Shown here: piece after piece, positions 1 to 64,000 of the stretch
Layout: each line of letters opens with the position of its first letter
Position numbering within the stretch: position 1 is the stretch's first letter
Source of the DNA: Lachnospiraceae bacterium
GTDB taxonomy: Bacteria; Bacillota; Clostridia; Lachnospirales; Lachnospiraceae
Length of the DNA stretch: 64,000 bases
Reading direction: 5' to 3'
Assembly (NCBI GenBank): GCA_015057035.1
Contig: SVFC01000004.1
Location: forward strand, 1 to 64,000
Made by a program: the position numbers and the translations under genes
The notes under the pieces: generated by a model
The model's input: the letters and a program-made list of their open reading frames with translations, nothing else
What the model was told of the DNA's origin: nothing
The model's database searches: none

Positions 1-57
1 CATATAGATAGCCAGTTTTTCATCTTGCGTAAGGTTTTTAAATGTGTTTATAATCAC
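1..57 (-). CDS. Possible 5' end of an unidentified gene (runs off left edge)
   Basis: A GTG at 57 is preceded by GAAAGG at a suitable distance and opens 19 codons without a stop to the window edge (begins MIINTFKNLTQDEKLAIYM). The composition looks protein-like, but it is too short to assign to a family. It starts just after the point where the neighbouring deacetylase loses its family similarity, so it may be the gene that was joined to the truncated deacetylase. Confidence 0.3.
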   Translation of the reverse strand, partial: MIINTFKNLTQDEKLAIYM

Positions 58-94
58 ATATATACCTTTCAATGATAATCTTACTACATATCTA

Positions 95-724
95 TTAAAA
101 AGTCATTACTTTTATGTATAGTGTATCCACATCCCATTGAATTGGATAATAATTCAGTTCATAGCAGGTTCGAATCACTTCATTGCTATATGCACCATAT
201 GGCGGACGAAACAGTTCCATCTCATACCCCGTCAATTCTTTTACTGCATTATGCACCTTTAGAATCTGTTCCTTCTGTTTCTCCTTAGAGAGTTTTGTCA
301 TATCTGGATGAGATGCACTGTGATTGCCCAGATCATGACCTTTCTCAACCAAAGTCTTTACACATTCCGGGTATTTTTCTACCCATTCCCCTGTCATAAA
401 AAACGTAGTCTTTACCTGATGCTTATCCAGCACCTCCATAATCTGATTGAAGTCTTCCGCTCCCCAGGCCGCATCAAAACTAATGGCAATTTTCTTCTCC
501 GTGATACCAACAGAATAAATCGGCAATTCACGATTCCCATAGGTACTACTTACCTCCACAACTTCCATCGACAGATGTCCAATAAGCAAGGCACACACCA
601 CAATGACAGCCAGCTGTCCCCCGATGATAATTTCCTGGTGAGAAGAAGCCCGACTTAAACGCACTTTATTCACACCATTCTTTACCCAGTCTTTCACATA
701 TGTAAACAAGGATTTTTTATACAC
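95..724 (-). CDS. PdaB-type polysaccharide deacetylase, probably 3'-truncated
   Basis: Single-pass membrane protein with a NodB-type (CE4) deacetylase domain. A hydrophobic segment at about residues 35-52 anchors it, and the catalytic domain faces outside. Motif 1 is SFDAAWG as in PdaB-like sporulation proteins, motif 2 is HSASHPD and motif 3 is RPPYG. Similarity stops abruptly after QWDVDTL near residue 200. Family members continue for roughly 50-60 residues with the last catalytic motif (a His near a hydrophobic strand), which is absent here. None of the three frames downstream restores it, so this is a truncation rather than a simple frameshift. The start is GTG. Its GGAGG ribosome site lies inside the 3' arm of the hairpin at 729-778. 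Probably a non-functional remnant; expected substrate is peptidoglycan or another GlcNAc polymer. Confidence 0.7.
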   Translation of the reverse strand: MYKKSLFTYVKDWVKNGVNKVRLSRASSHQEIIIGGQLAVIVVCALLIGHLSMEVVEVSSTYGNRELPIYSVGITEKKIAISFDAAWGAEDFNQIMEVLDKHQVKTTFFMTGEWVEKYPECVKTLVEKGHDLGNHSASHPDMTKLSKEKQKEQILKVHNAVKELTGYEMELFRPPYGAYSNEVIRTCYELNYYPIQWDVDTLYIKVMTF

Positions 725-728
725 AAAA

Positions 729-778
729 AAACCTCCACAACATAAACTTCTTATACATAGTCTATGTTGCGGAGGTTT
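729..778 (-). terminator. Rho-independent terminator after mtnN
   Basis: Inverted repeat with arms 729-744 and 763-778 (16 positions, one mismatch), followed on the minus strand by a run of seven T. It ends the pepF-luxS-esterase-mtnN transcript. The 3' arm contains GGAGG, spaced seven bases from the GTG start of the downstream deacetylase. Confidence 0.85.
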
Positions 779-792
779 GTTCTTATTCTATA

Positions 793-1485
793 TTACACTT
801 CCTGTACCCTTGCAATGAACTCCAACACCACTTCAATAGAACGAAGAGCTGCCTGCTCTGCGAAGGTCTGGTAATCTAATGCGCCACCATCTCCATCAGA
901 GATAGAACGAAGCACTGCGAATGGCACATTGTTTACAGTACATACATGACCGATGCTGCCACCTTCCATCTCACATGCAATGGCACGGAAACGATCACGA
1001 ACCAGTGCTTTGTGGTCTGGATCATGCATAAACTGGTCTCCAGTTGCAATTGGACCAGTCACATAGCCGATGCCTTTGTCCTTGAGACATTCACATAAGA
1101 GCGTACGCATCTTCTCATCTGCTGGGAAATAAATCTGGTTTAATCCAGAGATAAGGCCAACTGGATCGCCAAGGGCTGAGGTATCCATATCGTGTTGAAG
1201 CACATCTGAAGCCACTGCTACATCAAGAACCCCCAGGTCTTTGGTAAGTGTTCCACCAACACCAACGTTAATTACCATATCTGGTTCGTATTTTAAAATC
1301 ATTGCTTCAGCACAGATTGCTGCAAATACTTTTCCTACTCCACATACGGCTGCTACTACATCTACTTCACCAATAGTGCCACATACAAAGTTTACACCAC
1401 TTACCGTTTCTGTGAACTGATTTTCCATAGCCTCTTTTAAGTTATCTACTTCCATCTGCATTGCGCCGATAATACCGATTTTCAT
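793..1485 (-). CDS. mtnN: 5'-methylthioadenosine/S-adenosylhomocysteine nucleosidase
   Basis: Cytosolic hydrolase that cleaves adenine from methylthioadenosine and S-adenosylhomocysteine; the S-ribosylhomocysteine formed is the LuxS substrate. The 230-aa length is normal for the family. Visible signatures are MKIGIIGAMQMEV at the N-terminus, NVGVGG, ATGDQFM, the purine/ribose-binding EMEGG segment near residue 173 and the catalytic Asp in RSISDGDGG near 197. It is the last gene of an operon with luxS two genes upstream, so both steps of SAH recycling are encoded together. The downstream hairpin at 729-778 closes the transcript. Confidence 0.96.
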   Translation of the reverse strand: MKIGIIGAMQMEVDNLKEAMENQFTETVSGVNFVCGTIGEVDVVAAVCGVGKVFAAICAEAMILKYEPDMVINVGVGGTLTKDLGVLDVAVASDVLQHDMDTSALGDPVGLISGLNQIYFPADEKMRTLLCECLKDKGIGYVTGPIATGDQFMHDPDHKALVRDRFRAIACEMEGGSIGHVCTVNNVPFAVLRSISDGDGGALDYQTFAEQAALRSIEVVLEFIARVQEV

Positions 1486-1524
1486 ATCTCTTACCTCTCT
1501 ATCTTATTTCATCCAAATGTCCAA

Positions 1525-2709
1525 TTACCATCCCATCAGCTCTCTAATCTTTGCTGTCAGTTTCATAGAAGCTTTTGTATGAGTTTTTTCTGTTGGGTGC
1601 CAATCAGCTGCCAATCCATCTTCTCGTTGCTGAATATCAAACTTCATACAATCAATATTAGTATCCCCAGTCTGGGACTTATATTCCTCCACAGCCTTCT
1701 GGGTGCTACTATACAGACAGTCCCCAACAATGCCAAGCGTACAGAGAATGGTGGCATTTGGATTCAACTCTCGTATCTGTTTTAAAAATGCCACATATCC
1801 ATTGGTATATTCCTTTTGCTTTGCTTTGTCATAACCAGTATAGCTTTCGTCGTTTGTGCCCAGATTAATCACGATTACATCTGGTTGACGTTTAGAAAAA
1901 TCCCAATCCACATCGATTGCTTTCAAGCCCATATATGTGGTATGCGTATATCCCAATTTTGTATAAAACCTAGGCACCAGAGGCTCTGTCGCCTTCTCTC
2001 CGTTCTCGGAATACCCCGAGATAACGCCGTGCCCGCTGTAACATACCATACTATAATCCGCATTGAGTGCTTCTGCCGTCTTATATGCATATGTTTTCAT
2101 TACATTTTCTGTTTTTGTAGAAAAACTATGATTTTTGACTTCATCATCGGTTCCATAGCCACAAGTGATGGAGTCCCCGATAAACTCTATGAGATGCTCT
2201 CTCTGAGGTGTTGGCTTAATCTCTCCCGCAGCGTCCACATCAATCTTCTTGATTCCAACAGAAGATACCGGTGCTTCCGAAAGCTTAATAACTGTCACCA
2301 CACATTCCTGTGGCTCTTCCCCCTCAAAAATCTGATAAGTTTTCTCTTCTTGATCAACCATGTCATCCACAACACATTTTCCATCTACTAAGATGGCCAC
2401 TCTTGCCTGACTGTCAACTCCACCTTTGTATGATGAATCCGCCTGCAGCGTAATCGTCGCCTTGGTTCCCGTAAAAGTGAATTCTACGCCAGACCCCGAC
2501 AATACCAGCCACAGGGAATCCTGAACATAGTGAGTTCTTCCTAGAAGTTTCACGTTCTCTTCCAGTGGCTCATACGTCTTGTGGGAACCCTCGCCTTCCG
2601 TCCAGAATTCCTTAGAGCTATCTGAATCACAACCAGACAGGCATAGCATCAGTAGAGAACAGAGCAATATCAGTTTGCCCCATTTATTTAAAATTGATTT
2701 ACCAGACAT
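1525..2709 (-). CDS. Lipoprotein SGNH/GDSL esterase of the CE2 type
   Basis: Secreted, lipid-anchored carbohydrate esterase. The N-terminus is a lipoprotein signal with lipobox LSGC (Cys27). Residues about 50-165 form the beta-rich N-terminal domain typical of family CE2, and residues about 170-394 form an SGNH hydrolase. Catalytic signatures are IEFIGDSITCGYG (nucleophile Ser), INLGTNDE (Asn) and a C-terminal DWHPT segment supplying Asp and His. CE2 enzymes remove acetyl groups from plant or bacterial polysaccharides; the substrate here cannot be read from sequence. It lies between luxS and mtnN with gaps of 31 and 39 bases, so it should be co-transcribed although its role in SAH recycling is not obvious. 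Confidence 0.88.
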   Translation of the reverse strand: MSGKSILNKWGKLILLCSLLMLCLSGCDSDSSKEFWTEGEGSHKTYEPLEENVKLLGRTHYVQDSLWLVLSGSGVEFTFTGTKATITLQADSSYKGGVDSQARVAILVDGKCVVDDMVDQEEKTYQIFEGEEPQECVVTVIKLSEAPVSSVGIKKIDVDAAGEIKPTPQREHLIEFIGDSITCGYGTDDEVKNHSFSTKTENVMKTYAYKTAEALNADYSMVCYSGHGVISGYSENGEKATEPLVPRFYTKLGYTHTTYMGLKAIDVDWDFSKRQPDVIVINLGTNDESYTGYDKAKQKEYTNGYVAFLKQIRELNPNATILCTLGIVGDCLYSSTQKAVEEYKSQTGDTNIDCMKFDIQQREDGLAADWHPTEKTHTKASMKLTAKIRELMGW

Positions 2710-2740
2710 TACACTCCCCCACCTTCATCCACTCAGCTCT

Positions 2741-3199
2741 TTATTCTGGATAGATAAATTCCAGATTCGTCTGTCGTTCTAACACTTCCAAATATCTCTT
2801 TGTTTCCACATGTGCCAGATACAAATCCAGGTTACGATAATTTCCACACTCGATGGAAGACGCCCCGAATACCGGTCCTTCATGAGCTACAATCTGTGCC
2901 AGAATCTCTTTTGTCAGTTCGAAAACTTCCATAGGACTTAAGTCTTTGACCAGGAAATAAAACCCGGTCTGACAACCCATTGGTCCAAAATAAATCACTT
3001 TGTCCGCATACTTGCTGTTGCGTGCATAAGTTGCAAACATGTGCTCTACGGAATGCATAGTTGCATTGTCCATATAGTCACCGGCATTTGGCTTTCTGGT
3101 ACGTAAATCATAAGTGATGATGTTATCATCTTCACGAGATACGTAGAATCCTGGTTCTAATAAGTTATGGTTAATCTGGAAACTTTTGATTTTTTCCAT
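2741..3199 (-). CDS. luxS: S-ribosylhomocysteine lyase (AI-2 synthase)
   Basis: Metalloenzyme converting S-ribosylhomocysteine to homocysteine and 4,5-dihydroxypentane-2,3-dione, the precursor of autoinducer-2. The 152-aa length fits the family. The metal-binding HxxEH motif is HSVEH, followed by GPMGCQTGFY, and the third ligand is the Cys in SSIECGNY. The start at 3199 (MEKIKSF) is chosen over the in-frame codon at 3220 because AGGAGG lies seven bases upstream. Co-directional with pepF upstream (38-base gap) and the esterase and mtnN downstream. Confidence 0.96.
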   Translation of the reverse strand: MEKIKSFQINHNLLEPGFYVSREDDNIITYDLRTRKPNAGDYMDNATMHSVEHMFATYARNSKYADKVIYFGPMGCQTGFYFLVKDLSPMEVFELTKEILAQIVAHEGPVFGASSIECGNYRNLDLYLAHVETKRYLEVLERQTNLEFIYPE

Positions 3200-3237
3200 A
3201 AATCCTCCTAAATTGCACAAAAAGGTTATTTTTCTTA

Positions 3238-5037
3238 TTATACGAGACTTTCTAACATTTCTAAGTAGTTTTCAAATACACAAAGTGCATCGTCTACTGG
3301 TTCAGGCTTGCTCATATCTACACCTGCGTCTTTTAACAGGTCGATTGGATCCTTAGAAGAACCGCCACTTAAGAAGTAGTCAATATAACGGTCAACTGCT
3401 GGCTTTCCTTCTTCTAAGATTTTCTTAGAAAAAGCAATGGCTGCTGAATAACCTGTCGCATACTGGTATACGTAGAATGAAGTATAGAAATGTGGAATTC
3501 TCATCCATTCATAGTCGATTTCTTCATCCACAATCATATCTGGTCCATAGTACATTACATTTAAGTCATGGTAAATCTTGCAGATATCTTCTTTTGTGAG
3601 GCTTTCGCCATCTGCAATACGCTGATGCACAATCTTCTCAAATTCTGCAAACATAGTCTGACGGAACAATGTACCACGGAAGCTTTCTAACTGGTGATTA
3701 ATCAAGTATTTGCGATCTGCTTCATCTTCGCAGTTTTCCAATAAGTAATGCATAAGAAGAGCTTCATTACAGGTAGAAGCAACTTCTGCTACGAAAATCA
3801 GGTAGCCAGCATACGTAATGGACTGCTTCTTGTCTGAGTGATAGCTGTGCATTGCATGACCCATCTCATGAGCCAGTGTAAATACGCTATCAAGATTGTC
3901 CTGATGATTTAAGAGCACATATGGATGTGTACCGTACGCACCCCAGGAATAAGCACCACTACGTTTGTTTTCATTTTCATATACGTCAACCCAATCGTGA
4001 TCCATACCTGCAGAAGCAACTGCAACATAATCTTCGCCCATAGGAACGATTGCTTTTTTCACTAATTCTTTTGCTACTTCGTATGGATATTCCTTGCCTG
4101 TTTCTTCTACAACTGGAACGTACAGGTCATACATATGAAGACGTTCTACACCTAATAATTTTTTGCGCAAAGATACATATCTATGCATTGCTGGAAGATG
4201 TTTGTGAACGGTTTCAATCAAATTATCATATACACTCTCTGGAATGTTACCGCTTGCCAGATGCATTGCACGAACACTTGGATAGTTACGCACTTTTGCA
4301 TAGAAGCTCTCCTGTTTCAAGTGAGAGGTAAACATTGACGTAACAGAGTTTGCATGTTTTTTATATTCGCCATACAGACCACGGAACACTTCTTTACGAA
4401 GGTTTCTATCTTTGTTCTCAATGAGCGAAATGTAATTGCCGTGAGTAATCTGAATGCGGTTACCCTCCACATCTGTTACAGATGGGAACTTCAGGTCGGC
4501 ATTATTAAACATACTGTAGATGTTAGATGGAGCAGCTGCCATGTCTCCTGCCTGGGCTAAAACAGCTTCCACTTCTGCGGAACGAATGTGTTCTTTTTTA
4601 CGAAGAATATTATCTAACATTCTGCGATAATGCTCTAATTCTGGTTCATCCTTATAGAACTGCTCTAACACCGCTTCATCCATTGACAAAATCTCTGGGC
4701 TCATAAAAGCAACCGCACTGGAAATCTCTACTCCTATGCTGTCCGCTTTCGCAGCATATCCCTGATATTTTGAAACTGCTGTATCCTCATGATACTTCTG
4801 GTTTGCATATACGATGACTCTCTCTGCATGGAAATCCAACTCATCAGACTTCTTCAAAAATGCCAGCAATGTAGCTGCACTCTCAGAAAGTCTTCCCTGA
4901 TACTGCGCGATTTCTTTTGCCAGTTCCTGCAACTGCTTAGCTTCTTCTTCCCAAGCTTCATCGGAAGCAAACATATCCTGCATATTCCATTTATATTGAT
5001 CTGGAATGTCCTTACGTGATTTTAATTCTTTTGCCAT
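3238..5037 (-). CDS. pepF: Oligoendopeptidase F (M3 zinc peptidase)
   Basis: Cytosolic metallopeptidase of family M3 that degrades medium-length peptides. The zinc motif HEMGH sits in AHEMGHAMHS near residue 385, with the downstream glutamate ligand in AEVASTCNEALL. The 599-aa length is typical for PepF. The start at 5037 (MAKELKSRKD) is preferred to the upstream in-frame codon at 5094 because AAGGAGA precedes it by six bases. First gene of the likely pepF-luxS-esterase-mtnN operon. The 5' leader contains a small GCGAAA/TTTCGC hairpin of unknown meaning. Confidence 0.95.
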   Translation of the reverse strand: MAKELKSRKDIPDQYKWNMQDMFASDEAWEEEAKQLQELAKEIAQYQGRLSESAATLLAFLKKSDELDFHAERVIVYANQKYHEDTAVSKYQGYAAKADSIGVEISSAVAFMSPEILSMDEAVLEQFYKDEPELEHYRRMLDNILRKKEHIRSAEVEAVLAQAGDMAAAPSNIYSMFNNADLKFPSVTDVEGNRIQITHGNYISLIENKDRNLRKEVFRGLYGEYKKHANSVTSMFTSHLKQESFYAKVRNYPSVRAMHLASGNIPESVYDNLIETVHKHLPAMHRYVSLRKKLLGVERLHMYDLYVPVVEETGKEYPYEVAKELVKKAIVPMGEDYVAVASAGMDHDWVDVYENENKRSGAYSWGAYGTHPYVLLNHQDNLDSVFTLAHEMGHAMHSYHSDKKQSITYAGYLIFVAEVASTCNEALLMHYLLENCEDEADRKYLINHQLESFRGTLFRQTMFAEFEKIVHQRIADGESLTKEDICKIYHDLNVMYYGPDMIVDEEIDYEWMRIPHFYTSFYVYQYATGYSAAIAFSKKILEEGKPAVDRYIDYFLSGGSSKDPIDLLKDAGVDMSKPEPVDDALCVFENYLEMLESLV

Positions 5038-5117
5038 TTTTTCTCTCCTTTTTCCATCTATTCCTATCCTCTGCGAAAACAGAAACTTTCGCATATTACA
5101 GATATTTTACCATAAAA

Positions 5118-5141
5118 AAAAGAGGGATGCATCCCTCTTTT
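5118..5141 (-). terminator. Rho-independent terminator after the GtrA gene
   Basis: Perfect inverted repeat AAAAGAGGGAT / ATCCCTCTTTT with a two-base centre, followed on the minus strand by a run of T. It separates the GtrA gene from pepF and may work in both directions. Confidence 0.88.
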
Positions 5142-5157
5142 CAAAAAACCATATGAA

Positions 5158-5547
5158 TTATTCTAAAAAAGTTTTCTTAGAAATAAAATTGTAACTGGTA
5201 ACCATAAGTGCTGCCAAAATCTTGGCCATAGCGTAGAATATTCCGAGCACATCTACCAGTAACCACATTGCCATCTGATTCAAGCCAAGTCCAATCAGAC
5301 TAAGCACCATGAAGATGGTAACCTCTTTGGATTTGCTCATATCCTCTCTTCCACGAAATACATAGCGCATGCTAAGTACGTAGTTTACGAGAATAGAAAG
5401 TGTATATGAAAATGCACAAGCTCTGAAATAGCCCATATCTGTCGCTTCATTTAAAATAATCATAAAGCCATAATCAACTGCAAGACTAATGATTCCAACG
5501 GAAGCAAATCGCACGAACTGCAAAGCCAATTCTTTGTTTTTAAACAT
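5158..5547 (-). CDS. GtrA family membrane protein
   Basis: Small integral membrane protein of 129 aa with four predicted helices, matching the GtrA/PF04138 family. Members are linked to polyprenyl-phosphate-sugar translocation or cell-surface polysaccharide modification. N-terminal FVRFASVGIISLAVDYG is characteristic, as are the conserved small and aromatic residues in helix two (SYTLSILVNYVLSMRYVF). It is a one-gene unit with its own promoter at 5591-5619 and a strong terminator at 5118-5141. No glycosyltransferase partner is adjacent, so its specific partner is unknown. Confidence 0.9.
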   Translation of the reverse strand: MFKNKELALQFVRFASVGIISLAVDYGFMIILNEATDMGYFRACAFSYTLSILVNYVLSMRYVFRGREDMSKSKEVTIFMVLSLIGLGLNQMAMWLLVDVLGIFYAMAKILAALMVTSYNFISKKTFLE

Positions 5548-5590
5548 AATTTAACCCCTGTATTTTGAACCTATCTTTCGCAACAGTCTA

Positions 5591-5619
5591 ATTATAGACC
5601 TGTAATTTGTAAATAACAA
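5591..5619 (-). promoter_or_regulatory. Sigma-A-type promoter for the GtrA gene
   Basis: On the minus strand TTGTTA (5614-5619), 17-base spacer, TATAAT (5591-5596), about 45 bases before the GtrA start. Confidence 0.6.
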
Positions 5620-5706
5620 TTTGCAAAGTTGCCAAATAATCTCTCAAAAACAGAGGTCATTTCATATAATTTTAATAAATTTGTAACATTTTTAGTCCAA
5701 AAAGCG

Positions 5707-5723
5707 CAACATTGTTAATATTG
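5707..5723 (-). terminator. Weak hairpin terminator after the HAD gene
   Basis: Seven-base stem with one G-T wobble (arms 5707-5713 and 5717-5723) overlapping the stop codon of the HAD gene and followed by a short T run on the minus strand. Confidence 0.4.
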
Positions 5724-6317
5724 TAACATTTCAGCCAGTTTCTGGCGTCCATGTTCATAGTTCTCAAACTGCATTGCAAGAATACCACTTCTCTGAGCCC
5801 CCTCCACATTTTCCAGACGATCATCTACAAAAATGCATTCAGAACAATTCAGACGATATTTCTGGCAAAGATGCTCATACATCTTTGCGCTTGGTTTCAT
5901 AAGCTTACATTCATAGGAAAATACCGCGCCATCTACCAGCGACAGAAATTTCAGTTTATCCTTGGTCTGCTTCATCATCTGCTCAGAGTAATTGGACAAA
6001 ATATACAGATTGTATCCCTGTTCTTTTAATCCCTGCAACCACTCCATAGCAAATGGATACAGTTCTAAGGTTTTTCCCATAGTCTCATAAATCTGGCGAA
6101 TCTCCATCTCGTAAGCTGGTGCACCTGCAATGAACTTTTCCAGAGCTTCCTTGTGGCCTAACAATCCCTGATCCATCAAATCCCAGTTCTTGTTTTTGAA
6201 CATAGCCCCATTGATGGCCTCGATTGCCTCTTCATTTAGTCCCAGGCTCTGCATATATTCGTCAGGTTCAAAAGACACTAAAACTTTCCCTACATCAAAG
6301 ATAACATTTTTTATCAT
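5715..6317 (-). CDS. HAD superfamily hydrolase, YihX-like phosphatase
   Basis: Predicted cytosolic phosphatase of the haloacid dehalogenase superfamily, 200 aa. The nucleophile loop is FDVGKVLV near residues 8-15, with Gly instead of Asp two residues after the nucleophile; the same pattern (FDLGNV) occurs in the E. coli YihX glucose-1-phosphatase group. Motif 2 is ILSNYS, motif 3 is the Lys in KLMKPSAKMYEHL, and motif 4 is FVDDRLENV. It follows uridine kinase by 14 bases, in one transcript with udk and glf. A sugar-phosphate substrate is plausible but not provable from sequence. Confidence 0.88.
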   Translation of the reverse strand: MIKNVIFDVGKVLVSFEPDEYMQSLGLNEEAIEAINGAMFKNKNWDLMDQGLLGHKEALEKFIAGAPAYEMEIRQIYETMGKTLELYPFAMEWLQGLKEQGYNLYILSNYSEQMMKQTKDKLKFLSLVDGAVFSYECKLMKPSAKMYEHLCQKYRLNCSECIFVDDRLENVEGAQRSGILAMQFENYEHGRQKLAEMLQY

Positions 6318-6331
6318 AAACTAAACTTCCT

Positions 6332-6937
6332 CTACAGTATCTGTTCAATCTTGCTCTTCACAAGGTCGAACGCCACATCGTTCATACCACTGTTAATCAC
6401 GATGTCTGCCAATCGCTTGGTTGGCTCCACATAAATGTAATGCATTGGCTTTACAGTGTCCAGATACTGTCTTGCCACATCCTCCACATCACGCCCACGC
6501 TCGTTAATGTCACGAATAACACGACGCAAAATACGTTCATCCGCATCTGCCTCAACGAAAATCTTGATATCCATAAGTTCACGCAGCTGTGGATTCTCTA
6601 AGGCAAGAATTCCCTCTAAAATCATAACTCTGCGTGGTTCAATCATAACAGTTTCATCCGAACGGTTATGCTTGGTAAAATCATAAACAGGACACTCAAT
6701 GATCTGTCCATCTTTTAACAGTCGCAGATGTTCAATTAAAAGTTCTGTCTCCAAAGCTTCTGGTGAATCGTAGTTTACCTGGCGACGCTGTTCCATGGTC
6801 AGATGATCCTGACGGCGATAATAATTGTCATAATAGATGACGGTTACATCATCCCCAAACTCCGCTTTGATTCGATTGGTAAATGTGGACTTACCTGAGC
6901 CTGTTCCTCCAGCAATTCCAATTAGTGTGGTTTTCAT
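6332..6937 (-). CDS. udk: Uridine kinase
   Basis: Cytosolic P-loop kinase phosphorylating uridine and cytidine in pyrimidine salvage. The P-loop is GGTGSGKST (residues 10-18), followed by YYDNYYRRQDHL, the nucleoside-binding YDFTKHNRSDET segment, EGILALENPQLREL and the RDINERGRDVE lid region. The length of 201 aa is normal. Co-directional with glf upstream (45-base gap) and the HAD phosphatase downstream. UMP formed here can feed the UTP used by the many UDP-sugar enzymes nearby, though this is only an inference. Confidence 0.95.
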   Translation of the reverse strand: MKTTLIGIAGGTGSGKSTFTNRIKAEFGDDVTVIYYDNYYRRQDHLTMEQRRQVNYDSPEALETELLIEHLRLLKDGQIIECPVYDFTKHNRSDETVMIEPRRVMILEGILALENPQLRELMDIKIFVEADADERILRRVIRDINERGRDVEDVARQYLDTVKPMHYIYVEPTKRLADIVINSGMNDVAFDLVKSKIEQIL

Positions 6938-6982
6938 GTTGTTGTCCTTTCTTACTTTGGAGTATAAGTACCAACTGTATTC

Positions 6983-8101
6983 TTAGTTTAATTCCCTAGC
7001 AGACATATCAAGGGCACTGGCGATTACTGCATCCATATCATAGTATTTGTATTCGCCAAGACGTCCCCCAAAGATAATGTTGGACTCTTTCTCTGCCAGT
7101 TCTTTGTACTGAGCATAAAGAGCACCGTTCTTCTCATCATTTACTGGATAGTATGGTTCATCGCCAACCTTCCATTCAGAGCTGTATTCACGGCTGATTA
7201 CCGTCTTAGGCAGGTCGTTACCCTGGGCATCTTTTCCAAATTCAAACCACTTATGCTCAATAATACGTGTCCATGGAGTCTCGCGGTCTGTATAATTCAC
7301 TGCAGCATTTCCCTGGAAATTTGGTTTGTCCAGCACCTCTGTGTCAAAACGCACAGAACGATATTCCAAAGCACCAAGCTTATAGTCGAAGTATGCGTCA
7401 ATGGCTCCTGTATAAACAACTCTTTCTGCGAGAGCATCTAATTCGTCTTTATTTTCCAAATAATCTACGCCTAATCTCACTTCGATTCCATCCAACAGAT
7501 TTGCTACCATCTTGGTGTATCCGCCTACTGGAATTCCCTGGTAGAGGGCATTGAAATAATTGTTGTCAAAGGTCAAACGCACTGGCAGTCTCTTAATGAT
7601 GAAGGATGGCAATTCTGTACATGGTCTGCCCCACTGTTTTTCTGTGTAACCCTTCACCAGCTTCTCATAGATATCTGTTCCCACGAGGCTGATTGCCTGC
7701 TCTTCCAGATTCTTTGGCTCGGTAATGCCCGCAGCCTGTCTCTGTTCTTCAATCTTGGCCGCAGCCTCTTCTGGAGTAACTACGCCCCACATTTTATTGA
7801 AGGTATACATGTTAAAAGGCAAAGAATACAATTCTCCATGATAATTGGCTACAGGTGAATTGGTAAAACGGTTAAACTCTGCAAACTGCGTAATGTAGTC
7901 CCAAACCTGCTTATTATTGGTATGGAAAATATGCGCACCATAAATGTGTACGTTGATGCCTTCCATCTCTTCTGTATAAACGTTTCCTGCAATATTAGGA
8001 CGCTTGTCAATTACCAGCACGGACTTGCCTGCTGCCTTCGCCTGCTGCGCAAAAACTGCACCATATAAACCTGCGCCTACCACTAAATAATCGTATTTCA
8101 T
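6983..8101 (-). CDS. glf: UDP-galactopyranose mutase
   Basis: FAD enzyme interconverting UDP-galactopyranose and UDP-galactofuranose, the donor for galactofuranose in surface glycans. The N-terminal dinucleotide-binding motif is VVGAGLYGAVFAQ, followed by VIDKRPNIAGNVYTE. The conserved IYGAHIFHTNNK, KGYTEKQWGRPCTEL and RIIEHKWFEFG segments are present. The 372-aa length is standard. It begins after the terminator at 8143-8172 and heads a short glf-udk-HAD transcript. Its presence suggests that at least one of the polysaccharides made in this window contains galactofuranose. Confidence 0.96.
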   Translation of the reverse strand: MKYDYLVVGAGLYGAVFAQQAKAAGKSVLVIDKRPNIAGNVYTEEMEGINVHIYGAHIFHTNNKQVWDYITQFAEFNRFTNSPVANYHGELYSLPFNMYTFNKMWGVVTPEEAAAKIEEQRQAAGITEPKNLEEQAISLVGTDIYEKLVKGYTEKQWGRPCTELPSFIIKRLPVRLTFDNNYFNALYQGIPVGGYTKMVANLLDGIEVRLGVDYLENKDELDALAERVVYTGAIDAYFDYKLGALEYRSVRFDTEVLDKPNFQGNAAVNYTDRETPWTRIIEHKWFEFGKDAQGNDLPKTVISREYSSEWKVGDEPYYPVNDEKNGALYAQYKELAEKESNIIFGGRLGEYKYYDMDAVIASALDMSARELN

Positions 8102-8142
8102 TTAAAAACCTCCTTGCGGTCTTTCCCACGTCTAAAAAGAAA

Positions 8143-8172
8143 AAGACGTCTGATACAAGTATCACACGTCTT
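8143..8172 (-). terminator. Rho-independent terminator after the HtrA-like gene
   Basis: Fourteen-base stem with one mismatch (8143-8156 / 8159-8172) followed on the minus strand by TTTTTCTTTTT. Also T-rich on the plus side, so it may be bidirectional. Confidence 0.85.
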
Positions 8173-8224
8173 AGTTGTTTTTTCAAGTCATTCCTATTTT
8201 TTTGATACATTTTTCACAGTTTCA

Positions 8225-9613
8225 CTATTGCTGAACTGTGCTGGCATCACCCAAGGTAACCGTTACTTTTGTTTCTACATATTCATTGCCTTTTGCTTTG
8301 TAGATTACAAAATCCACAGTCTCGCCTGCCGCATAGTAACTTAATAATTCTTTTAGTTGATTCATAGTAGAGATTTCATTTCCTTCAAACTCTACGATAA
8401 TATCTCCCACAGAGAGACCCGCTTTCTCAGCCGCTGAGCCAGCAAACACTTTGTATACGTATACACCATAATTACTATCTACACCCTGAATGCCTAAGTA
8501 TCCTGCTTTTGCCACGTCTACCTGTTCTCCGCTAATGAGTTTCTCAATTACCAGCATCGCATCTGAAATAGGGATAGCATAACCGATACCTTCCACCCTG
8601 GTATCAGAGTATTTTACAGAGTTAATTCCAATTACTTCGCCATTGACATTAAACAACGCTCCACCGCTGTTACCAGGATTGATTGCAGCATCTGTCTGAA
8701 TCAGATTGTTGTTCACAATGGTGGTTCCTGAAGCAGAATCTGTCACAGTAACAGAACGGCCAAGGGCACTTACCACACCAGTGGTAACAGACTGTCCATA
8801 ACCCAGTGCATTGCCGATAGCAATAGCTCCCTCGCCTACTTCAAGGGCATTAGAATCTCCCAGACGCGCAAGTCTGATTACATCGCGGGTTTCTTTTGGA
8901 ATATCCTTCAAAGCCACTTTGATTACCGCCAAGTCTTTGGATGCCACCTGGCCTTTGATCTGTGCCTTAACTTCTGCATTATCAGAAAACTGTACAGTCA
9001 GTTCCTTTGCCCCATCAACTACGTGGTTGTTGGTGGCAATATAGATATATTCATTATCCTGTTCTACCAGAAATCCTGTGCCACAGCTTTCACTCTCCTG
9101 CACATATCCCTGTCCCCACATACCCTGTACATAGGTTTCAGAAAGATTGGTAATAGCAACGATACATGGCATTGCATCCTTTACCAAATCTGACACATCC
9201 ATGATGGCAACTACGCTGCTTGAAGGCTTGTTGGTTTCTGGAATTGGATCAGTGACTGGCAACTTGTTGGTGCTGTCGCCGTTGTCCTTATCATTGTTTG
9301 TCGAATCACTCTGGCCATTATTGTCTTTTCCAGGATTTATCACATTGTCATTATCGCTTCCAGGCGTTCCGCTTGCTTCTTGGAAAATTCCAAGAGAACT
9401 TCCTCCAACATATATGATTCCCAATCCAACGCCGCCGGCTACCAGACCAAACACCAGTGCAATGGCGATAGTTCGAATAATTTTGGTACCGAGAGAGGCG
9501 TTCTTGCGAGGTGGCTGCCCACCTTCCATATGCTCTGTAGTATTTCTTCTTTCCTCTTGGCTATTTGGATTTGTATATGGATTGTAATTATTGTAATAAT
9601 TATTGTTGTCCAT
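8225..9613 (-). CDS. HtrA/DegP-like membrane-anchored serine protease with PDZ domain
   Basis: Surface quality-control protease, 462 aa. An Asn/Tyr-rich cytoplasmic tail (1-40) precedes one membrane helix (about 46-70) and an Asp/Asn/Ser-rich linker (80-130). The trypsin-like domain shows the triad His197 (TNNHVV), Asp227 (SKDLAV) and Ser316 (NPGNSGGA). One PDZ domain occupies about 365-455. It is monocistronic, with a strong terminator downstream. Low-complexity extensions of this kind are usual in Firmicute HtrA proteins. Likely induced by envelope stress, but no recognisable operator was found. Confidence 0.94.
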   Translation of the reverse strand: MDNNNYYNNYNPYTNPNSQEERRNTTEHMEGGQPPRKNASLGTKIIRTIAIALVFGLVAGGVGLGIIYVGGSSLGIFQEASGTPGSDNDNVINPGKDNNGQSDSTNNDKDNGDSTNKLPVTDPIPETNKPSSSVVAIMDVSDLVKDAMPCIVAITNLSETYVQGMWGQGYVQESESCGTGFLVEQDNEYIYIATNNHVVDGAKELTVQFSDNAEVKAQIKGQVASKDLAVIKVALKDIPKETRDVIRLARLGDSNALEVGEGAIAIGNALGYGQSVTTGVVSALGRSVTVTDSASGTTIVNNNLIQTDAAINPGNSGGALFNVNGEVIGINSVKYSDTRVEGIGYAIPISDAMLVIEKLISGEQVDVAKAGYLGIQGVDSNYGVYVYKVFAGSAAEKAGLSVGDIIVEFEGNEISTMNQLKELLSYYAAGETVDFVIYKAKGNEYVETKVTVTLGDASTVQQ

Positions 9614-9703
9614 TCGTATATTGCTCCTTTCCTAATGGTACAAAAAAGATTTTATCCAACAAATGTGTAAAAATTGTGTCGAATCTATAAAAGGATTCTA
9701 AAT

Positions 9704-11539
9704 TTATTCCACCGTCACAGACTTGGCAAGATTACGTGGTTTATCCACGTCCAGTCCTCTGCACACGGACACATAGTAACCAAACAACTGCAATGGAATG
9801 ATTGCCAGGGAGTTGGTAAAATACTTATTGGTTCTAGGAATATAGGTAATGTAATCCGCATTGGATTCCATTGCCTGATTATTATCATTGGTAACGGAAA
9901 ATACCACCGCACCACGGCTACGTACTTCCACAATATTGCTGATGGTTTTCGCGTAGAGTTCCTCCTGGGTAACTACGGCAACCACTAAGGTGCCCTCTTC
10001 AATCAAGGAAATAGTGCCATGCTTTAATTCTCCAGCAGCATACGCTTCAGAATGAATATAGGAAATCTCCTTCAGTTTCAGCGAACCTTCCAAGGAAATC
10101 GCGTAGTCGATACCTCGACCAATGAAAAACACATTCTCAGCACCAGAATAACGATTTGCAAATTTCTGGATTTTTTCTTTGTTTGAAAGAAGTCGTTCAA
10201 TCTGATTTGGCAGTTTTTCCAAATCCACAAGGTAAGAAGCCAGTTCGGTATCTGTAATCTGTCTGCGCACATGGGCAAATTTCATAGCAAGAAGATACTG
10301 TGCCACAAGCTGACAGCTGTATGCCTTGGTGGTGGCAACAGAGATTTCCGGACCAGCCCAGGTATACATCACTTTATCTGCTTCACGGGCAATAGAACTA
10401 CCCACTACATTTACAATTCCAAGGGTTTTCACTCCGCGGCTTTTTGCAAGGCGAAGCGCTGCCAGAGAGTCTGCTGTTTCTCCAGACTGACTGATCACAA
10501 TGACTAGGGTTCCCTCTTCTAAAATCGGATTACGATATCGGAACTCTGAAGCCAGATCTACTTCTACTGGAATACGTGCCATTCCTTCGAAGACATATTT
10601 GCTGGTAACACCTGTGTGATATGCTGAGCCACAAGCCACAATATGAATCTTCTTCAACGCTCGAATTTCCTCGTCCGTCATTCCCAATTCTTCAATGACA
10701 ATTTCCCCGTTGGAAACACGAGGGGTAATGGTATCGCGAACGGTCTTTGGCTGTTCGTAGATTTCCTTCAGCATAAAATGCTCATAACCGCCTTTTTCCG
10801 CAGCGTGAATATCCCAATCAATGTGTTTCGATTCTTTTTCCAGAATCTCACCATCCAGGTTATAAAACTGGATGTTGTCTTGTGATAACATAGCTACTTC
10901 ATCGTTTTCGATAAAGTACACATCTCTGGTGTATTTGAGGACTGCTGGCACATCGGAAGCAATCAGGTTGCCCCCCTGTCCGTGTCCCACAATCAATGGA
11001 CTATCCTTACGAACCGAATACACATATTCTGGCTGATCCACAAAAATGATGCCTAGTGCGTAGGAACCTTCCACACGGCTTACGACCTTGCTAATGGATG
11101 CAAGGGCATTGTATTGGCATTTTTTGTAATAATAGTCCAAAAGATGAGCAATCACTTCCGTATCTGTAGCAGACAGGAAGTGATAGCCACGTGCTTCTAA
11201 TTTTGTTTTTAAATCTCCGTAGTTCTCTATAATTCCATTGTGAACAACCGCAATGGATTGATCCTCGTTGTAATGTGGATGGGCATTTACGTCAGATGGT
11301 TCTCCGTGGGTTGCCCAGCGAGTATGACCGATACCAACACAACCTGGCATAGTTGCTCCGTCATGGGTTAACTCACTTAACACTTTGAGTCTCCCCATAG
11401 TCTTTTGGATGTTAATGTGCTGTCCATCATAGACTGCCATTCCTGCGGAGTCGTATCCACGATACTCCAACTTTGACAATCCATCCAAAAGGATTGGTGC
11501 GGCCTGCTCTCTACCTACATAACCTACAATTCCACACAT
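9704..11539 (-). CDS. glmS: Glutamine--fructose-6-phosphate aminotransferase (isomerizing)
   Basis: Makes glucosamine-6-phosphate from fructose-6-phosphate and glutamine, the entry to amino-sugar synthesis. The 611-aa protein starts MCGIVGYVG, whose Cys2 is the glutaminase nucleophile. The GATase2 domain spans about 1-220, including HTRWATHGEP and HNGIIENY. Two SIS isomerase domains follow at about 285-420 and 455-600, and the C-terminus is NLAKSVTVE as in GlmS. It follows the UDP-sugar pyrophosphorylase gene by 32 bases, too little room for a glmS ribozyme, so any feedback would have to act elsewhere. Confidence 0.97.
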   Translation of the reverse strand: MCGIVGYVGREQAAPILLDGLSKLEYRGYDSAGMAVYDGQHINIQKTMGRLKVLSELTHDGATMPGCVGIGHTRWATHGEPSDVNAHPHYNEDQSIAVVHNGIIENYGDLKTKLEARGYHFLSATDTEVIAHLLDYYYKKCQYNALASISKVVSRVEGSYALGIIFVDQPEYVYSVRKDSPLIVGHGQGGNLIASDVPAVLKYTRDVYFIENDEVAMLSQDNIQFYNLDGEILEKESKHIDWDIHAAEKGGYEHFMLKEIYEQPKTVRDTITPRVSNGEIVIEELGMTDEEIRALKKIHIVACGSAYHTGVTSKYVFEGMARIPVEVDLASEFRYRNPILEEGTLVIVISQSGETADSLAALRLAKSRGVKTLGIVNVVGSSIAREADKVMYTWAGPEISVATTKAYSCQLVAQYLLAMKFAHVRRQITDTELASYLVDLEKLPNQIERLLSNKEKIQKFANRYSGAENVFFIGRGIDYAISLEGSLKLKEISYIHSEAYAAGELKHGTISLIEEGTLVVAVVTQEELYAKTISNIVEVRSRGAVVFSVTNDNNQAMESNADYITYIPRTNKYFTNSLAIIPLQLFGYYVSVCRGLDVDKPRNLAKSVTVE

Positions 11540-11571
11540 ACATATTACCTGCCCCTAGATGGGGCGCCTTT

Positions 11572-12780
11572 CTATATTTCAATTCCGTTTTTCTGTAATA
11601 ATTCTCTCGCTGACTCAACGGAATCCACACCTGTAGCGTTCTTGACAGGAGCAAATTCTTTTTCACGTTCTACTTCAAAGGATAAACAATTATCCATCAT
11701 ATATACCATGTCAAGAATTAGAGTTTCAAATTTGTATGCGTTTGGAGTTTCTGGTTTTACAAAAACACCATTCTCATCAATATATGGAACCTTCTTCTCA
11801 ACGATGTGAAGTGGTAACTGTTTTTCAGCGATTTCGATAAGTTTTTCCACGCTAAATAAATAGTTCAAGATTACGCCAAAACCGTAAAGTAATGACCCTG
11901 CTTCATTGGTTGCCTCTGCCATTTCTGGTGTTAATTCATAGTATTCAATAATAGATGGCTTGCCATCTTCTAAGCAAAGAGCACCAACTCTTTCGTATGG
12001 GTCACATTTGCGCACAACCTTAGCTCCGCTGACACAACCAGACTGAATGGTTGCACCTACGAATACTGGGTCAGCAATCTGCTGTAACACATTATCAACC
12101 GCAAATACATTGAGCCATTCTACGCCTTTTGCTTTTAAATCTTCTCCCAGGCCAGCCTTTAAGAGAGAGGAGAACCAGCCACCATTTCCATTTGGAGACA
12201 TGGCAAGGGAATCCTCTGCTTCAATGAGCACATTGCCGTCAAAATCCACTGCTGGAACCATTTCCTGCACGAAGAATTTCACGAAGTCAGGATTGTATCC
12301 AAAATAATTGTGTTCTGCAAAAAACGCACGAGTATCTGCGTCATTTTTGTCACTGGTCATAACATAGAGAGGCACGTATGCACCAGCTTCATCTGTCACC
12401 TTCTGAAGATTACGAATCAACTGTTCAAAAATATATAATTCTTTGTTCACGCCAATATTATACATCCCTTTGGCCTTGTCGAATCCCAGACGGGTTCCCT
12501 GTCCACCCGCAAGAAGGATTGCACCCACCTTGCAGTTTTTGATTGCGTCTAAACCGGTTGCCTTGAAGTCTTCCTTTTTGCTTGCAATCTCAGGAAGTTC
12601 CATAGCACCTAATGGTGCAAACTGACCACGTTTTACTTCTCTCTGGTCTAACATATCAAGGTAAGACCAGTCCATGTGATTTAACTGTTCTTCTAATCTG
12701 GCTGGAATCTGTTTGCCAAGAAGATTCTTTAAGTATTTCTGATTTGTTGAGTTAATTTTCTCGATTACGTTTGCGTTCAT
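11572..12780 (-). CDS. UDPGP-family UTP--hexose(amine)-1-phosphate uridylyltransferase
   Basis: Nucleotidyltransferase of the eukaryotic-like UDPGP family, 402 aa. The UTP-binding loop is LLAGGQGTRLGFDKAKGMYNI near residues 91-110. SPNGNGGWFSSL and the downstream KVVRKCDPYERVG match UDP-N-acetylhexosamine pyrophosphorylases (UAP/AGX type) better than UDP-glucose enzymes. It should form UDP-GlcNAc, UDP-GalNAc or a related UDP-hexose. Being directly upstream of glmS supports an amino-sugar role. No promoter is evident between the start and the terminator-like hairpin at 12820-12852, so expression may depend on read-through from the LCP operon. Confidence 0.88.
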   Translation of the reverse strand: MNANVIEKINSTNQKYLKNLLGKQIPARLEEQLNHMDWSYLDMLDQREVKRGQFAPLGAMELPEIASKKEDFKATGLDAIKNCKVGAILLAGGQGTRLGFDKAKGMYNIGVNKELYIFEQLIRNLQKVTDEAGAYVPLYVMTSDKNDADTRAFFAEHNYFGYNPDFVKFFVQEMVPAVDFDGNVLIEAEDSLAMSPNGNGGWFSSLLKAGLGEDLKAKGVEWLNVFAVDNVLQQIADPVFVGATIQSGCVSGAKVVRKCDPYERVGALCLEDGKPSIIEYYELTPEMAEATNEAGSLLYGFGVILNYLFSVEKLIEIAEKQLPLHIVEKKVPYIDENGVFVKPETPNAYKFETLILDMVYMMDNCLSFEVEREKEFAPVKNATGVDSVESARELLQKNGIEI

Positions 12781-12819
12781 ATTTACCTCACTTTTGGTTT
12801 CTACTCAGTAAAAAGAGAA

Positions 12820-12852
12820 TGGTAGACCAGGCACGCTGTACCCAGTCTACCA
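12820..12852 (-). terminator. Terminator-like hairpin between LCP gene and UDPGP-glmS
   Basis: Stem TGGTAGAC (12820-12827) with GTCTACCA (12845-12852), followed on the minus strand by TTCTCTTTTTAC. Only 39 bases separate it from the next start codon. Confidence 0.7.
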
Positions 12853-12875
12853 AGTTATTTGTTGTCGTTTGGATA

Positions 12876-14048
12876 TTAGTCCCAATTGGTTCCGTCAGCA
12901 CCCGAAATGTTGTCGTACTCATTGGTATTATATGGTTTTGTGTTTTCATCCACACCCGTCTTATCCATAATGGTCTGACTGATTGTATGAACCACGTAGG
13001 AAGGTTTGTAATTCTCTGTTCCGAACAAGGTGTTATGAAGTTTGGATACATTAGCTTCTAGATCTACTGCAACAACAGTATCCCCGCTACCTGATAAATT
13101 TCTCGTAACCAGCTCGTATGGAAATCCTGCAGATACACCAATCTTATACTTAGTAACATCCATTACTAAATCCACAATCTCATCAAAGGTAATGTTTGTG
13201 GCAATATCATCGAATACTTTTTCACAAATTGTCATAAGCGTATTCAAATCTGACTGTTTTGCCTTATTCAACATAGCTTCCATCACTATTCGTTGTCTGG
13301 AGGCACGCTTAAAGTCGCCACCTGAGGTATAACGAATTCTGGCATATGCTGTTGCCTGAGTACCATTCATAGTTACCTTACCATGCTTCTTCAACGTAGG
13401 TGTCTTAAGTCCTGTTGCCTTATCAATCTCCCACAGATAACTATTCAGAAGCTCTTTTTCCTTCTGGGTTACTTCCACTTCTACGCCACCTAATGCATCA
13501 ATGGCTTCTACCACCGCATTCCAGTCTACGCAGACGTATTTCGTAATGTCCAAATCCAGATTCGTATTCAACATCTGGACCGCCTTCTTAACTCCACCCG
13601 TAGAGTAAGCTGTGTTAGCTTTCTTATACTTTCCATCACCTATGCATAAATAAGTATCTCGATATACAGAAACCAGTTTTACTTCTTTGGTCTTATTATT
13701 AATACTAGCAACCATCATAACATCCGATAACCCTTTGTCATATTTGCCTGCAGTACGATTGTCCAAACCAAAGATTGCAATATTGGTATAGCCTTCCAAT
13801 ACTACTTCAATGTAGGAAGAATCCATACCTGTTTCTCCCTCATTAATTCCTGCTTCTGTTCTATCTTCAAACTGACTGCCTATCTCTATTTTATTAAAGG
13901 CATTCTTGAACTTAACCACATACGAAGTTCCAATCGCCAAAACAACCAGAAGCGCAACTTCCATTACAAACAGGAACATCTTTCCTATCTGTCTGCGTTT
14001 CTTCTTGTTTTTCTTTTTTGGCTTTACTTCCACATCATTTTGTTTCAT
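12876..14048 (-). CDS. LytR-CpsA-Psr (LCP) family protein
   Basis: Membrane-anchored phosphotransferase family that attaches polyprenyl-linked glycopolymers to peptidoglycan. A Lys/Arg-rich cytoplasmic start is followed by one helix (about 22-45), and the LCP domain occupies about 100-260. The characteristic arginines and acids are visible in LDNRTAGKYDKGLSDVMMV, SVYRDTYL and ARIRYTSGGDFKRASRQR. The C-terminal 120 residues are less conserved. Its start overlaps the stop of the upstream zinc-ribbon gene (TAATG), indicating translational coupling. A second LCP protein is encoded at 19398-20531 in the polysaccharide operon. Confidence 0.92.
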   Translation of the reverse strand: MKQNDVEVKPKKKNKKKRRQIGKMFLFVMEVALLVVLAIGTSYVVKFKNAFNKIEIGSQFEDRTEAGINEGETGMDSSYIEVVLEGYTNIAIFGLDNRTAGKYDKGLSDVMMVASINNKTKEVKLVSVYRDTYLCIGDGKYKKANTAYSTGGVKKAVQMLNTNLDLDITKYVCVDWNAVVEAIDALGGVEVEVTQKEKELLNSYLWEIDKATGLKTPTLKKHGKVTMNGTQATAYARIRYTSGGDFKRASRQRIVMEAMLNKAKQSDLNTLMTICEKVFDDIATNITFDEIVDLVMDVTKYKIGVSAGFPYELVTRNLSGSGDTVVAVDLEANVSKLHNTLFGTENYKPSYVVHTISQTIMDKTGVDENTKPYNTNEYDNISGADGTNWD

Positions 14049-14251
14049 TACTTTCTTCCTTTCCTATTGTGGATATACAACCATGCTTCGCTGTAGTCTT
14101 TACGCTCCTGCTCAGACATGTTGGAATATTTCGACATAGTCAGGTTGGTCAGTGTCATCTGCTCTACACCGCAACGATGACACTCCACCTCTTTTCGACG
14201 GGATACCATACGTATCCACCCACATTTAGGACAAATATACACTTTAATCAT
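14048..14251 (-). CDS. Small zinc-ribbon protein
   Basis: A 67-aa protein with two Cys pairs, CPKCG near residues 7-11 and CHRCG near 24-28, forming a probable zinc ribbon, followed by a charged helical tail (MSEQERKDYSEAWLYIHNRKGRK). It is co-directional with the downstream LCP gene, sharing one base of stop/start, and lies 29 bases after the phosphohexomutase stop. The coupling argues that it is a genuine gene. No specific function is recognised; such ribbons may bind nucleic acid or protein. Confidence 0.75.
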   Translation of the reverse strand: MIKVYICPKCGWIRMVSRRKEVECHRCGVEQMTLTNLTMSKYSNMSEQERKDYSEAWLYIHNRKGRK

Positions 14252-14280
14252 TACTTACTTCAATTCCTACTACTTGTATT

Positions 14281-16005
14281 TTATTCGAACATCTTCATTG
14301 TATGCTCTTTCAAATGTGCATTCTTAGCATCTGCATCTGCAAGAGAGGTTCCTTTGATACCAAAGTAGAACTTAATCTTAGGTTCTGTTCCTGAAGGACG
14401 AACGCAGCACCATGCATTATCATTCAATACATAGTAGAATACGTTTGAACTTGGAAGACCTGTTGGAGATACTTCGCCAGTCTTAACATTTGTTCTTGTA
14501 CATGCCTTGTAGTCAATTACTTCAAGGACTTCATAATCACCGATAACGGTAGGTACTTCTGTACGAGCCTTATTCATCAGTGCATTAATCTGAGCTGCAC
14601 CATCAATACCCTTAAGAGTAAGAGTTGTGATGTCTTCTTTGTAATAGCCGTATTTTTCATACATAGCCATCATAGCATCCCAGAGAGTCATATTCTGTTT
14701 CTTATAGTATGCTGCAACTTCGCAAAGCATAACAACTGCTGCTGGAGCATCCTTATCACGAGCGTATGTACCTGGGAGGCATCCATAGCTTTCTTCCATA
14801 CCAAATACATAATTCTTGTCGCCTGCCGCCTCGAATTCACGAATCTTCTCACCGATATATTTGAAACCAGTAAGTGTTTCGATATATTCAACATCATAAG
14901 CTTTTGCAATTGCCTGACCCATAGCTGTAGAAACGATAGATTCTACAAATACTGGGTTCTGTGGCATTGTGCCCATTTTCGTCTTCTCAGCCAACATATA
15001 TTCAGCGATAAGCATTGCTGACATATTACCAGTAAAGCTTACGTATTCGCCAGACTTAGTATCCTTGCAGTATACACCAAGACGGTCTGCGTCAGGGTCT
15101 GTTGCAAGAACGATATCTGCATCTTTTTCTTTTGCTAATTTGAGAGCAAGTTCAAATGCTGCAGCACTTTCTGGGTTTGGAGATGGACAGGTTGGGAAAT
15201 TACCATCAGCAATTGCCTGCTGTGGTTCTACATATACCTGTTCAAAACCAAGGTCAGATAACACTCTTGTTACAGGAAGTAAACCTGAACCATGAAGTGG
15301 TGTGTAAACAATCTTGATATCCTTAGCCATCTCTTTGATGATTTCTGGATGAATTGAAAGAGCACGTACTGCTTTAAAATACTCTTCATCGATAGAATCG
15401 TCAAGTACAACATAAAGTCCCTTAGCGATTGCGTCTTCTTTATCCATAGTTTTCACCATATCAAAAGAAGTAACTTTGCCAACTTCTGCCATAATATTAA
15501 CATCGTGAGGTGGTGTAACCTGTGCGCCATCCTCCCAATATACTTTATATCCATTGTATTCTCTTGGGTTGTGGCTTGCTGTAATAACAACACCTGCCAA
15601 AGTACCCAGCTGACGAACAGCAAATGAAAGCATTGGAACTGGTCTTAAATCTTTGAATACATAAGTCTTAATTCCGTTAGCTGCAAGACAAAGTGCTGTA
15701 GCGTCTGTAAATTCATCATGCATATTACGTGAATCGTGTGCAATAACCACACCACGTTCCTGTCCGTTCTGCGCAATGATATAATTTGCTAATCCCTGTG
15801 TCGCCTGGCGAACTGTATAAACGTTCATACGGTTTGTACCAGCGCCGATAACCCCACGAAGTCCAGCTGTACCAAATTCTAATGTACGATAGAAACGATC
15901 TTCGATTTCTTTCTCATCTCCTGCGATTGCAACGAGCTCTGCTCTTGTTGCTTCATCAAAGTAAGAATCTGTACACCACTGTTCATATGTTGCTCTGTAA
16001 TCCAT
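14281..16005 (-). CDS. Phosphoglucomutase/phosphomannomutase (PgcA type)
   Basis: Alpha-D-phosphohexomutase interconverting hexose 6- and 1-phosphates, providing glucose-1-phosphate or mannose-1-phosphate for nucleotide sugars such as RmlA products. The 574-aa length matches the Firmicute PgcA group. The phosphoserine loop is TASHNPREYNGYK near residues 140-152, the metal loop is ATDPDADRLG near 300, the sugar-binding loop is GMEESYG and the phosphate-binding RPSGTEPK lies near the C-terminus. The start at 16005 (MDYRATYEQW) is chosen because AGGAGG lies nine bases upstream; the in-frame codon at 16026 lacks a site. Its promoter overlaps that of the divergent MerR gene. Confidence 0.94.
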   Translation of the reverse strand: MDYRATYEQWCTDSYFDEATRAELVAIAGDEKEIEDRFYRTLEFGTAGLRGVIGAGTNRMNVYTVRQATQGLANYIIAQNGQERGVVIAHDSRNMHDEFTDATALCLAANGIKTYVFKDLRPVPMLSFAVRQLGTLAGVVITASHNPREYNGYKVYWEDGAQVTPPHDVNIMAEVGKVTSFDMVKTMDKEDAIAKGLYVVLDDSIDEEYFKAVRALSIHPEIIKEMAKDIKIVYTPLHGSGLLPVTRVLSDLGFEQVYVEPQQAIADGNFPTCPSPNPESAAAFELALKLAKEKDADIVLATDPDADRLGVYCKDTKSGEYVSFTGNMSAMLIAEYMLAEKTKMGTMPQNPVFVESIVSTAMGQAIAKAYDVEYIETLTGFKYIGEKIREFEAAGDKNYVFGMEESYGCLPGTYARDKDAPAAVVMLCEVAAYYKKQNMTLWDAMMAMYEKYGYYKEDITTLTLKGIDGAAQINALMNKARTEVPTVIGDYEVLEVIDYKACTRTNVKTGEVSPTGLPSSNVFYYVLNDNAWCCVRPSGTEPKIKFYFGIKGTSLADADAKNAHLKEHTMKMFE

Positions 16006-16047
16006 ACAATATATCCTCCTGTGCATTATATGCCATTGTTAATAATA

Positions 16048-16076
16048 ATTGTAGCACACCATTTAGATTTTGACAA
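16048..16076 (-). promoter_or_regulatory. Promoter of the phosphohexomutase gene
   Basis: Minus strand TTGTCA (16071-16076), 17-base spacer, TACAAT (16048-16053), about 40 bases before the start. Its -35 box overlaps the -35 box of the divergent promoter at 16070-16098. Confidence 0.65.
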
Positions 16077-16098
16077 ACTTGTTTTATATAGATACAAT
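16070..16098 (+). promoter_or_regulatory. Promoter of the MerR-methyltransferase gene
   Basis: TTGACA (16070-16075), 17-base spacer, TACAAT (16093-16098). It lies 39 bases before the start at 16137 and is face-to-back with the divergent promoter. Confidence 0.7.
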
Positions 16099-16136
16099 TA
16101 TTTTATAAATATTTTATCCATTTCCCAAAGGAGCGA

Positions 16137-17363
16137 ATGATAACCATGAAATTACCAGGATACTATTCTTCTGGCGAATTTGCTCGTATGGCCCAAGTGT
16201 CAGTTCGCACAATTCGTTTTTATGATAAACAGAACATTCTAAATCCTAGTTATGTGACCCCTGCTGGAGCCAGATTCTACACAGATTCTGACTTTGTCAA
16301 ATTGCAGCAGATCCTCCTGCTGAAATACCTGGGCTTCTCACTGGACGAGATTCGTACAATGACTATCGACAATACAGATTACCATTTCCTGCTGACCTCT
16401 TTATCTACCCAGAAAAAACTCATCGTCGATAAACTGGAACAGATGCAATTGGTAAATGATGCCATCGACAATACCATTGCAGAACTCCAAAGCAATCAGG
16501 AAATTGACTGGCGACAGATGCTCCATCTGATTCATCTGACAAGCATGGAAAAAAGTCTAAAATCCCAATATGAAAATGCCAACAACATTTCTGCCCGAAT
16601 TCGTCTTCATAGAGACTACTCGACAAACACCTTGGGGTGGTTTCCGTGGATATATCAAAAAGCCATCGTCCCTGTATTATCCAATCACGAATCTTCCGAC
16701 AAAAAGGTGCGCATTCTAGAATTAGGCTGTGGAGATGGTTCTCTGTGGACCACGAACCAGGCTTCCCTTCCTGCCAATGTGAAAATTACCTTATCCGATA
16801 TATCTGAAGGCATGATTCGTGACGCGAGAAGAAATATTGGCAAGGACCCGCGTTTTGCCTACGCAACCTTTGACTGCCATCATATTCCATACAAGGATGA
16901 TAGTTACGACCTAGTCATTGCCAATCATCTTCTGTTTTACTGCGATGATATCTCCCAGGTATGCAATGAAGTAAAACGCATTTTAAAACCAGGCGGAATG
17001 TTCCTATGTAGCACTTATAGCGACAAACATATGAGAGAAATTACAGAACTGGTTCAGGAATTCGATCAGCGAATCGTACTTGCAGCAGAGAATCTCTACG
17101 AACGATTCGGATTGGGAAACGGCTTCGAGATTCTTCGCAAGCACTTCGATAACATTACCATCGAAAGATATGAAGACGGCATCCTACTCAACACTGCCGA
17201 GCCATTAATCGAATACATCCTATCCTGTCATGGAAATCAGAATCAATATCTCCTAGACCGCTATCAGGATTTCCGACAGTTTGTGGAAAAGAAGGTCAAA
17301 AAAGAATTCCAAATCACAAAAGATGCTGGTTACTTCTTGTGTACATGCGACTCTTGTCGATAA
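16137..17363 (+). CDS. MerR-type regulator fused to a SAM-dependent methyltransferase
   Basis: A 408-aa two-domain protein. Residues about 8-76 are a MerR winged helix (GEFARMAQVSVRTIRFYDK), and 85-125 form the dimerisation coiled coil. Residues about 190-300 are a class I methyltransferase with ELGCGDG at 195-201, a second acidic loop at LSDISEGM and DCHHIPYKDDSYDLVIANHL. The C-terminal about 100 residues are unassigned. The fusion suggests a regulator whose effector is a methylation substrate or SAM. Two start codons compete: 16137 is three bases after GGAG and 16146 is twelve bases after it. Transcribed from its own promoter, divergent from the phosphohexomutase. Confidence 0.9.
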   Translation: MITMKLPGYYSSGEFARMAQVSVRTIRFYDKQNILNPSYVTPAGARFYTDSDFVKLQQILLLKYLGFSLDEIRTMTIDNTDYHFLLTSLSTQKKLIVDKLEQMQLVNDAIDNTIAELQSNQEIDWRQMLHLIHLTSMEKSLKSQYENANNISARIRLHRDYSTNTLGWFPWIYQKAIVPVLSNHESSDKKVRILELGCGDGSLWTTNQASLPANVKITLSDISEGMIRDARRNIGKDPRFAYATFDCHHIPYKDDSYDLVIANHLLFYCDDISQVCNEVKRILKPGGMFLCSTYSDKHMREITELVQEFDQRIVLAAENLYERFGLGNGFEILRKHFDNITIERYEDGILLNTAEPLIEYILSCHGNQNQYLLDRYQDFRQFVEKKVKKEFQITKDAGYFLCTCDSCR

Positions 17364-17486
17364 ATGTCGATAACGTCAAGTTATATTCGAAACCGGGACT
17401 AAAGGACTATTTTCTCCTGTATACATTCGTGTTACAATTCAACTCGTGCTCGTGTAAAGAATCTATAGAAGTTGAGGTACATGTTA

Positions 17487-17627
17487 ATGAAAAACCAGGA
17501 AAAAACCACAGAAGAATTGAAAAAGGAAATTGAAGTTCTCAGACTTACTGTTGAAACTCAGAAAAAAACTATCAATACTCTTCTCAATCAGTATGTGTTA
17601 AAAAACATAAAAAGAAATGAGAAATAA
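17487..17627 (+). CDS. Small coiled-coil protein (hypothetical)
   Basis: A 46-aa ORF beginning MKNQEKTTEELKKEIEVL, with heptad-like hydrophobic spacing through VLRLTVETQKKTINTLLNQ and a basic end. GAGG lies nine bases before this ATG; an in-frame ATG at 17481 is too close to the site. It is 123 bases after the MerR-methyltransferase gene on the same strand, and a terminator follows at once, so it probably belongs to that transcript. No family recognised. Confidence 0.55.
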   Translation: MKNQEKTTEELKKEIEVLRLTVETQKKTINTLLNQYVLKNIKRNEK

Positions 17628-17635
17628 CACAAACA

Positions 17636-17657
17636 GGCGCTAGCAGATGCTAGCGCC
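17636..17657 (+). terminator. Terminator of the MerR-methyltransferase / small ORF transcript
   Basis: Perfect nine-base stem GGCGCTAGC / GCTAGCGCC with an AGAT loop, followed by a T-rich stretch to about 17670. It lies between convergent genes and may serve the opposing XRE gene too. Confidence 0.82.
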
Positions 17658-17668
17658 TTAATACTTTT

Positions 17669-17923
17669 CTAATCTTCTTCACTTACCACCTGTAACAGTT
17701 CTTCAAACTCAGAGGTTCCGAAAAATTCCTCTAGCGTCATCCCAAGCCCGCTACATATCTTTACAATCGTTGTAATTCTGGTGCTTTGCGTTGTTCCATC
17801 CACAAGATGAAACATGGTCGTCGTTGGAACACCTGACTGATGTGCCAACATATAGTATGATAGATTTCGTTCTTTACATAGAGTTTTTACTCGATTCACA
17901 ATTGTCTTCTGTACCTTGCACAT
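17669..17923 (-). CDS. Small XRE-family HTH regulator
   Basis: An 84-aa DNA-binding protein consisting almost only of a Cro/C1-type helix-turn-helix (about 8-68): VKTLCKERNLSYYMLAHQSGV then TTTMFHLVDG and ITTIVKICSGLGMTLEEFF. The acidic tail EFEELLQVVSEED may be a dimerisation or partner region. It is separated from the polysaccharide operon by a terminator at 17955-17974 and convergent with the small coiled-coil ORF. Its targets are unknown; being next to the end of the exopolysaccharide operon is suggestive but not evidence. Confidence 0.88.
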   Translation of the reverse strand: MCKVQKTIVNRVKTLCKERNLSYYMLAHQSGVPTTTMFHLVDGTTQSTRITTIVKICSGLGMTLEEFFGTSEFEELLQVVSEED

Positions 17924-17954
17924 ATCCTTTTCTCCCGATTCATATAATAGAAAA

Positions 17955-17974
17955 GCGTGTTCTACTGAACACGC
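17955..17974 (-). terminator. Terminator at the end of the exopolysaccharide operon
   Basis: Perfect eight-base stem GCGTGTTC / GAACACGC with loop TACT, followed on the minus strand by TTTTCTATTAT. It lies about 60 bases after the GH3-like gene. Confidence 0.85.
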
Positions 17975-18013
17975 TCTAACTTATATTTTAGCAAGATAAA
18001 AAGTGCTAAAAAA

Positions 18014-18032
18014 GGGACAGAGTTGGCAACTG
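18014..18032 (+). repeat. Dispersed 19-bp repeat, copy 1
   Basis: GGGACAGAGTTGGCAACTG preceded by A6. An identical copy in inverted orientation is at 42829-42847, and a two-mismatch copy is at 42645-42663. The core AGTTG-G-CAACT is palindromic. It lies between the GH3-like stop codon and the operon terminator. Confidence 0.75.
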
Positions 18033-18036
18033 GAGA

Positions 18037-19383
18037 TTAAATTCCCTTCTCCGTCAAGATTCTGCCTACTGCATTGTTTAATCTATCCGCACTGATATTA
18101 CCATTATTCACAGCCTCTAAAACGGCATTATATGCCTCTTCAAAATTTGCTGGCATATAAATCATATCCACTCCAGCTTTAATAGCTTCTACACAAGCGG
18201 AATCGCTTCCATAGATATTGATGAATGCACTATCAGAGAAACTCTCTGTCATAATGATTCCATCAAAGCCCATACTTTCACGAAGAAGTCCAATGGTTCT
18301 GCCTGATAAAACACATGGCACATTCTCATCATCTGTAATGGCAGGAACGATTACATTGCCAATCGTTACAACAGAAGTTCCTGCCTCAATGCCTGCAGCA
18401 TAAGACGCCAAAATGTCTTTGCTCAAATCTTCAATGCTCATATCGCAATATAGGATTCCATTTGCATTTGCAGAAGCATTTGCCTTACCAGGAAAATACT
18501 TCAATGCAGAATTAACCTTCATTCCTTCAATTGCTTTGATATCCGCTGCTACCAGAGAGGCAACTAATTCGCCGTTTGTCCCAAAAGTACGAAGACGATA
18601 TGCAGTATCCAATGCAGGAGATACATCTGCAATTGTTGATAACAACAGATTAAAACCACAATTTGCAACATATTCTCCACGAACTTTTGCAGCCTGTTCT
18701 ACGGCCGTAACTCCCTGGTTACCCAATTCTGACGCAGAGGAAACACGGTTCATTCCAAGCGTTGTGGCAAGAGGTGAATGATTGGCCCCACCTTCTTCCT
18801 CAATTACTGTAAAGGCTGGAATGCCATATTTCTGCGCACCATAATCTTTCGTTCCCTGAAGAAGCACCTGCACCTGAGCCTTGTTCTGGAAATTCTTAGG
18901 GCTATAAACCAAGCCACCTACCGGATATCTATCGTATGCCTGTTTTGATGCATTTCCAAATGCTGTAACCGTATTGTAACCAGTTAACGCCTCTGGAGAA
19001 ATCACAAACAACTGTGCAACCTTTTGTTGAACAGTCATAGTAGCAAGTTTCGCCTCTACAGCATCGGAAAATGTCACACGAGTCTCTGTATACTCTTCAG
19101 GAACTGCATATACATGCCACATGTTCGGATTCTGATTATCACCTTCATCTCCGCCTGGTTTCTGAGAATCCCCTGGTTTCTGAGAATCCCCTGGCTCCTG
19201 TTCATCTTCCGAATTATTCCAATCGTTATTGCCACCATTATCCACTATGTTATTATCCGAATCGCCGCCCGGATTTGTAATAACTCCTGTGGCTCCGCTT
19301 ATTAATCCCAAAACCAAAACTATAATTAATAGTCCCGCTTCTGCTACTAGCAAAAGATTAATACCATTTTTTTGAATATTCAT
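18037..19383 (-). CDS. GH3-like (N-acetylhexosaminidase-fold) membrane protein, probably catalytically inactive
   Basis: Membrane-anchored protein of 448 aa. One helix (about 8-30) is followed by an Asp/Asn/Gly-rich linker with PGDSQK repeats and a GH3 N-terminal barrel (about 110-445, beginning KLATMTVQQKVAQLFVIS). Active NagZ-type enzymes carry KHFPGHGD...DSH and a nucleophile in TDDL. Here the matching segments are KYFPGKANASANANG and IMTESFSD, so the His-Asp dyad and the nucleophile are replaced. It may be a binding or scaffolding protein for the polysaccharide. The start at 19383 is favoured because GGGAG lies eight bases upstream; a GTG at 19398 overlaps the LCP stop. Last gene of the operon. 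Confidence 0.85.
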   Translation of the reverse strand: MNIQKNGINLLLVAEAGLLIIVLVLGLISGATGVITNPGGDSDNNIVDNGGNNDWNNSEDEQEPGDSQKPGDSQKPGGDEGDNQNPNMWHVYAVPEEYTETRVTFSDAVEAKLATMTVQQKVAQLFVISPEALTGYNTVTAFGNASKQAYDRYPVGGLVYSPKNFQNKAQVQVLLQGTKDYGAQKYGIPAFTVIEEEGGANHSPLATTLGMNRVSSASELGNQGVTAVEQAAKVRGEYVANCGFNLLLSTIADVSPALDTAYRLRTFGTNGELVASLVAADIKAIEGMKVNSALKYFPGKANASANANGILYCDMSIEDLSKDILASYAAGIEAGTSVVTIGNVIVPAITDDENVPCVLSGRTIGLLRESMGFDGIIMTESFSDSAFINIYGSDSACVEAIKAGVDMIYMPANFEEAYNAVLEAVNNGNISADRLNNAVGRILTEKGI

Positions 19384-19397
19384 CTTCTGTACTCCCA

Positions 19398-20531
19398 CTA
19401 ATCCCTTTGATCAATATTTGGTCCCTTAACCTTGTTACGAAGAGTTTCACTAATTTCTTTTACGCGTTCTGAAGGCGTGTAATTATCTTCGCTTAACAAA
19501 ATCTTATGAAGCTCTGCATTCATATCAACGAGTGTGCAAGGCACCTCTACCCATGAACCATCTACACTTCCACCATAGAACACCTTTGGATAAGCTGTCA
19601 TTGTTGAGATCTCATATTCTGACATATAGTAAATCAAAACAAGAAGTTCATCCTGTGTGTAGCTAGTGTTAATCTCTTTTAATAATTTATCCACAATATT
19701 CAGTCGTTGACTTGTGCTCATGGTCTTAGACTTCTCGAACACTTTAAATAATACAGTTCGCTGTCTCTCTGTGCGCTTATAATCAGAGCCTGCCGTATAT
19801 CGAATACGAGAATATGCCACTGCCTGGGTACCATCCAAAGTATACGTTCCCGGTTCTGTTATATGTGGCGAATTGGTTCCACATACTTTATTGGTTTCAT
19901 CAATATAACCATTGATATACTTCACTTCTGAAGAAGTAATATCCATCTCCACTCCACCAACCTGGTCAATCAAATCTCCTACTGCATTGAAATTCACGGT
20001 ACAGTAATTCTCAATATTCAAATCCAAGTTCTCATTCAATACCGATATTGCGCCTTCCGGCCCATAATAAGAATGTGCATTAGAGATTTTCTTGTAGCCT
20101 TTTTCCTTACCATCATAATTCTGATACAACATACAGTCGCGGTAGATAGAAACCACCTTCACCTGTTTTGCGTCATGATTCACACTGATTAGCATAATGG
20201 AATCGGAACGTGTCCCCTTGCCCAGCTTGTCCGAACGAGAATCCACACCAAACATAACAAACAGTTCCGAGCCATCTCCCTGTGGTTCCGGTGGCGCAAT
20301 TTCAGACTCCGTTTCACTTTCTGATTCACTCTCAGGTTCTGTTTCTGTATCAGTTCCAGTTGGCTCCTCAATCTCTGAGCCCTGGGAACCCACCTGGCTA
20401 TTTTGCGAACCAGATGGCTGTGGATCACCTTCATTGCGTTTACTAATGGCAATTCCAACGATTACCACAAGAACAAGCACTAAAACAGCAACCAGAATAT
20501 TGAACAACAAACTACTCTTTTTATTCTTCAT
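19398..20531 (-). CDS. LytR-CpsA-Psr (LCP) family glycopolymer ligase
   Basis: Predicted enzyme attaching the finished polysaccharide to peptidoglycan. The 377-aa protein has a short cytoplasmic start, one helix (about 8-28), a Ser/Glu/Thr-rich linker (33-85, with several SETES-like repeats) and an LCP domain. Typical residues appear in FGVDSRSDKLGKGTRSDSIML, SIYRDCMLY and AYSRIRYTAGSDYKRTERQR. It is smaller in its C-terminal part than the LCP at 12876-14048. Its ends overlap by one base with CpsD upstream and lie next to the GH3-like gene, so it belongs to the assembly block of the operon. Confidence 0.92.
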   Translation of the reverse strand: MKNKKSSLLFNILVAVLVLVLVVIVGIAISKRNEGDPQPSGSQNSQVGSQGSEIEEPTGTDTETEPESESESETESEIAPPEPQGDGSELFVMFGVDSRSDKLGKGTRSDSIMLISVNHDAKQVKVVSIYRDCMLYQNYDGKEKGYKKISNAHSYYGPEGAISVLNENLDLNIENYCTVNFNAVGDLIDQVGGVEMDITSSEVKYINGYIDETNKVCGTNSPHITEPGTYTLDGTQAVAYSRIRYTAGSDYKRTERQRTVLFKVFEKSKTMSTSQRLNIVDKLLKEINTSYTQDELLVLIYYMSEYEISTMTAYPKVFYGGSVDGSWVEVPCTLVDMNAELHKILLSEDNYTPSERVKEISETLRNKVKGPNIDQRD

Positions 20532-21256
20532 TACTGCTCCTTCTTGTCTTCTTTACCATATGCACCATAATATTGTCCGTAATAATGTCCATAATAGTGT
20601 CCATAGTAACTATTCTTCTTCATACGAACCTTATTGAGAACAGCTCCAAGAATAGGAATTCCTGCATTCTCTAACTGTTTCTTAACATTAACAATAGCAC
20701 GACTGCTTACCGCTCCCTGAGACGCTACAATAATAGAGCCATCACAGTGTTTTGCAATAACCGCTGCATCAATAGCTGCCCCCATTGGTGGACAGTCAAT
20801 CAACACATAATCAAACTGCTCTCTAGCAAATTCAATTAACTCTTTGAAATATCTCTTCTCTAACATTTCTGTTGGGTTTGGAACGGTTGGTCCAGCAAAC
20901 ACCATGAACAGACCTGTCTTCTCTGTTGCATATACGATGTCAGACATCTTCTTCTGTCCAGAGAGAAGATGAGATAATCCGTAGATTTCTCTGCCGTTAA
21001 TAACCTTTGCTCTCATACGTCCGATTAATACAGATTTACGAATATCAGCGTCAATTACGAGAACCGATTTCTTAGAATCTGTAAGGGAACGAGCAAGGTC
21101 CATAACAACTGTAGACTTACCTTCGTTTGGAATCGCGCTAGTAAAAAGAATTACTTTCTTATCATCTCCGCAGAACTGAATGTTTGTCTTAAGTGCACGG
21201 AGAGTTTCTTTTAATGTATAACTTTGTTCTTTTAATTGTAATTTAACTGTTTCCAT
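20531..21256 (-). CDS. CpsD/CapB-type tyrosine-protein kinase
   Basis: BY-kinase controlling polysaccharide chain length and export, 241 aa. Walker A is SAIPNEGKSTVVMDLA (about 40-55), Walker A' is VLVIDADIRKS, and Walker B is YVLIDCPPMG. The C-terminus is a cluster of tyrosines in repeated YYGHYYGHYYGQYYG-like units, the expected autophosphorylation site. It needs the membrane activator encoded immediately upstream (CpsC, one-base junction) and is reset by the CpsB phosphatase. Classic cpsB-C-D order. Confidence 0.95.
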   Translation of the reverse strand: METVKLQLKEQSYTLKETLRALKTNIQFCGDDKKVILFTSAIPNEGKSTVVMDLARSLTDSKKSVLVIDADIRKSVLIGRMRAKVINGREIYGLSHLLSGQKKMSDIVYATEKTGLFMVFAGPTVPNPTEMLEKRYFKELIEFAREQFDYVLIDCPPMGAAIDAAVIAKHCDGSIIVASQGAVSSRAIVNVKKQLENAGIPILGAVLNKVRMKKNSYYGHYYGHYYGQYYGAYGKEDKKEQ

Positions 21257-22122
21257 TATTTTCTCTCTCCTTTCTTGTTTCCTTTGTTGTGTTTTGCAGA
21301 TTTATCTTTTTTCTCTGGTTTGTTAATCTTAGATAACAGACGTTCATCTTCATCGTCGTCATCATCTTTGAAAAAATCCTTCAATTTATCTCCAATGGAT
21401 GCGTTTTTCTTCTTGGCAGAAGATGGCATACCATCGTCCTCTTCTTCATCAAATGGGAGTGAAGCAAGGACATTGATACCTACCTTCTTCTCCATGTCGT
21501 CTGGAGTCATGATTGTGTCGTTCATCAAGTATGTAATCACGATAATTGCAATGGCGAGGAAGGCACCAATGAGAGCACCGAGGATGGTGTTCTTGCCAAC
21601 GCTTGGACTTACTTTGTCCGCTGCAACATAACCATACTGGAGAACCGATGGCTTGTCCTGATTCATTTTCACCTTAATGTATTCTGCCGCTACATCTGCC
21701 ACTTCATCTGCAATCGCTTTTGCCACCTCTGGATCAGGATGTGTCACTGTAATCTCGATAATTCGTGAACTGGTTGGATTAACAAAAGTGATGATTTCTT
21801 TTAATTCCTTATAATCCATCTCTAAATTCAGGTTATCAATTACCTCATCCAGAATTGGTCTGCCATCAATGACTTCCATATAGTCCGTAGCCAGATTTGT
21901 CCCAATCTGCAAATCAGTAATACTAGAAATTACATCCTCCTTTAACAGATACAACTTAGAAGTAGATTCATACTGTGGCACCATAATAAAAGCACTAACC
22001 ACAAACATAATCAAACCTGCGAGAATCGTTGATACCGCAACCTTCTTCCATTCTCCTAGTACTTCAAAGAATAAGTCTTTGAGGTCAATTTCAATTTCAT
22101 CTGATTCGTAATGTTTTTCCAT
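21256..22122 (-). CDS. CpsC/Wzz-type chain-length determinant and kinase activator
   Basis: Membrane protein with two helices (about 28-50 and 178-200 of this start) flanking an extracellular Wzz domain (YESTSKLYLLKEDVI; PSVLQYG before the second helix). It regulates polysaccharide length and activates the CpsD kinase. The long cytoplasmic C-terminus (about 70 residues) is unusually charged, with an Asp run (FFKDDDDDEDERLL) and a Lys-rich end. The start at 22122 (MEKHYESDE) is chosen because GAGAGG is nine bases upstream; 22146 and 22131 fit less well. Confidence 0.92.
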   Translation of the reverse strand: MEKHYESDEIEIDLKDLFFEVLGEWKKVAVSTILAGLIMFVVSAFIMVPQYESTSKLYLLKEDVISSITDLQIGTNLATDYMEVIDGRPILDEVIDNLNLEMDYKELKEIITFVNPTSSRIIEITVTHPDPEVAKAIADEVADVAAEYIKVKMNQDKPSVLQYGYVAADKVSPSVGKNTILGALIGAFLAIAIIVITYLMNDTIMTPDDMEKKVGINVLASLPFDEEEDDGMPSSAKKKNASIGDKLKDFFKDDDDDEDERLLSKINKPEKKDKSAKHNKGNKKGERK

Positions 22123-22155
22123 CTTATACATCCTCTCTTTTCTCATATTGTGAAA

Positions 22156-22860
22156 CTACGCTTCACAGATAATCTTCTTCGGATTTTTAATCATTAATCT
22201 ATATGCAAGCTTTTCGCCATATTTTTCCGTAATATAGTCATAGGCATCTTCCATGTAACACTTGCGTTTCTTCTTGTCATGGCTGTCACTGGCAACTATA
22301 TCTACCCAGCCATGCTTTAACGCTTTCTTACAGAACTGCTTGGTTCCCCAACCTTCTTCGCCTATAATAGCAGCAGCATTGCACTGAATCCAAGCACCAA
22401 TCTCCTGAAGTTCTTCCAAGCGTTTCGGATTCTTCACAAGGCAAGCATAACGCTCCACATGAGCAATGACCGGAATATATCCGTGCCGCAAAAGTTCGTG
22501 GGTATTCTTAAAAATATATGCATACTCTGTGTCATATCCATACTCCGTCAAGACATACTCCGAATCTGCCAAAGTAAACACCTTATGACTTTCTATATAT
22601 TCTAATATATCTCCATTCACGTGAACTTCTGTTCCGAGATGCAACTTGATTCCTATCTCTTCGGCATATGGCGCCAATTCAATCATCTGGGTCTTTACCA
22701 AGTCAGCATCAAATTTAAACATACCACGTCTATAATGTGGTGTCAAAATAATGTCTGTTACACCTTGCTCTCTTGCAAACTGCAACATTGCGATTGATAA
22801 TTCTATTTTTTCTGGTCCATCGTCTACTCCATGGAGTAGATGGCAGTGGATGTCGATCAT
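22156..22860 (-). CDS. CpsB/CapC-type PHP tyrosine-protein phosphatase
   Basis: Manganese-dependent phosphatase of the PHP fold, 234 aa, that dephosphorylates the CpsD tyrosine cluster. Metal motifs are DIHCHLLHGVDDGP at the N-terminus, LTPHYRRGMF, GTEVHV, IAHVERY and the C-terminal VASDSHDKK. The start at 22860 (MIDIHCH) has AGGAGA six bases upstream; the in-frame GTG at 22866 does not. It precedes cpsC by 33 bases and follows an acyltransferase gene, completing the phosphoregulatory set. Confidence 0.94.
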   Translation of the reverse strand: MIDIHCHLLHGVDDGPEKIELSIAMLQFAREQGVTDIILTPHYRRGMFKFDADLVKTQMIELAPYAEEIGIKLHLGTEVHVNGDILEYIESHKVFTLADSEYVLTEYGYDTEYAYIFKNTHELLRHGYIPVIAHVERYACLVKNPKRLEELQEIGAWIQCNAAAIIGEEGWGTKQFCKKALKHGWVDIVASDSHDKKKRKCYMEDAYDYITEKYGEKLAYRLMIKNPKKIICEA

Positions 22861-22956
22861 AAACACTCTCCTTTAATTTATAAATGCCAAGTTCTATTAC
22901 CACCTTTTATACAATTTGACTTTCCTTCTTGCTCTGACTTCTTTAAGAAAACTATA

Positions 22957-24009
22957 CTATGAACCACTCGCTATAACTCCTCTTGTTATTTTGTTTGTTT
23001 CAAGCAATACACAAATAATACTTGAAACAAATAAAGATATTATAAAGCACATTGCAACTAATAATATTGGAGAAATCCTGCCATTTAAAATATTTATGAC
23101 AAAGTAAATTATCTGTTGATGAAACAAATATATTCCGAAACTGTGTTTATATAAAAAGTTATATAGTGAATTTCCTTCATAATCTATTTGTTTTTTGTTT
23201 AACCAACACGCTAGTCTGTTCAGTATAACAAAAGCCATTATTGCCCCAACACTATGCAACATCAACGCAATTCCCTTAGCCAATATAGCAAATATTGCTC
23301 CGGGCAAAGCATCTATAACCAACAAACAGAAGGCCAAAAATACATCCACGCCAATATAGACAACAGTTGGAATTCTTTCCAACTTTTCCGTACCATATTT
23401 CCAAATCATCATCCCCATCCAGAAGAAAACGAAAAATTTGCATGCGTTAAAAAAACCAAACAAATTTGGCACCATTCTTGGCCCAATCTCGCCTACCGCA
23501 TAAAGAAATAATGAGGCTAAAAATCCCACACTAGCTTGTCCATAGACATGCTTTTCTATCATACGTGCAAGCACAAAAACCCAAAATAGCATTAAAACAA
23601 ACCATAGATGTGCAGGTGACTTGCCCAGTATGTAATTATCTACCAAGTCTGATATATCCACTTTGAAAAAATATGCATGAATTGGTGCAGCCCATAATAG
23701 AGCCACGAAAATATAAGGCACCAATAAACGTTTCGCTTTTGTCCTTACAAACGGATAAACTTCAACATATTTTCCCTTTTCAAAACGTGAATACGCATAA
23801 ATATAACCCGAAACTAACGCAAACGCATATATATGAAACGAATTCAACCAAACGGCAAAATTTGAAAAAAATGCAACCTGTTCAGCTGGTGCTTGATTAA
23901 ACCATCCGTTTGGCAACCAAAGCGCCATTGAATGATACAGTATTACTGACATCATTAAAATTGTTTTTATGAAATTACAATTATCTATTGTTCTCTTTCT
24001 ATCGTTCAA
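22957..24009 (-). CDS. Acyltransferase 3 family membrane protein
   Basis: Integral membrane O-acyltransferase (Acyl_transf_3 / OafA-like), about 350 aa with roughly ten helices. The family His lies in MMSVILYHSMALWLP near the N-terminus. Members transfer acetyl or succinyl groups onto exopolysaccharides. A TTG at 24009 (MNDRKRTIDN) with AAGGTG seven bases upstream is preferred over a GTG at 24027 without a site. The base composition is A/T-rich, as across the central operon. A second paralogue lies at 25067-26092. Confidence 0.88.
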   Translation of the reverse strand: MNDRKRTIDNCNFIKTILMMSVILYHSMALWLPNGWFNQAPAEQVAFFSNFAVWLNSFHIYAFALVSGYIYAYSRFEKGKYVEVYPFVRTKAKRLLVPYIFVALLWAAPIHAYFFKVDISDLVDNYILGKSPAHLWFVLMLFWVFVLARMIEKHVYGQASVGFLASLFLYAVGEIGPRMVPNLFGFFNACKFFVFFWMGMMIWKYGTEKLERIPTVVYIGVDVFLAFCLLVIDALPGAIFAILAKGIALMLHSVGAIMAFVILNRLACWLNKKQIDYEGNSLYNFLYKHSFGIYLFHQQIIYFVINILNGRISPILLVAMCFIISLFVSSIICVLLETNKITRGVIASGS

Positions 24010-24047
24010 CGCTATGCACCTTTTCACATTGTTTAATTATTGACACA

Positions 24048-24944
24048 CTATGGCAACGATATAAGCTCTCCTAACTCTAAATCCTGTTCATAAGATGAGA
24101 ATGGTCTTAATCCGCCCCAATCATAAAACGTGTATTCCGAGAAATAAATATGTCCATCAACATTAAAGAAATCAACTCTAATAAATGGTGACTCGGATGC
24201 AATTGCAAGTTTCTCTGCTAACTCTAACATTTTCTCATAATTTTTAGGCTTTTCAAATTCTGGCTGATGTCTCTCAAACCCATGATTTATTTGAACCGCT
24301 TCGAAATTTGTTCCATAAAAATTTTCATAAATATTCTTATCCTTTACGGTACAATACATATACATCGGTTTCCCATTAAAGCACCAAAACTTATAGTCAC
24401 GCAATGTAATCTCTCGATCTCCTGCAGTATGATCGTCTAACAATTCATCGATAATTATCCTTGGTCTAATGTTTTTATATGGCCATTCCCTTCCTTGAGG
24501 ATAATAATTTTCTTTGAGCAATTTCTCATATTTTTGTTTTAAATCCTGAATATCAAGTTGCATCTTATCTTTACAAATAACTATTCCACCACTATTATGA
24601 GTGCACTTCATAACAAACTGATTAGGCAATTTCTCAAAGTTTATTTCTCCAAAACTATTCCATACTCCAATGTTAGGAACCACGTGCTCTTTCCCTATGA
24701 CAGTTTCCACAAATGCTTTTACCTCATACTTATCAGCCAAAATCGAGTACAATCGTTTTCTGTCATATAATTTCATCCAATTCAGTTTTTCATTAAAACT
24801 TGTAGGGTTCTTCCAATTCATTCGATACCTCATTCTAGCAAAAAACAATACAGTTATGTATATTTTGTCTGGAACCCAATTTAGAAGCTTATATCTATTC
24901 AAAAGATTTATTGTCTTATTAATTATTCTATAAAATTTGATCAT
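24048..24944 (-). CDS. TupA-like ATP-grasp protein (copy 1)
   Basis: A 298-aa member of the TupA-like ATP-grasp family, named after a teichuronopeptide synthesis protein and thought to ligate an amino acid or peptide to a glycan. Shared blocks with the two paralogues in this operon are NPTSFNEKLNWMKLYDRKR, FVMKCTHNSGG (nucleotide loop), EWPYKNIRPRIIIDELL, DYKFWCFNGKP and the metal-binding RVDFFNVDGHIYFSEYTFYD. The end differs: DWGGLRPFSSYEQ replaces the HxSGF segment of the other two copies, hinting at a different acceptor. The substrate is unknown. Confidence 0.82.
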   Translation of the reverse strand: MIKFYRIINKTINLLNRYKLLNWVPDKIYITVLFFARMRYRMNWKNPTSFNEKLNWMKLYDRKRLYSILADKYEVKAFVETVIGKEHVVPNIGVWNSFGEINFEKLPNQFVMKCTHNSGGIVICKDKMQLDIQDLKQKYEKLLKENYYPQGREWPYKNIRPRIIIDELLDDHTAGDREITLRDYKFWCFNGKPMYMYCTVKDKNIYENFYGTNFEAVQINHGFERHQPEFEKPKNYEKMLELAEKLAIASESPFIRVDFFNVDGHIYFSEYTFYDWGGLRPFSSYEQDLELGELISLP

Positions 24945-25066
24945 TTCACTTATCGTATCCTAATCGTTTCTCCCAACATATCTAGATACGCCCTTTCGTA
25001 CAAATTTATGCAGCACCGAATACATAGAACATTATTGGCAAAATCGTATCCAGATACTATGCCCCT

Positions 25067-26092
25067 CTAGCGTACACCTAACACAAAGAATTTTAAAATT
25101 CTATTTTGGGAAATTATTTTCTCGTTAACAAATAATGGCAAACCTACCCCCAATATCGTAGCCAGTATAATACAACATAAAACAGGAGCATCTATGATTT
25201 GCAATACTTTTTCAACTCCTATAACAATATATGGTTGATGTATTAGATAAATAATATATGAATTTCTGCCAATATATGCAAGTCCTTTTCCCAAAACATT
25301 ATCCGATATTCCTTGCGACAAATCTAATAAGCACACAAGTGACAATACCCCAATAAATAACTCTATCAGATACGCCCCTATGGATAGACTGCTTTCAAAA
25401 CAACATAGCCTTATAGTGACACAAATTACAAGTCCGAATAATGACAATGCTTTTCTATTCTCTCGGTTAATTGATACAATGCCTCTACCTACACAAAAAA
25501 ATATGTAATATATCCCCACTTTCCATATTACTTCTGATATTCCCGCTTGCGAAACATATATCCCTGCAACAAAGTATACTAGAAACGAAACTATCGTTTG
25601 TGCAGTCAATGTAAAATATCTATCAGCCGCCGTTGCCAATAAAACAATAATTAACATAACCGGAGCAAACCATAAATGACTGTCTAAATGCCCCTGATAT
25701 GTAAGTATTTGCTTTACTGCAATCCCCAACCCCGGAAATATCAATCCAACTTTTTCAAACAAACTTTTAGTCGCTTCAATCTGGCCTCCTATAAACGATA
25801 TGAAATAAATCACAAATGAAAAGAACAAATATGGCACAAAATATAAGCACACCTTATCAAGCACATATCCCCATTTATCATTCTTTCTCCTTTTATCATA
25901 TTTTTGGTACAAAAAACCTGCTATACCAAAAAACAAAGGCATATGAACCAAATAAATAGTTGTTCGAAGACTAAATAATACACTATTGGGCAATGAATAT
26001 TCCTTTACAATTGCATGGCCTAGGACAACTAAAATTATCCCCACACCTTTTACTATGTCATATTGAATATTTCTATTTTCTATTCTCCTCAC
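25067..26092 (-). CDS. Acyltransferase 3 family membrane protein
   Basis: About 341 aa, ten predicted helices. The N-terminal IVKGVGIILVVLGHAIV carries the conserved His of the Acyl_transf_3 family, followed by a hydrophobic region with FGIAGFLYQK and a basic loop (KYDKRRKNDKWGY). It is predicted to O-acylate the polysaccharide or its lipid-linked precursor. The start is uncertain: the GTG at 26092 directly abuts the AAGGA site without a spacer. It is separated by 122 bases from the TupA-like gene downstream; no gene is seen in that gap. Confidence 0.88.
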   Translation of the reverse strand: MRRIENRNIQYDIVKGVGIILVVLGHAIVKEYSLPNSVLFSLRTTIYLVHMPLFFGIAGFLYQKYDKRRKNDKWGYVLDKVCLYFVPYLFFSFVIYFISFIGGQIEATKSLFEKVGLIFPGLGIAVKQILTYQGHLDSHLWFAPVMLIIVLLATAADRYFTLTAQTIVSFLVYFVAGIYVSQAGISEVIWKVGIYYIFFCVGRGIVSINRENRKALSLFGLVICVTIRLCCFESSLSIGAYLIELFIGVLSLVCLLDLSQGISDNVLGKGLAYIGRNSYIIYLIHQPYIVIGVEKVLQIIDAPVLCCIILATILGVGLPLFVNEKIISQNRILKFFVLGVR

Positions 26093-26129
26093 TCCTTTTA
26101 TGCTTATGACTCAGCCTGTATCTTTGCAC

Positions 26130-27386
26130 TTATATTGCTTTTTTAGTATTTTCTGTTATTGAGTATCCACGCACAAAAAATGCTAACATACTAGGAAAGA
26201 AAACTTCAAATGTATCATACGACAATTTTTGTATATCACCTATCACTGTAATTACCATAAATACCAAAAACAATGCTAATCTTTTTCTACTGACTCCATA
26301 ACACCCATTTATTTTTTTTGCTAAAATCACAATAGTTGAAAAATACGGAATATAATATAATAATATTCCTATAACACCTGTATCCGCCAACAATTCTCCC
26401 CAATTGCTATGTGAATGAACTTCGGCCCAGGCATTTTGAAACGAATACACATAATGCTTGAAATTGTCTATTCCAACCCCCACAAGTGGACTCCCAACAA
26501 ATAATTGAATCGCATAACTTAAAAACTTAATTCTAGTAAGGGAGCTGGCATCTTGAACAGATGAATCCCCCATAAAAGCGGCAAATCTAAAACCAATCAA
26601 TTCATATAAAATTGGTATGTTAAAAATGGAATACCAAGCTACAAACAGCAACAAAACACCCACAAAAATCAACATAACTCGTTTATATGCAATATGTTGA
26701 GAGATAATAATATATAATGCGACTCCTACTACCGCTAACAATAATGACAATCGTGATTTAGTAAACAGCAGAACAAAGCATATAATCACGTCCCAAGCAA
26801 TCCAATACATTCTGCTCTTCTTGCTTTTACTTTGAAAATATAAAGATGATAATAATAGCAGAAGGATAATTGCTCCTAATTCATTTGGGTGATATCCAAC
26901 CGTAGCTCCAATTCTCCCTTGGCTTGATGATATATCGTAATCCCCCGTAATAGCTGCTTCCCATGATTCTAGCGGCGTGTTTAAAAATAATCTAACAAAC
27001 AAAACAATCCCAGCATAATGCAAAAGCTTTAAACATCGGTCTACATCCTCTGAGCAATTAACTGTGCATCCTATTGCAAAAACGGTAAAATACAATCTGA
27101 GCAAAACAAAACACTTACTAAGCACATAGTCTGGTTTTATTGCCCATAGAACACTACACATACAAAGGACAAAAAACGCAAAATAATATCCATATACTTT
27201 TGCCTTATACACCGGCAACGATACTTTATGACTTTTTATATATTTATATAATAACACTATTGGAAAAAGCAACTTTCCATATACACTAATAATCGGAATG
27301 TCCCTAAACGACATACTTGTCACTAGCGTCATAAAAATCAGGAAATCATTGCTTAACCAAAAACCCTTTTTTATGGCAATTTTCAT
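26130..27386 (-). CDS. O-antigen ligase/polymerase-type membrane protein (Wzy)
   Basis: Multi-pass protein of 418 aa with about ten to twelve helices and the large external loop of the Wzy_C/WaaL family: YHPNELGAIILLL, then SSLTRIKFLSYAIQLFVGSPLVGVGIDNFK and EVHSHSNWGELLADTGVIG (conserved H-N). It should polymerise repeat units after flipping. It is the only polymerase of this operon and pairs with the flippase at 29887-31359. Confidence 0.88.
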   Translation of the reverse strand: MKIAIKKGFWLSNDFLIFMTLVTSMSFRDIPIISVYGKLLFPIVLLYKYIKSHKVSLPVYKAKVYGYYFAFFVLCMCSVLWAIKPDYVLSKCFVLLRLYFTVFAIGCTVNCSEDVDRCLKLLHYAGIVLFVRLFLNTPLESWEAAITGDYDISSSQGRIGATVGYHPNELGAIILLLLLSSLYFQSKSKKSRMYWIAWDVIICFVLLFTKSRLSLLLAVVGVALYIIISQHIAYKRVMLIFVGVLLLFVAWYSIFNIPILYELIGFRFAAFMGDSSVQDASSLTRIKFLSYAIQLFVGSPLVGVGIDNFKHYVYSFQNAWAEVHSHSNWGELLADTGVIGILLYYIPYFSTIVILAKKINGCYGVSRKRLALFLVFMVITVIGDIQKLSYDTFEVFFPSMLAFFVRGYSITENTKKAI

Positions 27387-27442
27387 ATATCTTATCTACC
27401 TTTGTCCTTCATATTCACGCAATTATGCACTAGTAATCGGCT

Positions 27443-28900
27443 TTATTTAGACTCAATATGGCCTTTCCAACCAGAGGTTGGTTCAAATTTCAAGCTGTCT
27501 TCATATCGAATTTCTGAGATATCTTTTCCGTCCCACATCTCATTATTTGAAATTATCTGTGCTCGACTACTAGGTTCAGTGATTTTCAGATTACCTGTCA
27601 TATTTCTAACTTGTCGGATTGTAGGAATCTTATTAACATCCATTCCCATAATAGCGGATATTGTTTCGTCAAAACATACAGGGTCTGCTCCCATTGCAAT
27701 TATACCTACATCTTTTGCGCTCGGCATAACTGGACCTTCCTTTTCACCTGAAACAATAATGTCCGCAACAACAAAAAGTTTTCTTTGTTTTTCTTTCTTA
27801 AGCTGACCGTTCTTGTCTGAATACAATAAAATTTTATTTAAATCAACGATTGTTTTGCTTATTGTATTATTTCCATACCAAGATCCCTCCCTATATTTAT
27901 CTTTATCTAATTTTATAATCTGGGAGTTTACTTTTTTTATAATTCTTAATATCCTAGCCCACGCATATTGCGAATGTGCACTTGCATAATTTATCTTATC
28001 TAATAAAAAAGCCTCTACCCTTTTATTATAAGACTTCACTCTATATTCGTCTCCGCCACTTGAAACATCGCCAACACAATGGTGTGGCAAAAATTCTTTC
28101 CTTACATTTATTCCAACCAAATTCTTGAGGGCTGCGGTAATTCCCGCTTTCCTATGCGTTTTAGGTTTAGGCAAACTGATAATAACATCAGCTTCTAAAA
28201 CATAATTGGAAATAAAATATTCATGTTTCCCTGGCTGATGATGTGTAGGTAAAATCGTAGGGTCATAATTTGTAATTCGCAGCTTTTCAAGCTGTTCCTT
28301 GTCGTAAGTAGAAAATTCGCTTTCATTTTGTAAATCTACAACTGTTCCTTTAGAATTCTCATTAATAACCTGGTAATGAATTCCAGCTTTTATATATGAT
28401 TGTAATTCCCTAAAATCAACCAATTCAATATCTACATTTTTGCTCTTATAATAATCTATCATTCTATCGTAGCCACTCTGTTGCACCAACTTGTCAAATC
28501 TGCATTCCTGCATTGGCGCATCTCCCACCACGATTCTTCCACTCCCCTTTAAAGCTATCAACACATAATCTATCACCGCAGCCACCACTGAAGGCTGAGT
28601 GTAAAGGCATAGTTCCCCTTCCCCTGATGGATTTTTATCCATTACCATATTGGGTTTAAGTAGCACATTATCTCCTGGCTTAATAATCTCTTTTAAAGGA
28701 TTCCAATCTGTAGTACCATAATTTTCTATATCATATCCTAATAAATGAAATGATTCCCTCACCATTTTATATACGTTATTTTCACAAGTAGATATCTCCT
28801 CGAACAAATACTCTGGATACTTTTCTTCTGGTCGAAAATCAGTTTCTTTATCTGGATACTTTGCATTTTCCATGTGATAAATTACAACTTGTTCTAACAT
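27443..28900 (-). CDS. DUF362 domain-containing protein
   Basis: A 485-aa protein of the DUF362 family, whose biochemical function is not established. Recognisable family blocks are LLKPNMVMDKNPSG near 80-95, GDAPMQECRFDKL, KPKTHRKAGITAALKNLVGIN near 245-265 and the C-terminal GPVMPSAKDVGIIAMGADPVCFDETI. It lacks an evident 4Fe-4S ferredoxin region that many DUF362 proteins carry. It is embedded between the polymerase and a TupA-like gene, overlapping the latter by seven bases, so it is co-translated with surface-polymer genes and probably acts on the glycan or its building blocks. Confidence 0.85.
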   Translation of the reverse strand: MLEQVVIYHMENAKYPDKETDFRPEEKYPEYLFEEISTCENNVYKMVRESFHLLGYDIENYGTTDWNPLKEIIKPGDNVLLKPNMVMDKNPSGEGELCLYTQPSVVAAVIDYVLIALKGSGRIVVGDAPMQECRFDKLVQQSGYDRMIDYYKSKNVDIELVDFRELQSYIKAGIHYQVINENSKGTVVDLQNESEFSTYDKEQLEKLRITNYDPTILPTHHQPGKHEYFISNYVLEADVIISLPKPKTHRKAGITAALKNLVGINVRKEFLPHHCVGDVSSGGDEYRVKSYNKRVEAFLLDKINYASAHSQYAWARILRIIKKVNSQIIKLDKDKYREGSWYGNNTISKTIVDLNKILLYSDKNGQLKKEKQRKLFVVADIIVSGEKEGPVMPSAKDVGIIAMGADPVCFDETISAIMGMDVNKIPTIRQVRNMTGNLKITEPSSRAQIISNNEMWDGKDISEIRYEDSLKFEPTSGWKGHIESK

Positions 28901-29826
28901 TTGCCACCCTCTCCATATGCTAATGCTAAATTAATTTTATCCCCCATCTCATAGCCTAACTCTTTGGGCGAAAATTTTTCAAACCCACTTCCATGATAAA
29001 AGGTTAATTCTCCAAAATAGATTTTTCCATTTATACAATAGAAATCTGTTCTTAAATGCGCAAATCCTTTAGACAATTTTCCAGATAAGTCCAGCAATTC
29101 ATCTAGGCACTCTGGCTTAGGGATTATATGATTACTATCTGTTGGGTATTGTATCATTGCAGGAATATACTCCCATTCCGTAGTGTACAAATTACGCTTA
29201 TGCTCTACAAATCTATCATAGTCAACTTGTATCATAAATGGGATTCCGTCAAAACTAAATATCTTATAATCTTTCAATTCAACTTCTGATTCATCAACCA
29301 TATATTGTTCTGCAATGATTCGTGGCTTAACATCTTTGTAAACCCATTCCCTTCCACTATAGTAGTAGTTCTTTTTCATATGCCGATTTATAAATTTTTT
29401 TAATCTTCTATAATTAATTTTACTTTTATCTCTGCATATATATACGCCGCCTGAATCATGTGTGCACTTTAAAACAAACTTCTCCGGAAGCAATTCAAAA
29501 TCAATATCATCAAACTTATCCCAAACACCTAATAGTGGGATTAAATATTGTTCTCCAATGGTGTTTTTTATATATTCTCTCACACCATATTTATCTACCA
29601 ACTCATGATATCTTGGATTTCTATCCCTCATCTTCAACCACTGAATCTTTTCGTTAAAACTCTTGGGTTCATCAAGGTCAATCCATTTCCCCTGCTTGAT
29701 TCTAAACATTATGTTTAGATAAACTTCATCTGGCAAAAATTTACACAACCCATTATTGAAAAAATAATTCAATAGTACTACTGGTATTTTAGAACTTTTT
29801 TTTAGTATCTTTTTTATCTTACTCAT
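28894..29826 (-). CDS. TupA-like ATP-grasp protein (copy 2)
   Basis: About 310 aa, paralogous to the proteins at 24048-24944 and 34711-35586. It has FNEKIQWLKMRDRNPRYHEL, FVLKCTHDSGGVYICRDK (nucleotide loop), GREWVYKDVKPRIIAEQYM, DYKIFSFDGIPFMIQ and LRTDFYCINGKIYFGELTFYHGSGF. It is likely an ATP-dependent carboxylate-amine or thiol ligase decorating the polysaccharide. An ATG at 29826 (MSKIKKILKK) is favoured for length agreement with the paralogues; an in-frame ATG at 29865 has no clear ribosome site. It overlaps the DUF362 start by seven bases. Confidence 0.82.
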   Translation of the reverse strand: MSKIKKILKKSSKIPVVLLNYFFNNGLCKFLPDEVYLNIMFRIKQGKWIDLDEPKSFNEKIQWLKMRDRNPRYHELVDKYGVREYIKNTIGEQYLIPLLGVWDKFDDIDFELLPEKFVLKCTHDSGGVYICRDKSKINYRRLKKFINRHMKKNYYYSGREWVYKDVKPRIIAEQYMVDESEVELKDYKIFSFDGIPFMIQVDYDRFVEHKRNLYTTEWEYIPAMIQYPTDSNHIIPKPECLDELLDLSGKLSKGFAHLRTDFYCINGKIYFGELTFYHGSGFEKFSPKELGYEMGDKINLALAYGEGGKC

Positions 29827-29886
29827 AATGCACACATTTTCCTTATCTCTTTTAAAATATTCCATGCGTTATTTCTTAAAGTGTTT

Positions 29887-31359
29887 TTATCGCTTTCTTT
29901 TCAATGCACTGTTAATGTATTTGATCATAACATTTCTTGTTTTTGGAAACACACTTAATAGAAGCACATATACAATCATACTAATTATAATCCCCGCACA
30001 TTCTAAAATGAAATTTCCTCTCCACATTTTTGCAAGGGTATATGCAACCACTCCCATTAAAACTGATAATAACACTGGTATTTTGATATTGTCCAAAATT
30101 TTCAGTGGACTAAATTGATATTGGCACTTTATAATCGAAAAATGTATTATAGAAAAAACGATAACTGCTGATGCCTTTAGTAATACAAACTTATCGAATG
30201 ATCCGTGAACACCTATCAGCAAAATCACACCATATAGCACTCCATAAACAAATTGAGCCACCACTGAAACTTTTGGTTTTCCTGTCGCTCTATAAACCTC
30301 GCTCATTGGATTATTAACAACTAGTTGAAATCCCTGTGAAAGCGCAACTAAACCGATAACAATACCTGCCTCTTCCCACTGCTCTCCTAACAATATATCT
30401 GTAACAAACTCTTGGTAACAAAATATACCTACACTCATTGGAAAAATCAAAATAGAAACCCCAAACTGCGTATCCAAAAGCATTCTCCAAAAACCTTCAT
30501 GGTCTCCTTCATTTTTCAAACGTGCTAATGCACTAAATAATATTGCAAATACGGAAGCAATAAAAAGGGAATAAATACTTGATACCATAGCTTCTGGTTG
30601 TTTATATAACCCCAAATAATATTCTCCCATAAACGTAGAAACAATTATTGTATCCAGATACGAAGTAAACCAAATCGAAATTTGCTCTACTAAGGACCAA
30701 ACGCTAAAAGAAAACATCTGTTTCAATCTGTTCAATGAAAAATAGAAATTGGGTTTCCAGGTCGACTTAATTGATAAAACCAATGCATATACCGCTTCGT
30801 TTGCTAATATTCCAATTATCAAAGACCAATATCCCAAACCTGCAAGTGCAAGTGGAATGGTTAAAACGATTGGAATCATCACACACATCAAACGCACGTA
30901 AAAGATGGTTTTATAATCTAATTTTCTCTGATAAATCGCTTTCTGGATACTAGTAAATGAGGTTAATAGCAACTTACTTGAAGCAATAATAATTGGCAAC
31001 TTATTGTCAAACCCATTAAAAAAATGCGCAATGCTCTCGACGCTAAATATAATTACCAAATATATTACAATAGACAAGCTCATATTAGTCCAAAATGCCG
31101 TTGAAGCACTCTTGTTAAGTTCTTCTTCATCTTTAAAATTATATTGTACTAAAAATTTTGAAAACCCAGCATCGGTAAACATGTCTGCAAAACTAGTAAT
31201 CATTGTTACAATTGCCAACACTCCATACTCTTCTGGCGCAAGAATTCGTGCCAAAATCATACTTGTAAAAGGCGTAATCAATTTTGCCATACACTCTGCT
31301 AGAAAAGACCATTTAACCGCATTGCCCATTTCACTATGCACTTTTTCGCCTGTCTGCAT
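29887..31359 (-). CDS. Wzx-type polysaccharide flippase
   Basis: MOP-superfamily lipid-linked oligosaccharide flippase, 490 aa with about 14 helices. Its N-terminal signature is GNAVKWSFLAECMAKLITPFTSMILARILAPEEYGVLAIVTMI. It moves undecaprenyl-linked repeat units to the outer leaflet for the polymerase at 26130-27386. GGAGAG lies at a suitable distance before the ATG. It is flanked by glycosyltransferases upstream and a TupA-like gene downstream. Confidence 0.93.
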   Translation of the reverse strand: MQTGEKVHSEMGNAVKWSFLAECMAKLITPFTSMILARILAPEEYGVLAIVTMITSFADMFTDAGFSKFLVQYNFKDEEELNKSASTAFWTNMSLSIVIYLVIIFSVESIAHFFNGFDNKLPIIIASSKLLLTSFTSIQKAIYQRKLDYKTIFYVRLMCVMIPIVLTIPLALAGLGYWSLIIGILANEAVYALVLSIKSTWKPNFYFSLNRLKQMFSFSVWSLVEQISIWFTSYLDTIIVSTFMGEYYLGLYKQPEAMVSSIYSLFIASVFAILFSALARLKNEGDHEGFWRMLLDTQFGVSILIFPMSVGIFCYQEFVTDILLGEQWEEAGIVIGLVALSQGFQLVVNNPMSEVYRATGKPKVSVVAQFVYGVLYGVILLIGVHGSFDKFVLLKASAVIVFSIIHFSIIKCQYQFSPLKILDNIKIPVLLSVLMGVVAYTLAKMWRGNFILECAGIIISMIVYVLLLSVFPKTRNVMIKYINSALKRKR

Positions 31360-31419
31360 CTTGTCCTCTCCACTAAGTATTTATGTTATATAGTTCAACA
31401 CTCACATTTAATCTCAAAA

Positions 31420-32478
31420 CTAATCTATCAATTCCGCCCATTTATTTGCGATTCGTTCAATCGAGTATTTTTCTCTTATTTTTTTTGCATTACTTCCTAA
31501 AGATTTCGCGAAATCCTTATCACCAGCAATTTTCAACATTGAAGAACAAATTTGTTCTTCATTTCCTATTTCAACCAGAATACCATTCACATTATTTTCA
31601 ATCATCATATGTGCGCCTCCAACTGGACAATCTGTACAAACACAAGGCAATCCTATAGCCATTGCCTCAATCATGGCATTGGATATTCCTTCATAGATTG
31701 AAGTTGAAACATACATACTCGCTTCAGAAAAATAATCTGGAAGATTGTTGACAAACCCATGAAAATAAACCGAATTCTCAACTCCTAAATCTTTTGCTAG
31801 TGATTTTAATTTTTCCGCTAGTGCTCCTTTTCCAAAAATTTCAAGAGTATATTCTGGATACACAATATGAAACTTAGCATAAGCCTTTATAAGAGTTTCG
31901 AAATCTTTTTGTTCTGTCATTCTACCTGCAGTTACTATTTTCTTTTCTACAATTTTTTCCTTTACATATGGCAAATCGCTATTCACCGGATTAGGAATTA
32001 CAATTCCTAGTTTTTTAATATTATCATCATATAAATCAACAACATGAGGCGTCTGACAAACTAGTTTTTTTGCTTTTGGATATAGCATTTTTTCTATATA
32101 TCTATATATAAAGTTCTCTCTTGAAGGATCAGCTCTTTCAGATATAATTATAGGAAGATTTATTCCCATTCCACATATCAATGCTAAACAATTTATATCC
32201 ACCATAAATGCTATCGCTGCATCAAACTTGTTTTTCAGAAAAAGTCTCCGTAATTTATACATTCTCTTCAAGAGAATGATAACTTTATTTTTTGTTCCGT
32301 ATTCAAATCTAATAACATTGATATTGGAATTCAAGATATACACATCTGGTTTTAATTCACGCAACAGTACCATAGAGACTTCATAGCCTCTTTGCGCGAA
32401 TTCATTTGCCAAAAGTGTCATAACTCTTTCTGACCCACCAGATGTTAAACTCGAGTTAATAAATAAAATCTTTTTCAT
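31420..32478 (-). CDS. GT4-family glycosyltransferase
   Basis: GT-B glycosyltransferase, 352 aa. The N-terminal domain starts MKKILFINSSLTSGGSERV, and the C-terminal domain carries VTAGRMTEQKDFETLI and the nucleotide-sugar-binding E-x7-E motif region in STSIYEGISNAMIEAMAIGLP. The start at 32478 is chosen over 32526 because it aligns with the paralogues and has AGGA upstream. It is clearly related to the next upstream gene (32553-33620), suggesting duplication with divergence in sugar specificity. Cytosolic or membrane-associated. Confidence 0.92.
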   Translation of the reverse strand: MKKILFINSSLTSGGSERVMTLLANEFAQRGYEVSMVLLRELKPDVYILNSNINVIRFEYGTKNKVIILLKRMYKLRRLFLKNKFDAAIAFMVDINCLALICGMGINLPIIISERADPSRENFIYRYIEKMLYPKAKKLVCQTPHVVDLYDDNIKKLGIVIPNPVNSDLPYVKEKIVEKKIVTAGRMTEQKDFETLIKAYAKFHIVYPEYTLEIFGKGALAEKLKSLAKDLGVENSVYFHGFVNNLPDYFSEASMYVSTSIYEGISNAMIEAMAIGLPCVCTDCPVGGAHMMIENNVNGILVEIGNEEQICSSMLKIAGDKDFAKSLGSNAKKIREKYSIERIANKWAELID

Positions 32479-32552
32479 TTTACCATTCCTTCTTTCACAA
32501 CCACATCGTATCAATTCAATCAACACTCAGCCGTTTGCAGCGTAAAATAAGT

Positions 32553-33620
32553 TTATTGTACTTTAAAAATGGCATTCTCCCATTGAGCTCCAATTTTTTC
32601 TACCGAATAGTCTATTCTTATTTTTGTTGCATTCTCACTTAACGCTTTTGCAAATTCTTCGTTTTCTGCAACCTCCAACATTGCCTCTAGAAGTTCCTGT
32701 TTTTCTCCTACATTTATCAAAATTCCATTTTTGTGATCTTTGATTACCATAGCCGCCCCACCAACCGGACAATTCGTACATACACACGGAATCCCCATTG
32801 CTAACGCCTCCAGCATAGCATTTGATATTCCTTCATAATTAGAACTATTTACATACATTTGAGCCTCTGCTATTTTTTCTGTAACGTTCGATACATATCC
32901 TGGCAATTCGACATTTGCATCTAAGTTTAAACTAGAAACAAGTGTTTCTAAGTTATTTCTAAGTTCTCCATCTCCATATATAACTAACTTATACTCTTGA
33001 TGTACATCATAAAAATCTTTAAACGTTTCAATCAGCAACTCAAAATTCTTCTGTTCCGTTAATCTGCCAATAGCAACTATAATTTTCTTTCGCTCTTCAT
33101 ACTTTATAACACTCGGCATATTACCTATCGAGTTAGGAATAACCTCACTTTTTCTTTGGACCTTCTTAGGATAATATGATTGTACTAGTGGTGTTTGAAA
33201 AATTGTATAATCTGCAAATGGAAGGATATATTTAATTGCAAAATTTATAAACGGCCGTTTTTCATTTCTTGGGTCACACCGTTCCGAGCAAATAACCCTT
33301 TTATGCAATCCCATGCTCGCTAAAATAACATTAACATTAATATCCCACATAAAAGAAACTATGTGCCCAGCATCTACTTTTTTCAAAGTTTCTCTAATTG
33401 TAAGGATTCTTTTGAAGTGCCACAACAACTTATTCCCTTCAATTGGGCAAAAACATTCTATTACTTGAATGCTAGGATCTAAAACATATGATGCTTCATC
33501 CTTTACAAGCAATATCATTCCAACTCTTTTCCCTTTTCGTGCTAAATAGTTCGCAATTAATACCATTGCTTTTTCTGAACCGCCCCCCGTCAAGCAGCGA
33601 TTAATAAATAAAACATCCAT
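32553..33620 (-). CDS. GT4-family glycosyltransferase
   Basis: A 355-aa GT-B enzyme beginning MDVLFINRCLTGGGSEKAM. The donor-binding domain shows VAIGRLTEQKNFELLIETF and NSSNYEGISNAMLEALAMGIP, followed by CVCTNCPVGGAAMV. It is highly similar in layout to the genes on both sides and adds one sugar of the repeat unit. Donor and linkage cannot be read from the sequence. Confidence 0.92.
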   Translation of the reverse strand: MDVLFINRCLTGGGSEKAMVLIANYLARKGKRVGMILLVKDEASYVLDPSIQVIECFCPIEGNKLLWHFKRILTIRETLKKVDAGHIVSFMWDINVNVILASMGLHKRVICSERCDPRNEKRPFINFAIKYILPFADYTIFQTPLVQSYYPKKVQRKSEVIPNSIGNMPSVIKYEERKKIIVAIGRLTEQKNFELLIETFKDFYDVHQEYKLVIYGDGELRNNLETLVSSLNLDANVELPGYVSNVTEKIAEAQMYVNSSNYEGISNAMLEALAMGIPCVCTNCPVGGAAMVIKDHKNGILINVGEKQELLEAMLEVAENEEFAKALSENATKIRIDYSVEKIGAQWENAIFKVQ

Positions 33621-33641
33621 CTAAAATCCTTCGCTTTCTAT

Positions 33642-34706
33642 TTATACAGTATCATATACTTTTTTAAGATATTCATCCCATTCTTCACAAATCTTTCCCT
33701 CTTCAAAAAGTTCAACTACCTTTCTAGCCTCACTTCTCAACAAGTTCCTATATACTGAGTCATTCATTATGCGTTCCATAGCTTCAACTAATGCGTCTTC
33801 ATCGTTGACAGGAATCAGTAAGCCGTTTTTTTTATTATCTATAATTACTGCCGAACCTCCGATTGGGCAATCCGTTGCTATGCACGCCAGCCCGAGCGCC
33901 ATCGCTTCCAATAATGCATTTGGCATCCCTTCTGAATTAGAAGGCAAAACAAACATTTCCGCATCACAAATATGTTTCTGTATATTCTCTTTGCGTCCCA
34001 TCAAAAACACTCTATTTTCTAAATGTAATTCTTTAATCTGTTTTTCTAGTTTTTCTCTTAGAGGACCATCACCATATATCTCAAGCGTATATTCTTTGTG
34101 AACTCGTGCAATTCTAGAGAATGCATCAATTAGTAACTTGTGATTTTTTTCAACAGATAATCTTCCAACAGACACCACCCTTTTTTCAACAATTCCGTTA
34201 ACCTGTTCAACAGAAAACTCCGAATTTAAAGGATTGCGAATAACCACCGACTCACATTTCAATATGTTTTCATAATAAGCTTGCGCCTGTTTGGTTTGAA
34301 AAACACACCCGTTAGCCTTAGAATATAAGAATCTCCTAAGTATTTTATATGGAAGTTTTGCATTATATGGATTAGCCCTTTCCGCGATTACAACTGGCTT
34401 ATTGCTTTTTTGCATTATCTTAGTTAAAAGAACCACAATATTTGTCTTGGTCATAAACGAAAGAATCACATCAGGGTTCCACTCAATAAATTGTTTTTTA
34501 AGAGCTTTAATCGATTGAAAAACACTTTGATTTTGAACATTTCCCGCTACAACTTCTACCCGTTCCTCTAACTTATAATCAGTTGAAGAATCCTTAAGTA
34601 TAAAAAGTCTTACTTCATTACTTTTAGAAAGCACATTACATAGTGTCGCCATCACTCGTTCTGCACCACCAGAACGCATTCCTGTTATGACCATTAATAT
34701 TTTCAT
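33642..34706 (-). CDS. GT4-family glycosyltransferase
   Basis: A 354-aa GT-B enzyme beginning MKILMVITGMRSGGAERVM. The donor domain is VSVGRLSVEKNHKLLIDAF and LPSNSEGMPNALLEAMALGL. The start at 34706 has AGGAA upstream and fits the family; the longer frame to 34778 would read through the end of the upstream TupA-like gene. Third of three tandem GT4 genes, and the most divergent of them. Confidence 0.92.
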   Translation of the reverse strand: MKILMVITGMRSGGAERVMATLCNVLSKSNEVRLFILKDSSTDYKLEERVEVVAGNVQNQSVFQSIKALKKQFIEWNPDVILSFMTKTNIVVLLTKIMQKSNKPVVIAERANPYNAKLPYKILRRFLYSKANGCVFQTKQAQAYYENILKCESVVIRNPLNSEFSVEQVNGIVEKRVVSVGRLSVEKNHKLLIDAFSRIARVHKEYTLEIYGDGPLREKLEKQIKELHLENRVFLMGRKENIQKHICDAEMFVLPSNSEGMPNALLEAMALGLACIATDCPIGGSAVIIDNKKNGLLIPVNDEDALVEAMERIMNDSVYRNLLRSEARKVVELFEEGKICEEWDEYLKKVYDTV

Positions 34707-34710
34707 TTCT

Positions 34711-35586
34711 CTACATTCCTTTTCTCTTTGGCAAAACAAGCCAATCTCCAAATATCTTGTCCCACTTATCTGGTTCAAAAGGCATAAAACCGCTAAAATG
34801 ATAAAATGTTAATTCCCCAAAATACAATTTACCATCCACCTCATAAAAATCCACTCTCACATGTGGAAATCCTGCAGATAAAACCTTAGATAACTCTATC
34901 ATCTTTTCAAAATTATATGGCTTATGTGGTGGTACGGAAGCATTCGGATACTTCTGCTTTATATCAAGATGGTTAAATTCCATATCAAAATAATCGAATT
35001 TCACATCGGTTGCTCTTTCTGATGCAATAAACAATGCCTTTGGCTCTCCGTCAAAACAGAAAAACTTATAATCCCGCAGTTCCCCATCTGTACTGTCTTC
35101 CATATATTTTTCTGCAATGATACGTGGCTTTACATTTTTATACGGCCACTCTCGTCCAATGTAATAAAAATTCTGTTTCAGAGCCGCTTCTATTTTTTGT
35201 TTCGCAGCAACTTTATCCAATTTATCTTTATCGGTTACAATTATCAATCCTTCAGAATCGTGTGTGCATTTTAAAACAAACTGACTTGGCAAATTATCAA
35301 AATCTACTTCCTCAAAACTATCCCATACCCCTAATGTCGGAATAATAATATCGTCTCCCACCAATTCTGACACATATTCTTTCGCTTCATATTTATCCAC
35401 AATGCGAGTATATAATGGATTCTTATCATGCATTTTCAACCAATTCAATTTCTCATTGTATGTAACTGGGTTATTGAGGTTACAAAGCTTTTTAAAGTGT
35501 GCAAAATAATTCAGTTGAATATACCATTCATCTGGCATATATCGTAAAGCATATCTTATTTTTTTAAATAATTTGCTACTACTCAT
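34711..35586 (-). CDS. TupA-like ATP-grasp protein (copy 3)
   Basis: A 291-aa paralogue of the other two TupA-like proteins. Blocks include NPVTYNEKLNWLKMHDKNPLYT, FVLKCTHDSEGLIIV (the second Gly of the CTHDSGG loop is Glu here), GREWPYKNVKPRIIAEKYM, DYKFFCFDGEP and VRVDFYEVDGKLYFGELTFYHFSGF. It is the first of the three to be transcribed and overlaps the PssE-like gene by eight bases. Likely role: ATP-dependent attachment of an amino compound to the glycan. Confidence 0.82.
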   Translation of the reverse strand: MSSSKLFKKIRYALRYMPDEWYIQLNYFAHFKKLCNLNNPVTYNEKLNWLKMHDKNPLYTRIVDKYEAKEYVSELVGDDIIIPTLGVWDSFEEVDFDNLPSQFVLKCTHDSEGLIIVTDKDKLDKVAAKQKIEAALKQNFYYIGREWPYKNVKPRIIAEKYMEDSTDGELRDYKFFCFDGEPKALFIASERATDVKFDYFDMEFNHLDIKQKYPNASVPPHKPYNFEKMIELSKVLSAGFPHVRVDFYEVDGKLYFGELTFYHFSGFMPFEPDKWDKIFGDWLVLPKRKGM

Positions 35587-36082
35587 TTGACCAGTTCTCC
35601 TGAATAAAATTATCTATCATATTAACAATGGCCATCGGATCTTTATTTTCCCATACACGCAAACCATCTGTACCACTCTTGATTTTGCCTAAACATTCAC
35701 CAAGGTCATTCAATTCTAAATCAGCCATCAAAACATATCCATTGCTTGCGAAAGCCTCATTATTTTGAATCTGATGGTCATTAATATGTTCGCCATATTT
35801 TTCCAAACGCGTTACCGCAACAACTTTCTTCCCTGCATTTAACGCCTTCATAATTGATCCCGATGCACCATGACTAATTACAATATCTGCCGCTTTAATT
35901 TTCTCTAAAAACTCTTCCTGTGATATAAAATCTTTATATTCGAAATGCTTTGGTACATATGTAGAAGTGCCAATCTGTGCAAATATTGCATCTTCGACTC
36001 TTCCCTCTTCATATAATTCATCCAACTTCTGAAATAGTCTGTCAAACGGATAGTTTCTCGATCCTACTGTAACAAAAATCAA
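35579..36082 (-). CDS. PssE/EpsF-like catalytic subunit of a two-component glycosyltransferase
   Basis: Alg13-like C-terminal half of a split GT28-type glycosyltransferase, about 167 aa. It begins MIFVTVGSRNYPFDRLF, and ISHGASGSIMKALNAGKKVVAV supplies the nucleotide-sugar site. The start is a TTG at 36082 because GGAGG lies nine bases upstream, and its TTGA overlaps the TGA stop of the PssD-like gene. That overlap indicates translational coupling, fitting the obligate heterodimer. Confidence 0.9.
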   Translation of the reverse strand: MIFVTVGSRNYPFDRLFQKLDELYEEGRVEDAIFAQIGTSTYVPKHFEYKDFISQEEFLEKIKAADIVISHGASGSIMKALNAGKKVVAVTRLEKYGEHINDHQIQNNEAFASNGYVLMADLELNDLGECLGKIKSGTDGLRVWENKDPMAIVNMIDNFIQENWSNE

Positions 36083-36543
36083 TACAAACAACCTCCATAA
36101 ATAGCCTTTTTATAGTGTTTTACCTGTGTTTCCCACTGCACTATAAATAAGTCCGAATGTTTTTCCATCATTTTACCCGCAACCGTTGGCATGTTCGCAC
36201 GTCCAAAGGTTTCTATAAAGACAAATTTTTTCTTTGATAATCTAGCTAAAAGATAAAATGGATATGCAACCATCGTGCCAGTAGTTATCACAAAATCCGG
36301 TTTTTCCTTAATCCATATCTTTACCGCACGCACAAAATTCACCATCATTTTAAAAATCATTAATTTGTCTTTTAAATCCGTCTGTATCATTAAGTATTTG
36401 GCTTTTGCTTCAAATTGAGTTTTTTCTGTCACAAGAAAACCATCGTATTTATCAATCAAAGGCTGTAACTTTTGTAATTGTTCCCAGTGTCCACCTGAAG
36501 ATGATACAAGACACAACTTTGGAATCTTTCTTTTTTTCGTCAT
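36079..36543 (-). CDS. PssD/Cps14F-like membrane subunit of a two-component glycosyltransferase
   Basis: Alg14-like partner, 154 aa. It starts with CLVSSSGGHWEQLQKLQPL, has a membrane-associated helix near TGTMVAYPFYLLARLSKK and ends with WETQVKHYKKAIYGG. In the homologous systems this subunit recruits the catalytic PssE-like protein to the membrane to add the second sugar on the lipid carrier. Its place shortly after the initiating transferase, kinase and nucleotide-sugar genes matches that role. Confidence 0.9.
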   Translation of the reverse strand: MTKKRKIPKLCLVSSSGGHWEQLQKLQPLIDKYDGFLVTEKTQFEAKAKYLMIQTDLKDKLMIFKMMVNFVRAVKIWIKEKPDFVITTGTMVAYPFYLLARLSKKKFVFIETFGRANMPTVAGKMMEKHSDLFIVQWETQVKHYKKAIYGGCLY

Positions 36544-36553
36544 ACTAATTCCT

Positions 36554-37624
36554 CTACATATAAAAACCTTTATACCATTCTGCGAACTTTCTTAATCCAT
36601 CTCTCAAAGATGTACTTGGCTTGAAACCAAAATCCTCTTCCAGCGCCGTTGTATCAGCATATGTCACAGGAACATCCCCCGGCTGCATAGGCACAAGTTC
36701 TTTGTGTGCTTCAAAATCATAGTCTTCTGAAAGCACGCCTGCTCGAACGAGTTCCTGTTGCAATATATCAACAAACTCAAGCAAATTCTCTGGCTGGTTA
36801 TTTCCGATGTTATACACAGCATATGGTGGAATTGGAAGACCATCCTCACCGACCGCCTTTTCTGGAGCATGTTGCATAACACGCTTGATACCTTCTACAA
36901 TATCGTCTACATATGTAAAATCTCTCTTACAGTTTCCGTAATTAAAAATCTGTATTGTTTCACCCTTTAATAATTTATTAGTAAAACCGAAATACGCCAT
37001 ATCAGGTCTTCCTGCCGGTCCATATACTGTAAAGAAACGCAAGCCAGTGGATGGAATATTATATAGTTTCGAATACGCATGTGCCATCAATTCATTGCTC
37101 TTCTTCGTCGCAGCATATAACGATACCGGATTATCCACCTTATCATCTGTACTATAAGGAACTTTTTTATTTGTTCCGTATACACTTGATGAGCTTGCAT
37201 AAACCAAGTGCTCTACTGGATGATTTCTACAAGCCTCCAAAATATTGAAAAAGCCAATTAAATTGCTTTCCACATAAGCATCTGGATTTGTAATAGAATA
37301 ACGAACTCCTGCTTGTGCAGCAAGGTTTACTACTACATCAAAATGATGTTCTTCAAACATCTGCTCCAACAATTCTTTATCCGCAATGTTCCCTTTTACA
37401 AATTTCCATTCACTCTCTTTATTCTGTGCTGCCAATTTGTTAATTTCGTTTAGGCGATATTCTTTAATGGTAACGTCATAATAATCGTTAACATTATCAA
37501 ATCCAACTATCTTAATTGACTCTACTGTTTGAAGCAATTCCATCACTAAGTTTGAGCCTATGAACCCCGCTGCACCTGTCACAAGAATCGTTTTATTTTT
37601 TAATTCAACATTTGGAATTAACAT
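36554..37624 (-). CDS. NAD-dependent epimerase, UDP-glucuronate 4-epimerase-like
   Basis: Extended SDR enzyme, 356 aa. The Rossmann motif is GAAGFIGSNLV, and catalytic Tyr and Lys are in VSLYAATKKSNEL after YASSSSVYG. DNVNDYYDVTIKEYRL near residues 42-57 and TVYGPAGRPDMAYFGFT are typical of bacterial UDP-glucuronate/UDP-galacturonate 4-epimerases (Cap1J/WbnF type). It overlaps the nucleotidyltransferase gene by seven bases. Together with the kinase and nucleotidyltransferase it probably supplies a UDP-hexuronate. Confidence 0.88.
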   Translation of the reverse strand: MLIPNVELKNKTILVTGAAGFIGSNLVMELLQTVESIKIVGFDNVNDYYDVTIKEYRLNEINKLAAQNKESEWKFVKGNIADKELLEQMFEEHHFDVVVNLAAQAGVRYSITNPDAYVESNLIGFFNILEACRNHPVEHLVYASSSSVYGTNKKVPYSTDDKVDNPVSLYAATKKSNELMAHAYSKLYNIPSTGLRFFTVYGPAGRPDMAYFGFTNKLLKGETIQIFNYGNCKRDFTYVDDIVEGIKRVMQHAPEKAVGEDGLPIPPYAVYNIGNNQPENLLEFVDILQQELVRAGVLSEDYDFEAHKELVPMQPGDVPVTYADTTALEEDFGFKPSTSLRDGLRKFAEWYKGFYM

Positions 37625-38352
37625 ATTCCTTTGTACTCCTTCTGTACTTGTTCATAACTTTCCAAATTTCCAATATCATATCGATTGCCTGGCATTTCAA
37701 ACGCATATACTGGCACCTGTTGACATAACCATGCAATATAACTTCCCGGAGCATCCACCCCACAACCTTCTTCAATTGCTCTTGGGATCATCTTTGACGC
37801 CTCTTTTGTATAATAGTAAAACGGTGGGCAACACCAATGGGTTGCAGGCGCTGGAGACTTTTCAGTCATACACAACACCTTGTCGTTTTCATCAATCGTC
37901 ACTACACCACTCTTAAGCAATTTCTTAGTTTCAGGTTCATAATAACGCATAATGCATGACGCATTTTTCTCATTAGCATATGAAACGAATTTTGTAAGGC
38001 TAAAATCTAGCACGTTGTCTCCTGCGATAACCAACATATCATCATCTAATTTCAATCGTTCAATTGCGTATTGAACATCTCGAACCGCACCAAGACGCGT
38101 TTCGTTTGTATCAGTTCCATCATCCACAACAACTATTTTTTGAGACTTTCCCTTTGCCCATTCCGTAAAATGATGGGCAAATTTATGATTTGAAATTACA
38201 ATATACTCATCCACCAGATTGGCTCCGTCAATATCATCTATCAGCCAATCTAAAATGGTTTTTTCACCGACTTTCAGCAACGGTTTTGGAAAATTCTCCG
38301 TTAGCGGATAAAGTCTTGTTGCATATCCTGCTGCTAAAACTAAACATTTCAT
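37618..38352 (-). CDS. Sugar-1-phosphate nucleotidylyltransferase
   Basis: NTP_transferase fold enzyme, 244 aa. The nucleotide loop is LAAGYATRLYPLTENFPKPLL at the N-terminus, and metal-binding Asp lies in VIAGDNVLDFSL. GSYIAWLCQQVPVYAFEMPGNRYDIG follows. It is shorter than RmlA (48 kb) and distinct from it. Placed between a GHMP sugar kinase and a UDP-uronate epimerase, it most likely activates the kinase product to a nucleotide sugar. The nucleotide preference cannot be told from sequence. Confidence 0.88.
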   Translation of the reverse strand: MKCLVLAAGYATRLYPLTENFPKPLLKVGEKTILDWLIDDIDGANLVDEYIVISNHKFAHHFTEWAKGKSQKIVVVDDGTDTNETRLGAVRDVQYAIERLKLDDDMLVIAGDNVLDFSLTKFVSYANEKNASCIMRYYEPETKKLLKSGVVTIDENDKVLCMTEKSPAPATHWCCPPFYYYTKEASKMIPRAIEEGCGVDAPGSYIAWLCQQVPVYAFEMPGNRYDIGNLESYEQVQKEYKGIC

Positions 38353-38370
38353 AATCCACTCAACCTTTCA

Positions 38371-39561
38371 CTATAACAACACACCATCTGCACTTTCGCA
38401 TAAATGGAAGGAATATTTACCTTCCAAGGAAGGGAATGCTTTTAAGTATTCTTTTGTTACCTGATATTCTATCTCTTCTGCATATTCCGGATTTATTAAC
38501 GCCATACAGCAACCTTTGAAACCTGCTCCACTAAAACGTCCACCATAAATCCCCTTTGTTCTCTGCATAATCTCATACAAGGTCTTAAGTTCATCTGATC
38601 CTGTCTCATAGTTATAGATACTAGAGTATCCACTCTCAAAACACAAGTTTCCGAAGGTTTCCAAGTCCCCTTTTCTCCATGCCTCTGCGCCTTTCTGTAC
38701 ACGATCAAATTCGGTATAAAAATGCTCGGCTCTCTTTCTCCAATTTTCTGGAAGCAGATGTTGATACTCATCGTATATATCTCTTGGAACATAACGCAAT
38801 CTTGTATCTTTGAATTTCCCATACTCCATCCCAGAAAAAGCCATAAGCGCATATGCAGCCGCTTTTAATTCGTCAACACGCATATTAAACTTGCTACCAG
38901 CAAGATTACGTTCTACTCCACTAAAGAAAATTCCTATTTTGTATGGTTTCATCTCTGGCTTTGTTGGAATGAGTTCATAACTGTCATCTAACGTATCTAA
39001 ATATAACAAGTGATTTTTCTTGGAATAAATCTCACAAGACTGATCCAATTTCCCGACAGAAACACCAACATAATCTTTTTCCGCTTCTAACGCAATATTA
39101 ATAAGTTTGGCTTGTGAAAGCTTAATATTATTAACTCTGCATAAAGCTACCAAAAACACTATAATCACAGCTGCTGAAGATGATAAACCACCAATCGGAA
39201 TACTACCTTCAATAACACCACAAATTCCTGTGTGCAATGTATAGTGCTTTTCTAATGCCCATGTTGCACCTCGTAGATAATCCGCCCAATCGCCTACTGG
39301 TTTTTCATCCACTTGAGCAATATGCCATTGCGCCCTTTTATCAAACTGGAGGGACGATAGTTCAATTACACCATTCTGCTTTGGCTTATATGCCATATGT
39401 ATACCTTTATCAATAGCAAACCCTGTAATCTTACCATACTGGTGATCCGAATGTGCCCCCATTGGGCAAATACGATATGGGCAAAATGCCACATCCACTG
39501 GATCCTTATGGTATATTTCATTAAATTTGTCTACACATCGTAAAGTTTCAAAAGTATTCAC
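38371..39561 (-). CDS. GHMP sugar-1-kinase, galacturonokinase/galactokinase-like
   Basis: GHMP-family kinase of 396 aa making a sugar-1-phosphate. The N-terminal substrate motif is CPYRICPMGAHSDHQYGKI (residues 27-45), which departs from the galactokinase GRVNLIGEHTDY form and resembles plant galacturonokinase (APYRICPLGAHIDHQ). The ATP loop is GGLSSSAAV near 138-146, and the third motif is GRFSGAGFKGCCMALI. The context with a nucleotidyltransferase and a UDP-glucuronate 4-epimerase-like gene favours a uronic acid substrate. Galactokinase remains possible. Confidence 0.85.
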   Translation of the reverse strand: MNTFETLRCVDKFNEIYHKDPVDVAFCPYRICPMGAHSDHQYGKITGFAIDKGIHMAYKPKQNGVIELSSLQFDKRAQWHIAQVDEKPVGDWADYLRGATWALEKHYTLHTGICGVIEGSIPIGGLSSSAAVIIVFLVALCRVNNIKLSQAKLINIALEAEKDYVGVSVGKLDQSCEIYSKKNHLLYLDTLDDSYELIPTKPEMKPYKIGIFFSGVERNLAGSKFNMRVDELKAAAYALMAFSGMEYGKFKDTRLRYVPRDIYDEYQHLLPENWRKRAEHFYTEFDRVQKGAEAWRKGDLETFGNLCFESGYSSIYNYETGSDELKTLYEIMQRTKGIYGGRFSGAGFKGCCMALINPEYAEEIEYQVTKEYLKAFPSLEGKYSFHLCESADGVLL

Positions 39562-39570
39562 GTTTTTCTC

Positions 39571-41022
39571 CTACATCGATCCATCTCTACCCAACACAAC
39601 CAACACTGTCTTAAACAGAATTCTACAATCCAATCCCATCGACCAGTTCGTTATGTACTGTGTATCCAACTTCACGACTTCTTCAAAATCTGTTATTTTA
39701 CTTCTTCCGCTTACCTGCCACATACCAGTGATGCCTGGTTTGATGGCGAGGCGCGCTCTGTGATGAAGCTCGTATTTTTCCCATTCATCCACTGTTGGTG
39801 GACGTGTGCCCACGAGGCTCATATCACCTTTTAATACGTTCCAGAACTGTGGGAATTCATCCAGTGAGAAATCTCGGATAATATTTCCTAAGCCTTTTTT
39901 CACAGTGCCATCTGGTAGCATCTTGCTACCGATGATACGTGGGTCAAAGTCCAGTTTGAACATCATGCCGTCTTTCACACGGTTCTGCGCCATCAGTTCT
40001 TTTTTGCGTTCCTCTGCATCTACATACATGCTGCGGAACTTATATATCTTGAATTTCTTTCCGTTTTTTCCAATACGCACCTGTGAGAAAAAGATTGGTC
40101 CAGGCGACTGAAGATAAATCATCGGTGCTAAAAACACGAACAAAATCATTGTGATTGCACATCCCGCCAAGCCCGCTACAATATCCACGCTCCTCTTAAG
40201 GAACATCTGGAATGGAGTTGCATAATTGATAGTTGATGTAAGAACATGATATCCACCCATCTTTTCCACAAGCACCTTGCTACCATTCACATCTTCGCGA
40301 AGGGAGATGCCCATATGTACTACAACACCCATTTCAACAAATTTATTCGCAAGTTCCGTAATGTCATCAGCCATAGAATCCGCACTAATAAATACTTCAT
40401 CTACCCAGCCTCGGCACACATAATCTATTACATTATCTTTGTCTGCCACAACTTCAACATCCAACACCTTGGTACCAATAATGCTTTTATTAATAATTGC
40501 AAGTCCCGAGATGAGGATAGCGTCGTAATTGCCTTTGGTTAGATTCAAAATTACATCCTGCGCCATGCTATCCGTGGTTACTACTAACATTGAGCGCTTT
40601 GGAGCTGCCTTATATACCTTTGTCAGATATAACTTCCATATAAGGCGCACTACGTATGTCAGTATGACATATACGCCAAACATAAGATAGATGAAAATTC
40701 TGGAATACTTTTCGCTGGCCTTGGTACTGAACAGATAGAACATAACCACCGCCGCCACCAACATCACATGCTTAATCGTTGCTGCCAATTCCAGATAATA
40801 TCCTCGCTTCAACACATTCTTGAACGTACTGAATATGTAAGCCCCCGCTAAATCAATCAACACCAGAATCATCGCCATATTGAGATAATTCTGATCCTCA
40901 TATGGGTTTACCCAGCCGAAGCGCAACATATGCGCCACGAAAAATGCTACCTGTAAGCACAATATATCCCATAATATAAAATCTAAATGTTTTAATACAC
41001 TACTCTTCCCTTTGGTATACAA
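39571..41022 (-). CDS. Polyprenyl glycosylphosphotransferase (initiating sugar transferase)
   Basis: Membrane enzyme that starts the repeat unit by moving a sugar-1-phosphate from a UDP-sugar to undecaprenyl phosphate. The 483-aa protein has about four N-terminal helices, a nucleotide-binding-like central domain and a C-terminal catalytic bacterial sugar transferase domain (about 280-483). Signatures are KRSVDIVAGLAG, PGPIFFSQVRIGKNGKKF, KIYKFRSM, GTRPPTVDEWEKYE and KPGITGMWQVSGRS. First gene of the 23-kb operon, about 70 bases after the promoter at 41091-41118. Confidence 0.94.
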   Translation of the reverse strand: MYTKGKSSVLKHLDFILWDILCLQVAFFVAHMLRFGWVNPYEDQNYLNMAMILVLIDLAGAYIFSTFKNVLKRGYYLELAATIKHVMLVAAVVMFYLFSTKASEKYSRIFIYLMFGVYVILTYVVRLIWKLYLTKVYKAAPKRSMLVVTTDSMAQDVILNLTKGNYDAILISGLAIINKSIIGTKVLDVEVVADKDNVIDYVCRGWVDEVFISADSMADDITELANKFVEMGVVVHMGISLREDVNGSKVLVEKMGGYHVLTSTINYATPFQMFLKRSVDIVAGLAGCAITMILFVFLAPMIYLQSPGPIFFSQVRIGKNGKKFKIYKFRSMYVDAEERKKELMAQNRVKDGMMFKLDFDPRIIGSKMLPDGTVKKGLGNIIRDFSLDEFPQFWNVLKGDMSLVGTRPPTVDEWEKYELHHRARLAIKPGITGMWQVSGRSKITDFEEVVKLDTQYITNWSMGLDCRILFKTVLVVLGRDGSM

Positions 41023-41090
41023 TTCTGTACTCCTTTATGAATTCGCAAAAAATGCTACAATTCCCCTATTATTTATACTCTAACATTATA

Positions 41091-41118
41091 ATTTTACACT
41101 ATTCGACAATAATGTCAA
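41091..41118 (-). promoter_or_regulatory. Promoter of the exopolysaccharide operon
   Basis: Minus strand TTGACA (41113-41118), 16-base spacer, TAAAAT (41091-41096). A TATAAT lies directly after it and could extend the -10 region. It is about 70 bases upstream of the initiating transferase and after the terminator at 41181-41214. Confidence 0.65.
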
Positions 41119-41180
41119 CATTTTGAGGCATTGTTTATATTTTATACAATATATATTGATGCATTACTAGGTAAATCAAA

Positions 41181-41214
41181 AAACTCACTCAAGCCTTACC
41201 GCTTAAGTGAGTTT
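41181..41214 (-). terminator. Terminator after the Rpn-like gene
   Basis: Fourteen-base stem with one wobble (41181-41194 / 41201-41214), loop of six, followed on the minus strand by TTTTTTGATTT. It separates the accessory block from the exopolysaccharide operon. Confidence 0.85.
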
Positions 41215-41219
41215 ATAAA

Positions 41220-42173
41220 TCAGTGTATGCTATTGTATATTTCTCTTAATTCTTCTGTGGATAGACTATCAATTATCTCGCACACTTCTTCAAAAGTTTT
41301 GCCTTTCGCAAACAGATTAGTAGCGATTTTAATGGTTGCCAGCCTCTCCCCTTGTTCTATTCCGCGTTCCAGTATCACTTCACTCAAATTACACATATCA
41401 TTCAACTTCCTTTCTAAATCAACACTCATCTTCAAGCCATGATTCTGTTCTAGATTATTCTTCTTGACTTGAAGATCTTCCTCTCTAAAAACATCCTCAA
41501 GCATTGTAATTAATTTGTTTTTTGATTTCTGTACATCTGCATCACTTCTAATATGTACTATAATACCACACATTTTGTCTAAGTGCTCATGTTTTTTAGG
41601 ATTTCCATATAAGGCTTTTTCATTTAGCGAAATTTGTGTAATAGAGTCTTCTTCTGGCCCTGCATCCATGCATATCCAAATGCTATATACCTTCTTGATT
41701 TTGTCGTAATCACTATTGAAAAACTCCACTTCTTTCTGTGAAGATATTAGACGCGATAGATAATAAACAACTCTATTCTCTATGTGATAATGTAATTTAT
41801 GAAACGATGTACTCTTTTGAGCTTCAATATTTACAATTACCTTTAGTTCTTTCTGTCTTACCATTAACGTGCATCTAATATCAAATAATATTACTCCTTC
41901 ATTTAACACTATATTTTCCGTATTCTCATTTTGCATTTTGCCTACATTGGTCAATCCCGGTTCTACCGGAGACTTACCGATTTCAATACTATCCTGAATA
42001 ATGCAGTCTATGATTTCTTCCACGCTCATATCGCTTACTTCCACCACAGTATTTTGCAAAATACGCGCCAGAATTTGAACATCAGCTAAAAGTTCTTTTG
42101 CGTTCTGGTCGTATCGCACATCTCCTGGAAGTGTCGAGTGTAGCGCATTTGCTAAGTGTGTTGCTACATTCAT
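41220..42173 (-). CDS. Rpn/PD-(D/E)XK nuclease-family protein
   Basis: A 317-aa protein of the Rpn (recombination-promoting nuclease/putative transposase) group common in Clostridia. The PD-(D/E)XK core is visible as ILFDIRCTLM (Asp) followed by LKVIVNIEAQKS (Glu-x-Gln/Lys), then YHIENRVVYYLSRLISSQ. The C-terminal helical region ends ATNLFAKGKTFEEVCEIIDSLSTEELREIYN. The start at 42173 (MNVATHLANAL) has AAGGAGA six bases upstream. Homologues act in recombination or phage defence; here the role is unknown. Confidence 0.82.
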   Translation of the reverse strand: MNVATHLANALHSTLPGDVRYDQNAKELLADVQILARILQNTVVEVSDMSVEEIIDCIIQDSIEIGKSPVEPGLTNVGKMQNENTENIVLNEGVILFDIRCTLMVRQKELKVIVNIEAQKSTSFHKLHYHIENRVVYYLSRLISSQKEVEFFNSDYDKIKKVYSIWICMDAGPEEDSITQISLNEKALYGNPKKHEHLDKMCGIIVHIRSDADVQKSKNKLITMLEDVFREEDLQVKKNNLEQNHGLKMSVDLERKLNDMCNLSEVILERGIEQGERLATIKIATNLFAKGKTFEEVCEIIDSLSTEELREIYNSIH

Positions 42174-42310
42174 TGGTATCTCCTTTTTCGTCATATACGA
42201 TTATTTAGTTACGCTCATTAGGGAACATATCCCGAACGGGGTAGATTCTGCGCAGATAGATGTTTTCTTCATCCATAAGAATATTCTATACACACTTTAT
42301 AAAAAAGCAA

Positions 42311-42340
42311 GTCGCGAAATGCATTAATGCATTTCGCGAC
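42311..42340 (-). terminator. Terminator after the Phd-like gene (bidirectional)
   Basis: Perfect 14-base stem GTCGCGAAATGCAT / ATGCATTTCGCGAC with a TA centre. The minus side continues TTGCTTTTTTAT and the plus side ATTTTTC. The rest of 42174-42382 shows no gene. Confidence 0.85.
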
Positions 42341-42382
42341 ATTTTTCTTACTTTATGAGAATCATATAATACACATATTCTT

Positions 42383-42559
42383 TTATCTCGGCACCTTATT
42401 CGCCATTGCCTCTATAAAACAATCATATTGATGCTCTGTCATCAATATCAGATGTTCACCATCCTCTGTCTCAATATTTGCCATTTCCTCATTCAAAAGT
42501 GCATTATCTATAATCTCTTCTATATTTTCTACGAATTCTGGTACTGTTACATATTTCAT
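42383..42559 (-). CDS. Small Phd/YefM-like antitoxin (orphan)
   Basis: A 58-aa ORF beginning MKYVTVPEFVENIEEI and continuing NIETEDGEHLILMTEHQYDCF, the usual layout of Phd/YefM-type antitoxins: a short N-terminal strand-helix with a conserved hydrophobic pattern, then a strand and an xxLMTxxxYD end. AGGAGA lies nine bases before the ATG, a promoter lies at 42603-42631 and a terminator at 42311-42340, so it is a complete one-gene unit. No toxin gene is adjacent. It could be a solitary antitoxin, a remnant of a module, or a small regulator. Confidence 0.65.
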   Translation of the reverse strand: MKYVTVPEFVENIEEIIDNALLNEEMANIETEDGEHLILMTEHQYDCFIEAMANKVPR

Positions 42560-42602
42560 CTTTTGCGCTCTCCTATTTACTGTTACATAGTATCCTCATA
42601 CA

Positions 42603-42631
42603 ACTATACTTAAAAACTCTTTTCTATTCAA
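42603..42631 (-). promoter_or_regulatory. Promoter of the Phd-like gene
   Basis: Minus strand TTGAAT (42626-42631), 17-base spacer, TATAGT (42603-42608), about 44 bases before the start. Confidence 0.55.
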
Positions 42632-42644
42632 TCGAATTTTTTCT

Positions 42645-42663
42645 CAGTTGCCAGGTCTGTCCC
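42645..42663 (-). repeat. Dispersed 19-bp repeat, copy 2
   Basis: Minus strand GGGACAGACCTGGCAACTG, preceded by A4. It differs at two positions from copies 1 and 3. Confidence 0.7.
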
Positions 42664-42777
42664 TTTTCAGCCCCTTTTTTATGCGTTAAAATATGTTTCG
42701 TTGTTGAGTGTCAGACAAAAATATTATTTATAATTACCTTACACAAGCACAGCCGTCTCGCTCGACAACATACAAAA

Positions 42778-42812
42778 ACATCCACGCTTTTTTCAAAAAA
42801 AAGCGTGGATGT
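42778..42812. terminator. Perfect 16-base hairpin, terminator-like
   Basis: ACATCCACGCTTTTTT (42778-42793) and its exact complement (42797-42812) with a three-base loop. T runs occur in the stem and T-rich sequence follows on the plus side. No gene clearly needs it on either strand. Confidence 0.6.
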
Positions 42813-42828
42813 CATATATTTTTTCATT

Positions 42829-42847
42829 CAGTTGCCAACTCTGTCCC
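42829..42847 (-). repeat. Dispersed 19-bp repeat, copy 3
   Basis: Minus strand GGGACAGAGTTGGCAACTG preceded by A6, identical to copy 1. It lies just upstream of the peptide promoter, where the -35 region would fall. Confidence 0.75.
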
Positions 42848-42865
42848 TTTTTTAGGGTGTTTTTC

Positions 42866-42880
42866 GTTGATATAATCAAC
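42866..42880 (+). promoter_or_regulatory. -10 box inside an inverted repeat, upstream of the secreted-peptide gene
   Basis: GTTGAT-ATA-ATCAAC is an inverted repeat with six-base arms. The consensus TATAAT (42871-42876) lies within it, 50 bases before the ATG at 42926. The -35 position holds only a T run, so the promoter may need an activator. A natural candidate operator for the neighbouring HTH regulator. Confidence 0.5.
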
Positions 42881-42925
42881 ATTGCGCGCAAAACAACTAA
42901 AAATTCGAAAGAGGAGGCAAATGAC

Positions 42926-43078
42926 ATGAAAAAAGCAATTAAGAATGTAGCTGTTGTATTCAGCTTAGTATTTACATTAGTTCTTACTGCAGGTGTTACA
43001 ACTGTAACAGATGTAGATGCTAATGATGGTATTTCAACCTGTAATGATTTATGGCTTGAAAACTCACCAGAAGACTAG
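42926..43078 (+). CDS. Secreted 50-aa peptide, candidate signalling prepropeptide
   Basis: A 50-aa ORF with a strong ribosome site (GGAGG, eight bases before ATG). The N-terminus MKKAIKN is basic, followed by a hydrophobic core (VAVVFSLVFTLVLTAGV, residues 8-24) and a plausible Sec signal peptidase site after V-D-A (residue 32). Cleavage there leaves an 18-residue acidic product, NDGISTCNDLWLENSPED, with a single Cys39. It converges with the 625-aa HTH regulator, and the two stop codons share the palindrome CTAG at 43075-43078. Size, signal and location match the signal genes of RRNPP-type quorum sensing. A Cys-to-Trp spacing like Agr peptides is noted, but no AgrB is present. The identity as a signal is inferred. 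Confidence 0.72.
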   Translation: MKKAIKNVAVVFSLVFTLVLTAGVTTVTDVDANDGISTCNDLWLENSPED

Positions 43079-44952
43079 TCTTTCATTTTTTTGGCAAAAG
43101 CGTCTCGGAGTTTTTCATCTTTGGCCATATCGCTTAGCAGAATGCATCTAAACAAAGTGTTTTTCACATATTCATTTTCTCTTGCAAGAGATTCTGTTCC
43201 ATTAATATCGTATTGATTCCAACACTTATTATACAAATTTCTTGCAAGAGTACGCATTCTTCGATTCGCCAGACTAATTCTTATCATTTCATCACTTAAT
43301 TCATTTGATTCATTTTTCTTATTAATATTGCCTAAATGACTCGAAATCCCCGTAATAACAAACTCATTGATAACCATTCTTTCCACTATACTCTTGTTAT
43401 CTCTTTTTTCATTACAATACGTTCTCAGAATATCTAAATACCTATTTTTCCTATTTGTCTTAATTCTCGTGGCAAGATTGTAAAGAATTGCTATTTCCTC
43501 AATCGTTAAATATAACTCTTTCACTTTATGAAGCATCTCCACTCTCACTGTTAATTCGAGCAAGTCCTTCAAACGTTCAACACATTCCATATTAGAAATT
43601 TCTTTCGTGTGTTCTGCCAACAGAATTCTTTCTCTGTAAACAGCTTGCTTATTTTGCACGATATCCATACATAATGCATTCTCTAGTTTATCCAATGTCT
43701 CTTTCCATTTTTCAACATTACGTTCATTACTATATTTAGACAACTGCCGTTTTAACACAAAGGTCTCTGCATTTGTGGAAATCACTCTCGCTCTCACATA
43801 TTCCGGACATAATCCCAGATTTTCAAACATTCCGCGAACTGCATACATCTGTGGCGCCATTTCGCGACGCTCTGTTCTTCTGACAGTTTTGATATCACAC
43901 ACTTCTCCGGCCAGGGCCTTTTGTGTCATCTTCATCATTTTTCTTCTGATTCTGACCACATCATTGATGCAATGGCTTTCTGTTTCTACATACAGATAGG
44001 CAAAGTTTTCCATATAAGGAGATACGTCATATTCTCTGTATAAACCGATTAACATTTCAGCCCAGATTCTGGATGTATCTGCCGTTTCTTTCAGTTCCTT
44101 GCGATACTCCTCAGAAAACACCTTATGCACTAGCATGCGTTCTATATTCCATTGACGCATATCCAATAATTCCACAAAGTAGTACATTTTCCTTGTGTCG
44201 CGAATCAGTTCAATTCCTTCATTACACAATGTTAGGCACTTTTGCAAATCCTCCAGAGAACTATCTCCATTCATATACTCCTTGCAGATATAATATACCA
44301 GCTTGGTATATACTTTTACTTTCCCGATATTATCCATATAGGACCGATCAATATATGTCCCAATGTCCTTATATCTGTCAAGTCGCCATTGGCGACAATT
44401 TGCCGCATTTTTACTATACTTATGTAAACTCACATATTCAATCAACAGATTGATTTCCTGGTCAGCCAAAATCAATGCTTCCGGAAATCCGTCGTCAATA
44501 TCTTCTATAGTATATGATACCGCCAACTCTATGGTTTTACGCAATTCCCTTTCAGGCGCATTCTTCATTTGAAGAAGCATAAATCGCATTGCCTCTAGGA
44601 ACTGGCTTTCGACTTTATCTAACTCATCTGCTGATGCGTATATTTTCAACTGTTCTTCTAATTTTTCAATATTCTTTTCTTCTATACTTTCGAGGATCTG
44701 TTGACGAAGCATCCATTCGTCATGCTCATCCATGGACAGGTAGTCTTCATATCCTTCACCGGATACACCCAGTCTGGCCACAAGTCGGTCACGCTCCAAT
44801 TTCTTTGGGAGTCTTTCTCCACTTTCCACGCGACTCATCATACTTTTCGAATATAACCCCTTGGTTAATGCCTGCATCTCTACCCCTTGCATGGTCCTGT
44901 ACGCCGTCAGAAATCCGCGAAAGTTAATTTCGTCTTTTGTATGTTTCTCCAT
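43075..44952 (-). CDS. Tandem HTH / helical-repeat regulator, RRNPP-like peptide receptor candidate
   Basis: A 625-aa cytosolic regulator. Residues about 11-65 are an XRE-type HTH (FLTAYRTMQGVEMQALTKGL, then SMMSRVESGERLPKK). Residues about 75-325 are alpha-helical and TPR-like. Residues about 330-383 form a second HTH (RIRRKMMKMTQKALAGEV, KTVRRTERREM), and 395-620 is again helical. HTH plus TPR is the plan of Rgg/PlcR/PrgX-type receptors that bind an imported peptide; the doubled plan is unusual. GGGAG precedes the ATG. It is 17 bases after rmlC, so it is the last gene of the rhamnose operon, and it converges with the secreted-peptide gene. Confidence 0.85.
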   Translation of the reverse strand: MEKHTKDEINFRGFLTAYRTMQGVEMQALTKGLYSKSMMSRVESGERLPKKLERDRLVARLGVSGEGYEDYLSMDEHDEWMLRQQILESIEEKNIEKLEEQLKIYASADELDKVESQFLEAMRFMLLQMKNAPERELRKTIELAVSYTIEDIDDGFPEALILADQEINLLIEYVSLHKYSKNAANCRQWRLDRYKDIGTYIDRSYMDNIGKVKVYTKLVYYICKEYMNGDSSLEDLQKCLTLCNEGIELIRDTRKMYYFVELLDMRQWNIERMLVHKVFSEEYRKELKETADTSRIWAEMLIGLYREYDVSPYMENFAYLYVETESHCINDVVRIRRKMMKMTQKALAGEVCDIKTVRRTERREMAPQMYAVRGMFENLGLCPEYVRARVISTNAETFVLKRQLSKYSNERNVEKWKETLDKLENALCMDIVQNKQAVYRERILLAEHTKEISNMECVERLKDLLELTVRVEMLHKVKELYLTIEEIAILYNLATRIKTNRKNRYLDILRTYCNEKRDNKSIVERMVINEFVITGISSHLGNINKKNESNELSDEMIRISLANRRMRTLARNLYNKCWNQYDINGTESLARENEYVKNTLFRCILLSDMAKDEKLRDAFAKKMKD

Positions 44953-44969
44953 TTTATACTCCCATTAAG

Positions 44970-45578
44970 TTAGAAGGCGAATGTGTCAGCTAATCCTACC
45001 CACTTCTGGTCCTTGTCACTTAGATTCAATGGAGTTCCATCCTCCAGATGGTAGCCTTCTGCAGAAGCGCTTCCTTGATATTCTCCACAGAGAGTTGGCC
45101 AGGTAATCCCGATTGCTGGGTCATTCCATGCAAGACCTCCTTCATCTCCTGGATGATAGAAATCTGTACATTTATAGCAGAACTCTGCCAAGTCTGATAA
45201 CACAAGGAATCCATGTGCAAATCCCTGTGGAATATAGAACTGTTTTTTATTTTCTTCTGTTAATTCTACGCCATACCATTTGCCATAGGTTTCACTATCT
45301 TTGCGAAGGTCTACTGCTACGTCAAATACAGAACCTTTTACTACACGAACTAGTTTCCCCTGTGGAAATTCTTTCTGGAAATGTAATCCTCGAAGCACAC
45401 CCTTCACAGAAGAAGACTGATTATCCTGTACGAATTCCATGGTAAGCCCAGCTTCTTCCATGTCTTTTTTGTTATATGTTTCCATAAAATATCCTCTAGC
45501 GTCACCGTGCACTGCTGGTTCGATAACACAGAGTCCTTCTATTCCACCGACATTTTTTTCTACTTTAATCTGTCCCAT
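44970..45578 (-). CDS. rmlC: dTDP-4-dehydrorhamnose 3,5-epimerase
   Basis: Third enzyme of dTDP-L-rhamnose synthesis, a cupin of 202 aa. Typical segments are EPAVHGDARGYFMETYNKKD, VQDNQSSSVKGVLRGLHFQ (catalytic His in RGLHFQ), GSVFDVAVDLRKDSETYGKW and PQGFAHGFLVLSD. Preceded by AAAGGAGA at a good distance. The operon order is rmlA-rmlB-rmlD-rmlC, followed by the HTH regulator. Confidence 0.96.
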   Translation of the reverse strand: MGQIKVEKNVGGIEGLCVIEPAVHGDARGYFMETYNKKDMEEAGLTMEFVQDNQSSSVKGVLRGLHFQKEFPQGKLVRVVKGSVFDVAVDLRKDSETYGKWYGVELTEENKKQFYIPQGFAHGFLVLSDLAEFCYKCTDFYHPGDEGGLAWNDPAIGITWPTLCGEYQGSASAEGYHLEDGTPLNLSDKDQKWVGLADTFAF

Positions 45579-45603
45579 GACTGTTCTCCTTTAGATTTGT
45601 TTT

Positions 45604-45629
45604 AAGGCTGTAAGTTTCCTTACAGCCTT
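45604..45629. other. Intercistronic hairpin between rmlD and rmlC
   Basis: Perfect 11-base stem AAGGCTGTAAG / CTTACAGCCTT with loop TTTC. The T run lies on the plus side; on the transcribed minus strand A-rich sequence follows, so it is unlikely to terminate the rml transcript. It may stabilise mRNA ends or mark an old junction. Confidence 0.55.
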
Positions 45630-45637
45630 TTTATTCT

Positions 45638-46579
45638 TTAAAATTCGATTTCTTTTAAATAACGTTGCAACGCATCCTGCCACGTTGGAAGTGGAGCAAA
45701 TCCGGTTTCAACCAGTTTACTCTTGTCCAAACGGCTGTTAAATGGTCTTGCTGCTTTTGACACGCCATACTCTGCTGTAGTTACAGGAAGCACAGTTAAT
45801 CTCTCTGTACTATATTCATTTCGCCCCATAGCAACAGCCTGACGGAAAATCTCTACTGTAAAATCATACCAGCTAATATAACCGCCTTCATTGGTTGCGT
45901 GATAATATCCATACTTCTCTGTTTCAATCATATCCACCAGAAGCACCGACAAATCTAACGTATAGGTTGGTGTTCCAATCTGGTCACACACTACAGTTAA
46001 TCTATCACGGGTTTTTCCAACATTTAACATTGTCTTGATGAAGTTCTTGCCGTTGATGCCAAATACCCACGCTGTACGAACAATGAAATATTTTTCCAGA
46101 GTATTCGCAACCGCCAATTCTCCATCCAATTTGCTCTGGCCATATACGCTAAGTGGCGCATAATCTTTACAATCTGCCGACCACGGAATCTCTCCTTGTC
46201 CGTCAAATACATAGTCCGTGCTGATATATACCATTTTGGCACCAACTGTTTTACACGCATTGGCAATGTTCTGGGTACCGCCTACGTTAATAGCACGCAC
46301 CTTGTCCTTTTTGTCCTCATCTTCTGCCAAATCCACCGCGGTCCATGCTGCACAGTGTACCACTACATCTGGATTCACATCTGTTATGATACGAGTAACT
46401 GCTTCCGCATCTGTGATGTCCAGTGCCACATATGGCATAGTAGTAACCGCACTTCCATCTGCCACGCCAGAATATGAAGGTGCAATATCACTACCTACAC
46501 CTTCGTATCCTCTTTTGGCTAATTCGTTCATTACATCATGGCCTAGTTGTCCTGCCACGCCTGTTACGAGAACTTTCAT
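45638..46579 (-). CDS. rmlD: dTDP-4-dehydrorhamnose reductase
   Basis: Fourth enzyme of dTDP-L-rhamnose synthesis, NAD(P)H-dependent SDR of 313 aa. The nucleotide motif is VTGVAGQLGHDVM, then HCAAWTAVDLAEDE, STDYVFDG and catalytic YGQSKLDGE. C-terminal RPFNSRLDKSKL matches the family. A good AAGGAG site precedes it, 24 bases after rmlB. Confidence 0.96.
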   Translation of the reverse strand: MKVLVTGVAGQLGHDVMNELAKRGYEGVGSDIAPSYSGVADGSAVTTMPYVALDITDAEAVTRIITDVNPDVVVHCAAWTAVDLAEDEDKKDKVRAINVGGTQNIANACKTVGAKMVYISTDYVFDGQGEIPWSADCKDYAPLSVYGQSKLDGELAVANTLEKYFIVRTAWVFGINGKNFIKTMLNVGKTRDRLTVVCDQIGTPTYTLDLSVLLVDMIETEKYGYYHATNEGGYISWYDFTVEIFRQAVAMGRNEYSTERLTVLPVTTAEYGVSKAARPFNSRLDKSKLVETGFAPLPTWQDALQRYLKEIEF

Positions 46580-46603
46580 ATTCTTACTCCTTATGAAACA
46601 CGA

Positions 46604-47623
46604 CTATCTGTTAGCGTACATTTTCTCATAATAGTTCTGGTATTCTCCAGAAATGATTTCTTCCCACCATTCTTTATTTTCAAGATACCATTTGATCGTC
46701 TTCTTGATTCCATCTTCGAATTTTGTTTCTGGCAACCAGCCAAGTTCATTGTGAATCTTGGTTGGGTCGATAGCGTAACGCATATCGTGCCCCTTACGGT
46801 CAGCCACATATGTGATGAGACTTTCTGGTTTTCCTAATTCTTTACAGATAATCTTAACGATTTCGATATTAGTTTTTTCATTGTGTCCACCAACGTTATA
46901 TACTTCACCAACACGACCATTATGAATAATAAGGTCAATTGCTTTACAGTGGTCTTCTACATATAACCAGTCACGAACGTTTTCGCCCTTACCGTATACT
47001 GGAAGTGGCTTGTCTGCCAAAGCATTGGCAATCATAAGCGGAATCAACTTCTCTGGGAAGTGATATGGTCCATAGTTGTTAGAGCAACGGCTGATTGTTA
47101 CAGGAAGTCCAAATGTTCTGTGATAAGCCATTACTAACAGGTCTGCACCAGCCTTTGATGAGCTGTATGGGCTACTTGTATGGATTGGTGTTTCTTCTGT
47201 GAAAAACAGGTCTGGACGATCTAATGGAAGGTCTCCATATACTTCGTCTGTTGAAACCTGATGATAACGTGTGATTCCATATTCACGGCAAGCATCCATA
47301 AGTGTTGCTGTTCCGATAATATTTGTCTGAAGGAAAATCTCTGGATTTTCGATAGAACGGTCTACATGTGATTCTGCTGCAAAGTTTACAACGATGTCTG
47401 GATGTTCTTCTTCAAATAATGCGTAAACACCCTTTCTGTCGCAGATGTCCATTTTTACGAAACGGAAGTTAGGGTTGTCCATAACATCCTTTAATGTAGA
47501 TAAGTTTCCTGCGTATGTGAGTGCATCGATACATACGATACGATAGTCAGGATATTTGTTTAACATATGAAATACGAAATTGCTTCCGATGAAGCCAGCT
47601 CCACCTGTTACGATAATTGTCAT
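46604..47623 (-). CDS. rmlB: dTDP-glucose 4,6-dehydratase
   Basis: Second enzyme of dTDP-L-rhamnose synthesis, extended SDR of 339 aa with bound NAD. Motifs: VTGGAGFIGSNFV, FAAESHVDRSIENP, STDEVYGDLPLD, catalytic YSSSKAGADLL and RCSNNYGPYHFPEKLIP. Standard length; AAGGAG precedes the ATG. Confidence 0.97.
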   Translation of the reverse strand: MTIIVTGGAGFIGSNFVFHMLNKYPDYRIVCIDALTYAGNLSTLKDVMDNPNFRFVKMDICDRKGVYALFEEEHPDIVVNFAAESHVDRSIENPEIFLQTNIIGTATLMDACREYGITRYHQVSTDEVYGDLPLDRPDLFFTEETPIHTSSPYSSSKAGADLLVMAYHRTFGLPVTISRCSNNYGPYHFPEKLIPLMIANALADKPLPVYGKGENVRDWLYVEDHCKAIDLIIHNGRVGEVYNVGGHNEKTNIEIVKIICKELGKPESLITYVADRKGHDMRYAIDPTKIHNELGWLPETKFEDGIKKTIKWYLENKEWWEEIISGEYQNYYEKMYANR

Positions 47624-47678
47624 AATTTTTTCTCCTTAAAAATGTGTCTTATATATTTACTTGAATTCTTCACAAATC

Positions 47679-48575
47679 TTAATACAACTGCTCACGATAT
47701 TTTCCATCGATAACATCTTTCAAATACTGTCCGTACTGATTCTTCTTCAATACTTCATATACTTCAAGAATGTCTTCCTTAGTAATCCATCCATTTAAGT
47801 ATGCGATTTCTTCCAGACAAGCAATCTTGCGATGCTGATGTGTTTCTACTGTCTTAACGAAGTTAGTAGCGTCTACAAGGCTCTCATGTGTTCCTGTATC
47901 AAGCCAGGTGAAGCCCTGTCCAAGAAGTTCTACATTCAGTTCGCCATCTTCTAAGTAGATACGATTTAAGTCAGTGATTTCCAATTCCCCACGCTTTGAT
48001 GGTTTTAAGTTCTTGGCATATTCCACAACCTTGTTGTCATAGAAATAAAGACCTGTTACACAGTAGTTGCTCTTTGGATGTTCTGGCTTCTCTTCGATGG
48101 AGATTGCCTTGCCTTCCTTATCAAATTCTACGATACCGAAACGCTCTGGATCATCTACATAATATCCAAATACAGTCGCGCCTTTGCCAGTTTCAGCATT
48201 TTCAACTGCGGTACGCAAACGCTTCTTAAGGCCATGTCCTGCAAAAATATTATCTCCGAGAACCATTGCTACTGTATCATCACCGATGAATTCTTCACCA
48301 ATAATAAATGCCTGAGCGAGTCCATCTGGACTTGGCTGTACTGCATAAGAGAGGTTTACACCAAACTGATGTCCATCCCCTAATAACTCCTTGAATCTTG
48401 GTGTATCCTGTGGTGTAGAAATGATTAAGATATCACGAATGCCTGCGTTCATAAGAACTGACATTGGATAGTAAATCATTGGTTTGTCATAAATTGGAAG
48501 TAACTGTTTGCTTGTTACCATTGTGAGTGGATAAAGACGTGTGCCCGAACCACCTGCTAAAATTATACCTTTCAT
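47679..48575 (-). CDS. rmlA: Glucose-1-phosphate thymidylyltransferase
   Basis: First enzyme of dTDP-L-rhamnose synthesis, 298 aa. [18 protein letters not shown] at the N-terminus is the nucleotide loop, followed by [28 protein letters not shown] and [11 protein letters not shown]. Uses glucose-1-phosphate, which the mutase at 14281-16005 can supply. The promoter at 48645-48675 lies 70 bases upstream. Confidence 0.97.
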
Positions 48576-48644
48576 TACACTTCTCCTTTTCTTGCATACA
48601 AGTTAGTATGCGCTTAATATGTGTAGTTTATTAGTGTTAATGCC

Positions 48645-48675
48645 ATTATAAAAGGTGACCATACGTCACTTTCAA
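48645..48675 (-). promoter_or_regulatory. Promoter of the rml operon with an embedded inverted repeat
   Basis: Minus strand TTGAAA (48670-48675), 19-base spacer, TATAAT (48645-48650). The spacer contains GTGAC-N5-GTCAC, a possible operator. The long spacer suggests activation or repression by a factor. Confidence 0.5.
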
Positions 48676-48765
48676 GCATTTTTTTTGATTTTACTAAAAT
48701 TTATCAAATTTGTCCAATTATTTTGAGAAAAAGTTATGTGTATTGACATCTTTATGCACGAAAAA

Positions 48766-48797
48766 AGGTCACACAAAAGAAAATCTTCGTGTGACCT
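48766..48797 (-). terminator. Terminator upstream of the rml operon
   Basis: AGGTCACAC (48766-48774) with GTGTGACCT (48789-48797), continued by an AAGA/TCTT inner stem, followed on the minus strand by six T. It ends transcription from the DUF3048 gene or from the short leader promoter at 48834-48863. Confidence 0.85.
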
Positions 48798-48833
48798 AAA
48801 ATCTTGTATATGATTTTATACTCTCCGCAGGCC

Positions 48834-48863
48834 ATTATAATGTATACAAGTTCCCGCTGTCAA
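48834..48863 (-). promoter_or_regulatory. Promoter directly upstream of a terminator (leader or small RNA)
   Basis: Minus strand TTGACA (48858-48863), 18-base spacer, TATAAT (48834-48839), both consensus. The predicted start near 48827 is only about 30 bases before the terminator at 48766-48797. Confidence 0.6.
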
Positions 48864-48889
48864 GTACAATTGTTATTGGACGCACCCTA

Positions 48890-50110
48890 CTATTTGAATT
48901 TAGTACGATTCTTACGATTGAGAGCAATATAACTCTTTCCTCGATTAATGCGCAATTCATTTCCGTCCACATCCCAAAATTCTAATGGTGACTCTTCGTC
49001 TGCCTTGGACCAGGTAATCTTTTGCACCACTCCGTTGCTAATATAGTATCCTTTACCACCATGCCAATCTACATCTTTATGTGTTCCATACTCCGCAGTT
49101 GTAATAGTAGTTTCCAAAATGAACACATTCGTAAATGCCAATTGTGTTCCTACTACACCATCAATCTGAGGATTTCCATTAAAATCCTTTAGATATTTTC
49201 CTGTTTTTTCATCATAAGTAAAGGTTGCTGTAGCTGCGCCAAAACTCGTTTCTACCCAGGTACACGCATCTCCTTCTGGTGGAATCAAGTCTGTGGTTTG
49301 CTGAAACAGAAAAACATTTCCTGCATATTCTTCCAGAATGTCGCTACGGATTTTTCGTTTCGACATAGCTTGCACCATTCCCGTTCCATCAAAATACATA
49401 GTATGCTCAAGTTTATATCCTGCATCTTTACGGGCCTGATCTCTTCCAAACAGTCCACCGTGATTTTTACTGCCTTCAAACATTGGCAGAGACAAGGAAT
49501 TTACATAATCTCGAATGATTCCTGCCATACCTGAATATACATATACCGCATCAAATCCTTTTGCGATGGCCGGAAAATACGGACGGCAACTACGAATAGA
49601 ACATATCTTAGGCATCTGCGTATAATCTGCGTACACCGCCATAAATCTTGTCAAAAATCCCTCTACCGGAATTTCAAAAATAATATCCGCCTGAGCAATG
49701 CCATACTGTGGCATTGATTTCTTGACATTATTAATCATAACCGCTACTGGACGCTTTCCTACCGCACCATCTGTAAGATTAAATTCTCCTGTCAACGGAT
49801 TCTCGTTGAGTACCAGCTCTGGCTCATATGGTTCTTCCTGTTCCGTTGAAGTGTCTGGTTCTGTGGATGTGTCAATCTCTGTAGGGACGTTGGACGATTC
49901 GTTTGTTGTATCTTTTTCCGTACCTACACCTACAATTTCAGTGTTTGGAATCCCACCAACCTGTATCTCTTCTTCTGTATTCGATTCGTTCTTAATCACT
50001 ACATCTGGCTCTTGAGTGTCTGTGTCATACAAAACACCAAGTGCAATCACAATTGCCAGTTCTAACGCGAGGACAATGGCAACACGTTTTGTTGTTAACT
50101 CTCTATACAT
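48890..50110 (-). CDS. DUF3048 domain-containing membrane protein
   Basis: About 406 aa. One N-terminal helix (VAIVLALELAIVIALGVLY) is followed by a Thr/Ser/Glu/Pro-rich linker and the DUF3048 fold: RPVAVMINNVKKSMPQYGIAQADIIFEIPVEG, then SCRPYFPAIAKGFDAVYVYSG and HGGLFGRDQARKDAGYKLEHTMY. Related to the B. subtilis YerB lipoprotein; function not established, extracytoplasmic. An ATG at 50110 overlaps the ATPase stop by eight bases and is preferred to the TTG at 50128; neither has a strong ribosome site, so coupling is likely. Confidence 0.85.
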   Translation of the reverse strand: MYRELTTKRVAIVLALELAIVIALGVLYDTDTQEPDVVIKNESNTEEEIQVGGIPNTEIVGVGTEKDTTNESSNVPTEIDTSTEPDTSTEQEEPYEPELVLNENPLTGEFNLTDGAVGKRPVAVMINNVKKSMPQYGIAQADIIFEIPVEGFLTRFMAVYADYTQMPKICSIRSCRPYFPAIAKGFDAVYVYSGMAGIIRDYVNSLSLPMFEGSKNHGGLFGRDQARKDAGYKLEHTMYFDGTGMVQAMSKRKIRSDILEEYAGNVFLFQQTTDLIPPEGDACTWVETSFGAATATFTYDEKTGKYLKDFNGNPQIDGVVGTQLAFTNVFILETTITTAEYGTHKDVDWHGGKGYYISNGVVQKITWSKADEESPLEFWDVDGNELRINRGKSYIALNRKNRTKFK

Positions 50111-51335
50111 ATTCAATTGGAAGCGCAACCAAATTATCTCTAAGATAAGTTTTCTTAGGTATCAAACAAAGAATCACGCCCATTCCCCTTTTCTTTTCTA
50201 CTATTTTATCGAGCACGACATTGGCAGCTCCCATCTCAGCTTTTGGATTCCCCGACATTTTTATTTCTATAGGATACAGGACACCATTCTCTTCAATAAT
50301 AATATCTATCTCATTTTCACATGTTGAAGTTTTATCCTTACCTCTATAATAAAAGATGCTAAATTTGTAATCCTTGCCTTCATTTATATAGGACTTTAAT
50401 ATTTCTGACACCACAAATGTTTCAAACATATTTCCGGCAACTGCAGAGTTCTTGAGTGCGTCCGCTGTCAGCCATCTTGTTAAATAACATGCCAAACCTG
50501 TATCTCTAAAATATATTTTTGGTGTTTTTATTGCGCGGTTAAGCGCACTGGCACTATATGGTTGTAATAAATATACAATGCCCGTTCTTTCAAGAATTGA
50601 TATCCAACTCTTAATAGTTGGCTCACTCACTCCAACTTCCCCTGCAATGTTTGCATAATTCAACAACTCTCCCGTTCTCGCCGCAACAGCTGTAAGGAAT
50701 TTGGTAAACGTAATACTATCTGCAGATATTAATTCATTAATGTCTCGTTCAAGATATGTGGAAACATAAGAAGCGTAATAGTCTTGCCAGTCTCGGTTTA
50801 TCTCATACAATTCTGGATATGATCCTCTGTGTATCATCTCCCACAAGTTATCATATTTCTTAAAGTCTGTCTCACGTTCTTTTAAATATTCTTCTGTAGG
50901 CACAAAATGACGATTAAATTTTATATTATGAATTTCTCTAAGCGAAAGTCCTGCTAGTTCTGTAATTGAAACTCGTCCCGCAAGAGATTCGCTCATTCCT
51001 TTCATCAATTCTAATTTTTGTGATCCTGATAAAATAAATAATCCTCTTTCCTCTCTCTCATCTACAATTATTTTAATCTCTTCTAATACACTATTTTCTT
51101 TCTGTACCTCATCAATAAACAGCGGACACGGATTATTCATAAAAAAAAGTTTAGGTTCATCCTTAGCCTGTATCCTCGTTAGCCTATCATCAAAATTCAC
51201 TCTGTTATATTCAGGAAACTCATGTCTAATTAAGGTAGACTTCCCTACTTGTCTTGCCCCAGTAACAAGAATACATTTACTTGCTCTCACTCTATTCTTC
51301 AATACCGATGTGATTGCTCTATCAATATATGCCAT
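50103..51335 (-). CDS. AAA ATPase with DUF4143 domain
   Basis: A 410-aa protein of the AAA_14-DUF4143 family. Walker A is VTGARQVGKSTL (about 24-35), Walker B is LFIDEVQ, and sensor ILSGSQKLELM follows. The C-terminal DUF4143 region includes SADSITFTKFLTAVAARTGELLNYANIA (winged-helix-like), YFRDTGLACYLTRW and a nuclease-like EIDIIIEENGVLYPIEIKMS end. The family is widespread in gut bacteria; function unknown. Own promoter at 51375-51403. Confidence 0.9.
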   Translation of the reverse strand: MAYIDRAITSVLKNRVRASKCILVTGARQVGKSTLIRHEFPEYNRVNFDDRLTRIQAKDEPKLFFMNNPCPLFIDEVQKENSVLEEIKIIVDEREERGLFILSGSQKLELMKGMSESLAGRVSITELAGLSLREIHNIKFNRHFVPTEEYLKERETDFKKYDNLWEMIHRGSYPELYEINRDWQDYYASYVSTYLERDINELISADSITFTKFLTAVAARTGELLNYANIAGEVGVSEPTIKSWISILERTGIVYLLQPYSASALNRAIKTPKIYFRDTGLACYLTRWLTADALKNSAVAGNMFETFVVSEILKSYINEGKDYKFSIFYYRGKDKTSTCENEIDIIIEENGVLYPIEIKMSGNPKAEMGAANVVLDKIVEKKRGMGVILCLIPKKTYLRDNLVALPIEYV

Positions 51336-51374
51336 GACATCCCCTTCTTTCCGTCTAATATAAAGTCTAACTTT

Positions 51375-51403
51375 ATTTTAGCCATACTCAACTTGTTTGT
51401 CAA
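51375..51403 (-). promoter_or_regulatory. Promoter of the DUF4143 ATPase gene
   Basis: Minus strand TTGACA (51398-51403), 17-base spacer, TAAAAT (51375-51380), then two TTAGAC repeats twelve bases apart before the start codon. Confidence 0.7.
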
Positions 51404-51412
51404 TTATTAAAA

Positions 51413-51447
51413 GCGACTAATCCAAAGTCCAACTTTAGATTAGTCGC
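51413..51447 (-). terminator. Terminator at the end of the right-hand surface-polymer operon
   Basis: Sixteen-base stem with one wobble (51413-51428 / 51432-51447), three-base loop, followed on the minus strand by TTTTAATAATT. It lies 11 bases after nagB. Confidence 0.85.
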
Positions 51448-51458
51448 CCTCTTTTGTA

Positions 51459-52199
51459 CTACAATCGATTTTTAATCTTAGAAAATGCCGCTTCATCACC
51501 AACTACAATTACATCTGGATGGAACTGCAAGATAGATGCTGGCACCTGTGGTGTTACATCACCGAAGAATGCCTTTTCAACGATATCCGCTTTTCCTTCA
51601 CCATTTACTACCACAAGAATCTTCTTAGCATTCATAATGGTCTGGATACCCATAGTATATGCCTGTGTAGGCACGTCTTCTTTCTTTTCAAAGAAACGTG
51701 CATTGGCGTCAATTGTAGACTGTGCAAGATTTACACAGTTGGTGCCTTTTACAAACACATCATTTGGTTCATTAAAACCAATATGTCCATTATGTCCCAT
51801 TCCAAGAAGCTGGAGATCTACTCCACCCATGCTAGCTACGATTTCATCGTATTGCTTACATGCTTCCTCTGCATCTGCAATCGTTCCGTCTGGAACATAT
51901 GTATTATTCTTGTCGATGTTAACCTTGCTGAAAAGATGATGATTCATAAAGTAATAATAACTCTGATCATTATCATGTGTAAGACCTCTGTATTCGTCAA
52001 GGTTTACACTCTTTACTGCGGAGAAATCCAAATCTCCATTTTCATATCCTTCCACCAGGCGAGCATATGCTCCAATTGGTGTAGAACCTGTTGCCAAACC
52101 TAATACACAATTTGGTTTGCTTACAATCAGGGAACCAATAATATTGGCTGCCTTTCTGCTCATGTCATCATAATCTTTTGTACAAATAAATCTAATCAT
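51459..52199 (-). CDS. nagB: Glucosamine-6-phosphate deaminase
   Basis: Converts glucosamine-6-phosphate to fructose-6-phosphate and ammonia, opposite to GlmS. The 246-aa protein shows LGLATGSTPIGAYARLV, SVNLDEYRGL (catalytic Asp), LLGMGHNGHIGFNEP and the basic DVVVPxx-like end. AAGGTG precedes the ATG. It is 41 bases after the HTH-cytidylyltransferase gene and is the last gene before the terminator, so it appears to be part of the surface-polymer operon rather than of a nag operon. Confidence 0.95.
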   Translation of the reverse strand: MIRFICTKDYDDMSRKAANIIGSLIVSKPNCVLGLATGSTPIGAYARLVEGYENGDLDFSAVKSVNLDEYRGLTHDNDQSYYYFMNHHLFSKVNIDKNNTYVPDGTIADAEEACKQYDEIVASMGGVDLQLLGMGHNGHIGFNEPNDVFVKGTNCVNLAQSTIDANARFFEKKEDVPTQAYTMGIQTIMNAKKILVVVNGEGKADIVEKAFFGDVTPQVPASILQFHPDVIVVGDEAAFSKIKNRL

Positions 52200-52240
52200 C
52201 TGAATTCACCTTTTAACCTTTCATAATTATAAACATTTAG

Positions 52241-53170
52241 TTACACGTCATAAGTCTTATCAACTTGCTTTAATTCTCTGAATGTATCAATTTCAATAAT
52301 ATCATCAAACGAACATTCTCTAATTTCCACCTGATACTGATCTTTAAAATATACAAATGGAACCTGATCCCAGTAACGCTCCTTGCCACCTGGCATCTCA
52401 TACACCTGTTTAATGTGCTCTGCCAGTCTAGCCCCATCGCTTTCAGACCAGTAGGAAATACCAATTTCCTGATACAATCCCAAGTTAGGATTTTTCTTGG
52501 CGTCCTTAATTTCTCCACCAACCTGCTGAGTCTGAATAATTCCATTCTTCGTTGTAAAACACCAGTCATCAGAACGTTCTACTGGTACACCCAAGAAATT
52601 TGACGCGTACTGATATTTTTTCACCAATTTTGGATTGTCTAATAATAAATCTGCTTCGAATACGTATGCATTTTTTAATAAATAACGCACACACATAGCA
52701 GACGATATATTATTCGCTTCGTTATAAGAAGGATTTTCCACAAACTTAATCATAGGATATTTGTATAACAACTGATCAAATTGTTCCGCCAAATAACCTC
52801 GAACAAGAACTACTTCTTCAATCCCTGCGTCTACAATCGCATCTAACAGCCCATCAATAATTCTTTTTCCATGTACTCGGACCAATGGTTTTGGAGTATT
52901 AAGAGTAATCGGTACCATTCTGGAACCAAAGCCAGCAGCAATAATTACAGCACGCTTTACTCGATATGGCTCTAGGCTTTCAAGTCCTTTCTCTGTAATA
53001 AGCCCATTTTCAATATATCCCAACTCAGTGAGTTCTTTCAAAACTTTATTGATGGTCCCTAATCCGCAACCTGCTCTATCTGACAATTCTCTCTGCGATA
53101 CTTTCACCCGAGTTTCTTCCATTGCCGCAAGAACATCAAATTGTTTACGTGTCAAATTTCCGCTACTCAT
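52241..53170 (-). CDS. Winged-helix domain fused to a LicC/PntC-like cytidylyltransferase
   Basis: A 309-aa fusion. Residues about 1-68 are a MarR-like winged helix (LTRKQFDVLAAMEETRVKV, then SDRAGCGLGTINKVLKEL). Residues about 72-305 are a nucleotidyltransferase with AVIIAAGFGSRMVPITLNTPKPL (nucleotide loop), VENPSYNEANNISSAM and FEADLLLDNP. This core is the LicC (phosphocholine) or PntC (2-aminoethylphosphonate) CMP-transferase type. It is followed by three bases and preceded by an ABC importer, so uptake and CMP-activation of a small phosphorus compound is a fair inference. The DNA-binding part may give autoregulation. Confidence 0.86.
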   Translation of the reverse strand: MSSGNLTRKQFDVLAAMEETRVKVSQRELSDRAGCGLGTINKVLKELTELGYIENGLITEKGLESLEPYRVKRAVIIAAGFGSRMVPITLNTPKPLVRVHGKRIIDGLLDAIVDAGIEEVVLVRGYLAEQFDQLLYKYPMIKFVENPSYNEANNISSAMCVRYLLKNAYVFEADLLLDNPKLVKKYQYASNFLGVPVERSDDWCFTTKNGIIQTQQVGGEIKDAKKNPNLGLYQEIGISYWSESDGARLAEHIKQVYEMPGGKERYWDQVPFVYFKDQYQVEIRECSFDDIIEIDTFRELKQVDKTYDV

Positions 53171-53173
53171 AAT

Positions 53174-54769
53174 TTATCCTTTCACTGCAAGTTCTTTCTT
53201 TTTCAATAAATGGAATGTTCCTTTTATCAGTAAGTTTGCAACCAAAATCATAAGTGAAACCACAGCAGCACTCTCTAACTGCATTTGTGCCTCAAACTGA
53301 TTAATCATAAGCGCTACTGGCTTATTCGATGTGTTTGCTAAAAACGATACTGCCGAAATTGTAATCATACAGTTCACAAAAAAATAAGATAACATTTCAA
53401 AGATTGTATTCTTACACATCGGTATAAAAACGTCTTTAATCAGATGTACTCGGTCAATACTCATAATCTGAGCAACATCTTCCAAATTCTCATTAATCTT
53501 GGATAATGAATTGTAAATCATCAAGTATGGTGAAGAAATAAAATGCACTAAATTCACCATAACCAAAATAATAAGTGTTCCATACATTGGTGTCATTTTA
53601 AAAGATAAAACATATGCCAAGCCCAAAACAACACCTGGAATAGCAGCAGATGTCATAGATGACAAATGCAAGAATCTCGACACCTTTGATTTGATTCGTG
53701 CTGACAAGTAAGCTGTCAGGAACGCCACAACCACACCTACAACAGCAACCAGTACCGCTATAAGGATGGAATTAATCAAATACTCATCTGCACGCAAGTT
53801 TAACGTCTTCTCTATATTTGCAAATGTAAATGACATATCCTTTGGATAGTCCTTAGATACAGATAAAAATACAAAGGACGAAATTGGAAGAAGTGTAAAC
53901 ACTGCACATGCAATACACATAGCATATGCAAGTATTTTCCCTAAAATACCTTCTGATGGAATGTATTTCTTGACAACATATGCAGAATTGCCCTTATCAC
54001 GATTCAATAAGTCTATAATAAACGCAATTACCGCTGGTATCAGTAATAGAGAACCATATACGGAGCCCTTACCAAAATTCAGCTGTCCAATTACCTCCTG
54101 GTACATAACTACTGGAATCGTTGTATACTTTCCACCAATCATAAGTGGTACACCATAGTCTGTAATAATCAGTGTAAATGTTGAGAAAATAACTGAAATC
54201 AATGGCTTTCTCAAATATGGCAGAGTAATCGCTGTAAACTGTCTAAATTTAGACAGCCCCAACACCTTTGCCGCTTCATAAGGCGAACCATCTTCGTACC
54301 TAATAACATCGGACAACATCAAGTATGCTACTGGAAACGCATAAAGCACCGAACCCATTACAATTCCCCAAAGACCATAGATTCCTTCTGGCAGATGAAA
54401 TAATTTCGTCAAAACACCATTATTACCAAACAGAATCGTAAGTCCCATACCATTTGAGATAGATGGAACCAACATTGGAAGGACGAAAATAATAGAGAAG
54501 ATTCCTTTAAACTTAATGTTAGATCTCTCCACGCTCATAGCCACTGCATATGCCATTACAATGGTAATTACCGTTGAAATTGAAGTAGAAATCAATGAAT
54601 TCTTGATGGATGTCGCAAAAACAGGGGAAGATACCACACTTTGGATACTCTTTGCATCCATGTTCATAAACATAGTAAGCAATGGGAAAAATACCAAAGA
54701 GATGAAAACAACCGAAAGTAGTATCTTCGTCATATCTACTTTTGTTAATTTATATCCTTTTTTTACCAT
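53174..54769 (-). CDS. ABC transporter permease, fused two-domain type
   Basis: A 531-aa membrane protein with about twelve helices and two BPD-type permease domains (first about 55-245, second about 330-520). EAA loops are visible in SPYEAAKVLGLSKFRQFTAITLPYL and NENLEDVAQIMSIDRVHLIKDVFIPM. The fused arrangement is found in iron(III)- and 2-aminoethylphosphonate-type importers. It works with the ATPase and binding lipoprotein encoded directly upstream. Confidence 0.9.
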   Translation of the reverse strand: MVKKGYKLTKVDMTKILLSVVFISLVFFPLLTMFMNMDAKSIQSVVSSPVFATSIKNSLISTSISTVITIVMAYAVAMSVERSNIKFKGIFSIIFVLPMLVPSISNGMGLTILFGNNGVLTKLFHLPEGIYGLWGIVMGSVLYAFPVAYLMLSDVIRYEDGSPYEAAKVLGLSKFRQFTAITLPYLRKPLISVIFSTFTLIITDYGVPLMIGGKYTTIPVVMYQEVIGQLNFGKGSVYGSLLLIPAVIAFIIDLLNRDKGNSAYVVKKYIPSEGILGKILAYAMCIACAVFTLLPISSFVFLSVSKDYPKDMSFTFANIEKTLNLRADEYLINSILIAVLVAVVGVVVAFLTAYLSARIKSKVSRFLHLSSMTSAAIPGVVLGLAYVLSFKMTPMYGTLIILVMVNLVHFISSPYLMIYNSLSKINENLEDVAQIMSIDRVHLIKDVFIPMCKNTIFEMLSYFFVNCMITISAVSFLANTSNKPVALMINQFEAQMQLESAAVVSLMILVANLLIKGTFHLLKKKELAVKG

Positions 54770-54770
54770 A

Positions 54771-55547
54771 CTATCCCCTTACATATTTGATAAGTGAATC
54801 CACTTTTGTCTGGATGTTATCAATTACAAATTCCTTGACATAATCATTCGCTGGATTATTTACAATTTCTTCTGGTGTGCCAAGCTGAACAATGTTGGCT
54901 TCCTTCATAACCATAATACGATCAGACATCGCAAATGCCTCTTCCTGGTCATGAGTAATGTAAATCATCGTTGTTCCAAAATCTTTCTGAATATCTTTCA
55001 ATACTTTTCTTAAAGACAATCTTGTAGCTGCATCTAATGCAGACATCGGCTCATCAAAAAGTATAATATCTGGATTCAGAACCAAAGTTCTTGCAATAGC
55101 AACTCTCTGCTGTTGTCCACCAGAAAGCATTGCTGGACGCTTATTGATGTGCTCCATAAGCTCCATATGTTCAATCATATTCATAACACGTTCACGAATT
55201 TCTTTTTTCGCTTCAGGTGTTCTATTCTTCTTTTTAATCTTCAGTGCATATTCAATATTCTCAAGCACTGTCATATTTTCAAATAACGCATAGTTTTGGA
55301 ATACAATCCCCATTCCACGCGCATAAGGGGGAACATTTGTAATGTCCACCCCTTCTTTCAGCACTTTACCGCCATCCGGCTTAAGTAAACCAATCAATAT
55401 ACGAAGTATTGTTGTTTTTCCACAACCTGATGGTCCTAAAATGGATAAAAACTCTCCATCATACACTTCGAAGCTAACCTTATTCAGTGTTTGTTTATCA
55501 TCAAAATATTTTTCTATATCCTGAACTGTTAATTTTACTTTTCCCAT
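54771..55547 (-). CDS. ABC transporter ATP-binding protein
   Basis: Importer ATPase, about 258 aa. Walker A GPSGCGKTT, Q-loop FQNYALFENM, signature LSGGQQQRVA, Walker B ILFDEPMSALD and switch His in ITHDQEEA. The family is the iron/polyamine/phosphonate group. The start at 55547 (MGKVKLTVQD) has AGGGA seven bases upstream; the longer frame to 55574 would overlap the preceding gene. It precedes the permease by one base. Confidence 0.93.
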   Translation of the reverse strand: MGKVKLTVQDIEKYFDDKQTLNKVSFEVYDGEFLSILGPSGCGKTTILRILIGLLKPDGGKVLKEGVDITNVPPYARGMGIVFQNYALFENMTVLENIEYALKIKKKNRTPEAKKEIRERVMNMIEHMELMEHINKRPAMLSGGQQQRVAIARTLVLNPDIILFDEPMSALDAATRLSLRKVLKDIQKDFGTTMIYITHDQEEAFAMSDRIMVMKEANIVQLGTPEEIVNNPANDYVKEFVIDNIQTKVDSLIKYVRG

Positions 55548-55561
55548 ATATTTTTCCCTAA

Positions 55562-56560
55562 TTAATATTTCCACTTGTCGAGAAGAGCTGTTTTCTCATC
55601 AATTCCGTTGTTGCTCATATCTCCGTACACGATGTTCTTTGGATAGTTTTTGATTTCATAATCAATATTTGTAAAGATTTTTTCTGGGAAGAATTTTTCT
55701 ACTCCCTCGTAAATCAATGTGCTCATCATAAAGTCAAATACTTCTTTGACACATGCTCGTTCTTCTTTCCCTTTGATAATTGACTGACCATAAATAGTAT
55801 ATGGAGAACCTTCTTCAAAGAAGAGTATCTCAAGTGGTGCCCCTTCATTAATCTGAGTTACTGCCTGACTTGTCATACCAAGACCAATTGCAACTTCACC
55901 CTGAATCAGCGCATTTACTGGGCCAGAACCAGAAGATGTATACTGCAATACGTTTGGTGTTAATTTATCAAAATACTCTAAAGCCTTTTCTTCTCCCCAT
56001 GCATTTGCAAGGTTCTTAAGGAAAATATAACCTGTTCCTGAAGATTTTGGATTTGGCATAGAGATGAGACCTTTGTACTCAGGCTTCAATAAATCTTCAT
56101 AGCTTGTAGGCTTTGCTAATCCTTTTTGTGCTAAAACTTCTGTATTAACAATGATAGCTCCACCTACACGAACCTCTGGAAGATAGTATTTGCTTAAAAC
56201 TGCATCCTCTACAAATACACTTGTATCATAAGATGACATATCTGCAAAAACGCCAACTTCTGCTAACTGTTCCATATATCCGTATTCTAAGTCATGTGTA
56301 ATATCACACTCTGTCATTGCACCTTCACTAAGTAACTTTGCAGCATGATTTCCTGTTGAAATGTATTCCACGGTGATGTCATACTGTGGGAATTCTTCCT
56401 GGAGACGCTTGGTCATATATTCTATTCTATAATCTTCTGCACTTGAGTAGATTAATACCTTTTCTTTTGAACTACCGCAACCTGTCAGAAGCATTGTAAC
56501 GGTACATACACACAACATTAAACTAGTAATTACTCTTTTGATTCTACTGTTTTTGAACAT
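55562..56560 (-). CDS. ABC transporter substrate-binding lipoprotein
   Basis: About 332 aa. The lipoprotein signal ends LLTGCGSSKEK. Residues from VLIYSSAEDYRIEYM onward have the fold of class F/D-type binding proteins for Fe(III), phosphonates or related anions; YTSSGSGPVNALIQGEVAIGLGM is typical. Start at 56560 (MFKNSRIKRV) with AGGAG five bases upstream. The ligand is not readable; the downstream cytidylyltransferase suggests a phosphocholine-like or aminoethylphosphonate compound. Confidence 0.88.
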   Translation of the reverse strand: MFKNSRIKRVITSLMLCVCTVTMLLTGCGSSKEKVLIYSSAEDYRIEYMTKRLQEEFPQYDITVEYISTGNHAAKLLSEGAMTECDITHDLEYGYMEQLAEVGVFADMSSYDTSVFVEDAVLSKYYLPEVRVGGAIIVNTEVLAQKGLAKPTSYEDLLKPEYKGLISMPNPKSSGTGYIFLKNLANAWGEEKALEYFDKLTPNVLQYTSSGSGPVNALIQGEVAIGLGMTSQAVTQINEGAPLEILFFEEGSPYTIYGQSIIKGKEERACVKEVFDFMMSTLIYEGVEKFFPEKIFTNIDYEIKNYPKNIVYGDMSNNGIDEKTALLDKWKY

Positions 56561-56659
56561 CTTAACTCCTTTCGTTCCGCATCCAGTGTTCATTTCTCGA
56601 ATGCGCAGTTGGTTTTTTGAACAAAACGAATTATACAATTTGCACCCTCTAATGTCAAC

Positions 56660-57823
56660 CTACTTTTTCAAAAGATTCTTAACTCTTTTTAAAAAGGCAT
56701 AGGTCGCTCCTACCATTTTAAATCTCACCCTATAGTTACCATACAGCTCTGTTCGAAACTGAATCCACATATGTTTCATCTTCTTGCCAAGAGGAATACT
56801 CTTAAGTGGTGCCGGTGTAAGGGCTTCATATCGAACTGTTTTTCCTTCTATACAATCGTCAATAATATCCATAATCATCTTGGAGGATTTTCCAATATTG
56901 GCAAAATTGCGTGCTGAATAATCCTCTGCTGTCTTCTTGTGGACATCATAGTTTTCTAGCATTTCTGAGACGCATCCTGTCAGCTCTTCCTTAGTGGTCA
57001 TAATTACAAAATCATAATCACACTGTGGATATCTACTTGGCGTTACATCTGGAATAAGCCAGTTTGATACAGAAATCGCCGGAATTCCCATCATAATTGC
57101 CTCACACATAGTTGAGGATTCTTCGGATACCAGAATATCAGATGCTGCAATTGCTTCAAAAATATTCGTCTTCGGATCAAGAATCGTAACTTCTGGCATA
57201 TCTTTGTGTAATTCATACATTTCCTGAATGTTTTTTGCTATATCCACAAACATTCCATCGGGAACATCCCACTGCTTGATTAAGATATTTACATCAAGTT
57301 TCAACATAGACTGAACAAAGTCATCCTGCTTTCTGTCATTTTCCCACGCAGGTGCATAGAGCACGGTTTTCTTGGATTTATCGAGACCGTGTTTTTCATA
57401 AAAGGCATTTCTGCTATTTTCATCCTTAATATTGGCAAATTTATCCGCCTTAGGCCAACCCACCTTATACATTCCAAGTCTAGGTCTTGCATAATAGATG
57501 TGGGAACATTGATTCCAGTTATCAACCCACTGATCACTTGGTAAGATACCCACATCATATTTGTTCCATGGTTCCCTAAACCAGAGATCTGGCCAGTTGG
57601 AATATTGCTGAATAATATCGTGAAGCATAATCACTGAAAATTTGCTAAACTGTGGGAAATTAATGTGCTGACAATATACACCAATCTCACATTTTTCAAA
57701 TTTATTATCCGTGATTTTCACCTGATATCCTCTTTTTTCAGCCTCTTCCGCAAGGGCATTATAGATTGCACGTTCTGAGGTATCCATATATATGAATGTA
57801 ATCTCTTTTTTTAGCGATTTCAT
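56660..57823 (-). CDS. CDP-glycerol glycerophosphotransferase-like protein
   Basis: A 387-aa GT-B-like protein of the CDP-glycerol:poly(glycerophosphate) transferase family. The C-terminal half shows KTVLYAPAWENDRKQDD, TILDPKTNIFEAIAASDILVSEESSTMCEAIMMGIPAI, the donor-binding region with S-S in place of the usual D-Y-S-S. It likely adds an alditol-phosphate or related unit. Located between the flippase (18-base gap) and the ABC importer. Confidence 0.78.
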   Translation of the reverse strand: MKSLKKEITFIYMDTSERAIYNALAEEAEKRGYQVKITDNKFEKCEIGVYCQHINFPQFSKFSVIMLHDIIQQYSNWPDLWFREPWNKYDVGILPSDQWVDNWNQCSHIYYARPRLGMYKVGWPKADKFANIKDENSRNAFYEKHGLDKSKKTVLYAPAWENDRKQDDFVQSMLKLDVNILIKQWDVPDGMFVDIAKNIQEMYELHKDMPEVTILDPKTNIFEAIAASDILVSEESSTMCEAIMMGIPAISVSNWLIPDVTPSRYPQCDYDFVIMTTKEELTGCVSEMLENYDVHKKTAEDYSARNFANIGKSSKMIMDIIDDCIEGKTVRYEALTPAPLKSIPLGKKMKHMWIQFRTELYGNYRVRFKMVGATYAFLKRVKNLLKK

Positions 57824-57840
57824 AAACCAAGTTTCTCCTT

Positions 57841-59286
57841 TTACTGTCTTGTACTCTTAATCATTCCTATGATTTTCTTTAGATTTGCCAAAACGGCAAT
57901 TCCTACTGCTGCAATTAAGATGTATCTTACAAGAACGAAATCAAACAGCAACATACTAATTACTGTCCCAATGGCAAGAACGACGGAAAGTAAGACCATA
58001 CTCTTAATATCATATACTTTTTCACCACCAATTTGTTTTTTACAAATTCTACACATAAAGATATAGTGTGCCAACGCAAATACAATATAGCACACAAGAG
58101 TGGTATATCCTGCTGCCATATAGCCATATAATGGAATAAATATCGCATTTAGAACAATATTCAAAACTGCTCCAATCGTTGATGCAACCATAACAAACCT
58201 TGTTTCACCGAAATAGAACTCCACTGTACTGAATAAGTTATAACAAAATGTAAAGAATACACTTAATGCCACTATTGGAACAATCCATTTTGCTTCCACG
58301 TACTTGTCACTACCCAAAACCCATATAATTTCTGGCGCAACCATTGTAACCAAAAGAGTAAGAACTCCCATTACTGCACAGAGCTTAGTCCCCAAGCTTG
58401 CAATCGCACCATAGTTTTTCTTTTTCAAATTCTCATAAGTCCACGGAACAAGAGAACCGTTAACAGCTGACACAAACAGATTCATAATCATAGAAACCTG
58501 ATAAGCCAAACTATAAATTCCGGCTTCATCTTCTCCGCTGAGTTCCTCGATCATAATTCTGTCCGCCTGCCCTAAAACAATAATTGACAGATAATGTGGA
58601 ATTAATGGAATGTTAAACTTAATCGCGTGTTTCCAGTATTCCCAAACACAAACAACCTTGCTTTTAATAAAATGATAAAGATAGAAAAATCCACCAAATA
58701 GTATCTGTACAATCAGATACCCCCACATTACCGCCAGCTCTCTCAAGTCTGTGAAGACTAACAGTAAAATACTTACAATAGGGGTAACCACTGCGATTAC
58801 AAGTGTTACCACAACCATTGATACATATTTATATTCCACACGCTGTCTTACCGACCAGAAAGAAAGTGCTGGATAGCAAATAAAATATCCAAACATCAAA
58901 AGCATCGTAATGGTATCCAAATCAAAAATGGAATTCCAAAACTGATGTTTCACTGCGTAAAGTGCTAAAAACACACCCGTAATCAATGTACTCAAGCCCT
59001 GCATACAGGAGGTATATCTGTCTCTATCGTCCTCATGGTCAACCATCGCTTTGGTAAATACCCCACAATATAGATTCAGTGTGGCAAAAATAACCAAAAT
59101 ATCTCTCCATGACTGGAATACTGCATATCTCCCATATTCGGCCGTTGTCAACATTCTTACATAAATCGGAACAACTAAAAAAGAAATTCCTTTCTGCAGA
59201 ATGTTACAAAGGGTATACCACATAGACGCTTTCGCTTGAACATTAATTCCTTTGTATTTATCAATAAGAAATTTAATTTTACTCAT
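57841..59286 (-). CDS. Wzx-type polysaccharide/teichoic-acid flippase
   Basis: MOP-superfamily exporter, about 481 aa with 14 helices. N-terminal ASMWYTLCNILQKGISFLVVPIYVRMLTTAEYGRYAVF is typical, and the central ELSGEDEAGIYSLAYQVSMIMNLF is the conserved repeat. It starts at 59286 (MSKIKFLIDKY), overlapping the SDR-cytidylyltransferase gene by eight bases. It is the second flippase in the window, so the right-hand operon makes its own polymer. Confidence 0.9.
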   Translation of the reverse strand: MSKIKFLIDKYKGINVQAKASMWYTLCNILQKGISFLVVPIYVRMLTTAEYGRYAVFQSWRDILVIFATLNLYCGVFTKAMVDHEDDRDRYTSCMQGLSTLITGVFLALYAVKHQFWNSIFDLDTITMLLMFGYFICYPALSFWSVRQRVEYKYVSMVVVTLVIAVVTPIVSILLLVFTDLRELAVMWGYLIVQILFGGFFYLYHFIKSKVVCVWEYWKHAIKFNIPLIPHYLSIIVLGQADRIMIEELSGEDEAGIYSLAYQVSMIMNLFVSAVNGSLVPWTYENLKKKNYGAIASLGTKLCAVMGVLTLLVTMVAPEIIWVLGSDKYVEAKWIVPIVALSVFFTFCYNLFSTVEFYFGETRFVMVASTIGAVLNIVLNAIFIPLYGYMAAGYTTLVCYIVFALAHYIFMCRICKKQIGGEKVYDIKSMVLLSVVLAIGTVISMLLFDFVLVRYILIAAVGIAVLANLKKIIGMIKSTRQ

Positions 59287-60436
59287 TCTTTGTCTTACCC
59301 TGATCTTTTGATGCAATATTTTGTCTAATCATTGTGCTGCTGGTAGATGTGGTATATGGGAAGTACACAATTTCGACATTTTTATCTTTGAAATATTCTT
59401 CGTATCGATTGAAACGTTCCGTCCCCTTGTAATCGCTACCCACAAAAAGCTTATTGTAATGGAACGCATCCCACGCGGCATTATCTTCTGGAAAGGATTC
59501 TACAACCTTATCTACATACTTCACAGACCCTACTACTGCTTTTCTTTCTTCAAAAGGAATATAGGTTTCTTTATTTTTATGAGAAGCACTTGGATGCACA
59601 CCTACGATAAGATAATCACACTGTGCTTTCGCACGTTTTAACAGATTTAAATGTCCTACATGGAATAAATCAAAGGTTCCACTCAAATAACCGACTACCG
59701 TGCCCGATTCGCGAACACGGCCAGACTGTTTCTTATATTCGTAGGAACTTAGTCCAAATGCATGAGCATCTTCCTTATATCTTCTTAACACATCTCCATA
59801 TACTTCTTCATCTGGAATAAAAAGAGTCTCTCTGCTTACGGTTTTTTCAAGAATACTATTTGCTAACTCTTGAACTAGACTCAAATCATTTTCTCCACCA
59901 TTAAACTTCGTTCCCTTAATAGAACCAGGCGAAACATTTAGAATACGATTACTTACACCAGCTGCTTCTAATTCGATGTTTACGCTTTCCATAAACTTAC
60001 AAAGCGCAGCCTTTGATGCACCATAAACCGAGAACATAGGCGAGGAAATAAGTCCCGCGATGCTCCCCATAACAGCACAATAAAAATCTTTCTCATGTTT
60101 GATACGATGATAGAACAGACGTAAAATTTTAATTGCAGACACTGCATTTACCTGCATAACCTTATCTATTTCTACAATATCCAGCTTATCAAAATCGGCC
60201 ACTCTGCCTAGTCCCGCTGTAATAATAAGCATATCATTTTCTTCATCCTGTGCCAGTTGATCAAACACATCCTTCTGGAAATCCATCAAATTGCAATAAT
60301 GATATGTACAATTTGGATGTACAATATTTGGTTCCACTACATCAAGCACATGAACATGTGCGCCTTTTTCCAAAAGAAGTGAAGATATAGCTAAGCCAAT
60401 TCCATTACTTCCGCCAACAACAACCGCTGATTTCAT
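59279..60436 (-). CDS. Short-chain dehydrogenase fused to a TagD-like cytidylyltransferase
   Basis: A 385-aa two-domain enzyme. Residues about 1-235 form an SDR with VVGGSNGIGLA (cofactor) and catalytic Ser and Tyr-Lys in MGSIAGLISSPMFSVYGASKAAL. Residues about 250-375 are a glycerol-3-phosphate-type cytidylyltransferase with the HxGH motif in FDLFHVGHLNLL, RKAVVGSVKYVDKV and TSSTMIRQ. It could reduce a keto- or aldo-phosphate and couple the product to CMP, giving a CDP-alditol for the neighbouring transferases. The start at 60436 (MKSAVVVGG) has GGAGG five bases upstream. Compare Bcs1-type ribitol enzymes, where the order and cytidylyltransferase fold differ. Confidence 0.88.
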   Translation of the reverse strand: MKSAVVVGGSNGIGLAISSLLLEKGAHVHVLDVVEPNIVHPNCTYHYCNLMDFQKDVFDQLAQDEENDMLIITAGLGRVADFDKLDIVEIDKVMQVNAVSAIKILRLFYHRIKHEKDFYCAVMGSIAGLISSPMFSVYGASKAALCKFMESVNIELEAAGVSNRILNVSPGSIKGTKFNGGENDLSLVQELANSILEKTVSRETLFIPDEEVYGDVLRRYKEDAHAFGLSSYEYKKQSGRVRESGTVVGYLSGTFDLFHVGHLNLLKRAKAQCDYLIVGVHPSASHKNKETYIPFEERKAVVGSVKYVDKVVESFPEDNAAWDAFHYNKLFVGSDYKGTERFNRYEEYFKDKNVEIVYFPYTTSTSSTMIRQNIASKDQGKTKNE

Positions 60437-60449
60437 ATATACCTCCATA

Positions 60450-61676
60450 TTACATACACTTTTCTACTATTTTTTCCCAAATTTCTTCACAATTAGTCTC
60501 TTTTCCCCAGACTTTCTTGAAAAGTGTTTCTTCATTTTCTGGTAACATCTCCGAAAAATCCTTTTGATATTTTTGAAGAATTTCCAATACCTCGTCTGTG
60601 CTATATGCTGCCGGACCAATAATAAACTCGTCTGGCTCTAGCACAAATCCTCTGTCCTGATTCATATAATAATCATAGTCTGGCATATAGAATAAAATTG
60701 GCTTTCTATGATATAATCCATCCCATGATACAGAAGAATAATCGGTAACCACCATATCTACGTGTGGTAGCAAAACATTCGCATCAAAATCAGAATCTAA
60801 CTGTAATACAGTTGGATTCTCAACTTTTTCTAACAAATCATTTGCATCTGCTCCGTGCTTCTTCTCCACCCACAACCAGTTATTGGTTTTCAATTCAGCC
60901 ATAATACGTTCATCGCTAAGTGGTGATACATACCCTGAATTATTGTCTCGGAAAGTAGGCATATACAACAGCACCTTGTTACTATTCTGAAGCTTTGCAA
61001 TCACTTCTTTTTCACATTCACGTAATTTGATTTCTTTCTGATTACGTGGATATCCCGCTTCAATAAAATACTTATTCGATAATCCGAAATATTTTTTAAA
61101 AATCTCTGTTTCAAATGGAGTTGTACTTAAATAATAGGAATCTCCCCAGCCGCCTGGCAATTGTACAATTCTTCGAAACAATCTGCTTTTTCTAAGAAAC
61201 TCCTTAAATCCTGTCTTAACTGGATGGCTCTTCTTATAATCCAAATATTCTTTGCTCGCATAGCTTACGCCTTTAATTCCGCCCAAGCCATGCCATAAAT
61301 TGATTCTTATAGAACCATTGGAATATCTACTTAGTATATCTGCACCCTTAGGTGGGATATCATTATCCGAATTACAAATGATATGAACCCCCGCTTTTTT
61401 ATGATAATCGATGGATTCCTGGCTCTCTACCATATATACTTCATATCCCATAGAAGAGAGTTCTTTTTGCAACTGTTCCGATTTGGTAACCCATACAACA
61501 TGCGTCAATCCAAGCTGCTCTTTATTCTCTGATAAGTACTGATATAAATATCTTGCATTGTCAGAAAATCTATTTCCAAACCACGCTCCCATTAGGATAA
61601 TACTTTTATCCTTTGGGTGAAATGCATAGTTTAACTCTTCTACGATATTGTTCATTATAATATTAAGCTTTCCCAT
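60450..61676 (-). CDS. CDP-glycerol (polyol) phosphotransferase, TagF/TarL-like
   Basis: A 408-aa member of the CDP-glycerol glycerophosphotransferase family, membrane-associated. Typical blocks: IRINLWHGLGGIKGVSYASKEYL (conserved HG), VLLYMPTFRDNNSGY, VLLPHVDMVVTDYSSVSWDGLYHRKPILFYMPD (the signature DYSS). It precedes the SDR-cytidylyltransferase by 13 bases and should use its CDP product to build a phosphodiester-linked polymer. GGAGG seven bases before the ATG. Confidence 0.92.
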   Translation of the reverse strand: MGKLNIIMNNIVEELNYAFHPKDKSIILMGAWFGNRFSDNARYLYQYLSENKEQLGLTHVVWVTKSEQLQKELSSMGYEVYMVESQESIDYHKKAGVHIICNSDNDIPPKGADILSRYSNGSIRINLWHGLGGIKGVSYASKEYLDYKKSHPVKTGFKEFLRKSRLFRRIVQLPGGWGDSYYLSTTPFETEIFKKYFGLSNKYFIEAGYPRNQKEIKLRECEKEVIAKLQNSNKVLLYMPTFRDNNSGYVSPLSDERIMAELKTNNWLWVEKKHGADANDLLEKVENPTVLQLDSDFDANVLLPHVDMVVTDYSSVSWDGLYHRKPILFYMPDYDYYMNQDRGFVLEPDEFIIGPAAYSTDEVLEILQKYQKDFSEMLPENEETLFKKVWGKETNCEEIWEKIVEKCM

Positions 61677-63117
61677 TTGCTTTCCTCCGTGATTTGAAAT
61701 TAATACTAATCACAATTGAAATAATTAATATTACTCCACAGAACATCCACAATTCAAAGGAGTTAACCCAGCTAGAAAAGAAGCTTAAAACCACAGCATT
61801 CATCGAGAACCCATGTGCCAGCAAAGAATAAATACTACGGGATTTTTCGTAATAGCCTTGCACTAGACCAAAAAGCAATGCCCATAAAAAGCTACAGAAA
61901 ATAATTCCCCATTCATGGAAATCATAATAGAATAATCCCATCATATTTACTGTATTTAAATGAGGGCGCACCTTATAGAATTCCCCATTCTCTATTGTAT
62001 CTGTGATTGCTTGAATACGAAGTATAACATTAAAAGCTTCAACCTGACGTGCACCCCATGTATATCCTTCCGTATGTTCAACCGCTTCGTTGAAATTATC
62101 ATGACTAACTGTTAAATATCCATATAAAAAGGCCGCTTTTGGCGATAATGTAAATGATACCTCGTTATTATCACCTGGATCATCTGTGTCCGTTTCATCT
62201 TCCGTTCCCTCGGTATCATTTCCACCTATGACAATATCCGATGGCTCAAACAAAGTCCCCAACTGTTCATCTGTATATCCACGCAGATTTGATGTCAATA
62301 AATACACTGCGCCCATCACCACAATACAGAATATAAAAACATGTAATTTGCGTTTATTCAGATAAAATACTGTAATTGCCAATGGCAATGCAGCAATAAT
62401 AAATACACCCCTAGATACAATCAGGACTGGGAACACAAAAACCAAGTAGAAAATGCACAGCCACAGGATTGCTTTTTTCACCCACCCCAATGGTTGTGTG
62501 CGAATACAGTAATAGCAAAGCCCCGAAACAGCCGTTGCCGCTACTGCAAAAAGATGAAACTTGGTGTAAAAATTTACATACGCGTAGATATCGTTTGAAA
62601 ATGCAGGAATGAATCCTTTTATAGCAACATTAATAATGAAACAAGTTAATCCAATGAGTGTTACCACTACACAGACAACGAATAATCTATCTTCTTTTAG
62701 CGCAAAATTCACCTTCTCAAAATGAACCTTTGCTGTAACACTTTTCTTTTTGTCATAGATTTTTCCACCATGATTAACGCCTAGAGATGCACCTAATTGA
62801 AACATCAAATATGCAACCGCAAGCAAAATCCATGTTTTAAACAGCCATTGCTCTTGGTAGTCTGTAAGTCTAAGCGCAGCTAACCCTAGTGTTGCTAACC
62901 AAACACCTGTAAACACAGCACGCAAATCAAGCCAGTTTCTATTTGCAATCATGTTCACCATCACAAAATACAATGCAAAAGCAGCAACAATTAAAACCAG
63001 CCCAGATAAAAAGTGATTATATGGATTTATTACTCCACCCATAATAATTGTCAAAAAGCCAACAACTGCACAAATGCAACCTCTTAAATTGAATAGTTCA
63101 TCAATTTTCTTAATCAT
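61663..63117 (-). CDS. O-antigen polymerase-like membrane protein (Wzy/OatB type)
   Basis: A 484-aa multi-pass protein with about twelve helices and an acidic external loop (GNDTEGTEDETDTDDPGDNN). It matches the oligosaccharide repeat unit polymerase group: YGYLTVSHDNFNEAVEH, RPHLNTVNMMGLFYYDFHEWG. The start at 63117 (MIKKIDELFN) has GGAGGA upstream; the frame to 63171 would run through the end of the glycosyltransferase gene. It overlaps the next gene by 14 bases. Confidence 0.82.
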   Translation of the reverse strand: MIKKIDELFNLRGCICAVVGFLTIIMGGVINPYNHFLSGLVLIVAAFALYFVMVNMIANRNWLDLRAVFTGVWLATLGLAALRLTDYQEQWLFKTWILLAVAYLMFQLGASLGVNHGGKIYDKKKSVTAKVHFEKVNFALKEDRLFVVCVVVTLIGLTCFIINVAIKGFIPAFSNDIYAYVNFYTKFHLFAVAATAVSGLCYYCIRTQPLGWVKKAILWLCIFYLVFVFPVLIVSRGVFIIAALPLAITVFYLNKRKLHVFIFCIVVMGAVYLLTSNLRGYTDEQLGTLFEPSDIVIGGNDTEGTEDETDTDDPGDNNEVSFTLSPKAAFLYGYLTVSHDNFNEAVEHTEGYTWGARQVEAFNVILRIQAITDTIENGEFYKVRPHLNTVNMMGLFYYDFHEWGIIFCSFLWALLFGLVQGYYEKSRSIYSLLAHGFSMNAVVLSFFSSWVNSFELWMFCGVILIISIVISINFKSRRKANGKA

Positions 63118-63131
63118 ATACTCCTCCGGAA

Positions 63132-64000
63132 TTACCGATATTTTCCAAACATAATAATCCAAATATCGCATATAAATGCTACTATTCGGAACATTTTTTC
63201 ACTATCGTTTTGATAAAGATGAATCAAGTCTTTTAATCGTCTATTTTGTAAACATGTTTTTCTATTTTCCAAGTAACGCAACTTATAACGAATCAAATCG
63301 TAAGAAGCTTCTTGTATTGGAAGCTCTGCTTCAATTGCGTAATTCATATATGTGCAGGTTTCTCCAATATCTTTTAGTTTTCGCTGGAGATCCAACAGTT
63401 TAAACACTCTATGCTCTTCTCTAGCGGTATTGTTATCATGTCTACGATGATATGCTCCTACGTAATTGTATTCATAGAAAGCCCCCCGGTCCGCCGCACA
63501 AATGGTAAATGCAAGGTCATGTGGAAGCGCAACTTTAATAATACTATTATAAATTTGTTCAAAAAATTCTTTTCTAATACACATAAGCATTCCAGGCCAG
63601 TTATAGGCTCTCATAATGTCTTTCACGCTAATCGCAGTTATAGCGCCATCTTCTTTTGCCTGCTTATGCATAATGCTGTGGATTGCTTTTCCTTCACCGT
63701 CTACAATTCCACCTTTACAGCTGAGGAGCATAATTTCGTTTCTATCCTCCATCACTTTCATCATTTTTTCAATCTTGTCTAATGCCCAAATATCATCTTG
63801 GTCACTAAGAAAAATAACATCAGCTTCACATAAAGACATTGCGCGATAGAAATTCTTAATATACCCCAAATTCTGTGGATTGATTTCCAAGTGCCACGAA
63901 TCCTGAAGCCCATATTTATTTATGTATTCTCTAACAATTTCTACTGTTCTATCCTTAGAACGGTCGTCACACAAAACTACTCTATCCGGAGTCCTTGTCT
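63132..64000 (-). CDS. GT2-family glycosyltransferase (5' end beyond the window)
   Basis: GT-A glycosyltransferase, at least 289 aa, open to the right edge. In-frame codons upstream of the first Met read VVLCDDRSKDRT, the N-terminal GT2 motif, so the gene continues beyond 64000. The DxD-like metal motif is in ADVIFLSDQDDIWALDKIEKM. Then LPHDLAFTICAADRGAFYEYNYVGAYHRRHDNN is typical of rhamnosyl- or similar GT2 enzymes. First visible gene of the right-hand operon. Confidence 0.9.
   Translation of the reverse strand, partial: TRTPDRVVLCDDRSKDRTVEIVREYINKYGLQDSWHLEINPQNLGYIKNFYRAMSLCEADVIFLSDQDDIWALDKIEKMMKVMEDRNEIMLLSCKGGIVDGEGKAIHSIMHKQAKEDGAITAISVKDIMRAYNWPGMLMCIRKEFFEQIYNSIIKVALPHDLAFTICAADRGAFYEYNYVGAYHRRHDNNTAREEHRVFKLLDLQRKLKDIGETCTYMNYAIEAELPIQEASYDLIRYKLRYLENRKTCLQNRRLKDLIHLYQNDSEKMFRIVAFICDIWIIMFGKYR

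Follow-up and report, generated by a model that had tools for sequence, protein, structure and literature searches.

A probable peptide quorum-sensing pair with a double HTH-TPR receptor and a candidate operator in a Lachnospiraceae genome

In the PlcR-PapR system of the Bacillus cereus group a cytoplasmic HTH-TPR activator works with a secreted peptide whose precursor gene lies by the 3' end of the receptor gene, and the regulon is marked by a common box; the SHPs, which serve Rgg receptors, are hydrophobic. Rgg-SHP systems are grouped in part by how their shp and rgg genes are oriented (PMC12445099), and SHP and PrgQ precursors are described as leaving the cell through PptAB and not through Sec (PMC10075063). 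The latter source also gives 21–50 aa for validated RRNPP precursors and presents a detector that accepts receptors of 250–500 aa, because the validated ones span 285–473 aa (PMC10075063); a structural phylogeny of 2025 recognizes five core TPRs, to which an N-terminal HTH and four more TPRs can be added (PMC12700828). Since surveys stop at 500 aa, a branch of double receptors may have escaped them. Lachnospiraceae are major gut commensals, and peptide signalling among them seems little charted: the word Lachnospir- is absent from the main texts of three of the relevant papers (PMC10075063, PMC12700828, PMC9765709), and our literature search returned no paper joining RRNPP systems with Lachnospiraceae (most subscription papers lay outside that search) and none on quorum sensing with Roseburia and Rgg.

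The window considered here, i.e., the whole 64,000-nt stretch of DNA that was analysed, belongs to an assembly of 2.4 Mb in 40 contigs (84.7% complete) and carries what is quite probably an RRNPP-type peptide quorum-sensing module with a double receptor, which would switch its own promoter and a small regulon (Table 1). The locus resembles PlcR-PapR in its HTH-TPR regulator, in the position of the precursor gene at the 3' end of the receptor gene and in promoters with a common box, predicted in our case; it departs from it in that PlcR, as solved, is a single-unit chain of 293 aa whereas two units are fused here, the peptide gene faces the receptor gene with overlapping stop codons, and the box is different. 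With Rgg-SHP, MutR and ComR and with PrgX of streptococci and enterococci it shares the HTH class, but unlike SHP and PrgQ the peptide has a Sec-type signal followed by an acidic C-terminal region, and the receptor is double. QssR-QssP of solvent-forming Clostridium is also described as an RRNPP-type pair in Clostridia, and the validated RRNPP receptors reach at most 473 aa as against 625 aa in the window. Four single-unit relatives within the genus (L029, L030, L031, and L042) likewise combine an HTH-TPR regulator, of about 305 aa, with a convergent peptide; three of these loci show a 4-bp overlap of the two genes, and the peptides have ends such as TSCFIFED. Their regulators consist of one unit, that of the window of two.

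Table 1. Features of the locus and of the predicted regulon (positions refer to the window).
Feature	Position	Strand	Basis or remark
84-aa HTH_26 regulator, predicted regulon member	17669..17923	-	element copy 5'
third operator/-10 copy in the window, 5' of the small HTH gene	17985..18025	-	element scan
second, weaker operator copy CAGGTCTGTCCCTT, TAAAAT 21 nt downstream	42652..42692	+	184 bp upstream of the first copy
proposed operator CAACTCTGTCCCTT (42836-42849) and -10 TATAAT (42871-42876), peptide promoter	42836..42876	+	element scan
putative pro-pheromone gene, 50 aa	42926..43078	+	ORF, AGGAGG 8 nt before ATG; same-layout member of 52 pairs
predicted regulon: peptide gene, two element copies	42926..43078	+	
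codons of the conserved core GISTCND (residues 35-41)	43028..43048	+	Gibbs motif
CTAG common to both stop codons, 4-bp convergent overlap	43075..43078	.	sequence
RRNPP-type double receptor/regulator, 625 aa, HTH-TPR-HTH-TPR	43075..44952	-	half-vs-half hhalign; family profile
second HTH, residues 327-384	43801..43974	-	own HTH profile, domain E 3.6e-7
first HTH, residues 14-71	44740..44913	-	own HTH profile, domain E 7.9e-8
rmlC, rmlD, rmlB, rmlA, 5' of the regulator and collinear with it	44970..48575	-	rmlC Pfam, other three by eye
predicted regulon: LytTR response regulator and GHKL kinase			
predicted regulon: 2226-aa protein, signal-like start, RHS repeats, TNT domain			
predicted regulon: two overlapping ORFs, lectin domains in the second			
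predicted regulon: 986-aa protein, signal-like start, HExxH motif			motif by eye
predicted regulon: HNH protein			
predicted regulon: helicase-like ORF, then ORF with RE_endonuc domain			helicase-like by eye

The first-pass annotation had described a 50-aa ORF with a Sec signal and a strong ribosome site, converging on a 625-aa regulator with both stop codons in one CTAG, and the layout was confirmed in each of these respects. The translation of the ORF is MKKAIKNVAVVFSLVFTLVLTAGVTTVTDVDANDGISTCNDLWLENSPED; its N-terminus is basic and its 12-residue mean hydropathy reaches 2.88, values from which the Sec-type signal was called, and between 40 and 50 kb of the window it is the sole small ORF to pass a signal-plus-RBS filter. 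The tail carries a net charge of -7. A V-D-A/N cleavage site at residues 30–33 is suggested by eye, and the GISTCND core probably lies within the mature signal. As a query against 60 relatives the peptide gave no convincing homologue (weak matches, E 0.0045 to 0.76), and relatives were therefore traced through the regulator.

With profile A1, 45 of 397 family genomes, that of the window among them, yielded regulators (E ≤ 1e-20), and the first set comprised 96 sources (the window and 95 loci) with 108 regulator ORFs whose 3' end could be read. A peptide was counted when a convergent ATG ORF of 25–90 aa was preceded by an RBS matching in at least 5 nt, combined a basic start with a hydrophobic core, and ended between -60 and +300 bp from the regulator's end, a definition fixed only after the first loci had been inspected. 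Convergent signal peptides accompanied 42/108 regulators as compared to 2/601 other ORFs (Fisher p 1e-35), counts that are not independent because many sites and peptides are homologous copies; the two control matches sit 91 and 134 bp from their neighbours. Around the same 108 regulators other orientations yielded two divergent upstream peptides, none on the same strand downstream and none on the same strand upstream. Long regulators (at least 480 aa) had a peptide in 29 cases out of 57, shorter ones in 13 out of 51, and 37 of the 42 peptides end within 11 nt of the regulator's end. The second set, made of named records (34 loci), gave a convergent peptide at 18/30 regulators vs. 0/164 other ORFs, where the 18 positives include L185 and L186, identical to L173 and L174, and one of the 30 (L196) duplicates L047 of the first set. 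Both comparisons support the conserved RRNPP-type pairing of a secreted peptide with an HTH-TPR protein that had been proposed from the window. Homologous regulators lacking an adjacent secreted small ORF, named in advance as evidence to the contrary, do exist alongside this enrichment: the strict definition left 66/108 without a peptide, and a relaxed one recovered 8. No peptide was found beside the regulator of Roseburia inulinivorans, though the DNA element described below adjoins it; the closest relatives by regulator carry the names Agathobacter and Roseburia, on which ground the window is assigned to the Lachnospiraceae. Overall, 52 pairs were assembled, 2 added and 8 from the relaxed definition included, and by genome labels they span 24 genera. 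The overlap measures exactly 4 bp in 24 of the 52, the stops taking a YTAR form of which CTAG is the window's version only, while among convergent pairs of other ORFs 0/66 overlap by 4 bp and 1/66 has ends within 10 nt.

The peptides themselves share a core. Gibbs sampling of the 52 tails produced the motif G-[IV]-[ST]-[PTV]-[CL]-S-D, GISTCND in the window, with a log-likelihood of 353, where 25 shuffles gave 275.5 ± 5.6 and at most 288.8; the window's GISTCNDL ranks third among the motif rows, and the 12 lowest rows, below 7.2 bits, may be without the motif. In 38/52 peptides the core ends 5–12 residues from the C-terminus. Drift without coding constraint had been named as a refuting outcome, and the peptides of the relatives are instead constrained: in 23 close pairs pS was 0.44–0.83 and pN 0.10–0.28, a pN/pS of about 0.15–0.45, to be taken as indications and not estimates because the filter on identity favours low pN. 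These pairs (23 of 231 from a set of 22 peptides, sharing at least 45 codons and 55% identity) do not include the window's own peptide. By part, pooled pN/pS was lowest in the core (0.18), followed by signal (0.25), spacer (0.36) and end (0.47). Alternatively, the peptides could be secreted effectors, such as small bacteriocins, whose expression a regulator of RRNPP ancestry controls, and not the ligand of that regulator. An operator in the peptide promoter would suit a target as well as a signal, and 13/52 peptides measure 60–77 aa, above the 21–50 aa of the validated RRNPP precursors (PMC10075063); we nonetheless regard this alternative as quite unlikely, given that the tail-to-tail pairing with the receptor extends over 24 genera, that the part following the hydrophobic core is net negative in 51/52 peptides and shares one core motif, which is not the membrane-active type, and that validated RRNPP precursors likewise consist of a signal followed by a short C-terminal pheromone.

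As to the receptor, the first-pass annotation had one HTH followed by helical repeats; the assignment is real, with a degenerate TPR part and a weak HTH_31 match, and what it missed is that the receptor is double and that a candidate regulon is readable from the sequence. On the strength of family profiles, the 625-aa protein is two RRNPP-type HTH-TPR units fused head to tail. Aligned against each other by hhalign, the N and C halves of the regulator family reach a probability of 99.7 (E 8.7e-26), and 98.1 in the close clade alone; both halves match the single-unit relatives in profile comparison, the C half at 99.9, and our own HTH profile places one HTH at the N-terminus and another mid-protein in 84/89 long regulators. 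At some loci (L052, L115, L116, and L117 among them) two separate adjacent genes of 308–361 aa replace the double gene. Among solved structures PlcR is the best match of the family profile (E 4.8e-13, PlcR residues 10–276, in the C half), followed by designed TPR proteins, Rgg, ComR and PrgX; in the close clade the N half matches PrgX and Rgg (E 4e-4 to 1e-3) and the C half PlcR (E 5e-4). The Pfam domain RNPP_C is present in 2/13 family members. Taken alone, the window protein shows in Pfam a weak HTH_31 (E 0.0031, under the family cut-off) and no TPR, and a scan of genome contigs started from it gave no match; TPR motifs are degenerate in the close clade, with five Pfam TPR families each matching only 1/30 members, and the second HTH and the RRNPP-like halves are visible with family profiles only. 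With respect to the features by which RRNPP(A) systems are recognized, an HTH with a peptide-binding TPR fold is found at the level of profiles, the small precursor has a Sec signal as judged by charge and hydropathy, and the two genes directly adjoin; the length of 625 aa falls outside the 250–500 aa range because two units are fused. This exceeds the size limit of a detector, which is not a mechanistic feature, and the protein is therefore counted as an RRNPP variant. Two more double regulators stand head to tail elsewhere in the window's genome (L051, 6623–10295 on C10), and no convincing peptide ORF was seen at these tandem paralogues.

A new finding is the element CAAYTCTGTCCCTT-N21-(-10), which precedes the peptide genes and accompanies part of the receptor family. 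In relatives (peptide upstream regions, second set) it frequently forms one half of the inverted repeat CAAGGGACAGARTTG...CAAYTCTGTCCCTTG, and 26/42 exact right halves have their left half, the commonest spans being 46 bp (12) and 42 bp (5); at most copies in the window's genome there is a single half-site and not the full repeat. At 18/21 peptide loci a half-site occurs no more than 600 bp 5' of the peptide's start, and none occurs within this distance at L186, L188, and L210. A -10-like hexamer begins exactly 21 nt past CCCTT in 44/67 sites, as compared to 15/67 for the runner-up offset and to a background rate of 3.4% in the loci of the window's genome. This offset sets the element against the -35 region, where the match is only TTGnnn (TTTTTT in the window), and so poor a -35 suggests activation instead of repression. 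A palindrome over the -10, TTGATATAATCAA, was rejected as operator, having one copy in the window at up to 1 mismatch when 0.38 were expected by chance. The CAGTTGCCA...CTGTCCC repeat was also considered as a dispersed repeat or transposon end, and set aside because the -10 spacing is fixed and the element co-occurs with the regulator; in some relatives it may be a mobile promoter cassette. Between the two operator copies 5' of the peptide lies an inverted repeat (42778–42812) whose 16-nt arms match perfectly and stand 3 nt apart, terminator-like on both strands. Some relatives have copies 5' of the regulator too (L189, L198, L200, L206, and L209), and in others (L282, L284, L289, L293, L297, L305, and L306 among them) a partly conserved leader with GATAATCAGGAGTTATC follows the element before unrelated genes. 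Rfam gave no match to known RNA families up to E 0.1 in window positions 41000–46000 and four leader loci.

The element tracks parts of the receptor clade, the window's among them. In 62 genomes of the genus the exact 14-mer is present in 3/5 with a regulator (E ≤ 1e-20) and in 3/57 others. The former have 6 copies (window's genome), 2 (G462) and 1 (G034), those of G462 and G034 adjoining the regulator; the latter have one copy each, with a -10 only at that of G004. The 14-mer is missing from two regulator genomes, G461 and G011, and the contig of G011 stops before the peptide. Over the 397 family genomes, scanned with up to 1 mismatch, the exact composite element occurs only in the window's genome (G000) and in G430, where it adjoins the regulator, and both receptors belong to the element's clade; 15 other genomes gave 16 one-mismatch matches, attributable to chance because the reversed control pattern gave 20. 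Among further regulator-bearing genomes of the second set, 18/19 have the element, in 2–13 copies each when the arms of one repeat are counted apart, with zero control matches, and the sole exception has a distant regulator (23% identity). When 89 long regulators were placed on a receptor tree by a quick method with no bootstrap, one clade of 39 rows had an SH-aLRT of 100; of its readable rows, 25/37 have the element no more than 1.5 kb from the receptor 3' end, against 0/46 outside. Five family genomes with a regulator of this clade (G101, G106, G295, G304, and G417) are without a copy, so that no clade-wide rule holds, and the rest of the clade may use another box. These five, the promoter-like copy of G004 without a close regulator, and the many copies in relatives that precede a partly conserved leader before unrelated genes would suit an element belonging to another factor or to a mobile promoter cassette, its link to the regulator being hitch-hiking. 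We consider such an origin unlikely in view of the co-occurrence with regulator-bearing genomes, of the position 5' of the peptide at most loci, and of the copies before different genes in the window's genome, where the -10 follows at 21 nt in eight cases and 22 nt in one.

What computation shows is a conserved pair, coding constraint on the peptides of relatives, a receptor made of two units, and an element with its promoter geometry and its co-occurrence with part of the family; around these we infer export, import, peptide binding, DNA binding, density dependence, and activation over repression. In a peptide quorum-sensing module of this kind the 50-aa precursor would be exported via Sec and then cut, and a short mature peptide around GISTCND would re-enter the cell, probably by an oligopeptide permease; three OppA-like SBP_bac_5 ORFs are encoded in the window's genome. 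Inside, the peptide would bind one or both TPR units of the regulator, which would bind CAAYTCTGTCCCTT with the -10 box 21 nt on, switching first the promoter of the peptide, thereby closing a feedback loop, and also a small regulon across the genome. The tail-to-tail overlap may in addition pit opposing transcripts against each other. For the wider proposal we see the balance as even: peptide quorum sensing in Lachnospiraceae would form a separate branch based on HTH-TPR-HTH-TPR receptors, with one or two ligands, an operator of 42–46 bp occupied by four HTHs per dimer, and the window's regulon. If this is true, each double receptor could respond to two different ligands or bind a single one at both units, which poses the question of whether two peptides are integrated by one protein; the operator, two paired half-sites, would be held by the four HTHs; and in the window's species one such receptor would direct the signal gene, a small HTH protein, a response regulator-kinase pair, large secreted proteins (one RHS/TNT) and restriction-type genes. 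The analysis defines a receptor clade and its candidate signals, proposes an operator together with the geometry of its promoters, and predicts nine sites in one genome.

The genomic setting had suggested another role. The regulator is indeed the last gene of the rml row, starting 17 nt past rmlC at the end of rmlA-B-D-C, and this gene order with the regulator recurs in G011. From the place of the regulator in the rml operon and from the exopolysaccharide operon promoter 1.9 kb away, the first-pass annotation had suggested that the pair may adjust capsule or rhamnan production to cell density. This we hold to be very unlikely, and the claim is left unsupported: the closest regulators within the genus come from five genomes, of which only the window's and G011 have the rml setting (G461, G462, and G034 do not), no operator at up to 2 mismatches was found at the rml (48.6–48.9 kb) or exopolysaccharide (about 41.1 kb) promoters, the copies in the window being only those at 42652, 42836, and 18025 (-), and co-transcription would put the receptor level under rml, not vice versa. 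A gene for an Rpn/PDDEXK transposase-like nuclease lies between the peptide and the exopolysaccharide genes (41220–42194, - strand), with weak Pfam/NCBIfam matches below cut-off.

Beyond the window, a scan of its genome at up to 2 mismatches returned nine copies of the element, which mark a candidate regulon; at 3 mismatches two more appear, along with one control match. Eight copies precede a same-strand start codon by about 57–129 bp, the distance of the C33 copy using a start further into the ORF chosen by eye, and the ninth is the second copy of the peptide, 261 bp before it. A common box at several promoters including the peptide's own, as in a PlcR-type regulon, is thus found in the form of predicted sites. 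Phage defence was considered as a function of the regulon and discarded, with no excess of PADLOC families at 1e-10 (7 in 25 targets vs. 19 in 25 length-matched controls), in a comparison that is blunt because the controls come from regulator neighbourhoods and at least 3 genes are common with the targets. Among defence candidates picked by eye behind the element in relatives, 6/10 proteins had PADLOC matches at 1e-5, and defence-like genes (SIR2, STAND with metallophosphatase, PNP-type effector, LmuA/LmuB) were seen in this position at L279, L286, L289, L291, and L302. At L294 and L309 the element lies 122 nt upstream of an adenylation-domain gene (NRPS-like, by eye) of about 920 aa.
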